A stretch of 64,000 nucleotides of DNA from Ectocarpus siliculosus (Eukaryota; Sar; Phaeophyceae; Ectocarpales; Ectocarpaceae): the NCBI GenBank assembly GCA_000310025.1, contig FN648195.1, positions 242,825-306,824 on the forward strand, in the 5' to 3' direction. Shown here in pieces: positions 1 through 64,000 of this stretch. The stretch's first letter is position 1. Each line of letters starts with the position of its first letter. The notes below the pieces were generated by a model. The model was not told the DNA's origin and ran no database searches. It saw nothing but the letters and a program-made list of their open reading frames with translations. A program made the translations under genes and the position numbers.

Positions 1-69
1 GATTGACAGAACGGCGTCAAAGGGTTGTTTACAGACGAGACATGCGATAGACACAATAACGAGTGATAA

Positions 70-883
70 GGGCCTGTTTTAACGTTAAAACATTAAATTT
101 GCACCTAAATTGAGGCCCTGCAAAAAATAAGTTTCGGGGGGGTGCCGGGGGCCAAAGACGCTGATTGGTCAACAGGAAAAAACACGATGAGGCTATCTCT
201 GCCCGGAAAAGCGGGACTTCGATACAATTGGGTGCAGCAAAAAACAATTGCAAGTTGAATTGTTTTTTGCTGAATCGAAGTACGCGAGTTGCACCGCGCC
301 CCTTTTGCACCCCCCGTGATGAGCTGAACTCGTACTGGCGTTTCCCCTGACGGGACTGCATGTGGCACACTGGCCATGCGGCACCCACGCGCATCGCCCA
401 CTGCCCGCTGCTGGGAAATAGCTGTATTGCAATGAATCTGTGAGCGTGCCAACTTTTCGCGCTGGTTGGGTTGCTGTGGAAGTTGCTTTCCAATATTAAG
501 GAATAATAAAAACACACACATTATGTGCGATGTCAAAAGTCAACGGCCGGTTGTGTGCAGCGAGACAGTCCAAACAAGTTGCAGAGCAAGCCTGAGGATG
601 AGGCTTGGACCGCTGGCACCGGGTACTGATCTTTAGCTTCGTGTGTGTGCTGATATATTTTTACAGCTCCCGTGTGGTGCACATGGTCTATCGCTCTACC
701 TGGTTGGGCCACCACGTCACCTCGCGGCAGCGATTCCGCCGCATTTGGGTGTTGCTGAACTTCGATGTGGCAAAATTGCGTTAAAACGACGCATTGCCAA
801 GCCCTTTTTGGCCAAAAACTCAATTAGGTCCATCCAATTTGGTCCTCAATTTAGGTGCAATATTTTAACGTTAAAACAGGCCC
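70..883. mobile_element. Harbinger/Tourist-like MITE with TAA target duplication
   Basis: The two ends are inverted copies of each other over about 48 bp, starting GGGCCTGTTTTAACG on the left and ending with its complement at 883. The element is flanked by TAA at 67-69 and TAA at 884-886. A 3-bp TAA/TTA target duplication with a GGGCC-type terminus is typical of the PIF/Harbinger superfamily. The interior (814 bp total) has no recognisable transposase, so it is non-autonomous. The superfamily assignment rests on the termini and target site only. Confidence 0.75.
217..280. repeat. hairpin inside the MITE
   Basis: A 64-bp inverted repeat lies inside the element: CTTCGAT...GCAAAAAACAATT on the left is mirrored by AATTGTTTTTTGC...ATCGAAG on the right. 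It would fold into a stem with a loop of about 10 nt. Confidence 0.7.
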
Positions 884-1555
884 TAAGGTTCACTTCAACG
901 GGTTTTTATCATCCTTTTCCACTTGGAATGTTAAGGCTACGCCAGGCTCCTCACGGATAAAAACGTTGTAAAGAGTAACGAGGGGGGGCGGGGGCGTACT
1001 CTTATGTTTTGCATGCCTCACAATGCCTTAGCGGTTAGACCATTGACCACGCGCCCTCGAGAGGACGGAGCATTGTTCCCACAGGACCGATCACCGATCG
1101 TTCCTTCTTACTTTGCCAAAGGCGGCTCAAAAATGTCTTCCCTAGTCTATCCATCCTACCGATATCACTTCCCGCCTTTCCAACCCACTTCCTACTCCCC
1201 AGTACAGCTAACGTCTTCTCCTGGCTATCCCATGCCTCAAACATCTCCCTGTACTTTTCTTCTACTTTTCTCAGCTCAGTCATGTACGCTTCCCTCTCCT
1301 TGTTGTACAGACATTCCGCGACTACATGAACACGGTCTTCGCACTCGGAGCCGCAATCACATTTGAACTTGGCGTGTTCATCGTCTACCTTCCTAAATCA
1401 TCGGCTACGTTCTCGAAGGCCAATACCCCCGGTCCTGAATTTGACCTTCAGCTTGGTCCCTGCATCCATTGGTCCATGTAGGTAATCCTTGAACCCTACT
1501 CCTTCTTTCAACATTCCGTAAACTTCTATGCCCTCCTTATCCTCGGTTTCTTTCC

Positions 1556-2449
1556 TTAGATTCTGTTCTTCTCTCTCGCCAAAAGCAACAGATATCTTCT
1601 CCTTGAACCCTTTAGACCCTCCGTATCCAGCGTATCGTCTTCGTCAATTTCAAACCCTTTCCATACGTCACCTACAACCTTGACCCACTCCGTGGGTTGT
1701 CTACCCCTCTTTTTGTTTGCCCACGTCGCCTCCCAGGCTGTTCTCGGCAGCCTCTCCTCTCCCATCCCGCACATGCGATACTGCCATGTTAGCTTCCTTG
1801 CGTCTCGTCCCGATCGTAGGGACTGGATCCCCAGTTCTGCCCTAACGGCTGCATTACTTGTGCGCTTGGAGCATCCTAGGATGACTTTCGCTGCGTTCAT
1901 CTGCGCCACCTCGAGCTCGTTCACTACCTTCTTATTTCCTTCCCATACTTCTCCGGCGTACTCTAGCGGCGGTGCGATCACGCTCTTCAAAACCGTCAAT
2001 TTGATGCGTGTATCGAAGTGCCGGTTTGCGAGTATTGGGTGCAGCTTCCCTGCTCGTGCTTTGCCCTTATCCGCTACCTTGGACATGTGTGCATTCCACG
2101 AACAGTCTTTTGCGATCTGTACTCCGAGGTATGTGTACTGGCCCACTACTGCAATCTCCTCGACCCCCCACTTCCATCTATGTTCTACTGGTTCCTCCCT
2201 GTCCTCGTTGCATACCATGACGGTACTCTTCTTAACGTTGGCAGACAATCTCCACTTATCAGCAAACTCCTTGGCGGCATCAATTTGCATTTGCAGTCCC
2301 TCAGGGGTGTCAGACACCCCAACAAAGCCATCCGCAAACAGCATTCCCGACACCGTGCTTTCCCCTACCTTACTCCCTTCTCGACTGCCTCTACAACTTT
2401 CAACAGATCGTCGATGAACACCTGGAACAATGTTAGGGACAGCGTGCAA
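1556..2449 (-). pseudogene. LINE A, RT palm and C-terminal region
   Basis: This minus-strand frame carries the palm motif as LFADGFVG, with the second catalytic Asp of FADD replaced by Gly, followed by the QMQIDAAKEFADKW helix and a YTYLGVQI motif typical of the LINE RT thumb. The preceding QGVQQGCTLS...LFQVFIDDLL block lies in another frame around 2390-2465, so a frameshift separates them. The C-terminal part is like that of other LINE ORF2 proteins. Confidence 0.8.
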
Positions 2450-2813
2450 CCTTGTTGGACCCCCTGTAGGTCAGTCTTATATCCTTTCTTAAAAAGTTCA
2501 CAACCACCCCTTCCCTCCATCTAATTGGCGCATACTCGTTATGGTATTTGGAGGTAGACATGTGATCGTGGTTGATCATGGTTATTTGGCGCTGTCGGAT
2601 GCTAAGACGTGACGTCATGCTAGATCAGGGCTTTATGCCGAGACATGTGCCCTTCTGTTCAGTGTGTGCGTGGGATATTGTGAGTTGGCTTGGAAAGCGT
2701 TAATCAAGAGAAAGAGAACAACGGAAAGCAACAACAACCTGCTACTGTGGTCGGACAAGAGAATTCCACACAGCTCAAAGGTGATTGATTCTGAAGGAAG
2801 GGGTCAAATATCA

Positions 2814-3281
2814 TTACATCATCCCCTTCCCACCAAACTTCATGAACTCGTTGACTATCCCATCCGCCCCTGCTGCTTTGTGGCACTGCAGCTTGTTTAC
2901 ACACGCCTCAACCTCGTCCTCAGTGAACTCCCTTTCAAGTTCTACGTTCCCAACGTCTGCCTTCGATGTCTCTTCTTCTTTCTGGGCCCATGCGTCCACC
3001 TCCTTCTGGAACACTTGGTCAAAAGCTTCATTCTCCGACGGCACTCCAAGTCTCTGGTAGTGTCCTGCTAGAACTTCCCTTTTTCCCTTTCCACTGCTGA
3101 CTAGTCCACCGTTCACACCTCGCAAAGTTGCTACCCCTGTATCCCCCCCCTGCTTGGTCTTTCTTACCATCCCACTAATCCCTTCCCACGGCTGCTTGAC
3201 GTTCCCCTCCAGGCCTCCGTTGGCCTTCTGCACTACTTCGTCCCAAATGCACTTTTTCTTCTTTTTCACTAGCCCCTTCAC
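2814..3281 (-). pseudogene. LINE A, N-terminal part of reverse transcriptase
   Basis: The 155-residue frame ends with EDEVEACVNKLQCHKAAGADG and then NEFMKFGG, the hallmark K-A-x-G-x-D-G-I start of LINE reverse transcriptases, and breaks off there. The rest of the RT continues in other frames at lower coordinates. Confidence 0.8.
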
Positions 3282-3383
3282 CTGTTTTCTCTGGGCTCTG
3301 TACTTTTCCCAACTCCCCTCTTCCCCTCACTCATGTAATGCCTGAAGACTTCTCTACGTTCCCCTATTTATTCCATCAGCTCG

Positions 3384-3725
3384 TCATCCCACCACTTTGA
3401 CCGATACCCCACATCGTACCACCTTCTTTCCCACTACTCTCTCTGCCGTTGCGTCCACTATGGACTCCCACCCTTCAATCACTTTCTCCCCTGCTGCTTG
3501 TACGTCTACTTGTCCGTCTTCAACCCTGCTCAGCAAATTCCTGAAATGTCGTACACTACCAGCCAGTCCCTTCTGGAATCGATCCCGTGTCCCCTCGTCT
3601 CCCAAGCGCTCTACTTTCCACCGGAACACTTTCCTCTGTTTCTTACTCTCCGTCTTCCTAGCTCGGTCGATGTTTGCCCATATGAGTAACGAGGGGATGG
3701 CGTTTCGCAGAACCAAACGAAACAA
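3384..3725 (-). pseudogene. LINE A, segment upstream of the RT
   Basis: A 113-codon frame on the minus strand, rich in Lys and Arg, with a WKVERL...RDRFQKGL run that matches the helical region between the endonuclease and reverse transcriptase of many LINEs. No endonuclease motifs are visible upstream, so the element appears 5' truncated near 3725. Confidence 0.6.
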
Positions 3726-5700
3726 CTAACTTGAATTTTGGGGAAGGGGTTTGCACGAAAGCAGCTTTTTACGGGGGGGACGAAAAAAAAGACAGCGAAG
3801 GTGAGGACACTAGCTACCGTCGGAGACAGAGGCCGGTGCGTTGGCAGTATTATCCCACTGCCAGGGGAAGGCTATTTCCTCTCGTGATATGTAAACGAGG
3901 AGAAGAGGGTAGAAAGAGAGAGTGGCCATAGCGAGCAGAAGCATCTTTTTAATCGTTTTGCGCCGTAGCTTGAAAAATCAAAATGTACCAAATCCAAAGC
4001 CTCTACGTACATGTTTTTGCATCTTGACAACACACGGTGAACCAGCTACATTCGCGTTTAATCCGTTTGTTGGTTGGGCGTACACACGTGGAGAACGGCG
4101 GCGACGCGTTAAGCGACCCACAAGATCCGCCATTTTGGTCAAGTTTCGGCCTGCTGCGTGCAACTACGTACAGTTCACTAGTGCACCTCTAGAATCGTTT
4201 CTGGTTGTCTGCTGCTGCTGTCAAGTCGTGCGACGCCATTCACACACCATATCGGTAAGCCCTGGCAGTTTCGAGATTGTGGTTGCTTGTGGCGTGCCAC
4301 AATATGCTGCGCTGGTTCACCAAGAATCTCGGCGGGAAGATTGTGCTCCAATCGCAAAACGTCGAGCACCTCGATCTCGCGCAACAAGGCCCAAACTGAT
4401 AAACGGCACATTTTTGCTCGACGGGGTTGCTTAAGCTGGTATGCAATCTCCAAAAAGATGTAGACGTTTGTGTCTCCTGGGGATAATAGCAGGAGGGGAC
4501 AAATGAGATTTTACAGCGGTCGGCGGGGACACCGCCCGTTTTTTTCTATCCATCTACAGTAGCAGTTTGACCTGTGAGAAAAAAAAAAATGGTTCGAGAA
4601 TAAAACACCATCGCCCAGCCCGGGGGACACAGGGGACGGCGAGGAGCCTGTTGTAGTCTTAAGTAAACGCCGGGTGGTTGACAACGTTAGTGAAAACGTG
4701 CCATGGGGAGATGTGTTGAAGTTGTCTCTTTATCGTAGATGCGGCATAACCGCCGCCTCTTCGACACCTCTATTAGAGGTCTAGAGGGCAAACAGGGAAG
4801 TGTCCGATACTTCAATTCCTCATACCCCTAGCGCCGCGACCAGTACGAACATTATATCCGTACCCGGACAGCCACAGCCCATCGTAGTATTTTGTGCTGA
4901 TTCTGCGCGAAGCCGCCATAGCACTCCCTCCTGCTCTCGTGCTCTCTTGTGCCATCTTCTTCGTGTTTGCGTGTGTAGAGGTAGGTAGGTACTTCGGTGT
5001 TTCAAACGCCACGTATTGAGTGATACCACGATACAACCACATCGCGATAGAAACGAGATACTTCGAAGTACAAGATTTTCGGAGGGATGATTGTTTTCCG
5101 ATGCATACAACAACAAGTGTAATCACCCACACGATCGCCCGCTGACTTGCGGCAGCAGTGCATGTATCCGAAGCGGATGCCTCTGTAAATTGGAGACCGA
5201 CACGAACCACAACGTGAGTTGCACTGCACGGCGTGGTCCCCCATCGTCACCCAGCAGCGTTCCTTCCCATTTCCGCCATGTAGACCACCTACGTGTAGAC
5301 ACCATATTTCCAACCTGCCCCCAGCACGCTGCACGCACTGATAAACCCACCATCATGGTCCGCGCTGCCTACCGACCATGTGTATATGTGAGGTTGCCAC
5401 ATCCTTAATATTAACCGTAAACCCATACCATGCCATCGCTGCGGCGCCGCGGCTGTAGAATCTACAGCCACCAGGTCAGGACATTATGGAAGGGAGTTAT
5501 AATGTTATCCCATGCCCCCTGCACAAGCCCTGCACATAATGGGTTTAGAGGACGCACATATACCCAGTCAAGTCGTCCCCGCTTTAAAGACACGCAAATT
5601 CTCAGAAGCAGGTTGCCCAGCAGATATAAATATAGAGGGGGATACCGTTTTGATGACACGGGCCCCCCAACTTGGTGAAAATTACACTCGGAAAGGTTTT
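3726..5700. other. no gene recognised
   Basis: Only short open frames without family resemblance are present. The longest, 3922-4434 on the plus strand, encodes a Cys/Arg-rich peptide without any domain I can name and shows no splice context. I see no repeat copies of note. The segment is treated as intergenic. Confidence 0.5.
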
Positions 5701-5717
5701 CAACGTGGGGACGTGTG

Positions 5718-6172
5718 GAGACCACCTTCATCAAAGTACCATCTCCCCAAGGTCTGTCGAGGACGATTCCCTTTCTTCACAATGACGTCGACAGAGATGT
5801 CAGAGTGTCTGCTTTTGGTTGCAAAAGACACGGGTTGAAAACCCGCTGCTCACCAAATTTTCTTCTGCGCAACGGAAAAAGAAAAACGGTGGGTGGGCCA
5901 ATGAAGGACGCACTGGCTATCGAACTCGGAACTTCTGATGACGTGGCGGACGTAGCGCACCCGTGTAATCACGCACAGAGGATTGTGAAGAAAAGTGAAT
6001 CGCCCCGCCGCCAGCCGGTCGGGTTCCAGTTACCCCTAGAAGACTTCTCTTGCCTAGCAAACAGGAAGAAGGCTAAAAAAAGGGGGGGTAATAGGGAAAC
6101 CACCTTCATAGAGGTACAATCTCCCCAACGTCTGTCGAGGACGAATCCCTCTTTCACAGACGACGCCAAAAC
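5718..6172 (+). repeat. pair of about 70-bp direct repeats
   Basis: The segment at about 5721-5790 (ACCACCTTCATCAAAGTACC, then CTCCCCAAGGTCTGTCGAGG) returns in diverged form at about 6100-6170 in the same orientation. The origin is not clear; it may be a fragment of a dispersed element. Confidence 0.6.
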
Positions 6173-6174
6173 AA

Positions 6175-6305
6175 TGTTGTTGTTGTTGTCTTCAAGTTAA
6201 AACCGTTCCGATCTCTCTACCCAGTACCTCCATCTGCCGTCTTGACGCGGTCGATTCCCGTGGTCACTGGCTAACTTTTCCCGCCCAAAAGGTATCCTGA
6301 ATTAA
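6175..6305. repeat. diverged copy of the stretch at about 7080-7225
   Basis: This stretch contains a GTTGTTGTTGT run, a TTCCGATCTCTCT block and CGATTCCCGTGGTCAC. These occur in the same order and orientation at about 7080-7225, at the 3' side of LINE B. It looks like a second, truncated copy of the LINE B tail region. Confidence 0.55.
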
Positions 6306-7244
6306 AAATGGATAGGGTCCGCAAGTCAATAGGAATCAATGGCAGATAGCCTAGAACCTTCCGCTCGCCTCTACACGCTATGCGAGGTAAACATAGGCTG
6401 GAAGTCAACATCACGGGCCAGAGGGGTATGTAGGTGTACTCCCTGGTTAATGTTGGTACTTCACAGAAGATAAGAGAGACGGTCATCATCTGGAAAGGAA
6501 AATAAAAAGAGAATAGAGGGAGAGAGAAGACGCACGCCAGAACCACTACCGTAGCGTCAAACAAACAAACAAGACAATACAAAACCAAAAGCTACAAAAA
6601 GGGCCACCCGAGACAGGAAAGGCACGTCATCGCTCGTGGGGGGTCGGTGCAATGGTGCATTGATGGGGGGGGGGGGATCAGTCAATCAAGGGGTTCAATC
6701 CGGCGTATGTAGCGTCACTCGGTCCGCCTCTTCTCGTTTCCTTTCTTCCCTCGCCGTCTCGTCCGTCTGCTGCCCCCCTCCCGCCGCATTGGTTGTTGCC
6801 ATGTCCGTACTTTTGCCGGGCTTGTTTCGTTTGACCGCTCGTTGCCGGCTAGCCTCCTCTTCATCCTTGTGGCAGGAGGTCATGAACCTCGTACCTCCCT
6901 GCAGTACCCCCGTGCAACCCCGCTACACCTTGGCTGCTTCCGTCCAAGTTGTTTGCGGGACTCCGAAGACACATGACCCGGCCTCCGTAGATCCGTGCTT
7001 TGCCTCCAACATCTTGAGGTCGTCCTTCAGGCACATCTGCCAGTTTTACTCCGGTTTCCCCCAATACTCCGTTGCTGCAGCTGTTGTTGTTGTTATCTTC
7101 ACGTTAAAAACCTTCCGATCTCTCTGCCGACTGTTGTACGTTTCTCGGTCCGTGATCTACCACTTTGACGCTGTCGATTCCCGTGGTCACACGCTAACTT
7201 CCCTATTAAAAGGGTACTCAAATAGAATGCACCCCCCTCCGCAC

Positions 7245-7965
7245 TTAGTCAAGTGGTGTACCCGCCCCCGCTCCCGTGTCGTCCGCCAGGTACACCAGGT
7301 TCCACAGAATAGGATCATCTTCGCTGTATCGAACGACAACAACTTCGAGAGCCACGGCGAAGAAGATGTTGATTAACAGTGGGGACAGCACACACCCTTG
7401 TCGCAAGTCCTGTGTGACCCACAACCAGTACGATAGTTCTCCGTCGTCCATGCGCACCCGGGTTTGCATTCCGTCGTGGCATTGGCGGGTGAGGGAGATC
7501 GTCTCCGCGGGAATCCCGGCCCTGGCCAATACCCTCCACAGCAGCTCTCGATCTACCGAGTCACAAGCCTGCTGCTGGGTCTACGAAGAACATGTAGAGC
7601 GGTATTTTTCTTCTCCGCCCCAGCTCCTGGAGTCGCCGCACGACGAACAGCGTATCGACGATGGATTGCCGAGGTCGGAACACGCACTGCCCTCGGGAGG
7701 ATGTTGTTGGCTTCCCAGAAGGCGCTGGGGCGGTCGGTGATGATCTTAACGGGGACCTTGCCCACGTGAAGTAGCGGCGAGATCCCCCTGAGGTTGTTAC
7801 AGTTGGACCTGTTACCCTGTTCGTACAGCACGTTGATGGTTGCGTCCTGCAGCTCTTGCGGGATCTCTCCTCAGCTCCACACTTAACGAGGATGGCATGG
7901 TGGTGCTCCAGGACGATTGGTTCGTCGTCATCGACCTTGAGCAACTCGGGCAGGGAGGAAGTCAT
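7245..7965 (-). pseudogene. LINE B reverse transcriptase, frameshifted
   Basis: Minus-strand frames give QGNRSNCNNLRGIS (RT block 2), then PRQSIVDTLFVVRRLQE, then LRQGCVLSPLLINIFFAVALE and LVYLADDTGAG (active site). At least two frame changes lie between 7530 and 7835. The catalytic ADD is retained, but no single frame covers the domain. Confidence 0.8.
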
Positions 7966-7980
7966 GGCTAGACGCCAGCT

Positions 7981-8631
7981 CTACAGGCCTGTTGTTGCCC
8001 GTTCCACCTCCTCAAGGACGGGCGCCACTGCCAGCCGTCGAGTGGCTCGTGTCGCTGGCGGCTGCGTCTCTTGTTCGATAATGTATGGGTTCCGTGTGGG
8101 GGACTCAGTGTTGAAGAGGGTGCCCAAGAATCTCACCCACCGCTGGAGGATGTCGTTCTTGCTCCGGAGCTGCCCGCCGTTCTTGTCCGCACCGAACTGT
8201 TGTCCTCCCGCTTGGCTGCCACTGAGGCCCACGCATCTCTTGAGATGTTTGTAGAGTCTTCTCATGTCGCGGTCCATGTAGATCGCTTCGAGTTCCGTCA
8301 CATATCTGTCCAGGTGGCCATATAGAAGTATGCCCGTTTCGACTGCTGCAGCTACTCCCTGACACTCTGCTTTGAGTTTCCCCCATGGTGTTGAGTCCCG
8401 ATTGCCCTTCATCGCTCGGCGCGTTTCCCGCCGCTTGGTCAGGGCCTCCTCCAAATATTCTCTCGTCTCTGGGGTCTCACACCACTCGTGCGGGCGTCGT
8501 CTTCGCGGTTCCTCGGGTAGCACCGCCCGCGCTGCTTCGAGGAGAGCATTGGTGAACTCAGTCGCTATCTCCGGGGTGGTGGTCGTTCTCTCCAGTCGCT
8601 GTTCGAGGTTGAGGAGGAATCGCTCTGTCAC
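7981..8631 (-). pseudogene. LINE B linker between endonuclease and RT
   Basis: A 216-residue minus-strand frame without stops, rich in charged residues (RRETRRAMKGN, KTYK-like helices), at the position where LINE ORF2 proteins carry a helical linker. It contains no catalytic motif. Confidence 0.65.
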
Positions 8632-8637
8632 CGCCCA

Positions 8638-9028
8638 TCATGTTGCTTCGAACTGCAATTCCCGTTGGCTGAACTGCTTCTGTTTCGGTATGGTACGAAC
8701 TGCTCGGTTATGGGCATGCCTGCCACCGAGGTTGACCGTGGCTACCACGATGTTGTGGTCTGAGTCCGCCTTGACTGGGCGCACCGGCCGGGGGATGACA
8801 ACCACATTAGACTCTCGGCCGTGGTGTGCCTGCCGCGCTAGCCATGACCCCCCCGTGTCCTCTCGATCCATCCTCTCTCCCGTCCTCATTTTGGCGTCCA
8901 TCAGGACATACGCACACCTCTCTGGAGGGAATTCTCCGCACGAGACTGTCAACTTTCCCCCCGGACGTATGCTTGCTGTCGTCGGTGGCGACCACCGTTG
9001 GGGCGTACGTAGCAACGAAGTTGACCAC
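8638..9028 (-). pseudogene. LINE B endonuclease, C-terminal half
   Basis: Two overlapping minus-strand frames together give NFVATYAPT (near 9000) and, after a frameshift, SDHNIVVATVNL (near 8730). The latter is the S-D-H catalytic motif of APE-type LINE endonucleases. Confidence 0.75.
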
Positions 9029-9105
9029 CTGTCATCTCAAACCTTATGGCCATATGGCGTTCATAGATATATTCCGTAGTGAACGTAGAGGTCCTTCACA
9101 TTGCT

Positions 9106-9336
9106 TCACATCGGCTCTTGAACGGCTATCCCCACACCATAGATTCCACCAGCCTCCGTGCCACAGCAGAGTACCCGGAAACCCGCCGCTGCGAATTCAG
9201 TTCGCCCTGCCCCCCGTGTCTCCTTCAGCCCTATCACCGATACACCTGTCTCGCTGCCTCGGGCGGGACACTGTAGGCTTGCCCGTATCCATTCGGCCCG
9301 TTTCCAGCCAAACCTGCTGTCTCTTTCGGGCGGCAC
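9106..9336 (-). pseudogene. LINE B endonuclease, N-terminal half
   Basis: The minus-strand frame contains IGLKETRGAGRTEF followed by GIYGVGIAV. The Glu of the ETR block is the metal-binding Glu of APE-type endonucleases, and GVGIAV is the usual next strand. The frame is lost before the YAPT motif, which lies in the next segment. Confidence 0.75.
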
Positions 9337-9436
9337 ATGCTGCCCGCGTAGCGAGGCTACGCTTCGCTCGTTCCCTCCTTTTTCTCCGTCGCTCCCTTTT
9401 TTTCTTTCTTGTATTGCTTTGCGGACTCTCGGGCTA

Positions 9437-10818
9437 AATTATATGTTACCGTTTGTCCCAGAGAGTTGTCTCGGAGTCACGGCGCGGCGTGACCCTCCAG
9501 CTCAGGACTATTTCCTATCCTCTCTCTGGTGCATACCCCCCACGGCATGCGGCCACTTCGCCACCCTCGCCGTGCTCTCTGCTGCTGCATGGCCCCGGTG
9601 TCCAAGCCCAGGGCTTTTGGGTCCAGTCTCATTTTGAAGCTGCCAGTTGGCTAGGTCACGAGCGACCCCGATCTCGCGACAGCGGTAGTTCCCGACCGCC
9701 GAATTCAGGATCCTCTGAACGGTGCTAGGGGCCGTTTACCGGTCTTTGTTGGGCGGTCTTTCGATGTCTAAGCCTTCTTGCTGACCTTGGCCCACCCCAG
9801 CGGGGAGGGGGACAGGCCGGAACTTTCGCGAATTTTTAAACAAACAACCAAATGAGCAGCAGCAGCTTTTGCTTCAGTTCCGGATGAAAGGATTTTTGGA
9901 GAATCTCGAACGGGAAACCCAGAATCTTATTGTAAACCTGTAGTGTATCATACAACCTTAGCCACTAACATTGTGCACCAGCGACATCTGCGGACGGTTG
10001 CGATGCAATGGTAACTTGGTGCCGGAGTTAGGAGTTAGACATTATGAAAGCGAAGATATGCAGAAACATTTCCTTTGTTTTCGGAGAGGGAGATCTGCCA
10101 GCTCCATGGCGTCCTCAAAGTGGTTATTCTTGCTTGGTCCCCGATTCTTTCTTTTCCGCACTTTGCTCCGCCGAAGTCCGTTGAATTCGTTGCATTTTTT
10201 CCACCACATGACCATTCCTTCTACTGTCTTGTGCTGAGATGGCGACGAAGAGGGAAACAGCTCAAAGCATCGCTCCAGCTAGATGGTCTGCGGCATAATT
10301 TTGATGTTGCACAACACAGCCGCAGCTGCTGTTCGCAGCATGTAGATGGTCTGCGGCACAACTTATACACGCTGGGTAGCAACCTCCGATGCGCCGCTGC
10401 TGAAATGAAGAAGCAAGTTGTTTCGCTTGTTGCGAGAAGAGGGTCTTATTCCGCGGGCACAAAACAATGATCACATCAGAACTTTGGTTGTTGTACAACA
10501 CAATCTGGTGCAGCAGCATGTACGTGACTATGTATCGTGGTGCAGCAGTTTGTTGCCCTATGGATAACAAGAGGCTTTGTGAAGCATGTTCTGCTGTGAT
10601 TACTTTTCTCGGCATGATTATTAGCACACCAAGAGACATTTATTTATTTTCGTGCGGTGTCTCTCTGCCGCGTTTTTCGTTTGATTCACAGCAAGCGGTA
10701 GGCGTACGCGACGGTCGGCGGTCGGCGGTCGGCGGGATGCAACGTGTCCCCGCCAGTGCAAGCCAAGCGGGTCTTGCAGTAGCAACAACAGCGGTCGAGC
10801 CCACCACGGTAGAGGTGC
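9437..10818. other. spacer upstream of the NB-ARC gene
   Basis: No recognisable coding sequence. It contains a partial tandem duplication (next entry). The 5' end and promoter of the NB-ARC gene should lie here or just inside its first open exon, but I could not identify a convincing core promoter. Confidence 0.5.
10281..10363 (+). repeat. 63-bp partial tandem duplication
   Basis: AGATGGTCTGCGGCA occurs at 10281 and again at 10344, so a 63-bp unit is followed by a partial second copy of about 20 bp. Confidence 0.6.
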
Positions 10819-12144
10819 GTGTCACAGCAGTACCCACTTGCCCACCACGACACCACGTTTGATCGAAGGTGTTTTTGGTCCAATGTCCGAGCCTTAGCTG
10901 AGAAACCCTATACATACATACTCGAACTCCCTCCCTGCCCCCCCCCTCCCTCCCCTTCGCAGCGGCTTGAACATGTTGGTAAGCTGCTCGCCGAAAAGAG
11001 GCCTTGGCCCGCCTTTCTTCACATCGGAGCTCGAGCGACAGAGGAGTGGGAGGCTTGCCCCACCCTCGCCCAGGAGGCTCTGACATGGATGACGACGGCT
11101 GCAGTTGGGGTGCTCGACGTTGCGAGCGTAGGGCCCTTAGTGCCTGTGTGCCAGGCCTTGAAGGCGTTGATCGAGGCCGCCGAGGGTGCAGCCGAATGCG
11201 AGGACAAGGTACAGAGCTTGGTGTCCCAGTGCGCGTTCCTCGCCACCGTCTTGATCCAGCACGGTCGAGCGGTGGGTGCCCTCGCCCAGGTGCACAAGCC
11301 CATCCAAGACTTCGTCGTCACGACCAACGAGCTAGCAGGGTTCGCGGCTAGGTGGGCCAAGGACGGCAAGTGTAGAGCGTTTTTTTGCCATCGCCCAGAC
11401 CTGAGCGCCCTCGCCGGCTTCGAGGAGTGCCTCCGCGGGATAAGGAGCGACATCGCCTTGGTAGACGGGCTGGAGCAACACCAGTTGTTCTTGGCGGCGC
11501 TTCCCTCTTTGCGCCCCCCGAGGCTGCTGGACATGGCCGCGGTCCCCGCAGGAGCGCTTGACTTGCCCCGCGGCTACGTGGAGCGAGCTGCGGTACAAGA
11601 AGTTGCCGACGGCCTCACCGCCCCGGAGGAGCCCCGTGCCCCCTACACCGTCGTCGGTTTGGGTGGAGGGGGGAAGAGCGTGCTGGCCTCTGCTGTCGTT
11701 CGCAAGCCCAGCGTGAGGGAACACTTCCGCGGCGGTATTTCCTGGGTGAGAGTGGGGAGGGGCGCGAAGAATAGCCTGCTTCCTCTCCTCCAGGGCCTCG
11801 CCAGGGAGATGGGCGTGGCGCCGACGGATGCTCCGCACGCGGTGCCTCAAGTTCTTGACAGCCTCGAGCAGGTGCAGCAGCACCTGGCTGCAGTCGTGGC
11901 TTCTACCGGCACCTCCCCACGCCTGGTGGTGCTGGACGATGTATGGGAGCGTGAGGTCGTGGACGCGCTTGTTCCTCTGGGATTCAAGGTGCTGCTGACC
12001 ACGCGTGATTGGTCGGTTGTTGTTGTGCCGGCTAGACGTCTGGATCTTGGAGACATGACGGAAGAAGAGGCGCTGGAGCTTCTGCGGAAGACGAGCGGGA
12101 CTGTGGGTCAGCCTGGGGACTATGTCCGGATGAAGATGACCAAG
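10819..12144 (+). CDS. NB-ARC gene exon 1: N-terminal helical domain and P-loop half of NB-ARC
   Basis: The open frame has 442 codons to the donor (AAG/GTGATC). Counting from 10819, GLGGGGKS is at residues 280-287, LVVLDDVW at 369-376 and LLTTRD at 392-397. Residues about 90-270 form an Ala/Leu-rich helical region ([19 protein letters not shown] then [10 protein letters not shown]). It resembles the four-helix death-inducing N-termini of other NLR-like proteins in character only. The first 48 residues lie upstream of a pyrimidine-rich acceptor (CTTCGCAG at 10955-10962) and may be intron. Confidence 0.8.
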
Positions 12145-15100
12145 GTGATCGATGCGCCTTGAATCTCACGTCGACAACGTGTATCAGCATGTGCTTGTTT
12201 TGCTGATGCATGGCTTCATACACTGTCTGCCTGAGTGCCGCCTGGAGTGGAGCTTGGCATCGGTTGGTGGCTTGATGCTAAGTGTCACAGGTGTTTATGC
12301 GACGAGCAACGCACGTCGAGGTTGGTTTGGTGTGTTTCAGTCTTCTCTGATTGCATGCCTCCCGTTCCCCGTGACGGCGAGAAAGACATGACACCGATGA
12401 CGGCTTTGATGCTGAGTGGTGCGTCCCTTTGTTATTTTCGATTGTCAACCCATGATGTCGCTACCTACCTCCCTAGAGCCTGCTCTATTGTTCGCTTCAA
12501 CTTGTAGTTTGGATATGTCGGCGGCGTTGACCGTGTGGTAATATCCCTCCATACATCTGTTTCGCCCGGTGTACATGTAATAGTGATGCACTGCTGTCAA
12601 ACACATCATCGTGCTCGACTCGACTGAGCATTCAACTGCCGACGAACACCGATCCAGGTCGTTGCGCTCTGTGGACACCTACCGTTGGTGCTCGCTATAG
12701 CGGGTTCCATGTCCGCCGTGAAAGGGAAGGGCTTGACCGCCGTCGCCTGGGAAGAGCTGGCCAAATCGTTTGAGAACGTGGCAAAGAAAATGCGAGCTCG
12801 GGGCCAGCAGTCATCGGCTATCAAAGTGGTCCTTGAGACCAGTTTCGACTCCTTGGCAGTACAGAAGCAAGAAGAGTTTTTGAGGATGTCTGTGTTGGCC
12901 GCGGGTGCTCTTGCGCCGATCGAGATGCTGCGCAATCTGTGGGAGATAGAGGTACGTTGCGGCGTCTCTTTTAACATGTAGCTGGACGTCTTGAAAAGGT
13001 CTGCAAATCATGTGCCTGTTAGATGTACGGGCAAATTCAGTGGGTTGCGCGAGAGAGCGTATGCCGTGGTTTCGACGGTCTTCGAACTGTGCTGCATGTT
13101 GACCCCAGTTCATGTATTTCCGGTGTTACGTGTATCTGCAGGACGCTGAGGGTACGCGAGACGAAGCTGAGGGTCTGGTGAACAAATGCCTTCTACACGC
13201 TGTGGGTGATGGTGGGTACCGTGTGCACGACATGGTCCTGGAGTTTGCAAAGACTAGCATCAGGGCAGACGAGGAGACGGTGGAAAAGGCCACAGCACTG
13301 CAGGCCCAGTTCCTCGGGAGATTGGACGTGCTCAAGAGTTACCGAGACCCAGAGCACGGCGCTGGAGACCGAGGATTGTTCTTTTTGGATTCCCTCTGGC
13401 GCTCGGTGGAGAAGCTCTCGGGGGACCCTGAGCTGGAGGTTACCACGTATCGCGCCAGCCTCAGGGAGTTGGAGTCCTGCAAGGCGACGGAAGACATGGC
13501 GAGCTCCTACTCAGCTGTGGGTTTTTTGTTCGATGCCCAGGTATGGCAGATTTGGTCTGTTTGCCGATTCGGCACCATTCGTCGTGTGTACGTTGTCTAC
13601 AGTAGTTTTGTATGATGCAGCGTCGCTGCGCATCGTGCGGCTGGAAAATATTTTTTCGTCTGGCCGAGCGTTTGTTATTTGCAAGGCGTTCGATGACAAA
13701 CTCGCTCGCAACTCTAGGTTATTCGAGGTGTTGGCGACTTCTTTCAATTTTCGTTGATGCCACTCCGTTACACCAGCTGACAACAATACGGGCACCTTTT
13801 TGAAATAGAGACCAGAGTCTACGAATGTTCTATAGATAGGATGTGAGTATCCTTCTTTCTGAGAAAGCTCTGGAGAGAATTGGTGTACGCAGGCATTTTG
13901 TTTTGTCGTTCGGGGTGACCAACTGTGTTCCCACAACCTACCGCTTTTCGCTCAGAGAAAGTACATTGAGGCCGAACCACTCCATGAGAGGGCACAGGCC
14001 ATGCAAGAGAAGGTGCTGGGTCCAGAGCACCCTGGTGTGGCCCAGTCGCTCAACAACCGGGCGGACTTATTGAGAGTGCAGGTGAGAGCCGCCAGAATTT
14101 TCTAGTAGAATTCTCATGGCCTCACGTCTCGCCACGAAAAATGGGGGGACTGTCGCCATAATAAATAGGACAAAAACGCACCACACACAACACACACAAC
14201 ACACCTGTGGATGTTGTACACGGTGCTAAACAACCGGGCGGAGTTGTTGTAGAGCCAGGTGAAAGTCAAACGATGTTCTAGAAGCTTCAAGCAGAAAATG
14301 TTTCTCCGCAGTTCGAGACCCGGCTTGTGCTGAAACACGACCCTGCCATCCGTCGGCTGTACTCCAGGGTAAGTATAACGAGGCTGAGCCTCTGTACAGG
14401 CGCTCGCTGGCTATCGACGACAAAGTTTACGGTCGTGACCACCCTGAAGTCGCTACAGACCTCAACAACTGGGCGGGTTTGTTGATGAACCAGATGAAAA
14501 TCAAACGATTTCCTAGAAGCTTCACGCAGAGAATGTTCCTCCGCAGTTCGAGGACCGACGTGTGCTAAAACACAACCCTGCCACGCTTTCGACGCCATTC
14601 CAGGGGAAGTATGAGGAAGCCGAGCAGCTGTATGAGCGGTCACAGGCCATGCGGGAGAAGGTGCTAGGTCCAGAGCACCCTGATGTGGCCAAGTCGCTCA
14701 ACAGTCGGGCAGGAGTGTTGTACGCCCAGGTTAGAGCCGTCAATTTTGCCCGGAGTTATGTTGTTGTTTCCTTTGGAGGTTGTTAAGCGTTTGTTTCTCC
14801 GCAGTATACTTTATCTCCTTGACCACACTCGCGTGACGCTGTCTTTCCGTTTCCAGGGAAAATATGCTGAGGCAGACCCTTTGTATCTTCGAGCCATTGA
14901 GATTGTAGAGAAAACGCTGGGTCCTGACCACCTAGCTCTTGCCACACGGCTCAACAACCGGGCGGGGTTGTTATCTGCCCAGGTGAGAGCCAAACGATGC
15001 TTCTAGATGCTTCTGCAAAATGCATTCCTCCGCAAGTTCTAGATCTATTTTGACTTCAATCCGACCTTCTGCCACAACGTATCTTGTTAAGTACGCTAAG

Positions 15101-16905
15101 AGCGTCACGCTATGCACAGCTATGAGGATCACGTTATGCACGGTTACGAGGGTAGGGTCTGGGCCTGGAGCGCCCGGATGTCGCCCTGCATTTGTTCTCT
15201 CGCGCATGCACCATCACCAAACGACCTTCTCCCTTTCCCGCCACAATCCAGGGTAAGTATAACGAGGCTGAGCCTCTGTACAGGCGCTCGCTGGCTATCG
15301 ACGACAAAGTTTACGGTCGTGACCACCCTGAAGTCGCTACAGACCTCAACAACTGGGCGGGTTTGTTGATGAACCAGATGAAAATCAAACGATTTCCTAG
15401 AAGCTTCACGCAGAGACCGTCCCTCCGCAGCTCTAGGACCGACGTGTGCTAAAACACAACCCTGCCACGCTGTCGACGCCATTCCAGGGGAAGTATGAGG
15501 AAGCCGAGCCGCTGTATGAGCGGTCACAGGCCATGCGGGAGAAGGCTAGGTCCAGAGCACCCTGATGTGGCCAAGTCGCTCAACAGTCGGGCAGGAGTGT
15601 TGTACGCCCAGGTGAGAGCCAAACGATGCTTCTAGACGTGACAAAAAGAACATTCTGTTCTATATCTCAGTTTGACTGAAATCCCACTTTCTGCCACAAC
15701 ATATCATGGCAAGTATGCTGAGCCAGAGCCACTATATCAGTAGACCCTAATTTGATTGCACTATGCGTACAACTCTGCCACGACTGCATGCCAGGGCAAG
15801 TACGCTGAGGCCGAGCAAATGTACGAGCGGTTACAGGCCATCCAAGAGAAGGTTCTGGGTCCGGAGCATCTTGATTTGGCCACAACGCTCAACAACCGGG
15901 CGGGGCTGTTGGGCAACATGGTGAGAGCCGAATAAACCTTTTAGATACGTACATGAAGGAGTGTTGCCCCGATGATTCCTTCACGTACATGAGCTGATAT
16001 GCCGATGCTGGTATCCTCAAAAGGTTCCACACCATGTACGCATACTCCATTTGCCATTTGTGTCATCTGACAATACTTGTTCAAAATCGTGTGCAAATAT
16101 TTGGTTCCAGACAAATACTCGTTTAGAATCGAGTGCAAATACTTGTTTCTAGACAAAAACTGGGTCAAGATCGTGCGCAGATATTTGCTTCTAGACAAAC
16201 ACTGGGTCAAATCGTGTGCCACCTACCATTTTATTTGCTTCCAAACAATTATTTCGTCAAAATCAGTGTCCACGTGCGTCCGTCTTGTACGTATGAACTG
16301 GGTGGCTGGTTGTCAGCAGGTCAGAATTCAATAGAGCACGTGTAGGATGTGAGCTCAATAGAGTTTTAGATCGAAAATCTGAACAACTGTAACCATGATA
16401 TTTTCCTAGAAGTTTTATTGATTGACAGAGGAGTGAGGACTGGGTGCACGTGGAAACAACCACATGATGCCCCCGCTTCATGTACGCCTAATCACAAACA
16501 GACAGGTAGCAGTGGGTAATCATTTTCTGATGCTGTCTGCAGAAGTTGCGCGTCTGTCTACATCAACTACAAGTACATTATCCCGAATATTGGGCTCCAG
16601 CGCTAAACGGACAGTCAGATAACTTTGCAAGAACCAAAGGGTACCCGAATGTAGCTCATGAGTTCTTGCATGAGTATGACGGGAAAGTAGAAAATGCCCG
16701 TTTGGTGACACCATACTTCGGATCTGCCACGCGAAACGCCCAAACCCGCGACGGAGCCACGATTCGACTAGGCTTGTCCCCTAAATGGCCACGAACCCTC
16801 TTTGAATGCGTCCTTACAACACGCAGGATCGAGACGCGATGTTTTGGCTCTGCGGTGGACGTAGCAGAAAGCATAGAACAAGGAAGGATTTCGCCTCGGC
16901 AGTAG
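10819..16905 (+). CDS. NB-ARC-TPR protein, candidate immune receptor (multi-exon)
   Basis: A STAND-class ATPase with C-terminal TPR repeats, predicted to be a cytosolic recognition switch. In-phase exons: 10819-12144 (a good acceptor at 10961-62 may start this exon at 10963), 12658-12951, 13142-13540, TPR exons 13956-14081, 14604-14729, 14857-14982 and 15795-15920, and a terminal exon 16543-16905 ending in TAG. All these introns are phase 0 with GT-AG ends. Exon 1 carries the P-loop GLGGGGKS, Walker B LVVLDDVW and LLTTRD. Exon 2 begins with [17 protein letters not shown] (the GLPL motif). Exon 3 has [10 protein letters not shown] (MHD motif). NB-ARC-TPR proteins with one TPR per exon and strong exon shuffling are described from Ectocarpus. 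TPR exons at 14368, 15252 and 15488 are damaged and were left out of the chain. The true start codon is not determined. An alternative last exon may lie at 17523-17621. Confidence 0.85.
12658..12951 (+). CDS. NB-ARC gene exon 2: GLPL region
   Basis: Acceptor GATCCAG, donor GAG/GTACGT, 98 codons, phase 0 at both ends. It starts [17 protein letters not shown], the NB-ARC GLPL motif, and continues with the ARC helices ([21 protein letters not shown]). The intron before it is 513 bp. Confidence 0.85.
13142..13540 (+). CDS. NB-ARC gene exon 3: winged helix with MHD motif
   Basis: Acceptor TATCTGCAG, donor CCCAG/GTATGG, 133 codons, phase 0. It contains [10 protein letters not shown] then [12 protein letters not shown], the ARC2/winged-helix end with VHD in place of MHD. 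A linker of helices leads to the TPR exons. Confidence 0.85.
13956..14081 (+). CDS. TPR exon 1 (126 bp)
   Basis: Exactly 42 codons, phase 0-0, acceptor TTTCGCTCAG, donor GTGCAG/GTGAGA. It encodes one kinesin-light-chain-type [23 protein letters not shown], then [18 protein letters not shown]. Confidence 0.85.
14195..14270 (+). pseudogene. TPR exon relic
   Basis: CTAAACAACCGGGCGGAG, then a TAG, then CCAGGTGAAAGTC preserve only the last third of a TPR exon (LNNRAEL, stop, Q) and its donor. The first two thirds are gone. Confidence 0.55.
14368..14493 (+). pseudogene. TPR exon 2, open frame but donor GT changed to AT
   Basis: The acceptor (ACTCCAG) and 42-codon frame are intact: [19 protein letters not shown], then [13 protein letters not shown]. 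The exon ends AACCAG/ATGAAA where functional siblings end CAG/GTGAGA, so the 5' splice site is lost. It is not a U12-type AT-AC site. The exon is probably skipped or non-functional. A near-identical copy lies at 15252-15377 with the same defect. Confidence 0.75.
14604..14729 (+). CDS. TPR exon 3 (126 bp)
   Basis: 42 codons, phase 0-0, acceptor CCATTCCAG, donor CCCAG/GTTAGA. One [23 protein letters not shown], then [17 protein letters not shown]. The damaged copy is at 15488-15611. Confidence 0.85.
14857..14982 (+). CDS. TPR exon 4 (126 bp)
   Basis: 42 codons, phase 0-0, acceptor CGTTTCCAG, donor CCCAG/GTGAGA. One [23 protein letters not shown], then [17 protein letters not shown]. Confidence 0.85.
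15252..15377 (+). pseudogene. TPR exon 5, copy of exon 2 with lost donor
   Basis: The frame of 42 codons is the same as at 14368-14493, including the AACCAG/ATGAAA end, so the donor was already lost before the duplication. Confidence 0.75.
15488..15611 (+). pseudogene. TPR exon 6, copy of exon 3 with 2-bp deletion
   Basis: The splice sites are intact (CCATTCCAG and CCCAG/GTGAGA) but the exon is 124 bp. GAGAAGGTGCTAGG of exon 3 reads GAGAAGGCTAGG here, so inclusion would shift the frame. Confidence 0.85.
15703..15745 (+). pseudogene. TPR exon relic
   Basis: GGCAAGTATGCTGAGCCAGA, then GCCACTATATCAG and a TAG give only the first third of a TPR. The usual acceptor AG reads ATG. Confidence 0.55.
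15795..15920 (+). CDS. TPR exon 7 (126 bp)
   Basis: 42 codons, phase 0-0, acceptor CATGCCAG, donor AACATG/GTGAGA. One [23 protein letters not shown], then [17 protein letters not shown]. Confidence 0.85.
16072..16265 (+). repeat. 48-bp tandem repeat, about four copies
   Basis: A unit around CTAGACAAA...CTGGGTCAA(A)ATCGTGTGCAAATA repeats about four times with divergence, inside the intron between TPR exon 7 and the last exon. The period of 48 leaves the minus strand open, which explains a repetitive 94-residue antisense frame there. Confidence 0.75.
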
Positions 16906-17640
16906 CAGGTTTGTTTGATGTGTCACCCGCTTTCTGCTTCATTCATACGCGCACACACAAATTCGTGCCATCGGAAATGTTGAATCATATGTATTCCCAT
17001 TTTCTTTTGACTACCGTAGTAGTTATTTGTGATGGCATCCATCGGGGTTTCGTACCCATCTCAGTCATGGCGCGGATATCCTGTGGATGAGCAAGAACGA
17101 TATGGTGTAATTTCCGCACCGGTATTCGGTATTGCCGCACCCTGGTGCGATTGCACCGATACCCCGCTTCGGGATTGTCGTTAAAGACGCACTTCGAGTG
17201 TAGGTTGCGTGCTACCGCGGAGTGGCTCCGGCTGCTTTTCAAGCTACCTCCGTACCTCCGAGTACAATACCGTTTGATATGCAGGCGTTGCCCAATGCGC
17301 CCGAACACTGTCAGGTTATGAGGGGATCGTCGAAGGCAGTAGCATTAGCCGCAGTCCCAGCGCTACCCACGGTGGGCGCAGGCAGGACGACAGGACTGCT
17401 ACCATCGAGCATAGAGATGGGGATCCGGGGCAACATCTGGCGCCCCGATTGTCCGAGACGCCCCCGCCGTATCCCGAAGCGTTAGCGGTGGGTAATCATT
17501 GATGGCATATGTCTGTCCGCAGAAGTTGCTCAATCCGAGAGGAACGCGTCTGTCTTACTTCAACTGCAGTAAATTGTCCCGACTTTGTCCGAGGTCCGGC
17601 ACTAAACGGATAGTCAGATAGCTTTGCTACATGGAAATGT
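16510..17640 (+). repeat. duplicated terminal-exon segment (16510-16640 and 17483-17640)
   Basis: AGTGGGTAATCATT...TCTGC(C)GCAGAAGTTG and the following CGCGTCTGTCT, CACTAAACGGA and GTCAGATA blocks occur in both places in the same order. The second copy keeps an acceptor and a 32-codon open frame with a TAG stop (17523-17621), so it could serve as an alternative last exon. Confidence 0.7.
16543..16905 (+). CDS. terminal exon of the NB-ARC-TPR gene
   Basis: Acceptor GCTGTCTGCAG with a phase-0 entry matching TPR exon 7, 120 codons and a TAG stop. The sequence ([17 protein letters not shown]...) has no domain I recognise. The first part is repeated at 17523. Confidence 0.6.
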   Translation, partial: KLRVCLHQLQVHYPEYWAPALNGQSDNFARTKGYPNVAHEFLHEYDGKVENARLVTPYFGSATRNAQTRDGATIRLGLSPKWPRTLFECVLTTRRIETRCFGSAVDVAESIEQGRISPRQ

Positions 17641-17711
17641 CATTTTCGGCAGCACCGACTCACAAGCCCTTCTTCTTCTGCTTTGACCTCTAACACTGCC
17701 TGCATGTTCAG

Positions 17712-20700
17712 AGGAACGGGTCCTGCGAGGACCATTCTCAAACACCACGGACGGCCCCGGGGTTGATCCCCAAGATCTCTGAGCTGACCAAATCGATGCC
17801 CTCGAGTCAGCAGACATCGATGCCGATGCTGGTATCCCCTGAAGGTTCTGAGTGCTTTGAAAGCGTTCGTGACGACGACACACTTTCGCAACGGCCAAAT
17901 TGGATCAACCAGCCATACTCTGAGCACATACCTAGCGTGCTGGATGCGGAAAAGGCGAAGGTGGATGCTGTCCACAGATCTGAACAGGCTGGCTGGGGCG
18001 ACGACCGCTCCGCAAGGCGCCGCTGGATGGACGCACCGATGCCTATGGACGCACAGCAATCAGCGCGGTCTAGTTGGACCAATGAGACCGATTCCGTGGC
18101 CGCACAATCTGCTCAACCTGGCTGGATGGAAACCAGATCCGTAGATGCACCCTCTACTCGACCTGGCTGGATCAACGAAGAGGGATCGGTGGGCGCACCA
18201 TCCACGCGACTTGGCTGGAATGACGACACCGGATCCGTAAATGCACAGTCGGAACAACCCGGCTGGAGTAACGAAATGGCATCGGTAACGGACGACCCAG
18301 GGTTCAGGCGCCTTGGTTTGGTACACGATACCGCATCCGTGGGCGCTCAGTCGGTACGACCCGGCTGGATCAATGAAACCTCATCGAGAATGGGCGACAC
18401 AGAGTTCGTCAGGTTTCATGCTCGGCAATCCAGCTGGTTGGCCAAGCCCGACTCCGTGGTACATGAATCGGAGTTAGCGCGACCTGATCGGATTCAAGGG
18501 GAGGCAAGGTCGCAGTCACCCGGATGGGTCAACGGAAAAAAGGTCGTCCCTACGTCGGGGGGCCGACTGTCAGGGTGGGATTCTCCGAAGAACACGCAGG
18601 AGGATCACTCGGGTGGCCACGAGATGACAATAGGGGGACGGTCCAGCTCTGAAGGCGCTGCAAGGTGAGTCCTAGATGTACGGGATACTTTCGTGCTATC
18701 GCCAATCACTTTGGTGTGTACCGAAGGTTGAACCGTGGCCATGCTGTCTTTTGCTGCGCCTAGAAGCACGCTGGTTTACCTTATCCCTTCGTTATGCCTC
18801 ACGTCCACCGGCGTTTGTTGTCAACACTGTGTCTCCCATTGTGATATGCCCTCTTTTTTTGTATAGCCCCACCTGCACCCGCTTCCGTCCGTTCCCTTTG
18901 TAAAGGCCCCAGAGCGAGTTGGCGGAATCCCCACCAACAATTGCAAAGCGTGTGACTGGAGGGGCAGCGCATGATATGTCTGGCACAGCCCATCACGGTG
19001 ATGGTGGTAGCGACGAGGGCGGGCTGCTGGGTCTGATCATGGAGACCAATAGGGAGGAAGCCATCCGCAGGAGAACCGCGAGGTTGCGTGGGATGGAGCG
19101 TGCTCGTCGCGTTTTCTCGTCTTCCCCGACCGAGCGGATCCCCAAAGAGATGGGAGACTCGCCGAAGCAGCGAGCCCCTCGACAGCCAACTGCCGAGGTG
19201 CCAGCGGCGAAGATCGCGATCGTACGTTCAAAGACTCTGCCCGCGCGTGAGAGCGTGTCTACGCCGACCCCGATAGCCGTTAGAGCAAAGCGATCGCCTA
19301 CTCCTACTACTGCGCGGTCGAATTTTGGCGAAGGTGTTGCATCTTCGAGCCCGGCCGCAAGGCGAGACATGCCTAGTTTGAATGGCAATGACAGAGCGGG
19401 GGAGCGCGGGGGGAGGGGCCGGCGAGACGGGACAAACAAGATCCGTTCAATACGGCGCAATGCTAGTAGCGACAGGGCTGGTTCGATCAAAGTAGGCGCT
19501 AAGGAGGCCAGGCGTTTTTCGTCGGGGGTTCCGCGTGTTTCTTTCGAAGGTCTCCCGCACAGTAATTCTCCGCGGAAGATAGGCAAGAAGGCGTCTTCCC
19601 CCGCACGGGATCCAACGACAAGACCCCCCATTCCGGCGGCGGCGGTGCAGCGTGGTTCCGGAGTTGCGGTGTTGCCAACGACTGATGGCGAGGTAAGCAG
19701 CGAGCGGGAAATGATGAGTGGTTCCACTCCTCGAGGAAAGCCTCCTCTTCCCTCGGAAACGCCCGACAGTGCCGGCAGCGAAAATAGGTGAGCAGCTTTT
19801 ATGTCCATGTTTTCCACCTTTGTTGTCCTGTCCCCATCGCCTTGTGAATCGTGGCCCCTTGCGGCGACCTTAGCAAGAATTATGCATATCAGCTGTGTCA
19901 AGTCGGCGATGTACTCCCCAGGCATATGGTGCACTCGACTGCTCGTTGTCGGACCACATGTTCCCGTGTCCTTTCTGCACAGTGTAAATTGCCCGAGTCG
20001 CTGTCGGTGTCACACTCGCATGTTGACTAATTTCGCCTACGTTCGGCGGATCGATTAACCAGCGCGCTGGGAGGAAAACCCGTCAACCCAGAATTCCGGG
20101 GCAACAAGGGGCCACAGTCTTCTCCACGCAAGAGACCGCAGACGATTTCCGATCGCACCGTGAACATGCAGCCCCCTGCGCACAAACCACGCGACACTCC
20201 GAAGCGTAGAGGCAAGTCCCGCAAGCCTGAAGAGAGTGCGGACGGCTCCTCACGCAAGTCGAATAACGACGAAGCCCGTCCACGTAGATACTCCGAAACG
20301 AGCAGCACGAGCAGCTCAGACAGCGCAAACCACGGCAACGGGAACACTCGACGTCGAGACCGCCTGCCGTCGTCAGAGGTGGCCCCGGAGGCAGTAGATT
20401 TGGTGCGGGGCAGGACTTCTCTGGATCAGCCTCCAGCTCAGCCAACCCCGGGGAGGAAGGCCTCATCAACGAGCGTGCGTTCTGCTCCTAAACGAGAGAT
20501 CAAGATGTGGAACAGCAAGGACCCCGCTGGTGCGGCCGCGGCAGCTTCGTCTGCTTCTGCTGCTGCGCCCGCCCTTAAACTAGCAGTAGGGCACGCGCAA
20601 CGAGTGGTTCTGCCCTTGTCCAAGCAGATATTGCCGACAGGGCGAAGAGTCCGGGGACAGCAGCCTTTTAAGTGAGTGCCCCCTCCTGCATACCGTTTGG

Positions 20701-23700
20701 TCACCAGTATGCGCTGCTGGCACAGCGTCATGTACAGGTGGTGATTGTGGATGACGCCAAGTAAGGGGTTTTTGCAGCTGCTGTCGTGGACGGGTTACAG
20801 TACCGTACACAATAATGCTCGTTTTTGGGATAACTACTGTGTAGTGCTGGTGACATCTTTCTCTTTCAATGTGCGCCATGCCTTTTTTCCCCTCGGCCCC
20901 TCGATGAACAAACACGGAGGCTGGGCACGCCCAGAGAGCGCAAGACGACACGAAGCCCTTCGCGAACACGCATGCGAATCAAGTCTGACTTGCCGCCATT
21001 GGAGGAAGTAGGCATCCCCACGAGCGTGTCTACGCCGACCCCGGTAGCTGTTAAAGCAAAGCGACCGCCTACTCCTACTACTGCGCGATCGCATTTTGGC
21101 GAAGGTGTTACACCTTTGAGCCCGACCGGAAAGCGAGACATGTCTAGTTTGAGTTACAATGACAGAGCGGGGGAGCGCGGGGGGAGGGGCCGGCGAGATG
21201 GGACAAACAAGATCGCTTTATTCCCGCGCGTTGCTAGTCGCACCAGGGCCGATGCGATCGAAGTAGGCGGCAAGGAGGTGCCGGGTCCGGAACACCCTGA
21301 TGTCGCCCAGTCGCTGATGATGCGGGCAGGATCGCGTGGAAAGCAGGTGAGAGCAGTCCCGTTTTCCTGGGATACTTCGTGCATTCATGTTTGCGTGTAG
21401 ATGATTGTAGTCCTCGGGGAGGCAGTAGACAAGAAGGTCATGGGTTTCGAGAACCCACGTGGGGCTGCAACGCTCAACAACCAGGCGTGTGGGCCGGGGC
21501 TTGAATGTCAACTGGGAGTCGAATAAGTTTGTCGGAAGTTTCATAGGGGCCACACTTGTGGGTGGCAAGGCATTCCCGTTTGTATTCCAGGGCAAGCATG
21601 TGGAAGTGAACCCTCTGTCCGTTGGAGCCCTTGAACTCCTTGGTTCAGCCGTGGGCGAGGAGCACCCCGATTCCACTTCAGAGCTCACAAACCAGATGTT
21701 GTTGTTGAGCGTCTGTCCCTTTGCATTTCTAGCGTCGACCACGTTCGTTTTGCGGTTTGGCGTCGAATTCCAGGCCAAGTATGAGGAAGCTGAACGGCTG
21801 TACCAACGCTCCGTCGCCATCCGCGAGTATTATTTTGGCCCTGATTACCCTGCGGTGGCGACCACACTCAACGACTGGGCGACGTTGTTGGCCAGCCAGG
21901 TGAGAGGCACGCGACGCTTCTAGGTGCTTTGTTGAAAAACGCTGAATATTGCTCCGCACTTCCAAATGTCAATTCTAACCCGACTGTTGCCAATACCCAA
22001 ATTTGTTGAGCGTTTGTTCCTCAGCATTTCTAGAGTCGACCGCGTTCGTTTGGCGCTTCGGCGTCGACTTCCAGGGCAAGTATGAGGCTGAACCCCTGTA
22101 TCAACGCTCCATCCATTGCATATGGCGATAACCGTTTCAATGCTCGGTGGACCGTCCGCTCAAAGTCACCACCTGTTTGCGATGCAGGGAAAGTATGCTG
22201 AGGCCAATGCACTCTATGAGCGGTCACAGGCCATCCGCGAGAAGGTGCTGGGTCCGGAACACCCTGATTTGGCCCAGCCGCTGATGATGCGGGCAGGCTT
22301 GCTGGGGGAGCAGGTGAGAGCATTCGGGTTTTCCTGGGACAAGTTGCGTGGTATTCGTGTTTGTGGGTAGATGTTTTTGTAGTCCTCGGGCGTCCAGGTA
22401 GTAGACAAGAAGGTCATGGGTTTCGAGAACGCACGTGGGGCTGCAACGCTCAGCAACCGGGTGTGGTTGTTCTGAACTCGTTTTTTTTCTGTTCACACTA
22501 CTGACCACGTTCCTTTCGCGCTTATGCGTCGAATTCCAGGGATCGTCCTAGGCCAAACCACTCCATGAGTGGTCACAAGCCATACGAGAGAAGGGACTGA
22601 GCGCGGCTTTCCCAGATGTGGCCCGGGGGTTGAAAAGTCAGTTGAGAATCAAATGTCTTTGTCGGAAAGGGGCCACACCAGTGGGTGGAAGACTTGCTCA
22701 GGTCTTGTGAGATGTTGCTGAAGTCGCAAATCCCGATCTCGCTCTTGCAGGCGGAAACTCGGCGGACGGCAACTAGAATTGAGGACGGAACAAGCGCGTT
22801 TGACACCCGAACGGACCTACAAGGCCAGGTCACTGATCCGATGGGCCCTCCGATAAACCCATTCTCGGAACCCTCGCGGGCGCAGCAGGGAGCTAGAAAG
22901 TCCGCCGAAGAGGATGCCGACATCATCAGCGGGTTCGAGTCGAAAGAATCGGCTATCGATTGTGAGTGCGAAATGATTGTTGGCTCCCCAAAGAAACTTA
23001 AGAGTAGTCCGTGAGCTTTTCCACCTTGATCACCGACGGCCTAATTGTTTTAAGGCCTGCTGTTCAACGCATCAGCCGTAGGCGTCAATCTAACTTTCAA
23101 CGTGCGAAATTTGTACATCTCTCAATCGCGATTCTTCCGGTTTTGAAACAGGGGGCGAGTGGGAACTACTGACGGAAACGTTGCAGGCTGGTGAGAACTA
23201 CCGGTCAAGGGATGGCGGTATCCGCCTCAGTGTTCAGCACGGTAGCCTGAGCGGCCCTGGACCGGGTCCCGTTCGCCTTCACCTTGCAACTCAGCTTTTG
23301 AGCTGTAAGGGTCAAGACTACTTCACCACCACCATCGTGCACTGCCCCCCAGATCATCGCTTCCAAGAGCCGCTGCTGCTTGACTTTTTTCTCGACGATC
23401 CTGCCGTCCGCAACGGGAAGGGGGCTCTGAAGAAAGTCCTCAAACGCTACCAGGTACGTTTTCTCCAGACGTAACACACTTGGTCCCTTTGTAGGGGTCC
23501 AGAGTCCAATCGCAAGGGAATGTGTGGGCTCCGTATACAAAATGACGCCATCACCAGAAAATAAGAAAGTGGAACCCCAAAATTATGAAGTTATGTTGTT
23601 TTCCTTCGTCTTTTCCAATACATTGTAGAATCATCAACAATACGTGCTCGTTTATTGCGTGGCATGCGTCGGCATTTTCTGTAACAGATTCTGCGCATGA

Positions 23701-24557
23701 GTCACGGTGAACACGAATGGCAGCCATTGAGGCGGGAAGACATGTTCTTGGTGGAGGATCGCGATTCGACATATCTGAGGGCGCACATTGACCACTTTAC
23801 GGTGTTCTCCTGCTGCATGAAATGCGACCCTACTTGCGGGATCACGTGGTTGAACCACTCCGACAAGCAGGGGGTACTAGTGCACAACAATTCCAACCAA
23901 CAATTGTTTTTAGTCGTGCTGCCCACGAAGTACGTGGCTGTCTGTGACAAGCGGCACGCCGTCCAACTTGCAGTAGGTGGGTCACTACCGGGTGGTGAAG
24001 GTATCGAGGTCGGCGGGAGATTCGAACGCAATAAGCGCACTGAGTATGTGTGGTTACCCCAAGGGGAAGCCCCTTCGGGCCAAGAAGTCTTGCCATGGGC
24101 GCAAGAACAGAGGCTGAGGCTGCGAGAGGTTGGTTGCGTAGAGCGTCTACTCATCTGCTCTTTGAGTCCAGTACGCGGAGGTCCCTTGTCGACCCAAGCA
24201 ACACCCCCGTCACAATCTAGCCCTCGGCAGATGACCCCGGTATCGACTGTCCCTAGCGGCGAAGGCCAGTATCGTGTGGTGAAGTTTTATGAAGACCCTA
24301 TTGTCAAGGGGGGCGACGGCCTTGTCATTCATCAGTCCCGTTTGAATGTTCCGCCGCGGGATGAGTGCTGTGTTCGTGCAAAAGGGGTGAACCTCAAACA
24401 TGTTGCCATGGTTCTTGCAGGTCTGGGTGAAGGTAGCGGAGAGGAGGGGAAAGGCGCAGAGGGAAAAGACGCAGAGGAGGGAAAAGACGCAGAGGGAAAA
24501 GACGAACAAGAGATAAAAAAGTCCAGTGCGAATTGGTACTCCAAGCTGGTAGGGTAG
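17712..24557 (+). CDS. GW-repeat/TPR/ZU5-like protein (nine-exon model)
   Basis: A chain of nine exons splices in consistent phase: 17712-18664 (ends phase 2), 18906-19787 (2), 20063-20671 (2), 20935-21346 (0), 21774-21899 (0), 22188-22313 (0), 22751-22961 (1), 23152-23453 (0), 23688-24557 (TAG). Donors are GTGAGT/GTGAGC or GTGAGA except GTACGT after 23453. In order the product has a Trp-rich repeat region, Ser/Arg-rich disordered segments, half a TPR, two whole TPRs, a linker, a ZU5-like beta domain (GGIRLSVQHGSL to HIDHFTVFSCC) and a lysine/glutamate-rich tail. ZU5 domains occur in ankyrins, UNC5 and PIDD as interaction or self-cleaving modules. The 5' end is open: the first ATG in frame is 17798 and an upstream exon is possible. 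The combination is not one I know. A role in signalling is inference. Confidence 0.65.
18083..18420 (+). repeat. 54-bp/18-residue Trp repeat in exon 1
   Basis: About six diverged 18-residue units around PGWINETGSVGAQS repeat in frame. Over the whole exon there are 12 tryptophans, eight of them in Gly-Trp pairs. Confidence 0.8.
20935..21346 (+). CDS. chimeric exon: disordered segment joined to half a TPR
   Basis: Residues from SVSTPTPVAVKAKRPPTPTT to RRDGTNKI copy exon 2 of the same gene (19246-19510). At [15 protein letters not shown] the sequence switches to the second half of a TPR exon like 22188-22313, keeping its donor GCAG/GTGAGA and even its intron downstream. The acceptor CGCCCAG (20934) enters with one base and the exon leaves in phase 0, so it converts the phase-2 exons upstream to the phase-0 TPR exons downstream. 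Confidence 0.8.
21591..21709 (+). pseudogene. degenerate TPR exon
   Basis: After an intact acceptor (TATTCCAG) the frame reads GKHVEVNPLSVGALELLGSA, then EEHPDSTSELTNQ. The TPR pattern is barely kept, and no donor follows (TTGAGCGTCTG). Confidence 0.6.
21774..21899 (+). CDS. TPR exon of the ZU5 gene (126 bp)
   Basis: 42 codons, phase 0-0, acceptor GAATTCCAG, donor AGCCAG/GTGAGA. AKYEEAERLYQRSVAIREYY, then GPDYPAVATTLNDWATLL. Confidence 0.8.
22075..22115 (+). pseudogene. truncated TPR exon
   Basis: After the acceptor GACTTCCAG the frame GKYEAEPLYQRSIH ends abruptly in unrelated sequence with a stop. Only the first helix is left. Confidence 0.65.
22188..22313 (+). CDS. TPR exon of the ZU5 gene (126 bp)
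   Basis: 42 codons, phase 0-0, acceptor GCGATGCAG, donor GAGCAG/GTGAGA. GKYAEANALYERSQAIREKV, then LGPEHPDLAQPLMMRAG. Its second half and downstream intron are the source, or sister, of the TPR half in the chimeric exon at 20935. Confidence 0.8.
22537..22660 (+). pseudogene. degenerate TPR exon
   Basis: Behind GAATTCCAG a frame-shifted TPR can be followed (KPLHEWSQAIREKG, then PDVARGLKSQ). Frame changes and the missing donor make it non-functional. Confidence 0.5.
23152..24557 (+). CDS. ZU5-like domain and C-terminal tail (exons 8-9)
   Basis: Exon 23152-23453 gives GGIRLSVQHGSLSGPGPG, then PPDHRFQEPLLLDFFLDD, the first strands of a ZU5-like sandwich. Exon 23688-24557 continues HGEHEWQPLR...AHIDHFTVFSCC, the usual ZU5 end with the H-F-S/T block. 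A further beta-rich stretch (ITWLNHSDKQGVLVHNNSN) follows, then an acidic/Lys repeat (EGKDAEEGKDAEGKDE) and a TAG stop. The ZU5 assignment is by pattern and not by search. Confidence 0.6.
24428..24512 (+). repeat. GGGAAAAGACGCAGA tandem repeat in the last exon
   Basis: Short in-frame units of 15-18 bp encode EGKDAE copies near the C-terminus. Confidence 0.8.
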
Positions 24558-26890
24558 GGAGCACGGGTGGTCATGTTTTGCGCGTCGGACCTCGACATCA
24601 TTTTCCAGTTGTTTCTCGTGGAGACTTTGTGTTTTCATCTTTTTCGAAAGGTTCGAAAGGGAAGGTCGGCGACGCTTATCCAGGTGGAGAGACACCAGTG
24701 TTGCAGGTTACGGTGCTCGTGTGCCGTGTCTCATGGGTTGGTTTGGCAATTCATTTCGTGGTGGTGTTCATTTCGTTGGGTCCCCAAATTTGTTCTTTTA
24801 ACTGACCGAAGGGTTGACGATGGGGGGCTAGGTTGTGCCCCAAATGTGAAACTTTTGCGAGGGTGCGGAAACCGTAGAGGTTATCGGGCAAAGCATTTCA
24901 ACAGTCAAATCCAATGTTTTTGGTTGGACGTGCCTGCTGTCGTTCCGAAAGTAGCTGTCCGTGTTGACGCATCTCTTCACCTGCATTGTTTTAGATTCTT
25001 ATTTTCTGCTGCAATTGTTTTGTCATAAAAATGTATCGTACATAAGTCCCTGCCAGACCGGAGAACATCCTCTGGTCTCCATGACGGCGCCCGAGGAAAA
25101 GACTCGTCGAGGAAAAGACCCGTTGTTCCCACGAGAGAAATGGCGGCGATACCGCAATCGGACAGTTGGCAGACTCTCGGGAGAAGGACCCTTCCATGCG
25201 GCGGTGCGGGGTAGCCTCTTGAGCAGAGAAGATCAGCAAGGCCGGGGAAGGAGCCGTGTTTAGGCGGAGAAATACTGTAAAGCGAGAATTTCGGATGGAT
25301 CCTACCAAAGGGGGGAGGAGTCTGAAATGAGGTTTATTGGAGTTGATAGGTGGCATTTATGTTGTATAGCGACGAGGATGTCTGCGTGCTTGTAGGAGAG
25401 GAGGCCTGCATGCCGAGATAAGACAACTGCTCGCAGGACATTCCTAATGCGCCCGGTCACGTTGAAGCATCAGCAGTGCCAGGAGGAGCACAGGCATTGC
25501 TAGACGTACGAGTGAACAACACGGCCAGCTGCTACCTGTCAGGACATTCTGTTTCCGGGAGTTAGTGCTGTCTTTCCGAAAGAGGGGGAGGGGGAGATGG
25601 CGATAACCGGGGGTACGAGTACCGGGGGAGTATTGCTTTTATGATTGCTACTATTCCACGAAGAACTGAGGTATGAGGGTCTGACTAGTGGATGTCGATG
25701 GTAGAGTACCATTGGGGGTCTCGGTATACTGAGACGGCATTTTGTTAAGCCCGGCCAGTTGACATGGAAGGGATGAAGCTTGGATTCTGGATGAGAGAGG
25801 GAGGCGATCGGTGTCTCCCCCTCGTTATTTGCCATTGAGTTACCTTCCAGACTTTATATAACAAACATTAAATGGCAAAACTCACTTGGACACACAAAAA
25901 TATTTCGTCGTTGGCAAATCGTAGCGGTTACGTGGGGCAGAGGTTTGCCTACAATACTGCGGTACAGCACCTCGTTCGGTGAATCTTCGCGCAGGAAAGC
26001 AGCACCTCTCCGATCCTCTGCTCTTTAAGTGCCGTCCAAGACAACACGGTCTGTGCTACACATACACGGCGCACCAACCAACTATCCCAGCTTCAAAGAA
26101 AGGGTGCTCTACTGTGTGTACATTCAACGGCTGTCATCGGCCTTGAGTTCGACCGCCGCCCCTGCCAAGGCCCAGCATCGCGCAGGCCGCAGCCGCCGTT
26201 ACATCCAACGCAGACCTCACGAGAATGTGCGTCGCCCCCAGCGCCACTCTTCGCAAGCTGCACACGTGCATTCACGTGGGAACGGACGACATGAGACAAG
26301 TTCCGTGGAATGGAGTGGGTGTTTCAGTCGCGTTCGCGCAAAAATGTTTTGGGGGACACGGTTCTTCGTAGACGCGGTGTTTGCGAAGCCCAATTGCGCC
26401 AAGGGCAAGAAAAGTTAGTGTGACGGAATGTGCGTGAGACCAATATGCCAAGCACGCAGAGAGGTTCATGCCGAACAGGGAGCGTTGAGGCAAGCGCGAG
26501 GCCAGAAGTTAACTCACAAAGATCCGGAGGGAAGGGTGCTGTCGTCCGTGCCCATGTGTAGGTAGGTTGCAGACGGATCGGAGCGCCCCTGAAGCTGCCG
26601 CAAGAACTCTTGCTTGTCTTCAGATCTGCTCCGACCTCTCGGTTGCTGATGTTCCTGCTCCATCGGCATCTGGTTTTTTTTGGCAGGGACGGGACAAAGT
26701 GTTCAGATAGCAAAGCCAGTACGGACAGGTAGCTTGGTGGGCGTGACACCACCAGTAGTACTGTGACAACAACGGCGACGGCGACGACGAAGACGACAAA
26801 GATAACAACCAACACCAACGCCACCATCCGCAATACCAACGACAACAAAGGTCTCTCTCAGCAGCTGTCGAGTTGTTCGTTGGGTAGCGT
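24558..26890. other. no gene recognised
   Basis: Apart from the probable 3' UTR of the ZU5 gene, only short frames without family resemblance or matching splice sites are present. The longest (26324-26848, minus) is low complexity. Confidence 0.5.
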
Positions 26891-26896
26891 TCTTAC

Positions 26897-28166
26897 CGGT
26901 CGCCGGCTCAGCGATCGGATCTTGTCCCGGAGCTGCGAGTAGACCAGACCACCGATCACCCCGCCTGACACGAACGGGAGAACCTGTTGTGATGGCACGA
27001 GACATTGTTGTTGTGTGCATACCTCGTCTTCGTTATCGCTCAAGGTCTTGACTGCTTCTGTAACTTGCATTGGAGAGTCAGGATTCGGAAGGAAAAAGGA
27101 ACTCGGTTGTGTTAGCACTCTAATATGTAGGTAGGAGTATGAACTGGGTAGTTTCTTTGTCTCCTCAAAATAGCCAACCAATCCTGCTGCTGCGTTGACA
27201 ATAACCCGTCCCATCCCAATCTACAAGTCTGGGACGGATGGGGGCACGTCCGGGGTTCCCACTATCTACAAGTGCACCGAGCCGAGTGCCGCAGCACCGT
27301 GTTGAGCAAGTCGCTAGTGAGCGCGAGCTGTGACCCACGAAACGGTTGTATGGCCAGCTACGGCGCTTTTGGAGGTGACAAATATTGCACGGGCAACGGC
27401 TTCACGTGGCGACGAAGAGCGTAATCGTGCATCGAACAAAACGTTCGAAAGTCCTTGTGCAGGGCACAACCCACTCAACCCGGGGCAACAGAAAATAATC
27501 ACAACAATCGAGGTTCGCAACGAGCGTCGTCCCATTGGCAGAGGCCCCACCCAAACACATTGATTGGAGCAAGCCGTCATAGGGTTACTGAGTCAGGGCC
27601 TAAAGAAGGAAGTGCCTAAGAAAGGAAGCGTGAATCGTCTTGCATCAGGCTTCCTAGAGGCCGAGAAACTATCAAGGGGGTCTCCTCGATCTAATCAACT
27701 CAAACCAAGGCCAAAGATAATTCAAGGAAAAAACTGGTGCGGACGAAGGGGGGAGCTTAACCAACTCGAAGGCAAGTAGGACGTGAAAGGATGGTTGCGA
27801 GAACATCCGAGAAAGGAACCCTACACTCTCCTGTGCTGTTGGCATTTCACAACCCGATCAGGAAAAATGTAGACAAGACAAAATTTCTCGGTGGGGGGGG
27901 AAGAAGGCGTTTTCGAAGTAGAGTCTCTCAAAACGCGAAATTTTCGGGGTGTCACCGCTTTGCGAGAGAGATTTTACCATCATGAAGCCGAGCGCGGGAG
28001 AGAAGAGGCACCCCAGCACGAAGCCGGCGGCCCAGCCAAGGATCACGCCCACCAACCACCCGGCCGTCACCGTGCGGACTTGGTTCCTCGCGGTCATGGC
28101 GCTCCCGCTCTCTTCCCGCTGCAGCTGTTCTAGTTCAATCTCAGCCTGCAGCAGATGCGATTGCAT
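26897..28166 (-). CDS. small membrane protein, tentative multi-exon model
   Basis: Minus-strand candidate exons: 28166-27978 (63 codons from ATG, donor ATGATG/GTAAAA) encodes a charged helix followed by a Gly-rich membrane segment (GWLVGVILGWAAGFVLGCLF). An exon ending at 27023 has donor GACGAG/GTATGC. The exon 26983-26897 (29 codons, acceptor CACAACAG, donor CGACCG/GTAAGA) encodes a second Gly-rich segment, VLPFVSGGVIGGLVY. I could not complete the chain or find the stop. The function is unknown. The model rests on splice consensus and hydrophobicity only. Confidence 0.35.
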
Positions 28167-28199
28167 GATGAGGATGGTCGACCGCGGTTGACCGGCTCA

Positions 28200-29070
28200 C
28201 CAACGAAACGGCGTTACTCTCTGCGGGACAACACAATGCCTCCCAGTCCGCAGAAAAACCTACACGACGTTCGTTTCACTGGCTAGCATGACCGCGCTAA
28301 CGGGCACATAACAAACAACTCCAATCTCATCGGGACCCCAAATTGGACATTGTTTTTGTGGCATGCAAGAATATGGGAGTAACCGCGTACTACTGCGGTT
28401 TGCTGCTGTATCGTAGTTAAGGCAGCGAAAGCAGAAATAATGTCGCCGCCCCGCGCGGATGTGACAGGTACGCGGGAGAGAATGTGGCTTGAATTGGTTG
28501 GCCGTGCTACGCGGTGCCGCTAGGACAGCTTCACACAATCGGTCACGCTACTTCCGTCTCTTGCTCTGTTTGTGTGCGACCTACCTGTATCCGCCCCATC
28601 TCCGCCGCTTCCGTTCGAGCTTCGTACCGTGCGGCCTGGGACCGAATCTGGCCCGGTCGTGTTGTGAAAAAACGCAAGGAAACGCAGTCCCCCGACGAAA
28701 GAGGAGCAGCAGAGAAGTACAGTCAAGTGGAGGGAAGGGGGTGGATGAGGCATGCCCCTAGAGGCGCCGAGGCAGGGTGTGTCGGTGTTGAACTAAAAGA
28801 CATCGATATCAGCGGCGGAACCAGTGGCGTAGGCGCGCGACCGGTGGTACGGTGCTCGGCGCTCCGTCGGCGCTAATGATCACCAAGCCTTAGGCGACTT
28901 CCAAGGTTCGAGCGGTAGTAGCGCACTTCCGAGTGGGCAACCTGGGCCTAGAGATCGCTCGGTGTGGCCATGCCCTTGTTCGTTGATCATTTGGAGGTAC
29001 TGCTGTAGATATCTCATCGTGAAGGACGATTTACTCGAAAAGGCGTAACCATTAATCTACACCCCACACG
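28200..29070. other. no gene recognised
   Basis: Only short, overlapping frames on both strands. Nothing has domain character, and no repeat copies were seen. Confidence 0.45.
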
Positions 29071-29074
29071 CACA

Positions 29075-29455
29075 CCGCAGCGCCGCCGTCCGCTTCTCCC
29101 GGACCTGGTTCCTCTTCCCCTGGGTCGCTTCACTTCGTCATGGAACGTTTTGTATCTGCATGCGAGATTAGTTCGGTTTCGAGTGAGGTAGGCAGGACGG
29201 TGAGCGCGTGAGTGATGTTGGTTTCGCCTTGTCTGCACAGTAGGCACAATTCGCGTCTATTCGCGTTTTAGGCGTGAATTGTGCCTCTGTGTGCAGACAA
29301 GGCGAAACCAACATCACGCACACGCTCACGCTACTGCCTACATCATGACTCGAAATCGAAGTAATCTCGCCTGCAGACACAAAACGCGCCACAAGGAAGT
29401 GAAGCGACCCAGGGGAAGAGGAAACAGCTCCGGGAGAAGGTGAAAGCGGCGGGGC
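29075..29455. repeat. long imperfect palindrome (foldback element)
   Basis: Arms of about 170-180 bp mirror each other around a centre near 29262. GATGTTGGTTTCGCCTTGTC on the left is repeated inverted at about 29299-29318, and the outer GGTTCCTCTTCCCCTGGGTC matches inverted near 29408-29427. The inner arms are nearly perfect and the outer arms more diverged. It may be a foldback MITE. No clear target duplication was seen. Confidence 0.85.
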
Positions 29456-30255
29456 CATTCGATATGCTCGTAAGAGTATGATTGGTGACATGTTAGGTAG
29501 ACAGCTACGGAGGTTGCAGTGATAAGGTGAGGTGGGACGAGAAGCTCCTTGATATTTTCCTTGCGAGTGTCACGTAATGGTGTAGATTCATGAAGAGTAT
29601 TTTTGGTGTTTGGGCGTGATGACGTGACTTGGTGCCGTGATCGACTAGCGAGCACAAGCACCCCCCGAACACTACAACGACGTTTACCCATCTACGGTCG
29701 ATCATGGCCGACCTCCTTTCAACTCCTGAGCCACCCGAATGGTCGATTACGCTTTTGGGGCATCCCGCTGCACTTCTTGAAAATAAGAGTAAACTTGGAA
29801 TGCTCTTAGGCAATGTTTGCAGGCGGCCTGCAATTCGAGTGCCGTAGCGCAGATCCCAAGCACAGACACATTTCTTACGCTGCACACTCTCCAAGTTCTG
29901 GATGAGTTAGGAGTCTTCCCAGTGCGCAATCCTGCTTTGAAGTACGAGTCCCGGAATCTGAAAAGGTGGCCGCGATGGTGTTGTTTCAGTTACGATGGCC
30001 AAATCTTACCTTTCTCCGGTTTGACAAAAATTGGGGCATGATAATTGCCTGGGATCTCAAAGAACACCCTGTGAGGTGGTTTTGTGGATTTCGTGGCAAG
30101 TCGTGCTTTATACGATGGGCACCCCAACAGAAAACATCAGACAGCTTCCGGAGAACGGTGATGGTACCTCCTTTAAGCTTGGATCGTACTTCGAAGGAGC
30201 ACTACAGTATTTTTCCTTTCGTGTTTGGGATATACCGCAAAGGTTCAAAATCAGG
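29456..30255. other. no gene recognised
   Basis: A frame at 29817-30041 follows a plausible acceptor (TTTGCAG at 29821) but has no partner exons or recognisable product. Nothing else stands out up to the Tigger element. Confidence 0.4.
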
Positions 30256-30257
30256 TA

Positions 30258-30430
30258 CAGTGCCGGGCCCTGTTTAGTGCCGGTTGAATAGTGCCAGGTG
30301 CCCGGTATAGTGCCGGTGAAATCTCTGGACACAGGCGGAGCTCTCAATAGTGCCGGTCTGGCACTATTGAGAGCAGGCCCGGTTTAGTGCCGGTTCGGCA
30401 CCGCTGTCACCCCCAATAGTGCCGGTTCAC
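30258..30430. repeat. left terminal and subterminal repeats of the Tigger element
   Basis: TAGTGCCGGT-like units occur at least six times within 170 bp, one pair forming a hairpin (CTCAATAGTGCC...GGCACTATTGAG). Confidence 0.8.
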
Positions 30431-30852
30431 CCGCGCGCGCGAACACACACACACAACCCAGGCAGAGAACACAGACTCCACACAGAGAAATAGGGTACAC
30501 GTGCTGCTGCAGACCCGAACAGCTCTACGCAGGGGCGTACCATGCCATGTGCGGAAGGTGAACTGTGCCTTCAACAGCAGGACACAACGCCGCAAGCCCC
30601 TCATGGCCACGGCTGCCAGGGAGGATGTCGCGGGCGGCTGCACGGCATTTGCGGCAGCGTGGTTGATGCACACAACGAAAATCACCGCATCTGCAGCGCG
30701 TGCGTCGCCAAGGCCGGCAAGCGCAAAGGGCCAGCAGCAAACAGCGCTGGGAGGGCACAATCTAAACGCCCGAAGGCCACGAATGGGGGAGTAAGAAGTC
30801 TCAGCCTCGTGCGGGGCCTCGTGCGCGGCCGGATTTCGGCGCCAAGCTTGAG

Positions 30853-33405
30853 ATGCTGAAGCTGATGGATGACAAGGTGACTCATGAGCAGATCGCAGAT
30901 CGCTTCGGGTGCTCGGAACGGTTGGTCCGGGATGTGAAGAAAAAACGGAAGAAGGACGAGACCGAGGCTGCTGCAGGAGGCGGAGGAAGCAAGAAAAATG
31001 TGCGCACAGGCGACTTTCCGGAGGTGCGCTACACTGCTGTCGTTTAAAAAAAAAATACTTCCCGGGCCTTTTTGCCTTTTTTTTTTGCCGGGCCTTTTTT
31101 TTTGCAGGGCCCTTTTTTTTTTTAGCCTTGTTCGTTTGTTCTGATGTGCCTTTTTTTCTTCTTCTTCTTCTCTTGTCAAGTTCTTCCCTTTTCCCTTTCC
31201 CTTTTTTTCTTGTTTTTCTCGACTTCTACAGTACAGTACTTGTTGAGCTTGTTCCCTTTCGTCTTTGTTTTTCACTTTTGTTGCAACCTTCATTGTTTTA
31301 TCGTTTCGTGTGCTGCTGCGCCAGCATAAACCGCGAACCAAATATACATTACATTGCACGCACACCTTTTCTTTCAAACGAGTTACAATACATACACATG
31401 CGGATGAAGCGGCGCGCTTCTGTGATTCTTCAAATGCCCGGAAATGTTTCCTACCAACTACTGCTGCTGTGCGCTGAGTCTAATGTTCGAAACTAATCGT
31501 GCGATCTTCTGTACCCTCTATATTGTTTACTCCTCGTTTGACGGTCAATAGGTGGACATCATAGCTCTTGATCTACTAGAGAAAGCCCGGAAGACCAAGA
31601 TGCCCGTCACGCGCGACGTCCTTCGAAGCTTCGGCCGTTCCGCCAGGGCAACCCTGCTGGCTGATCCAGCAGCTTCTAAGGAAGTGAAGGCGAGGGTCGA
31701 GGATTTCAAGGCCGGCGAAAGGTGGGCCAAGAACTTCGTGAAGCGCAACAACATCGACAGCGTGAGACTTCATGGCGAGGCTGGTAGCGTCAACAAGGAG
31801 GCCATCAAGGAAGCCATGGAGGAACTCAGGGCCCTTGCGCAAAGTACCCGGCTAGGCTCATCTTCAACGTCGACGAGACAGGCCTCCAGTTGAAGCTCAT
31901 TCCCAGGCGCACGTACCTGTCCACCTCGGAGGATCGGAAGACGGCGCGGGGCTCCAAGGGCATGTTCTTCAAGGATCGACTGTCTCCCATCATGTGCGCC
32001 AATGCCGACGGCACTGCGAAGGTTGACATGTCCATCATCGGGAAGGCAAAGGAGCCCCGCTGCTTCAAGGACACGCCTTCACCTCTCAAGTACTTCTCGC
32101 AGGCCAACGCGTGGTCCGACACCGCGACGTTCCGCAAGTGGTGGTGTGATGTCTTCCTCCCGTTCGTTCGGCGCTTCACTCACAAACCTGTGCTGCTTCT
32201 GATGGACGGCTGTTCTTCTCACGGTGATCTAGTGGATGATCGGGGGCAAGTTACCATCAAGTTCTACCCTCCCCTGTGCACCTCCGTACACCAGCCCATG
32301 GATATGGGGATCATCGCCAAGACGAAGTACAGCTACAGGAAGGAGCTGCTCGATGTGAAGACATCGAGCATGTTGGTGGCTGACACCCTTCGTGCCCAGG
32401 CCAAAGCTCGCAAAATGAAGGCCGAGACAATGGGGCTGGCGCAAGGGCACCAACCTCACGTGCGAGATGCCGCTGAACTTCTCCAGAAAGCATGGGCCAG
32501 CGTCACCGCCCAGGACATCGCCAGGTGAGGTTTGAACATGTGCTATCGCTGTTTATAATGTAAAATGTCCAACTCCCGCCTTGGTGCAGTTAGCTTTCGT
32601 GGTACGTAACGTGGGTAAGGTTATTCGGATAGATTAGATTGTTTTCGACTGAGTATTCCAACATCCGAGCATCTCCGTTGTTTTTCGTTAAAAAGGGGTC
32701 CTCGCCCGCCTATGAGTCACTGATCGTCACTGGGTTAATGTAACATCCGCTTGTTGTCCACCCACAAACGTATGCATGACATTTTCTGCGCTACCTGGGA
32801 TCAGGTGCTTTGTCAAAGCCGAGACTCTTCCGGAGGAGATGGCGGCTGAGCTCAGCAAGCAACACGGAAAGACCCGGTTCCAGATCGCCGAGCCTGCCTT
32901 GAAGGCTCTCACGGAGACTCTCAACACGTTGAGCACGAGCGTGCACGAGGCGCACCAGCAGGGATCCCGAATCGAGGACGAGGACATCGCCGAACTCATG
33001 GCAGACCTAGGCATCGAACCCGGAAAGCCGATCGTGGAGGAAGCGGTGAACGCGATTCAGGGGTGGGCTACCATCGAGGACGACGATGAAGTGGTGGAGG
33101 CTCTCAGACAGGATACGGTGGACGGCATGACTTCACAGCTGGCTGGGACTCGCGTGTCTACCGGCTGCGAGGATGAGGACGAACAGGAGGACAGCGGCGA
33201 TGACAACACGGGGCTGGCTCGCCGTGCCCCACCGGCTTATGGTGAACTGTCGTCTCACTTCGGCGTCATGGAAGCGGCAGCAGAGGAGAGTGGCAACGAA
33301 GACGCGGCGCTCTACCTAGCGAAAGCGAAGATGGCGATGATTGCAGCGCATTCCGCTAAGCGGGTGCGCCAGGCAGACATGAGAGAGTTTGTTGCTCCGG
33401 AGTAA
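30853..33405 (+). pseudogene. Tigger/pogo transposase, one frameshift in the DDE domain
   Basis: Exon to 31023 (donor CCGGAG/GTGCGC) has a CENP-B N-type HTH (KLMDDKVTHEQIADRFGCS). Exon 31552-32524 starts VDIIALDLLEKARKT and carries the second HTH (WAKNFVKRNNIDSVRLHGEA), then the DDE domain: FNVDETG, LLLMDGCSSH and HQPMDMGIIAKTK with the third Asp. Exon 32805-33405 ends the protein with an acidic region and TAA. Between ALAQ and YPARLIFNVDE a base is missing near 31841-31844, so the frame is broken just before the first catalytic Asp. Upstream coding sequence (30542-30852) also needs a frame change near 30795. All three acidic catalytic positions are kept, so the loss looks recent or may be an assembly error. 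Confidence 0.85.
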
Positions 33406-33954
33406 GGGCGGGGTACAGCTGTGGTACTAAACGGTTGTTTGACTTTTTGCGGTGCGCTGCCTGTCGTGCTTGTCGTTTTTTTTTTTTTTGCAACATCGAA
33501 GCGGGTGCGCCAGGCAGACACGAGAGAGTTGTCCCGACGTACAGTAGTGAGGGCGGGGGTTACAGCTGTTGTTGTAGTGTTTTTTTGTTGTTGTCTTTGG
33601 TGCGCTTTTTGGTTTCTTCATTTTCATTCTGAACCATCGAAGTGGGCAGCGAGGAGTGGGCTTTAGCTTTGTACGAACAAGAGCTTTACAAGCAGTTTGT
33701 GCCGTCACAGCTTACTCGGGTGTATGACGTGCATCTTACTTTCGCCGTCGACTTGTCCTGGTGAGGCTTTAGCCCAAAATGCAACTACTGTATGTACTGC
33801 TGCATCTTACTTTACAACAAACTCTTGTGGGCTCCACAGGTTGGAACCACACAACATGTCTGCCCACGCCCACGCTGGAACCTCACTCAACAGTATAGTA
33901 GTAGTGTCGATCCATTTCGTTCTCTGTTGACCCCGCAACCGTGGGCGCTACACC

Positions 33955-34117
33955 ATAAATCGAAGACAACCTCATTAGAGCCGGTACCGGCACTAATGAG
34001 GGATTGGCCAGCCCTCAATAGTGCCGTTTTGGCACTATTCGCAATAGTGCCGGGTGCCCGGTTTAGTGCCGGTGAACGCTCTGTGCACGTACCGGCACTA
34101 AACCGGGCCCAGCACTA
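33955..34117. repeat. right terminal and subterminal repeats of the Tigger element
   Basis: Units of GGCACTA/TAGTGCC recur with both orientations, mirroring the left end, up to AGCACTA at 34111-34117. Confidence 0.8.
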
Positions 34118-34164
34118 TACCTCTCTACGCTTCGTCTGTCCACGCGCGAGCAGAGCACCGACTG

Positions 34165-34718
34165 TGTTGAGTAGCTTTATGCCCCGGCGCGGGGTCCCGT
34201 CGTGGGGGATAAAAGAGCCAGCAGCGTGGAAGCCGCTCAACGGTAATATACAAACTACCCGCAGGCGTGTTAGCATTTCCTACTTTGTGGTGCAGCGTGG
34301 GAGCTCGGAAGGGTATGGTATCTCTGGATGTGGCGTGGAAGCTCGGTGGCGTGGAAGCCGTAGGGTAAAGGAATATGGAAGGAAGTAGAAGTCCTGCAGG
34401 CGTGGAAGCCGCGTGGCGTGATAGCCGGGTTGGCGTGGAAGCCGAATAGCGTGATAGTCGGGTGGCGTGAAAACCGGGGAAAAGGACTTGATTATAAACA
34501 GGAAAAGAAAAGAGAGTGAGAATCCATAAAAACCACAAACACCAATGCCGTTGTAGACAACCACATCCTGAATCCTGGTGATATGTGGCAATGTGTTGGT
34601 AGATACCACCAACTCTAATCCATAGCAACTGCAGCTGTTGAACCCGCAAACTCCCCGCTCCATCTGCTCGGAAAATCTTGCTCGTAATGATCTGTCGATA
34701 CTGTGAGTACATCCAACA
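34165..34718 (-). repeat. 3' LTR of the Copia element
   Basis: It aligns end to end with 36581-37136. It contains an internal array of GGCGTGGAAGCCG-like units (about 34330-34475). Confidence 0.85.
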
Positions 34719-35081
34719 GCCCCCCTATTCTCTGCATTGGCAAGATTACACCCGGACTTATAACTATCCTTACTACACTCCCATACCAAACACCTGGAAA
34801 CAAAATTTAGTGCTTGACATCCCTTCCATCTTATATCTCATTCTTGTCACAAAACGACGATACAGACCATGAAACCAGAAACACTCGTTAGAGTTTCCAT
34901 CGGTTTGAAACTACTTCCAACCCTTAAACCAGAAACACTTACAATAATTTCCATCGGTCACCGAACGAATAACACAAACAAAAAGAAACTTCGGGACTGC
35001 TCACTTCAAGTTCATCACGTAGTCCCTGCGGAACACAACCTCCCTCTCAGGTAGCGCCTTCGTGAGGAAGTCAGTATGCTT

Positions 35082-36567
35082 TTATTGCGACGCTACGTGG
35101 ATGATCTCTACCTCCTTCTCATCTACGAGCTGCCTGAGGAAGTGATGCCGCACATCGATGTGCTTTGAGTTGGAGTTCGAGATCGGGTGTTTTGCGATCT
35201 GGATAGCACCCTCGTTATTCTCATACAGCGGAATGCACGGCCGCAACTCCTTCGGCAGCATGAAGCGCCAAACCTGCGTCAAAAACAGAATCTATTTCCC
35301 CATGTCCGCCATCGCGACGTATTCTGCCTGAGATGTAGACAAAGTCACACACTTCTGAGTCTTGGAGAACCATGCAATCGCTCCTCCTGCACACATCACT
35401 ACTCCCCCTGAAACCGATCAACGGTCCGTCGCACGCGAGGCGTAGTCTGCGTCGGCGAACGCGATCCCGTCCCCCTCTGAAAAGAAATCTCGAAAGAACT
35501 AATCATATCTGCATATCATAAGATGCGAAGTGCAGTCTTCCTACAGCAGTACCTCGCCATTGCCCTCACCGCATTCGCGATATCCGGCCTAAAGTAGTCA
35601 ACAAGGCAATCCACGGCAGCGAACCAATCAGCGCGCGAAACGGGTACTCTACGCTCGGTTCGTTCACGTCAAAGTCCCAAAGTCTCCAGGTCGTGGGCAA
35701 AGGAATGCCCCCCCCACTTGACACCAAATCTCTCTCCCAACTCTTCGGTGCATGTCTGCTGCGAAATCGTCAACCTACCTGCCTCTCTGTCCCTCTCGTA
35801 ATAGCAACCAGAGTACCACTTCAACTCTCCCAGAGACTTCACCGGCACGTACTCGCTCAGGTCCTTCCCAAATTGATCACACCTTTCCTTCGTCCCCACT
35901 GCAAAAATATCGTCTACGTGTACTACTAGAAGCAACACTACTTCCCCCCTTCGACTAAACGAAAAACACACGAATCAGCCATGCACTGCTCGAACCCCGA
36001 AGCCAAAAGACATTTATTCAGCAACGTGTACCACTCCCCAGATGCCTACCTCAGTCATAAGGCTCTTGTTCAACTGCACAGTCTTCCCCGACAACCCACC
36101 ACATCCTTCCGGCAGTCGCATACAAATACCTTCCTGGAAAGAGGGGCCCTCACAAATGCCTGATCGATATCGAAATGACACAACTCCAAGTCAAGCTCGC
36201 ACGCCAAAGCTGCCAACGAACGAACACTAGACGAAGCTACAGTTGGTGCATACAAATCACCAAAGTCAATGTACTCCTTCTGCATATCTCCTCTAGCAAC
36301 AAGTCTGGCCTTGGCCTTCGTAGGGAAGTCGAACGCATCTACTTTCCAATCGAACACAAACTTCGACTTGATACAACTATCGATTCGTTGCCACGGTCCG
36401 ACAATCTGCTCCTGCTTCGAGTAACCCAAACACCTCCCGTTTCGCCGCGTCCATAAACTGCACGCTGTGGCCGCTGTCCCTTGCCTCCCTGAATGTCTGG
36501 GGTACTCGAAGGTCCTTGGCGTGGCAGCGCGGTATGTCGGGCCACAGGAGACGTGGATCCCTCTCAC
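35082..36567 (-). pseudogene. Copia pol remnant: reverse transcriptase and RNase H
   Basis: Minus-strand frames give KARLVARGDMQKEYIDFGDL and YAPTVASSSVRSLAALA (36070-36567), LLVVHVDDIFAVGTKE and SLGELKWYSG (35669-35971, active site VDD), and YENNEGAIQIAKHPISNSNS then KHIDVRHHFLR (35082-35282, RNase H). The frames are separated by stops. There is no integrase. Confidence 0.85.
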
Positions 36568-36580
36568 AGAGCACCGACTG

Positions 36581-37136
36581 TGTTGATTAGCTTTGTGCCC
36601 CGGCGCGGGGTCCCGTCGTGGGGGATAAAAGAGCCAGCAGCGTGGAAGCCTCTCAACGGTAAAATACAGAAATTATTCGCACGGCGTGTTAGCCTTTCCT
36701 ACTTTGTGGTGTAGGGTGGGAGCTCGGAAGGTTATGGTATCTCTGGATGTGGCGTGGAAGCCCGGTGGCGTGGAGCCGTAGGGTAAAGGAATATGGAAGG
36801 ACGTAGAAGTCCTGGAGGGGTGGAAGCCGCGTGGCGTGTGATAGTCGGGTTGGCGTAGAAGCCGAATAGCGTGATAGTCGGGTGGCGTGAAAACCGGGGA
36901 AAAGGACTTGATTATAAACAGGAAAAGAAAAGAGAGTGAAAACTCATAAACCACAAACACCAATGCCGTTGTAGACACCCACACCCTCAATCCTGGTGAT
37001 ATGTGGCAATGTGTTGGTAGATACCACCAACTCTAATCCATAACAACTGCAGCTGTTGAACCCCCAACTCCCCGCTCCATCTGCTCGGAAAATTCTTGCA
37101 TGTAATGATCTGCCGATGCCGTGAGTACATCCAACA
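36581..37136 (-). repeat. 5' LTR of the Copia element
   Basis: Second LTR copy with the same TGTTG...CAACA ends and the same internal GCGTGGAAGCCG repeats. The adjacent CAGAGCACCGACTG is shared by both LTR surroundings, so the exact left border is uncertain by about 14 bp. Confidence 0.85.
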
Positions 37137-38050
37137 GACCGAGTGAAAAATAGCACTACTCCTACACAGACTACAGCAGTAGGCAATCGTCGAGAGTATT
37201 TCAGTCCTGCATTTCTCACGTCGTCAATGGGGCAACTGCCCCAATCCATCGGTTTCTGGCACCCCACTCTAGCAGTATTTTTTTGCCTGCGGCAATCCAC
37301 GCATTGCCTACACATTCTAGGGAATTCTACTGCTAGACGCCTAACGTGCGTGGTGACACATGCGAGATTGCTGCGTTGGTCATGTGTGGTGTGTTTTTCA
37401 TGCCCCAACGCCCTGAAACACGGCAATTAGCCAACGGGTTTACTGCTGTGTGGCATATGCTGAATTCCCATCTGTGTGCCTCGCACGATGCGGAGCCTCC
37501 ATATGCATATCATGCTCTCATCTGCAAGGTCTGCTACCGTATTCTTCCGTTGGTCTTTGCATTTATTCCAAGGGGATCGCACCTTCTCCTGTAGGTCTTT
37601 ACATAGGGATACTGCTGCATCACGCTGGGCGGTCAGCTCTTCCTCTTCGATGGACCCCTCCATGTTCGGGCGCGAGTGTAGCGCTTAGCGCTGATCGGTT
37701 ATCGGTCCAACACTAGAATCGAGAATAGAGAGTACCAGGGTTCAAGGAGTTGTTTTTATTTTTGTGGCGTTGTCTTGTGCCGTTTCGAGTATTTCGCGTG
37801 AAACCGTCGATGGCGCGCCAAATGTTCATGTTCGTTGGGGGTACGCTCCGAAGTTGACCGGCATTTCCGCTTGTGCATCGGGCGTTGAAGGTGTGCGTGT
37901 CGACAACACTGCACACCACCCCAAATGCTCTCTCAGGAAGAGCATATTTGTGTTGTTAGCAGATACAGGAATTCTCCACCCGTGATATGTCTGCCGGAAT
38001 CGGGCCCGGTACCGGTGTAATTTGGTCGGCTTGAGGTGCGCTTTGAAAAG
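37137..38050. other. spacer before the GH16 gene
   Basis: Short frames only, with no family resemblance. The promoter of the GH16 gene is expected here, but I see no convincing motif. Confidence 0.5.
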
Positions 38051-40687
38051 ATGAAGATGAAAAGTAATTGGGTGTCGACAAAGACGATGCTGCTACTCCT
38101 GGTCTGCTTAATACCGTGTCGGTTGTCATCTGTGGTGTTGGTTTCGGCGGCGTCTGCCTCGACTGCATCTTGGACGACAGTCTGGGTCGACGAGTTCCAA
38201 GGAGAGGTGAGACTTCCCTGCGGCCGTTGACCAACTCTTATCCAATTCAATTCGTCAAGAGAACACGCAGAGTGCATAGCAGCGTTGTTTGTGCTCACAG
38301 CGTTATTTTGTTCCGTGAGGTTCACGTGCGTCTACATAGTATGTAGACCTAGCAGGCATGAGGATGGCGACAAAGACAATAGCCTAGAGCCTACAGAAAT
38401 TCATGTAGAGAGGAAAATCTCTTGTACTGTACACCGCCGTATCACATGGGACCTGCTGCACCGCCTGATCGACGAGATCCACGAATATTCTGTGATCGCA
38501 ACTGCCCACACAGGACGATTAGGAACGTAAACTCGGAACGTTTCTTCCTTACGATAACTCTGGGAGACGTTCTCTAAGAGTGCTGGTTCAACCACTTGCT
38601 GGACTTGGCCCACAAGTCCCGCAGAAACTCTTGTAGGGACCTCGAAGCCAGCTCTTGGCCTGTGTGGCTTCGCATCGTAAACATCGGGAAGAGGCCTGAT
38701 CTGCGAACAGCACAACGTACACACAAAGGTAGAGAAAAATTAATTTCAGAGAAGATGGAACTCACCGGGTTGTATTAGTACACTCTGAAACACTGTCGTG
38801 CTGCATCCTCGAACAGGACGTGGACGTGGACAAATGGGAATTTCCAGATTCTACTGAAGAGGAGAGTGACCCAGTTACTGTCGAGGGCGGCGTTCGCCGG
38901 GAACAAAGCGACAACAACACTAGTGCAACAGAAAATCATCATCGAATGCGTTCGTTCTCCAACCCACATCTCCAAGCCTATATCGGCGCTGACGACTACC
39001 TCGTCATGGTAGCCGCCGCTGCTCCCCCACCCCAAAATTCGAGAGGCAAGGGTAACGGTGCCGAAGTGTTGGTGGGGCCAGGACCCTCGAAACCCCCACC
39101 GCGCGGTCGAATCGGCACTGCACACTCTGCAAACTTTGTTCACGGAAGGGTAGAAATAAGCGCAAAGGTCTCCTCCAGAGGTTCATCGGGCTTCTGGCTC
39201 ATGCCGTCCGACGCGGGCACTGTCGGCCATACACCCTGCGCTCGCGTCGCCATTGCCGAGGTGAGCACGGCTACGATTTCCCTCTTTTTGAATGCTGGAG
39301 CATGAAGCAGAGCTCTTGACCTGGAGACAACCGACAACACGTTTCTTAAGGAGGGTACGCGCTTCTTGCAGCGCAGGACAACCTACAGACGCATGCACCG
39401 GGCGGTCGCAAACCCGTTCTGGTTGTTTCGAGTCCCACAAGAGTCGTAAAGCCCCTTCAGGGCAACGTCCTCAATTTCTTCCTCGTTCGTCTAGGTGTCT
39501 CTGCTGGCAGAAGTCTGTCAGTATGTAGATTTCCTCCGGCATCTCATCTAAGTTGTCGGAAGATTGATTAGATTGGTTCTCACTGCCCCGGCGGCCCTCA
39601 CCTCACCTTCCCCCTGTCTACTGACACGGCAACAAACTTGGTTAGATTCGGGCAAGGCAATACCACGCGGCTGATAAGTCCGGACCCGACATCACTGCCT
39701 CCCTGGGCTTCGGAGACTACGAGGAGGATAGGTGGGGTTGCACTAGCTCGAGCTCTTGGCCCGACAAAGGCGGCGGTTGCAGCTTGCCCGCAGAGCACGG
39801 CGTCGACTGGAGCGACGGCTTCCACGTGTATGCCTTAGAATGGGAAGAAGATGAAATTCGTTGGTGAGTCAGCAATCTTGGTTGTTTGTTCACGAACAAG
39901 CACAACAGCAGTATTTCAAAGATATCGGTGGTGTTGGGGCGAACAATCTCGTTTTTTCTGTGTGGGGCGTGTGTGTGTGCCTCTAGTATTAGCATCGACC
40001 GCTCTAGCCGGCTCACAATACGTCAGTGTTCTCCATTTACGATCAGCAAGCGTTTCTGTGGTTGTGAACATTTTGGCTTTCAGGCTAACGCAACGTTTGA
40101 CGCGGCCGGTAGATAACCTGCAGAGATATTCTTACGAGCGTGAGCTCCTCGGAAGGACAGCAATCTTCACAGATCCACCGTGAAGGCAGCAACCTTCACG
40201 ACTCGGTTCAAATATTTTGGGCGAGAGCACCAGGCCGGGCTAATGGAGTCAACCTGGCACCGTCCATGAAACGCTAACAAACAACCATGTCCATCCGACT
40301 GTTCGTCCGCAGAAAAATCTCAACCAAGACATATTGATTTTTGAGATGCCCGTTCCTCGTTACTTCCTCCAAGTTAATGTAACAACTGGCCGTGAAAGCT
40401 GTTGCCCAACGTCACCTCTCACCCACAAATCTCTCCTATCAACAAGGTACGTGGATGGCCGTCAGTACTGCAAGAAGAGCGCCTGGTTTGCGAAGTACCC
40501 CGACGATTTCCCGGCCCCCTTCAACAAAGCGTTTCACCTTGAGATGGGGGTAGCAGTTGGTGGCGGTGGTGATGTTGGCGATGGTGATAGCGCAGAAGAA
40601 GAGGATCCTTCGTCGGCCTCTACAAGGGCCCTTCATTCGCCCTCAGTGCCAACGGAGATGCTTGTGGATTACGTCAGAATCACCCAG
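38051..40687 (+). CDS. secreted GH16-like beta-glucanase domain with degenerate active site
   Basis: Exons 38051-38206, 38817-39260, 39646-39863 and 40447-40687 splice in phase (0, 0, 2, 0). Exon 1 encodes a signal peptide (TMLLLLVCLIPC, then a small-residue stretch) followed by WTTVWVDEFQGE. Exon 2 gives DVDKWEF and FVHGRVEISAKV...GFWLMPSD. Exon 3 gives ITASLGFG and DGFHVYALEWEEDEIRW. Exon 4 gives YVDGRQY, FNKAFHLEMGVAVGG and MLVDYVRITQ. These are the successive strands of GH16 laminarinases. Where GH16 enzymes have the catalytic ExDxxE (GEIDIME), this reads ARVAIAE: the nucleophile Glu is Arg and the Asp is Ala. It is probably a binding protein rather than an enzyme. The chain seems to continue into the membrane exons downstream. 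Confidence 0.85.
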
Positions 40688-41089
40688 GTGCGCTGGCTGG
40701 TGTGAGCCAATAGGATCCGGCGTGTTCTGGACAGGACACATTTCAGAAGAAATTGCTGCACGACACAAGGCTGACAACGAACAACTTCGCGCCTTTTCCC
40801 CCCTCCCGGCGCTTGTCGTTGAGTCATATGTTGGAATGCTAATGCCAGTCATTAATATTTGTACTGTTGTAAACAATAGTACTTCGGTAATAACATCACA
40901 ACACCATATGCATCCACCGTTGGGTATGTACTTGGCTTGCTCTATAGCCATTAAAATATTGCCCGGAATGAATGTCAGAAACGACCGGTCTGAGATATTT
41001 GCCACGTGGTCGCGATAGGACACTCCAGCATCGATCGTCCTTGTTCGTCCTTGTTCGGAAGTGTCTACCGGCCATGCTTCTCCTTTGAG

Positions 41090-44000
41090 GTGGGCTTTAA
41101 CACGTCTCCACGTACGACTTGTAAACGTTGGAACCACTCGGCTACTTACTGCGTGTTGGACGCCGCTGCCGCGCCGCTAAACTTGGTGGTGGTTGGCGCT
41201 TCCTCCTTCGGTATTCGCCTTGCGCAGGGCCCGGACGGTCAGTGGGTGCCTCCGCTGGAATCCATTGCAGCAGACGGAGGGCTACAGCCCGTTGCCCTCG
41301 ACGGGGTGACGCGTTCGTCGCCAAGAATGCTCGACGTCATCATCAACCTTCTGGCGGTGTCGGCGTGCGTGCTTGGTCCCTACATGGCGATGACCGGGTT
41401 GAGGTAGGCTGTGGACGGAGCTTCAATTTTCAGAGTGCTGTGTGCGTCGAGCATGTGCGTGGGTGCTTGCGTGTGTACTGCGTTGGGCCGGCGGCTTAGG
41501 TACGTGCGTGTGGGGGTTGGCCATGGCGTATCGTGCACCCACACCTCAAGCAAGCTGTTTGTTCAGGAACAAGGTCAACAACTGGCACCATGAAGCGGCG
41601 ATATCCCCTCGCCAGTTGGTTTTCCTCCAAAAATGCCGTACAAGCTTATATGAACCGCCGCAGCAAGTCGTCTTCCTACCACCCGCCCGCCTGCTCCCGG
41701 CGTTTCCTCAGCCGCCCCCGCACCAACACCATCCTGATGGGAATGGAGATTGGTGCATTCAAGGCGGCCAACGCGTCATATCTCATCTCTGGGAGCTATG
41801 TGGTGAGGCTGCGATGCTAAGCCTAGCAAATGTAGAGCCAAATGTATAGCCCTACCAATGAAGTGGGTGCGCACAGAGGACAGCGGCGTTTAACCCAAAG
41901 GAGTACATATATGGCTCATTTTACATGCAGGGTGGAAAGGATACCTAGCCCCCGAGCCCACAAGACAGGGTGTTTAGCACTGCGCTGGGTTGGTCAATAT
42001 GTCTGTACAATGAAATCTACAGGTTTTCATCAGAATCTGTGGTCTCATCGTCGACACATGTTACATTGCGTTCAAAGAAATTTCGTCAACTGTGGCTGTA
42101 CATCGTCTCGTTCGACGCCTGGAAACAGAAAACAAAGGTGTGTACTTGCTGGGACAAAACGCATGTGAGGAGGACAATAGTGCTCCAAGTTGATCGTGAC
42201 AACGAGTTCTTCATGACTTTCCTCCTACCCCTTTCCCCTCCGTTTCCCTCGCCTGTACCTTCCGTTTTACTCGCAGATGGCCTTTGTGGGTGCAGTCACC
42301 TTCGGGATGCTGGTCGGGTACCTCGCGCTTCACCATCGAGCTATGGCCCGATGGAACACTGTGGCCGGGCTCGCGGTTCCTGCACTCTTTGTGGTACGCG
42401 GTATGCGAAGCCATCCACCAAACTGAGGCATTTGTTTTGGATTGGTGGCCAAGAATTGTGTTCGACATGCTCTTGTGCTTCTAGGCCTTTGATGTACTGG
42501 TTGAAAGTGGGCAGTCGATATGAGACGTGTGTTCATCCTGTGCTAAACGGTAGAAGCAGCAGCAGCAGCAGCAACCGCAGCTACTGAAGCTCGCGGCGGT
42601 ATCAGCTGGTGTGTGACTCTCGTCTCTCAGCCACACTGGCTTTGTGGTGTCGTGCGCTGCAATGATGAGCTTAGCCTCGTTTGGTCGTTCGTTGGCAAAT
42701 ACTTTTTGAATTCGCGCGTCTATTGCTGTGTTCTCTGTTGAACCAGCTCATCGACATCGGCATGATATCGGACATCGGGTCGCGGTACGTCTGCTGGGCC
42801 ATTTTTTTCGTTCTGACGGTGAGGTTAACAATCCTGTCTCGCAGATCGCTGTAGGGATCTGAACTCGTCCCACACGGCCACCGCACATTGCAAGTTGAGA
42901 CCAAAACCACTCTTGTTGGTTCGCATTGGATGGCACCGCAAGTCGTATGCTGAGACCATTGACCACTCTTGTTGGTTCGCATTGCCTCTATCTGTGACAC
43001 TCCTTCTTTTTCGTGTTTTCTTCCAGGTCACCTTTGCTGTGTTGGTGTTCCCGTCAGAGCACCATGCCAAGGGTTTCGTGGTGGCGACGGCAGCCACGGG
43101 GAGCTGCGTGCTGAAGCTTGGGCTCGGCCGATTGCTCGGCGAGTCGGGAGAGATATTCAAGATCCTTGACGATCCACTCGGCGACTGGTGCCACGTATCG
43201 AGGTCTGTTGCAGCGAACTTCCTCTCTTCCGTGTGTAAGATTTCTAGGCGGCGATGGCTTGAGGAGTCGCACGCGCGATGTGGAGAAATGTCTGCATGGG
43301 AATTTTCCAATAGTGTTGTGTGGTAGCACCGCAGTAGTACCTCACGTGCATTTACGGGGACATGCTCTCGATGGAGCTGAGAGTGGTGCACACGTCACGT
43401 GCACACCGCCCTCTCCAAACCCGTGATCCTCTGTCTTCCACTCTCCCTAGACCCACCTATCTCCCTGCATCCAACCTTCCCCGCCTTGTCCACATCGGCA
43501 TCACCACTTCATCTCTCTCATTATTCCCCCTGTGTTTCAACGCGTCTATCCCAACACAATCTTTCTCCAAACGCCTCTGCAGGATTTGCCAATCTCTGAT
43601 CTACGTGATGGGAGCGATGTTCTTCATCGGCCTCTCCTCTCAGAGGTGTCTGAGACCGCTTTCCAAGGACGTCAACAATGACGGTGTTACCACCAGCCTC
43701 GAGAAACAGAGGAGCGCTCTCTTCACGCCACCCCGGGCCCGATCTCCGCTGGGAGCGTCATCCGCGCGGTCCAGCACACACACGCTCACGAGACAGGACA
43801 CCTGTTCCACCAGCAGCGACTTCGAGATCGACGACAATCAAGAAGCGAGCGCCGGGGGGCAGCGACAATCCGGTGGCGACGGCGGAGATAAAGCTGCTGG
43901 ACGGCGGCAAGGAAACGAAAAGAAGGGTTTCCGCGACTACGACGAGGACGAAGCCTTCATCCTCGGGATAGGGGCGCGACGAGGACGAGCACCAGGGGCG

Positions 44001-45543
44001 TGGGAGCGCGTATCGGCTGGGACTAGGAGGTCAGTTCACGCGGGTTGGCCGTTCCACGCGTTGCTGAAATTCTCGTTCGTAGCGTGTGGGGGCTGTTGGT
44101 CTGGTGTTTCTCGATGCCAAAGGGGCAGCAACACCTGTAGCAGTGCAATCGGCATATTGGAGGCATAGAGGAAATACATGCACCCCAGGTGAAGACAACT
44201 GACGCCGCGCACGTTTGTTTCGCAGGCAGCCCACTGTTGTGTACAGAAACTATGTGAAGCATCATCGTGGGTTGGCCTCTCTCCCGGCGCGCGGCTTTCA
44301 ACCCGCTGTTCGACACCCGAGGCTAACCTTGTTCCTTCCATGCCCTTGCTTTCCCTCCCGACCGCCCCTTTTCCAAGCTTTCTACAACGAGTGCTCCGTC
44401 CTTTTTCCTCGTTCCGCCGCCACGAGCAAGCACCGGTGAGTGTTACCCCCGACAGCCCGACACCGGTCCCGATGCCACTCACCGGAGTGGACTCGAACGC
44501 CGTTGTTTCCAGCGAGGGCGACACGATCGAGCTCGTCATTCACAGCCCGCACAAGAGGGCTCTGCGTCCTCATCGGCCGTCGGGGTGGTTCGGCAGCGGT
44601 GGGAGCAGCGGCGGCAACAGCGGCGGCGGCGGCAGTGATCACCGCCAATCGATGCCGCAGTTTTGCCTAAGGGACGGACAAGACGGGGGTAACGACAGGG
44701 GCCTATCCTCCCCGTCAACTAACGACTACGAAGACGCGCTGAGTATCCTGTCCGCCTCGGAACTGGTCACGCCGGACGCAGAAGTACCAGCAGCCATAGC
44801 GCCGGCGGTCGCCAGTGCCGGCTCAGCCAACACCGAGGGGGCCCGAAGCGGACGGCTTGCTGACGCCTTTTCTGAGAAGTGGGGGTCTTGGGTGCAAGAC
44901 GTAAATTCTTCCGACAGTAATGACGACGGTTCAGGCGAAGGAAGGCGTGACGATGGACGTGATGGTAGCGGCTATCGACTTGCCTTCCAAGACAACGGAG
45001 AGGAAAAGAGCACCGCCGCTGGTGGCAGCGGTGGCGGCGGCGGCGGCGGCTGCCGCAGCGCGCGGGAGTTTGACAACGAGGTGCTCAGCCCCGTACCGAC
45101 AGAACCCAGACGAAGACCCGCCGTACTCCAGCGCCGCCGCCGCCGCCGCCGTCGCTGCCGCGGGTGCGGCCGAAACGGAACACGACAGTGACGGCCAGGC
45201 CCGGACTCGTCCCCCGTGTTCATCATCGAGCAGCTCCGTCTACGATGAGAAGTGGCTGTGGCGCCATCGCGATGGGGTTCTCCCCCCCACGAGCAGCAGC
45301 AACAGCAGCGGCTCTGCCGGAGCTCACGGGCCGGAACACAGCAGCGATTACGGTCCACGAGAATTCCCTCCGACCCGGCCGCCTGAAACCGATGCCGCTG
45401 GAGAAATCTCCAGCCGTAGAGAGCACGAGGACGACGTCGACTCGAGGCTTGAAACTGCAACAGCCGTGCCAAGTGCTAGCGCCCAACGTCAAGAGCCATA
45501 CGGAGAATCGGAGACCGGTTCCCTGCTGGAGATTGACCTCTGA
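41090..45543 (+). CDS. membrane segments and cytosolic tail, probable continuation of the GH16 gene
   Basis: Exons that fit splice rules: 41090-41403 (in phase with the GH16 exon; ends with LLAVSACVLGPYMAMTGL), 42277-42393 (AFVGAVTFGMLVGYLALHH and a second helix), 43027-43202 (FAVLVFPSEHH and VVATAATGSCVLKLGLG), 43583-44029 (LIYVMGAMFFIGLSSQR, then a Ser/Arg-rich stretch) and 44378 onward (Ser/Gly/acidic, disordered). At least one exon between 41403 and 42277 is missing from this chain, because the phases do not match. The last exon has two open frames: one stops at 45191, the other runs 44920-45543. The result would be a polytopic membrane protein with about five helices and a long tail. I do not recognise the family. 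Whether it is one gene with GH16 or a separate neighbour is open. Confidence 0.45.
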
Positions 45544-46770
45544 AGAAGGAACGGTGCGGCCTGTCGCGACAAGTGAAATGCCTGCGAGCATGGCCGGGTC
45601 GGGACAAGTAAACTGTTTGCCAGCATGGTTAACCCATTGTCCCCAACGCGTGTGTGCGTTGCAGTACTCGTAGTTCTGAAAATGGGTTTGGTATTTTTGT
45701 AGGGGAATCTGGCAGTAGGTCGGGGCTGAGTGTCGCATGAGGCCAATTTACAGAGAATCTCACCCAGCGCAGGATCGACATAATCACACAACAGAATCCA
45801 CAAGAGGACGTTTAAAACTCAAGCGATTAGCGTATAAACACATATCTTTGGCGTGCGAAGTTCGTGTTTCGTTGTATAGAGCCGTTCATTGTACAGTCGT
45901 ATGTTCCCTTCTTTTGTCGGTTACGCATTGCATAATTTGGTTCGGGGTATCACGGTGTACATGAGACATGAAAAGGTCGTAAGTTTGTGGGTTTGTCCGA
46001 AAGCTCGTACTCGTCGAGGTTTAGTGCTGCAATGGCGTTCGTTCCTTCCATGTACGTGTACGAGTGTTTTAGTCACGAGTTAGATGTTGAATTCACAGAG
46101 GGATCTACCACCACATGGTATGTGTAATATGTTGTAAACTAGAAGTATCTGCGTTGAGGGTGCATACGTCCAAAGTTGGTGAAGTTGATCGCTTTCCAGA
46201 CGTGGTGGATAGGACACCACACACGGTCAAATCAAACGCCGAGGTGTGCGTGGTCGCTTGTTACCGCGAACTACGCACCTTGGCGCACGCGAGCGCTTGT
46301 GAATGGTTGTGTCCGTTGTATTTCTTTGGCCTCCGAAAGAAGCTGAGGGTCTTATGAGACCCTCATGAAACTCTCAAGAAATTTCGGCTAGATACTGGGC
46401 TTTACGACAATTCCTGTGAAACAGTTACAGCTATTTTGTCACTAGTACGGTTGATTACCTTTACTTTAGCTTTGATATCTGCTGGCTAGGGTTCATCTAT
46501 TACTGGGGGTAGCTCGGGGTTAGCTCATGCATGGGTGATCAACATCGCTGATAAACCTAGCTACTCCAGCTTCCAACGCGGCTCACTCTGGCTATCCAGC
46601 GGTACGTCCGACGCTAGCTGCTCGAACAGCTGGTAGCTAGGATCTGACTAGGTAACATCGACTTGCAGTCCTAGCTGATCGCAATTGGCTTAGGTTCCTT
46701 CTTTGGTAAGAGCCGTGACAAGAGTCACGCGTATGGCGGAACAAGGCGGGGGTTCCACTGTTGATTCCGG
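45544..46770. other. no gene recognised
   Basis: Probable 3' flank of the preceding gene and intergenic DNA. Small frames only, with nothing of known family. Confidence 0.5.
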
Positions 46771-46772
46771 CA

Positions 46773-46862
46773 TATTATTGAGATATACCCCAGCCCTCAT
46801 TAGCCCCCTTCTCGGGGTGGCTGAATCATCGTTTTTACCCAAGCGCTACGTTGCTGCTACAT
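46773..46862 (+). repeat. about 90-bp repeat, left copy
   Basis: GAGATATACCCCAGCCCTCAT through GGGTGGCTGAATCATCG to CAAGCGCTAC recurs in the same orientation at 52027-52117. The two copies bracket the Gypsy graveyard and may be LTR fragments. Confidence 0.65.
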
Positions 46863-47129
46863 CCCCCCAGCACAAATGTGTTGGAAAACACAAAATGCTA
46901 AGGAGACGACAGAGCGCTTACTTCTCCCTCGCCAGGTCATACCACGCCGGGAAATAGACTTATACAAAGCACGGTGCCGCCCTTCCTAGATTAGACCTGC
47001 AAGGGCATTTAAACCTATTAGAGTGAAAAGCGGATGCCGGTCTTGAGGTCGATGTCGATGTTACATGTCAGAAATCATCAACCTCGAACGGCGGCCGTTC
47101 GTGCTTTAGCGTCGTAGACTGGTCTCCTT

Positions 47130-47330
47130 GACGAAGACGGTCTTCAGTTGAAGAATATAGTCTTCAACTGATGACGCCGATCTGCAACTGTCGAAGACGA
47201 TCTTAGCTGATAAAGGCGATCTTCCACTGCCGAAGATGCTCTTCCACTGCCGAAGGCTGTCTTCAACTGACGAAGGCGATCTCGAACTTCAACTGACTTA
47301 GAAGATTTCGAATTGAACAAGACGATCTTG
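47130..47330. repeat. degenerate 20-21-bp minisatellite
   Basis: About ten diverged units around GACGATCTTC(A/C)ACTG(A/C)CGAAG. They look array-like, but the spacing is irregular and there are no spacers. Confidence 0.75.
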
Positions 47331-48059
47331 TGCGTTCCTGATTTCACAACCACGACACCCCCCCCAGCTTCCCGCATACACAGCGCGGAGCTGCCGGCAG
47401 TGTACGACTTCAGTATTCTTGAACCTTCAACAGGGGAAGTCTTGTGACCAGGTCAATGCCTTGTCTTAACTCCCGTTTGAGTTCTTTCCAATCGTTGTCG
47501 CTGAATTCCACTCTCCAATACGGGTCGTAAGAGTCGCAGACTCGCCCTCGGCTAACGACGATGTTGCCTTCTTGGTCTGTGAGCTCCCTTCCTACTTCGG
47601 TCCCACAGGGGAATTCTTCCAGAGCTTCGGCCCAAGTGGTTACTTCCCGTTCTCCTCTCGAAGGTATTGCTGCGGGTCTCGGCGCTGTTGCTCTGCCGTG
47701 ACAGTCTTCCCACATGACGTGAAAGACGTCAAATTGCAAGGGTAAAAAACTGTCCTTGACGCCGTCTTCGGTGAGCCAGGAAAACATGGTGTCATCTTGA
47801 TGCTTGCCGTGATACTCCCACGCCCCTACCAACGATGTTTCTTGTGTGCCTTGAGCCACCCGTCGGTTCAACAACGTAAAGAGGGGAGCCGCTACGGGAG
47901 TCTGTGGCCAGTCCTATGTCTGGTGACGATGAGCTCCAGCAGCTTCCAGATGACTCCTATTGTCTCGTTCGTGGGTAGCGGGAAAGCAAACAGGAACTTG
48001 GTGGCTCGATCGACAATGGCCAGCGAGTACTTGCTGATCACCGGCTATCATCCAGATGC

Positions 48060-48206
48060 CGCATGCGGAAGAGGCCGTGGAGCAAACAACTTCACATGTT
48101 GCCTACACGCTTCTTGCGTCCGTGGGAAGTACTAGAGATGGACATTCGGGATATCAAGGTAACTTCTCACGAAGGTAAACTTGCCTTCGTGAGAAGTTAC
48201 CTCATA
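48060..48206 (+). pseudogene. inverted Gypsy integrase fragment
   Basis: The plus strand reads RKRPWSKQLHMLPTRFLRPW, then EVLEMDIRDIK, the part of Gypsy integrase between the zinc finger and the core, in opposite orientation to its surroundings. It ends in a hairpin (48155-48205) next to the gap. Confidence 0.7.
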
Positions 48207-48210
48207 TCCT

Positions 48211-48310
48211 NNNNNNNNNNNNNNNNNNNNNNNNNNNNNNNNNNNNNNNNNNNNNNNNNNNNNNNNNNNNNNNNNNNNNNNNNNNNNNNNNNNNNNNNNN
48301 NNNNNNNNNN
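48211..48310. other. assembly gap of 100 N
   Basis: Exactly 100 N, the usual placeholder for a gap of unknown size. The sequences on the two sides (about 48053-48100 and 48311-48352) are inverted copies of each other. Confidence 1.
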
Positions 48311-48689
48311 AGTTGTTTGCTCCACGGCCTCTTCCGCGTGCGGCATCTGAGCACATATTCTCTTACATCCTTCTTCAGCGTCGGCCAGTGGTACTTCTCC
48401 GCAATGATGATCGTGGTGCGAGCGATACCCGGGTGTCCGAAGGTGTCGTGTGCCAGAGCCAGTACTCCGGAGACAAGCTTACGAGCTGGAGCTACAACAT
48501 GTGTCTTACTCCGTGGCGCGTACCACAGGAGACTTTGATCGTCCAGGACGTAGTCCGCTGTCTCTCCCTCGCCGTCTCTAGCGCTTCTCTGATGGGCTTC
48601 AACAATAGGTCGTCCCGTTGGGCCCTCTTTAGCTCGGCGCTTTGCTTGTCACACAGAAGGTGGAAAACAGGGAGGCACCAGTGGCGGTA

Positions 48690-48835
48690 TGCCAGCAAGA
48701 GACTGTCACAACCGCAAAAAAAACTGTCGTCTAATGACAGGGAGGTCCTCGGAGTGCTATACGCGTTGGAACACTTCATAACAAACCGACGCTTTGCTTG
48801 TCGTTGGACACGACACCTAAGAGTGTTTGTCATAT
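48690..48835 (+). pseudogene. Gypsy RNase H fragment (plus strand)
   Basis: The frame reads YASKRLSQPQKKLSSNDREV, then LGVLYALEHFITNRRFAC, the start of a Gypsy RNase H domain (the usual EKELLAVV...F..YL region). It is opposite in orientation to the integrase pieces just to the left, so a junction lies near 48655. Confidence 0.75.
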
Positions 48836-49055
48836 TGTTGCACCACGTCACTTCAATGTCTCTACTATACTCTGGCGGTTTTCTAACGAACACTATTTTG
48901 CTTGTTGGAATTTGGCTGGGCGTTCCCTGTGTGTGCGACTGTGAATCGCGAGGTCGAGAGTCCAGATTTTCACCATCCCACGTTTCTACATGTCTGGTGA
49001 CACACATGTGTGTTGTTGATCCGGATGGGATACGGTATTCATTGTTTGGAGAATC

Positions 49056-50420
49056 TTGAAAACAACACGACGCAAACCAAACAGCAGTCCAAACAAAACA
49101 ACCAACCACAATGACAAGCGAACACCAACAGACGTGCAGCGCAAACAGAAAGACGGCCGCAAAGGACACACAGAACAAATAAACAGGCAAGCTCGGGAAC
49201 CCAACATCGACACACTGGAGACACAGGAGCACCGAGCCGTGACCGCCTTCACCTGTCATCAAAGACACGGACCACATGAACATCAACCAGCACCACCACC
49301 AGTAAGGAGGGTCACACCTTCGCCAGCCAGGAGGATCCCCTTCGCATCACCAGCACGGGGGCATCTTTTCGACTGGCCTCCGCACCAGCCCCGGTGGGTT
49401 TTACGAGCTGGGGGGGGGGTTCCACCAACCGTTTTTTAATCAGTCAGGAGGCTTCCACCCACCTGGAGGTTTTCCTCAACTTTCCCAGGGTCACGGGTTC
49501 CACCCTCAACCTCGTGCGGGGGGGGAGTCATTGGCCATCACCAACAACAGCAGCCAGGTCTTCTTTACGAAGGACCGCCTCAACCTCCGATGGGACCATG
49601 CACGGACCCGGGGTTGGAGGGTGGACAATAGGGGCCACAGCCGCACTCTCCGGTGTTCAGCATTAATGAGGTAGACCCCAAACAGCGTCATCACGTTTTG
49701 GAAAACATCAAGAAGCGCATCGCCCACGGCACGGGAGACGGAGGAGGCGACCACGCAGTTTTCCAACTACCTCAAGAGAGGCACGTCAAACCAGCGGCTT
49801 TACGCGCTCTGGATGACACGGCAACAACGGGTGGCGCACTTCATCGTGCACACCTAATGGTCGTGGGGGGGGGGGACGCTCGGAGACCTCCATCGTGGAA
49901 GACCAAGAATTGAGGAAAAGGCACTAGGAAGGACAGGAGACCCAGCATGCGTCGGAATCTCGTCGTCTGGACCACACGCACCGCCGAAGCATTCAGCGGC
50001 AGAGGGGACACATCTTCTTGGCGGGAGTGACGACGGGAAGCGGGAGCAGTAACAAAAGGACGCAGCGTCGGGTGCTTGGGAGGAAGCTTCCGGAGGATGC
50101 GCCGAGACCGGGCGCTTCGGAGGGCGCCACCAAACGTTACATCATGGACTCCAAGACCTGTTTGCAGTTTGCAGTCACGAACACGTGCAGTGCGGAATGT
50201 ATGCCAAGCAGAAGAAGATGGCAGCAGCGATGGAACTCGCCACCATTGAGGGGACCAATTCCTGTACGAGTACCCGGAGGAGGCGACTACGGAGGATCAA
50301 CCGGGAGAGTGAGCCCTGGGAGAGAGTCTCCTGGAGAACACACGAGATGTTCATCACACGCGGGAACTCGGCAACACACAGAAGGAGGCCGAGATTGCCA
50401 TTGTGATTCCCATTAGTATG
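49056..50420 (+). pseudogene. probable Gypsy gag region
   Basis: Plus-strand frames are Gln/His/Pro-rich (HQRHGPHEHQPAPPPVRR) and Gly/Phe/Pro-rich (GGFHPPGGFPQ), and lie directly upstream of a protease fragment. No zinc knuckle or single long frame is visible. The gag assignment rests on position and composition. Confidence 0.4.
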
Positions 50421-50499
50421 ATGTTTCCATCATCAAGGGCATCAAAACAAGCCTGGGTACCAGCACACCTTCGGGACAAGCGAACGTGCCATCGGAGTC

Positions 50500-51581
50500 A
50501 AACCGTTAATGTTCTAGTCGATTCTGGAGCGGGGGGAGGCCACTATGCGTCCTCGGCATTTATCCAAGGCGTGGAGAGGAGGCAGTATGGAGGAAAGAAC
50601 ATGGTGTCTAAGAAGGGAAGAGGTCGATTGAGAGAAGCCAACCCGAGCGACTGCTACGTGCCCCCGCTAACAATCGTGGGGACTGTGTGTGCTTTTTTTG
50701 GTATTCCCATCGATCGACGAGACTTTCGGCGTGAGAGTAAGGGTGGTGGAAGGACTCCCGGTAGGCCTCATCTTGGGCATGGTCCTTCATGCGTCGATAC
50801 CGGAGCACACTCGACTTCGGAGGTACGGGACCAGGATGGCTTCGACCGTCGCCCACGTCGTCCAGAACACCATTACTGCCATAACTGGAGCCTCAGAGAG
50901 GGCAAGCTAAATCTCAACATGGACACGACATCGAACCGGAGGAATAGGACGCGTCAAGACACGCGTTTTACACCACAGAGTGGAGGCCAGAGGAGGAAGA
51001 GGTCAAGAACTCCCAACCGTCTGAAGTCCTGGCAATCGAAGCTCTAGACTTAGGATCCACGGCGTGGGAAGATGAGGGAACTCTACAATGGCCCATCTAC
51101 GTCGACCGGGAGACGCAGGTGCCAGGCAGTGTGAGTGTAGAGCGTGGACGCACGAGTCAAGGGACTGATACCGAATGCCAAAACTCTAGTGTTGGTCTTT
51201 CCGATTGAGCCCTTCGAACGGGAAGGGGGGGCGACGCTCGGCATCTCCAAGGGAGTCCAGTGGTGGAGCCCGGGCCGCCGGATGAAGATCAAGGTGGTCA
51301 ACAAATCACAATCGCCCGCAACCATCACAAAGTCAACACAAGTCGCTCGGGCGGTAGCGGTGAATTGCGATGATGTGGAACGCATACTGCTACTGAAAGA
51401 ACCTAAACCAGAAAAGACCGTCGCCGAGCCCAGGAGAATAGAACCAGACCCGGGGCAAAGTCAGGTGAGTAAGGATTCAGCGGTGAACGTGGGCAGAGCA
51501 AGGATCGGACAGCTGAGCGCAGGAACACGCGAGAGACTGCTCCAACTTCTTCATCAAGAGTCTGTTCCCGAAAGACACTAA
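50500..51581 (+). pseudogene. Gypsy protease and start of pol
   Basis: VNVLVDSGAGGGHYASSAF has the D-S-G-A catalytic motif of retroviral-type aspartic proteases. After a frameshift, FGVRVRVVEGLPVGLILGM gives the typical second protease block (about 50710-50790). The frame 51144-51581 is the pre-RT region (VFPIEPFE, IKVVNKSQSPATITKSTQVA). The reading frame is broken between the pieces. Confidence 0.75.
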
Positions 51582-51586
51582 AATTA

Positions 51587-51904
51587 GTCGGAATCAACCA
51601 TGGGCGGAAAGTGGGGCTGCCACTCAAAGATGAGAATGTGTCTCCGATCGCCTATACGGTGGAGTTCTCACATGGCGGACATCCTCATGACACAGCTCCA
51701 TCGAGGACTCAAAATGGGAACCTACCGGTTTTCCAACTTTACGGGGTGCTCACGGATTGTGCCGGTGCCCAAACCCAATGGGACGTGCCGAATCTGTTGA
51801 GGATGTCCGCCATGTGAGGACTCCGTTGTGCTTTATAGTCGATCGTACTAACATTCTCATGTTTGAGTGGCAGCCCCCACTTTCCGCCCATGTTTGATTC
51901 CGGC
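51587..51904. repeat. foldback carrying an RT fragment
   Basis: Arms of about 100 bp are inverted copies (CATGGGCGGAAAGTGGGG on the left, its complement ending at 51892), around a loop of about 110 bp that encodes SRIVPVPKPNGTCRI, the beginning of a Gypsy reverse transcriptase. Confidence 0.8.
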
Positions 51905-52026
51905 TACATACCTTGGTGTCTGTCCGAAACAGACTATTGAACATCAAGAAGTAAGCAGTCGCGTGTTCCTGGGCTATGTTGTCCTGTCCTGACTGTGCTT
52001 CTTAATTTCCGCAATGATTCAGGTAT

Positions 52027-52117
52027 CTTTTGAGATATACCCTAGCCCTCATCAGTCCCCATCATAGGGTGGCTGAAGCATCGTATTTGCACAAGCGCTA
52101 CTGTACATTGCTGCTGA
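52027..52117 (+). repeat. about 90-bp repeat, right copy
   Basis: Second copy of the 46773-46862 sequence, about 80 percent alike by eye, in the same orientation. Confidence 0.65.
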
Positions 52118-52302
52118 TGTACACCTGACTCCCTCATGACACGAGCGTGCTTATTGTTTTCTCATGAGACTCTTTACTATGTACATCAATTTCGTTGTGT
52201 TGTTCTCTTCCACTTCGTCTACGCCCTCTTACTAAACATCATGAGAATCTCATGAGAACGTCTCATGAGACCGAGACTGTAATTTATCTTCAGTAAATGA
52301 TA

Positions 52303-53135
52303 CAGTAGGGGCCCGCAATAAGGCCGCCTGCCCAATATAAGGCCTGATATAGCCCCCCGCCTGCCCCCGATAATATAAGGCCGGTCTCCGAAGAAGTGAC
52401 GAAGGTTTCGCAGCATATCATACCCTCTCTCGTGCACAGCTACAGTGCACAGCCTCGCGGAGCTAGCAGCACGCACCCCTCCCAACGCTACCAACGAAGG
52501 CACATGCCTTATGCAGCGTTTGCTGTGCCGTTACATGTGCCGTTTCAGTAGTTTCTAGGAAGTAAGGAATTAATGCATGGTGCTACTGTGCTGGTCGGTT
52601 GTTACTGCTGTTGGGGATACAATACAACGAGGGGTGTGTTGAGAGGCACGATGACCACTCAGGTGTTCGCCTCGTACGGTGGGTCACAAAATCAGTACGG
52701 ACTTGTTTCCCTTATTTTTCTGCGAAACGAGGGGATCTGCCTGATCTATTTCTACCGTTCGTTCGTTGTATTTACTCCTTCATCACACCAGTATTCATCT
52801 TTGTCTGCCGGAATTATTTTTCTTGCCGATTGGACATACATGTACCTGAGAGACGAAGAAAGGTTAGATGGGAAGCATGGAATGAACGTGATAGCAAAGC
52901 ACCGATTCAAACGCATCCGCTTCGTATGGCCTACAGTACGGTAGGCGCACGGACGGGTCTGCTATACGGAAGGCCGGTACCGGCTTTTACCGGCCTTAAT
53001 AATGTGAAGACGAATCCGTGTAATCATAGAGGATTGTATACATATGGCCGTTTCTATGTAAGGAAGGCCAGGTGCCCTCAATAAGGCCGGTTTAGTCTCG
53101 TGACACTATGCGGCCATACAGCGGGCCCCCTACGG
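52303..53135. mobile_element. pogo-type MITE with TA target duplication
   Basis: It starts CAGTAGGGGCCCGC and ends with the complement of CCGTAGGGGGCCCGC, flanked by TA on both sides (52301-02, 53136-37). Subterminal AATAAGGCCG and ATATAAGGCC units repeat near both ends. There is no transposase inside (833 bp). The layout matches the autonomous Tigger element at 30258, but the repeat units differ, so it belongs to another family. Confidence 0.8.
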
Positions 53136-53624
53136 TATCTGAAAAATGAAAAATGCAGTTCGTCATCTGTAGGAAAACAACCAAACATGAGTACTGCTGT
53201 ACTCACCATGCACACGATGTTGGGAGAGTACCATCATCCTGACTGACTGAGGTGAAGCGATTGACTGATCATCAACCAGAAAATAAATGTTGAATATCCC
53301 AGTTCTGATTCCTTCAAGAGGTTGGCAGTGGACGAACGAACGACGTTCGCGTCCTACCGGCTGCCGGACAGAGGCCAGCTCGATAACTCCCTGGTCTGGG
53401 AAACATACCCGCGGAGAAACCAGCGTCTCTTTGTCTCGCTTTTTTTTTTTTATATTTTGTCCTGCTGTGAGTAAACTCTTTGGATTTCACGGTGCCCCCA
53501 AGCAGTAGGGGGGGGGGTGCAACCACTGCGAGCGTACGTGGGAACATCACACAAACAGGGCGCAGGCAGGAGAAAGAACTACCTCTGTCGGCGTGGGTAG
53601 CGGCAGCAGTCAATGTAAGAGCGA
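53136..53624. other. 5' flank of the CLEC16A-like gene
   Basis: No separate gene seen. The first Met of the CLEC16A-like frame is at 53625 in one reading, and the promoter should lie in this segment. Confidence 0.45.
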
Positions 53625-55402
53625 ATGGATTCATTAATGGGGCGAGCCGGGGTCGGCACAGGGGTAGCAGGTCGGGTTCTTCAGCCGCTCCGTGGCAGGC
53701 TCATGGGAAGCGAAACCGGAGTGCACACGCCGCCGAAGTATCTCTCCATCGACCACCTTCGTACTCTGCACCAGGAGCTAGTGCCTCTGCTGGACTCTGC
53801 CGATGGCGTCTCTCTTACTGCGAGGCAGGAGCTCAGGCTGATCGAAGTGCTCCGCTCCATTTCCGAACTGGTGAGGAACGACGCACTCCACAGCTAAATG
53901 CAGACTGCACACACAGAGGGACCCATTTTCCCCGCATACACATGTTTTTTCAACGTACGCGCGTTGATGGGTGTGACCAGATTCAGATTCTCGGGGTCGC
54001 GTTGTAGTGTGTGTTGACGATGACGGTGGTTTTGTCACACACTCACGGGGGAAGATATCGCACAGCAGTACAGCACAATGCTCTTCCCTCTTGCTGTACT
54101 GCACGAGCACAATGTGCAGGAGAGTTTTGATATTGATAACAATGTTCGTACCGACAGCTGCACAGCAGCCGCGGGCCCTCTGTGTAGCACCGCTACCGCT
54201 GAACACCAGGCAGGGCACATATGTATATATGTGCCAGCCGATGATTCACCCTCCCTTACATAAGCGGGGACACGCCGTACAGTTCTCAAAGCACCGCACA
54301 ACGTGATGTGATTAGTCATACCTGCGCCAACAGATTTCTCCCGTTCTTTACCGGCCGCCCGACCTGTAGAAGGCCCACGACTGCTGTACCTGATTCACAA
54401 ACACCAAAGAACATGTGCTGTGCTACGGGCAGCGTCTTGGATATATCCGATAGAGGAGGGTAGCCGGTAAGTTCATGCGATCAGCACGAGCGACCAACCC
54501 TTCCGTCCGTCGTTGCTTGGCCGTGGCCAGGTGGCGTTTGGGGAGGCCGGCGAGGGGCCAGAGTACTTCGAGTTTTTCTGCGAGAAATCCACCATGGCGC
54601 TTTTCGTCAAAGCCCTCCGCCTGGGACCGGCGGTCAAGACTCAGGTGACCAACCGTGCGGTGATGCAGCAGGCACACCTCAACACACCAACACCCAGGGC
54701 GCAGAGCAAGGCCCAAGCAATCTTTACCCTAGAGTGGTGAACCGTCGCCTTTGATCCTCGACCCCGTCCCCCCGAATATAATCAACTGATGCATGCCAGC
54801 AAATACCGATTGCAGGTGGTGGAACTACGCCTTCTCCCTGAGGCGTGCCTTGTGGCCAGCGTTTAGCTGCAACGGTAAACTCCGTGCCGTTACGGCAAGA
54901 TACATTTTGTCACGCGCTAACGGAGAACCCCTTCCCCCTGCCGGAAAAATGTACCAACGCAGGTCGTCCAGGGGGTTTCGGTCCTGTTTCAAAACCTGCG
55001 CAGCCCCACGTCGCTCTACATGCTGCTCTCGTCGGACCACATCAACAGGCTCATGCAGCCGGAGGGAGGTGCGGCGGAACTACCTCTCGACGACGAGGAG
55101 TTCCTGACGAACTACATAGCTCTGCTCAAGGCCATCGCGATCCGCCTGAGCAAGGAGACGGTGCGTGCGTTTCGAGGCTTGTTGGCGCAGGTGCTGCTGC
55201 TGACCCCACGAAGCCCGAGGGACTGATTGCGCGAAGTGCTTGCTCCTAAAGCTTTGTTTGGGCCCATGAACCCTCATCTCCATCTCTCTCTTTTTCTCTC
55301 TCTCCGTCTCTGTGTCTCTTTCTTTGTTTCTCTCTGTCTCTCTCTGTGTGTGTGTCTCTCTGTCTCTCTGTCTCTCTCTCTCTCTCTCTGTCTCTCTCTG
55401 TC

Positions 55403-55433
<31 letters not shown>

Positions 55434-58400
55434 CCCTCTCTTATTCTCTGTCGCTCTCGTGCTCCCCCCTCCCCCCTCTCTCGCACGCACGCGTTCGTTC
55501 CTCCCTCTTGTGGTTCCACAACAAAACCACAGGTCCCTTTTTTTCTCAACACCACGAAAGGAAGCTTCCCGCTCTACTCGCGATCGATCCCGCTCATCGG
55601 GCACCCGGACCCAATGGTAAATACTTGACACTTTCAAGTCGATTTCCCCCCCCCCCACGAGACCGCTGTATGCAAACAAGCCGACACGAAGAACCAGAAA
55701 TTCCATGAATACACACGGATAGTGCCCGCACTTAATAACCAATAGTTTTGGCCGAGGCTGGGGTTCTTCTTTCCTCTCGTGGGCTACAAATGGCAGCTTA
55801 TATACGTTTCTAATTCTAGGGGTTCTTGACCGGGCTCACAAATGGTGCTCAAATTCCCAGATTTTGAGTTTTTTTAGGCTATATCAATTTCGTAACTGCC
55901 AAGTTCTTCAGTGCGGGCGCTATCTGCATAACACGCGGTCGCCTTTTTTTTAGCGCCACGATCCCGTAAGACGCGGTATCCCCGCGGTCTCTGTGTAGAA
56001 CCAGTTCACGTGGTGCAAAAAACTTGGGCCGCCCAACTTGTTCCGGGCTGGGGAACCTGGAACTTAACTGAGCGTTCGAGGCGTGTGTAGGCCTTGGACA
56101 AGAAAATTCTGGGGTCTTGTGAGCTAGCTGAGAGAACGATTTTGGGATTGCGCCCCCTCCCTCACGAATCACCCTCTCGTGCGGACGAACAACGTGCTTT
56201 TTTCATCGAAGACATGGGTCGGCAAGTTTGAAAGCCTGCCGAGCACCATTGCGAGTTCTGTTTGAAGGTTGTTGGACATAAAACGTTGCGAATGCGAAGT
56301 GTCCTTTGCTCCCGGGTACCAGGATCATTGCGTTCAGCCCACCCTCGGCCGCTGCACACCACGTTTCTTTTCTCCCTCGTTTATCCTTACTGCCCGTTGT
56401 TGCTCTTCTTCCGGGTTGGCACTGCACCCTTCGGTCGTGATGCACGCGCAGGTCCGGACCTCCGCGCTAAGCATCGCCCTGCAAGTGTTCTCCGTGAAGG
56501 ACCCCGGCGTTACCGCCTTCCTCACCCGCGAGGAGAACCACATCGGCTTCTTCGACCAGCTGTCGCGCCTCATGCAGGACGCGTACTCCCAGGTCCTCTG
56601 CAGGGTAAGAGAAGGGGGGGAGGCAAGACAAGGCCGGGGCAGGGGAGGCGAAAACGGTCGTGGGGGATGCCAGGGGATGGTTCATGGGCGGCGGCGCGGA
56701 AAATGTTTCGTCCGGGATCATGTTCTCGACCAATGCGTTCGCTGCATGTTTTGCGAGGCAGACTGAAACACGAACCGTTTGCCACCGGTCCATTACTTAC
56801 TTTGCATGTGTTGTAGCGCAAGTTGTTATCTGTTTTACGTGGTCAGCGCCCAACGGTCGTCTATTTAATGACTTAGACTTACCCCCCCCCCCCCGCCCCC
56901 CCCCTCGGTGTTTGCCATCGGGGTTGGGTTTTCGTCGCTTGGCAACGACGTTGTAAAACAAGCCGCCCCCCCCGGTGTTTGCCATCGGGGTTTGGGTTTT
57001 CGTCGCTTGGCAACGACGTTGTAAAACAAGCCCCCCACTCGGTGTTTGCCATCGGGATTGGGTTTTCGTCGCTTGGCAACGACGTTGTAAAACAAGCCAA
57101 TTCACTTCGTGAACTCGACAACCAGGTTACCGTTTTTTTTTTTTTACCTCGTTTTTTTTTTTTGGCGGTAACCATAATGGTGGTCGAGTAGATCATGTTG
57201 TGCGGGGTCGAGAACCCTCACTCCGCGCAACGGGGGATGATCGCACCACGTTGTGTTAAAATGGTCAAGCTTCCTCGAGGCAGTTACACAGTGCTTACAA
57301 CTGTCTCTGGAAGTGAAAGCACCAGAAAATAAATTAAGTCATACGTAGCTGTCATCCGTACGCAAGGAAGTAAGCACAAGATGCCGAACACCCTTAGCAG
57401 GATGCAGCTCACCCTTCATGCGACTCGCCAAATACCTCACGGCGCTTCGCGCTTGGTGATGTGAGAGCCTGGTCCGGTGAGAACCCGGCGTGCTCCGTCC
57501 CGGCTTTGTAGGGATGCGAGGTCAATGGTCAAACGACTACGGCATGCACGACTATGAGTACACCCCCCCCCCCGCGCGCGCGCGCGCGCGCCTGCCCGTT
57601 TTCTAAGATGTGGCAAGACGTGGAGCCATCAAGCTCGGGCGAAACCACGGCGATCGACGGAGCAACCAGCTTCTTCCAGGACATGTTGTACTACGTGCAG
57701 GTGAGGACGCTCTTTGTGCCGCACAAGCATTCGTACGGCATGAAGCTCTCTTGTCCGCCGCTTTTGGTAGACCAAACCACGATGAAAGCAGTTCGTTCGC
57801 GGTGTGGGAAGTAATCATTTCGCTCGTCGTGCGCACGGGGCATGTCTCTTGCTTCCTTTTCTCATGTGGTGCAATAATTGAGGCATTGTTACGACGGTAA
57901 GGCACGCGCTAGTCGAGGGCAGTTTGATTGTCTTGATTGCTACCAACTCTGTTTTTGACACATAGAGGTCATTCGGATGGATACACATGTAAATACATAA
58001 GGCCCATTTATTTGGCAAATAAATAGCCCCACCCAAACCACAACACCAGAGTACAGCAGTACACCCCCCCACCACGCTCTCCTCTCCTGTGCGCTTTTCC
58101 TATCCAGGACGTCCTCAGTGTAGGGGATTCCCTTCTTTCCGAGAAGCTGGCGCAACACCTCCACCGCCACTTTTTCAGGCCCGTTGTTCTCGGGGCGCTA
58201 GCGGATTCCATGGAGGCTGAGGTGGAGACGCATGTCCCTTGTACGGTGGGAGATGATGGGGAGGAGGAAGAGGCGATGGCGGAAGAGAGAGAGTCTGAGG
58301 TGGGTGTTGGATGGGCTGGTCTTCGTGGGTAGTCTAACGTTCTGGTGTTGGGTATGGTGTGTGGGTTACTATTAATGGGCTGCTCTTGGCGTGCTTGCAC

Positions 58401-61400
58401 ACACGCCCCCGGGAACGCGTTGCGGAGCTAGATTGATTGCCTATGTATGACCTCGTTTTTGGCTGCCCTGCTCTGCCCGATGCCGGGCTAGGGGTTTGCT
58501 GACTGTCGTCAGCCGAGTCGTCGCTGTGTTGGTCCGATAGGGAGTTGCGTGCCCTGTGCCTCTCTGTGTGTGGGTGTGCTGAGATGAAAGAAGTGAGAGA
58601 GCAAAAACAAGACGCGACGGCTGGTTTCTTGGTTGAGTGGTGGATGAGGTGAAGGCTACCAAAATGTGCCGCACGCTCCAGATCATGTCGTTTTTGGTGG
58701 AGAGGTCTTCACGTCCAGGGTCGAAACATGGCCGATCGACCCCTCCGAGTCGTTGTTCGGCTGCAATTTGACAGCCATTTTCGTTTTGGGGTCTACCTCT
58801 TGAGGGCCCCTTCGGGCTCTCGATAGCGGCAGCGTTTTATGCCGACGCCAAGCTTGGTGTATGATTTTCCCGAACGTCTCTGTACCTGGTGGGATGGCGG
58901 CAATGCCCTCTCCTTTCGCATGATTTACTTGCACCCGCCCCCCGCTCTAACATCATCTTCGCCCCGTCCATTGTTCGTCCGACCGTTGACCCGTCCGTGG
59001 ACATACATCACCATCTCTCCTTTGTCTTGCCGGCCCCCGGGAATGTCAGCTCCAGCTGGCTCTGTACGCGCTGTGCCAGCTGTTCATGCTGGCCACGGAC
59101 GGCCCACTTCTCGTCCTCGTGGCGGGCGAGCTTTTCGGACGACATCGACGAGGACAAGCAGGAGACAACGCTAGCCCTAGCAACAACGTTAGCCCTAGCA
59201 GAATCCGAGCGGCGACGAGCAACGCCGCCGCGACAACAGCAGTCGACTCGAGAAGAAGGTCGCGGCAGCACTCGTGCGCAACAGCAGCGCAGGGGCACGT
59301 GCCGGCGGGGCAGGCGGGGGACGCCGCCGATAGCGAGCGAGAATCCGAGGATCAAGCAGGGGTGGACCGCTACCGAAAGTCCCTGCTGGCTTGCGTCAGG
59401 CGGCGAAGGCGTCGACGCCACGCGGGGGAACGGGGGGGGGAGGGGGCGCAGGTGCGGCTCGCTGCCACGGCCGTCTTGTGGAGCGCCGCGAGGAACCCCT
59501 CGCCGACGGTGGCCGACATCTTGCTGGAGGGGGCGCCGGCGCAGCAGGCGGAGGGTAGTAGACGGGCCGTTGGGACGACCATGTCGTGGAATGGTGGAAC
59601 GAGGGGTGGCGGCGGCGGCGGCAGCAATGGGACGACGGCCTCTGCCGGTGGGCGTAAAAGTCCTGGGTGCTTCGAACAGGTGAGAGGTAGGGGCGGGGGC
59701 GCGGTTACCGGCTGTAGAACCAACCGCTGCTCTACGTAGGGATGGAAACATGTGTCTCTCACACGCTGGTGCACCGATACGCTGCTATGCATGCATTCTA
59801 CGGCGCACTCCTCTCAAGGCGCTGAATCACCGGCGGAGCGGGGGGGTTGTCTGCCGCTTAAGCGTTACCGCTACCTATGCCTTGTCCTGAATAGCGCGAC
59901 GAGGTAATCTCCGCTTACCGATTGACCGACCAAGAAGTGTTGTACAGGATGACGACGTTGCATCTTTCGTCTCGCAGCTGGCTGCTTGATGCTGTTCCTC
60001 TCGTGCTCCGGCATCAGCTGTTGAGAAATGTGCTTGCTACTTCGTGTCCGGAGTGCGGGGACGAGGTTACCCTCCGAGCTACACATCGTAGAAGGTCTAG
60101 ATGGAGGGTGTCCACTCACTGCCCCTGTGTCGGGGTCGAGTTTTCGTTCGCTATTATTTTTTTTTTCATCCTGTTTATTTTTGTTTTTCTGGTCGTCTGC
60201 CCGTTGTTTTCCCGGATCTTTCCTCGACCCCTTGTGCTTTTCCTCCCGACAACCAGGTGATGGCGTGCTTGCTCGAGGCTCTCACCGAGCCACCCGCGGC
60301 CGACATGGTGGCCGTTCGAACCGCCGTCGCCGTCATGGAGGAGCTTTCTGCCCTCCGCGTGTCCTCTTCGAGTCGCAGGAGAGGCAGCGGCGGCGGCGGC
60401 GGCGGTACGGGCGTCAGCAATGGCGGCGAAATCGTTGCAAGGGACTACAGCATCGCGGACGTCGGCGGTGACCCTGCGGCCACTCACCCGTTGCCCCCCG
60501 GGGGGTTTTGGGCTCCTGGCAGCACTCGGCACACCATGAAGTATGCGGTCATGTTGACGGACGTGTACGCCCGATCTGCGGGTGAGTCAAGGGGATGGGG
60601 GGGGCGTACTCTCATTTTTGCGTGGTTTGGCGGTTAGAATATTGACCACGCGTCCTCGAGAGGACGGAGCTTTGTTCCCTCAGGATCGATCACCGATGAC
60701 CTGGGGGGGGGGGCAACATCTGAACCCCCGTTTCGCGTGTGTAGCTCCGCGTGGATCGTCTGCCTACAAGCCTTCCTTGCCTCTACTTTTTGTGCCGCAG
60801 TGGCCTGACTTGCCGCTACCTCATCTGCTCTTTGTCTGTCGGCGGAAGCAGAGGTTGTCCTCAGCGCCACGACGCGGCTTAACCCCTTCGAGCTCCTGGC
60901 CGCCTGTGAGCACGCGGTGGAACTCCTTGCAGGCGACGAAGAGGTCGACCCAGACGGGGGGGACGCGTGTTTGTCGTCCCCCCCTCCTCGCCTCAAGGAC
61001 GTCGCGGGTGCCGGGCTGCTGCTGGGCGGGGAAGAGGCGGCGACCCGTGGGGTCGGCTGGGGCGGCGGGTTTCCCAAGAGGAGGGTTGCCGGCAGCGAGG
61101 AGGGCGATTTGCGAGCGTTTCGCGTGCAGGTGTGTAGGAATGTCTCGCGCCACCTACCCGTCCCGGTTCTCGGCAGCATGAGGATCTGATGCTTGGGAGG
61201 CGTCAAGTAGTCTGTTGACCGGCACAAAGTTGGGCTTGTGCTACCAGGTTGTGATGGCTGCAGACGCCGACTGCACCCGGCACGTGTGAAATTAGCGCCA
61301 TCTTCCCTTTCCTCGACGCCGTTGCTTGTCGTGGATAGCATATCTTCCCTGGCGTGCTCGCACCCCGCCCACACTCGGCAAACAGATCCAACACGTTCGC

Positions 61401-63269
61401 TAGCGCGATTTCGGGATGACCGCGAAGTTTGTTCTTTTCTCAAGACATGGTAGCTCCTCCCTTCACTAACGCATCCTACCTGCTGTGCCCCGTCTGCTCT
61501 GCTGCCCGCTGTCCCTCACGACGACCGCCGCCGTTCCTGCCAGAACTTTCTCGCCCTCCGCTCGTTGCATCAGTGGCTGGTGGGAGAGGGCCCGCCTTCA
61601 GATGACGGCACGGCGACCGCAATCGCGGATGCGGCTTCGTCTCCGATCTGTTTCCCACCACCGGGCGCATCGACCAGAAGACCACCGCCACCACCGCCGC
61701 CGCCGCCGCCACCGCCACCGCCGCCACCACAACCGGCAACATCTTTTGTAGTGGGGAGTGTTCGAGTGGATAAGGAGTTTCTAGCTCTGGTAGGGGTCAT
61801 CGATGATGCCGATGATGGGCAGAGCGTTGGCGTTTTGCTGGAGGATGCTGACAGGGACCCCTCGAAGCATGCGAACAGCGGGCGAGAGGAGGAGACGGCC
61901 TATTTTCCGAGGAGCAGGAGCGGGAGCGATAGCGCCAGCCGGACAAGCGGAGGCGCGACAGCGCCGCCGAGGCCCGGCGGGCGGGTGGAGCTCTCGGGCA
62001 AGCTCTGCCTGGCCTGCTGCTTGCCGTTCAACTGGCCGGGGACGATGGCCGCGGAGCCTCCGGCCTCGGCCACCAGAGTCTCGACCGCCGCGGCGGCTGC
62101 GAGGAAGAGGAGGAGCGCCGCAGCTGCTACTGCTCCGCCTACGCCGGTGCCGACGCAGAACGGAGGCGGCAGCAATAGCGGGAGGGTTAACGGCGGCGGT
62201 GGCGGCATGTTTAGCGGCCTTCTTTACGGCCCCGCTCTCTGGACAGGAACAGCAGCGTCACCAACGAACGGGGGCGGACCCAGCCCTGGTAGCGGCGACA
62301 GCAGCCAACAACGCCGACGACGACAACAACAACAACATCAGTTCTCCCCGCACGACCCGGCCCCCGACGAGCTGTGCGTTATCCTTGACGAGCAAAACTT
62401 CATGGTCGTTGTGCCGGACCCGCCGTACTCCCCCCTACACGGCGGCCTCCTCCTCTGCGTCGCCCCGCTCAAGAACGCCACGGCAAAGATACACCCGACG
62501 AACCCCCGCGTCCTAGAGCTAAAGGTTTCCACGAGGGAGGAGGCGCAGATGGGGTCGACGGGCGGACCGGGGCTGTTTCTGCCCGTCCCCGGGGGGGCGG
62601 CGGGGACCGGTGATGGGGGCGGAGCCGCAGGCTTCACGGGGGCGGGGTACTTGGGGGCTTGGCACCTGGTAAGAGGGAGGGTTTTCGAGAGGCTAATTCG
62701 CGCGCTTGCTTTTTGATTGAGGCGTGAGGCCGCCGCCACCGCCCTTGGTTGTTGTATCGCTTCGGGTTGATGTTTGTGTTGAAGTGTGGTGCTTTTTAGG
62801 CGTCGTTGTCGTGGCTTTGGACGAACAGTTTTGGATGGTCTGCCTCGCTGCCGCCCTCATGCGACAGCTCACTGCTATTCTATAGGTACATCGGTGAGAA
62901 GTCTTGTGTAGTCATTTCATGGCGTTGTTGATTTGTTGATTTGTGCCAAGTTCACCGCGGTCCGTTTGAGCTGTAAAACCGGGAAAACTCCACCCGCAGC
63001 AGTGCAACGTGCGTGCGAAAAGTTTGCAAGAAGAACCTCCCGCCACCACCTCTTGTGAACGGCCAAAGTCTTACCTCACCCCCCCGTGTCTTTTGCCCAT
63101 GGCCGGATAGGTGCTGAGCTTCAAAAACGCGGGTTCCTGCCGCATGGTGGCGGAGCACGTGGAGGAGCGAAGAGAAAGCATCCTCGCCTCCCGCACGGTG
63201 GGGTTGGTAGAGATGTTCCGCCGGGTGGCGTCGATGGCCACGAGCAACAACACCGGCGTATTTATTTGA
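53625..63269 (+). CDS. CLEC16A: CLEC16A-like protein (FPL domain), 12 exons
   Basis: Exons in consistent phase: 53625-53870, 54531-54644, 54963-55160, 55533-55616, 56452-56604, 57608-57700, 58108-58299, 59050-59679, 60257-60581, 60852-61129, 61544-62668, 63111-63269 (TGA). Exons 1-5 form the FPL domain: SIDHLRTLHQEL, LIEVLRSISEL, EYFEFFCEKSTMALFVKAL, SLYMLLSSDHINRLM, NYIALLKAIAIRLSKET, VPFFLNTTKGSFPLYSRS, HPDPM/VRTSAL. Exons 6-8 give FFQDMLYYVQ/DVLSVGDSLLSEKLAQHL and LQLALYALCQLFMLA. Exon 11 holds the second conserved part (ELCVILDEQNFMVVVPDPPYS). The product has about 1200 residues, longer than animal CLEC16A because of Ser/Gly/Pro-rich insertions in exons 8 and 11 (poly-Pro run near 61680). 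Homologues (Ema, GOP-1, plant TT9/GFS9) act in endolysosomal or vacuolar trafficking and mitophagy. The first Met could also be the MGSETG at 53703. Small extra exons are possible. Confidence 0.9.
55265..55445 (+). repeat. TCTCTC microsatellite in intron 3
   Basis: Nearly pure TC/TCTG/TCTA tract of about 180 bp between exons 3 and 4. It explains long Ser/Leu frames in that stretch, which are not genes. Confidence 0.95.
56893..57098 (+). repeat. three-copy 66-bp minisatellite in intron 5
   Basis: The unit CGGTGTTTGCCATCGGGGTT, then TCGTCGCTTGGCAACGACGT and TGTAAAACAAGCC is repeated three times almost without change. Each unit contains a small hairpin (CGTCGCTTGGCAACGACG). Confidence 0.95.
57563..57592. 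repeat. poly-C and CG dinucleotide tract
   Basis: A run of C followed by nine CG repeats immediately upstream of exon 6. Such a tract is able to adopt Z-DNA. Confidence 0.9.
60592..60705 (-). mobile_element. short 3' tail of LINE A in intron 9
   Basis: GCGTACTCTCATTTTTGC, CGGTTAGAATATTGACCACG, TCCTCGAGAGGACGGAGC and GATCGATCACCGAT match 992-1100 with few changes and in the same (minus) orientation. The rest of the LINE is absent, as in a 5'-truncated insertion. Confidence 0.8.
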
Positions 63270-63480
63270 CGCTACGTGTAACGCAGCCATGAGCGGCGCG
63301 CGGCACCCGGGGACTTGGACAAGCTGCTAGGAGAGGCACTATCTTGACCGGGTGGTGTCGCGTTGGTGTATATAGCAGTGAGGATATTCTTGTGGTGAGG
63401 TGACAATGACCCCCGCCGCTCCCGTCCACACACCGTCTTTGTGTCCATTAGCTTTTGCATTAGTTTTGCGGAGGATCCCA

Positions 63481-63570
63481 AAATGGACCCGCATGTTGTT
63501 CGCGCCTTGCACAAGCCTTTCATGGAGACTTTCTGCCGCGAATTTCTGGGTTTGTTAGACAAAGTCAGTG
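63481..63570 (+). other. possible exon of a downstream gene
   Basis: An open stretch starting ATG GAC CCG reads MDPHVVRALHKPFMETFCRE, then FLGLLDKVS. It looks protein-like, but I see no partner exon, and a donor is only suggested (AAAGTCAGTG). It could also be a stray exon of the CLEC16A-like gene. Confidence 0.3.
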
Positions 63571-64000
63571 AGTGCCCTATACACCGGTCGAATTGTTGTG
63601 TTTGTGTAGGCACACAGCGGAAGTGGGGGTGTTCGACGAAACCGAGCTAGGGATATGGTACATATCGAACATTTGCGCCGTGGTAGTACTTAGCGGCGGC
63701 TACCGCGCACTTGTTGTCGTGAGACTAAACTAAGTAGAAGAGCACCACCTCCGTCTGACCAAGAAGGTGACAGGGGTGCAACCCGTCGGTAACCGGCGAT
63801 TGCTCGATTGCCTTTCCATTCGCGTGGGCAGTGCTTGTGTTTGTTCTGACATGGTTTAGGCACCCATCTTCATCCTCTGCTTGTTCGCTTCGTGCGTGGC
63901 GGTTACTACGTCATCAGACTCGTGAGAAGAGCAGTTGGGCTGGGTGTTGTACGGGGGCGGCGGGGGGGGGGGGGGGGGGCCAACCCCCTTTTTTTTTTTT
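63571..64000. other. window end, no gene recognised
   Basis: No coding signal. The last 40 bases are a poly-G run and a poly-T run, which suggests the end of a contig or a poorly resolved homopolymer. Confidence 0.5.

Follow-up and report, generated by a model that had tools for sequence, protein, structure and literature searches.

The question raised by this locus is how one candidate exon within a repeat array came to be built from coding sequence of several sources. The exon (20935-21346, 412 nt, entered in phase 2 and left in phase 0) lies in a TPR array of Ectocarpus siliculosus, within the 64,000 nucleotides that were analysed (G000:C458:242825-306824, hereafter the window; all features are on the plus strand unless stated). 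BLAST searches were carried out with 20600-21900 against the window, and further searches were performed against the 189-Mb genome, where every "only" holds among the best-scoring matches listed. Five places were listed as matching the chimeric exon in the genome (the exon itself, 19251-19507, a TPR exon, and two sites on contig C52). From these alignments the exon reads as S exon 5 joined to a fragment of S exon 3 and to half a TPR exon, S being a gene with a second copy on C52. The first piece (20935-21025, the first 91 nt) is 95% identical to C52:143904-143997. The second piece, termed c (21022-21278), matches 19251-19507 inside S exon 3 over 257 bp without gaps (86.8% identity, E 1e-86) and accounts for the other C52 match (C52:142182-142434, 85%). 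The third piece (21276-21346) represents the latter half of a TPR exon, donor included, and is accompanied by an intron (21347-21489) homologous to 22314-22465; 21270-21489 and 22237-22465 are 83.8% identical (E 1e-62). Its nearest relative found is the intact TPR exon at 22188-22313 (126 nt, phase 0-0), of which 71 nt were kept, followed by about 143 bp of that exon's intron.

The initial annotation had described a two-part exon whose left part copies 19246-19510 and then switches to the second half of a TPR exon, carrying along the donor and downstream intron. The TPR half agrees with the alignments above. The copied left part stands for 21022-21278 but not for 20935-21025, which come from the end of S as found on C52, and a two-part origin was therefore rejected. 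Pairwise alignment, which it had proposed as a check, gave a significant left-part match and placed the breakpoints at 21022-21025 and 21276-21278. An open frame without a stop extends from 20834 to 21397, and the claimed conversion from phase 2 to phase 0 was likewise found. An exon born by fusion inside exons is thus upheld, whereas a simple fusion within one gene gives way to three pieces, a rearrangement with four seams, and a copy on C52. Both joins of the chimeric exon fall inside coding sequence, and this exon is not a whole-exon unit bounded by introns. The sole N run of the window is at 48211-48310, and all seams are thus clear of marked assembly gaps. On sequence grounds the formation of the exon from three sources is well supported, and its service as an exon is that of a candidate.

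The S block (16627-21025) is about 92% identical to C52:139569-143997 (L001 1070-5498); over 16629-21025 identity is 91.5% across 4489 aligned columns with gaps included, and 233 of 4338 columns differ (5.4%) without gaps. Three parts of the block, searched against the genome, placed S at two loci only, the window and C52, with no further S remnants among the best-scoring matches listed: the ORF at 18904-19788 matched C52, itself, and c, and the left part (16440-17000) matched itself and C52. The flanks of S on C52 (676 bp left and 702 bp right) had no other match in the genome, which ruled them out as repeats. Exons 2 (17712-18664, phase 0-2), 3 (18906-19787, phase 2-2), and 4 (20063-20671, phase 2-2) have donors and phases at matching places on C52. 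The exception is exon 5, which on C52 runs 11 nt further to the donor CGCAAC/GTAAGT and can be read as a symmetric exon, 105 nt long and of phase 2-2; that donor is absent from the window, where GAGC leads into the copied 257 bp. Acceptors agree between the copies except at exon 3 (AAG in the window, CAG on C52) and exon 5 (CAG and GAG). A candidate start exon (17277-17490) has on C52 an ATG and an open frame to a GTGAGT donor; in the window a 4-bp indel breaks the ATG frame, leaving a GTGGGT donor and no in-frame ATG. Window S may therefore depend on an upstream start, which, if the candidate exon is real, would favour S as an internal part of an NB-ARC–TPR gene.

No known domain was found in four ORFs of S and its exons (Pfam and NCBIfam, E 0.1), and the exon-2 ORF had no relative in one scan of viral contigs. 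A scan for bacterial-type promoters and terminators near the S start stayed at chance level and is of no use for a eukaryote. A long antisense ORF (18993-20009, minus strand) spans S exons and an intron and is also long on C52 (338 aa in the window, 400 aa on C52); antisense coding was set aside, as this ORF is crossed at 19961 by an indel of 1 bp that distinguishes window S from C52.

Upstream of the TPR array lies an ORF with an NB-ARC domain (10813-12162, PF00931, E 1.3e-15), and a joint gene of the two is a candidate. TPR exons here carry one repeat each at constant length and phase, 126 nt and phase 0-0, as in the last intact exon left of the S block (15795-15920), the next intact exon right of the chimeric exon (21774-21899), and the exon at 22188-22313. 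A model derived from seven exons of the window itself gave 17 TPR matches there, nine near full-length and eight partial or weak, the chimeric one included; it also found TPR exon matches on C10 and C2. The array is partly decayed. Three of the nine near full-length matches are damaged, two by loss of the donor and one by a 2-bp deletion. A TPR unit is duplicated at 14363-14738 and 15247-15620 (97% identical); in both copies one TPR exon has CAG/ATGAAA in place of the expected GTGAGA donor, and the second copy has a 2-bp deletion in its other TPR exon. Both related TPR exons are followed by an intron that contains a half-TPR relic (21426-21488 and 22402-22473), which by eye looks better conserved between copies than the exon parts. 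In L002 (C10:3219000-3228900), positions 5581-7689 hold seven full-length TPR exon matches spaced at 326-336 bp, and all six gaps contain a partial match (model positions 25-122 of 128) with neither model end. The C-terminal ORF at 23685-24554 was dropped as a guide to array structure after one weak match, on C80, at a locus that is 38% N.

The chimeric exon forms the right end of a larger arrangement of five pieces, all in one orientation: a dispersed repeat (16025-16509), a short piece termed b (16507-16628), 4.4 kb of S, c, and the cut TPR exon. Piece b is a diverged copy of the S interior (L001 1911-2051, in candidate S intron 1). Relatives of the dispersed repeat are 70-85% identical and occur on several contigs; three were compared. 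L004 and L006 continue alike past the seam point, with 88.7% mutual identity in 609 aligned columns, which makes the window copy look truncated at 16509. L005 departs from both at this point, with only short stretches in common further on, and was counted against a capture of S into the array. The repeat family contains a 42-bp tandem repeat (16072-16219 in the window), with relatives on C15, C29, C11, C1, C4, and C32. At each seam a comparator runs on past the break: the repeat in L004 and L006, the S exon on C52, the S exon 3 source, and the TPR exon at 22188.

Read by eye from left to right, the bases shared at the seams are TAG (16507-16509), GC, GAGC, and AGG (21276-21278), or 3, 2, 4, and 3 nt; the last replaces the AAGG initially annotated at the TPR seam. 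A junction compatible with microhomology had also been claimed, and short shared bases are indeed present, but one seam is weak evidence, as a single random seam shares at least 3 nt with P 0.05 and at least 4 nt with P 0.017. Summed over all four seams, the 12 nt of microhomology have P 0.001 (at least 12 nt at four random seams). With C52 bases taken as the source states the sum falls to 7, with none at the S/c seam (P 0.04), and this too was counted against capture. As sequence features, the seams would favour microhomology-primed joining, short of proof.

Each limit of the homology to C52 falls on a limit of one of the extra copies: b stops at 16626-16628, where S starts, and c starts at 21022, S ending at 21025. 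Such coincidence is expected if the window was rearranged and would be a double coincidence if C52 was. Parsimony thus suggests a polarity from a C52-type arrangement to that of the window. The opposite course, with the window arrangement as the ancestral one and C52 as recipient of a trimmed copy, fits with c being the more diverged copy; it would leave the C52 ends matching the b/S and S/c borders by chance, and the C52 exon continues to its GTAAGT donor, so we regard it as very improbable.

We favour, as the probable origin, copying of the 4.4-kb S piece into the TPR array of the NB-ARC–TPR locus by serial template switching of the FoSTeS/MMBIR type. A copying end would have started with a short stretch close to the 5' end of S (b), then switched backwards and replicated S as far as exon 5. 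After another backward switch it would have replicated 257 bp from S exon 3 (c), before landing inside a TPR exon and continuing into the intron of that exon. The phase-2 exit of S would thereby have become a phase-0 TPR exit, making the captured block readable within the array. The points counted for capture are the two-locus distribution of S in the searches with its three parts, the C52 flanks without other matches, the coinciding borders, the comparators that continue past the seams, the single orientation, and the 12 nt of microhomology, together with the similar synonymous distances, the phase-matched open chain, and the frame-preserving indels of the S exons described below. Donor-like copies remain at C52, 19251-19507, and 22188-22313, as for templated copies with the donor still present in FoSTeS/MMBIR events.

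Serial template switching is the simplest account, and stepwise repair is possible. In a stepwise history, which we hold to be possible if doubtful, a segmental duplication would have brought S into the array, and later deletions by end joining or unequal exchange in a tandem S array would have left b, c, and the TPR fusion. Tandem duplication does occur in the array, as at 14363-14738 and 15247-15620, and b and c share the orientation of S, as would be expected of remnants of a tandem array. Against it, other S remnants are absent from the genome matches listed for the three S parts, and a single event accounts economically for four simple filler-free seams and two returns to one donor.

The divergence of the copies bears on the same choice. 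Over codons common to all three, synonymous distances are 0.088 between c and window S, 0.097 between c and C52, and 0.063 between window S and C52 (0.082 for the last pair across the whole ORF), values similar enough that the copies may be roughly equal in age. From c to the two S copies the nonsynonymous distances are 0.17 and 0.18, against 0.07 between these. Of 254 columns, 25 are private changes of c, 6 of window S, and 9 of C52; all three differ in 3. The unequal counts speak for the stepwise history, since with 25 private changes c may predate the duplication of S, which would mean more than one event. Judged from the alignment, equal age with quicker protein change in c would fit, as would an older c. 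By eye, the private changes of window S and C52 cluster in different parts of the segment (21022-21278, 19251-19507, and L001 3681-3935), in a pattern like that of patchy conversion.

Whether the rearranged exon could be used was considered from phases and from coding constraint. The chain 15795-15920, 17712-18664, 18906-19787, 20063-20671, 20935-21346, 21774-21899, 22188-22313 has matching junction phases (0-0, 0-2, 2-2, 2-2, 2-0, 0-0, 0-0) and 1078 codons without a stop. Its exon ends were chosen by eye for GT/AG and an open frame, a choice that in part builds in the phase agreement of the S exons, and the chain passes over weak or broken TPR matches between exons (e.g. 21591-21711); it follows that an in-frame chain is possible, its use not being implied. 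Within this chain the 2-0 phase of the chimeric exon makes S readable inside the phase-0 array. Under the general TPR consensus, such an exon unit starts with helix B of a repeat and goes on to helix A of the following one, so the retained 71 nt would supply roughly a helix A. This would pair with helix B of the exon at 21774, a tidy boundary apart from the SR that stands where its relative has LL.

Differences between window S and C52 are fewer in the S exon stretches than in introns (110/2542 versus 70/707, P 8e-8, by ranges that predate the final exon ends). Each of the six indels in S exons has a length divisible by three, whereas outside them this is true of 3 of 16 (P 0.001; one alignment-edge gap was dropped and the candidate first exon was counted as outside). 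Exons 2-5 of S carry no frame-breaking indel in either lineage. A single neutral lineage should have collected 9-13 of them (P 8e-5 to 3e-6, if half the indels at the intron rate are assigned to the window lineage), so the frame entering the chimeric exon is maintained. This count is what weighs against a dead seam, in which the right seam and all beyond it would be a pseudo-exon in a decaying array. The eight partial or weak TPR matches among 17, the chimeric one included, and the three damaged near full-length ones are what such decay would leave, and we consider it unlikely. Values of dN/dS between the S copies are 0.74, 0.72, and 0.82 for three large ORFs, which indicates weak constraint on the S protein, though the frame is kept.

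For the new part of the exon (c and half TPR), no purifying selection was measurable. In c, 1.0-1.3 frame-breaking indels would be expected and P of none is 0.28-0.38, a test with no power. The c branch carries 19 nonsynonymous and 4 synonymous changes over the 70 codons where both S copies agree, against a neutral expectation of 6-7 synonymous changes (P of at most 4, 0.11-0.21; P of no stop, 0.55-0.63). The half-TPR exon differs from its relative at 12 of 75 positions and its intron at 26 of 152, a poorly matching tail included. The chimeric exon therefore remains a candidate exon. The same lack of measurable constraint, together with an open frame that reaches 21397, would also suit a separate S gene, in which the chimeric exon is not spliced to TPR exons and the frame runs through c and the half TPR to a stop just after 21397. 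That possibility, which we put no higher than tentative, meets an intact donor (GTGAGAG) in phase with two further intact TPR exons, and a candidate S start exon with a 4-bp indel relative to C52 and no in-frame ATG in the window. It concerns use and is compatible with either history; the dead seam likewise concerns use.

Under template switching, the furthest-reaching interpretation is that S is a foreign domain integrated in an NB-ARC–TPR receptor by one capture, with the chimeric exon having made it a phase 0-0 cassette. We offer this as a speculative reading, on balance improbable, of a kind whose logic is comparable to that of the integrated decoys of plant NLRs. If it is true, the receptor gained a new multi-exon domain in one stroke, and if the exon is transcribed, it illustrates one way for a candidate immune receptor to acquire an unrelated domain in a single step. 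In the usual picture of exon shuffling, whole exons are swapped via introns. Here, the sources of every part of the composite exon can still be read, so that breakpoints, phase change, and the fate of the frame are directly checkable; the exon is a clear fossil of exon construction and a candidate in its use.

Complex rearrangements of the FoSTeS/MMBIR type consist of several templated segments from one donor, joined at microhomology seams with no filler. The present arrangement resembles them in its templated segments and lack of filler, and may do so in its short shared bases; it differs in that its mechanism would have to be deduced from an old, diverged product rather than a fresh rearrangement. 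Exon shuffling in the NB-ARC–TPR and ROCO candidate immune receptors of brown algae has reportedly been described. What is already known is the shuffling of exons in brown-algal NB-ARC–TPR genes, and what appears new is an exon of three sources joined inside coding sequence. Among the literature matches listed, no title or opening of an abstract concerned a template-switched TPR exon, and absence from print is not claimed. According to Teng 2024, a study of ROCO genes, shuffling of repeat exons is described in brown-algal NB-ARC–TPR and ROCO genes, and somatic recombination has been suggested but not reported. The brown-algal NB-ARC–TPR genes have an NB-ARC domain followed by TPRs, one fixed-phase repeat per exon, and duplicated exons, as here. 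The unit that moves in the published accounts is reportedly the whole repeat exon. At the present locus, in contrast, the joins lie inside exons, an unrelated gene meets half a repeat exon, and the phase is changed. For domain gain in animals, PMC2926785 gives the joining of exons of adjacent genes as the main route, with duplicated segments joined to another gene and FoSTeS named as a possible contributor. The locus described here shares with those cases a duplicated segment fused to another gene, and differs from them in that the joining exon is itself composite.
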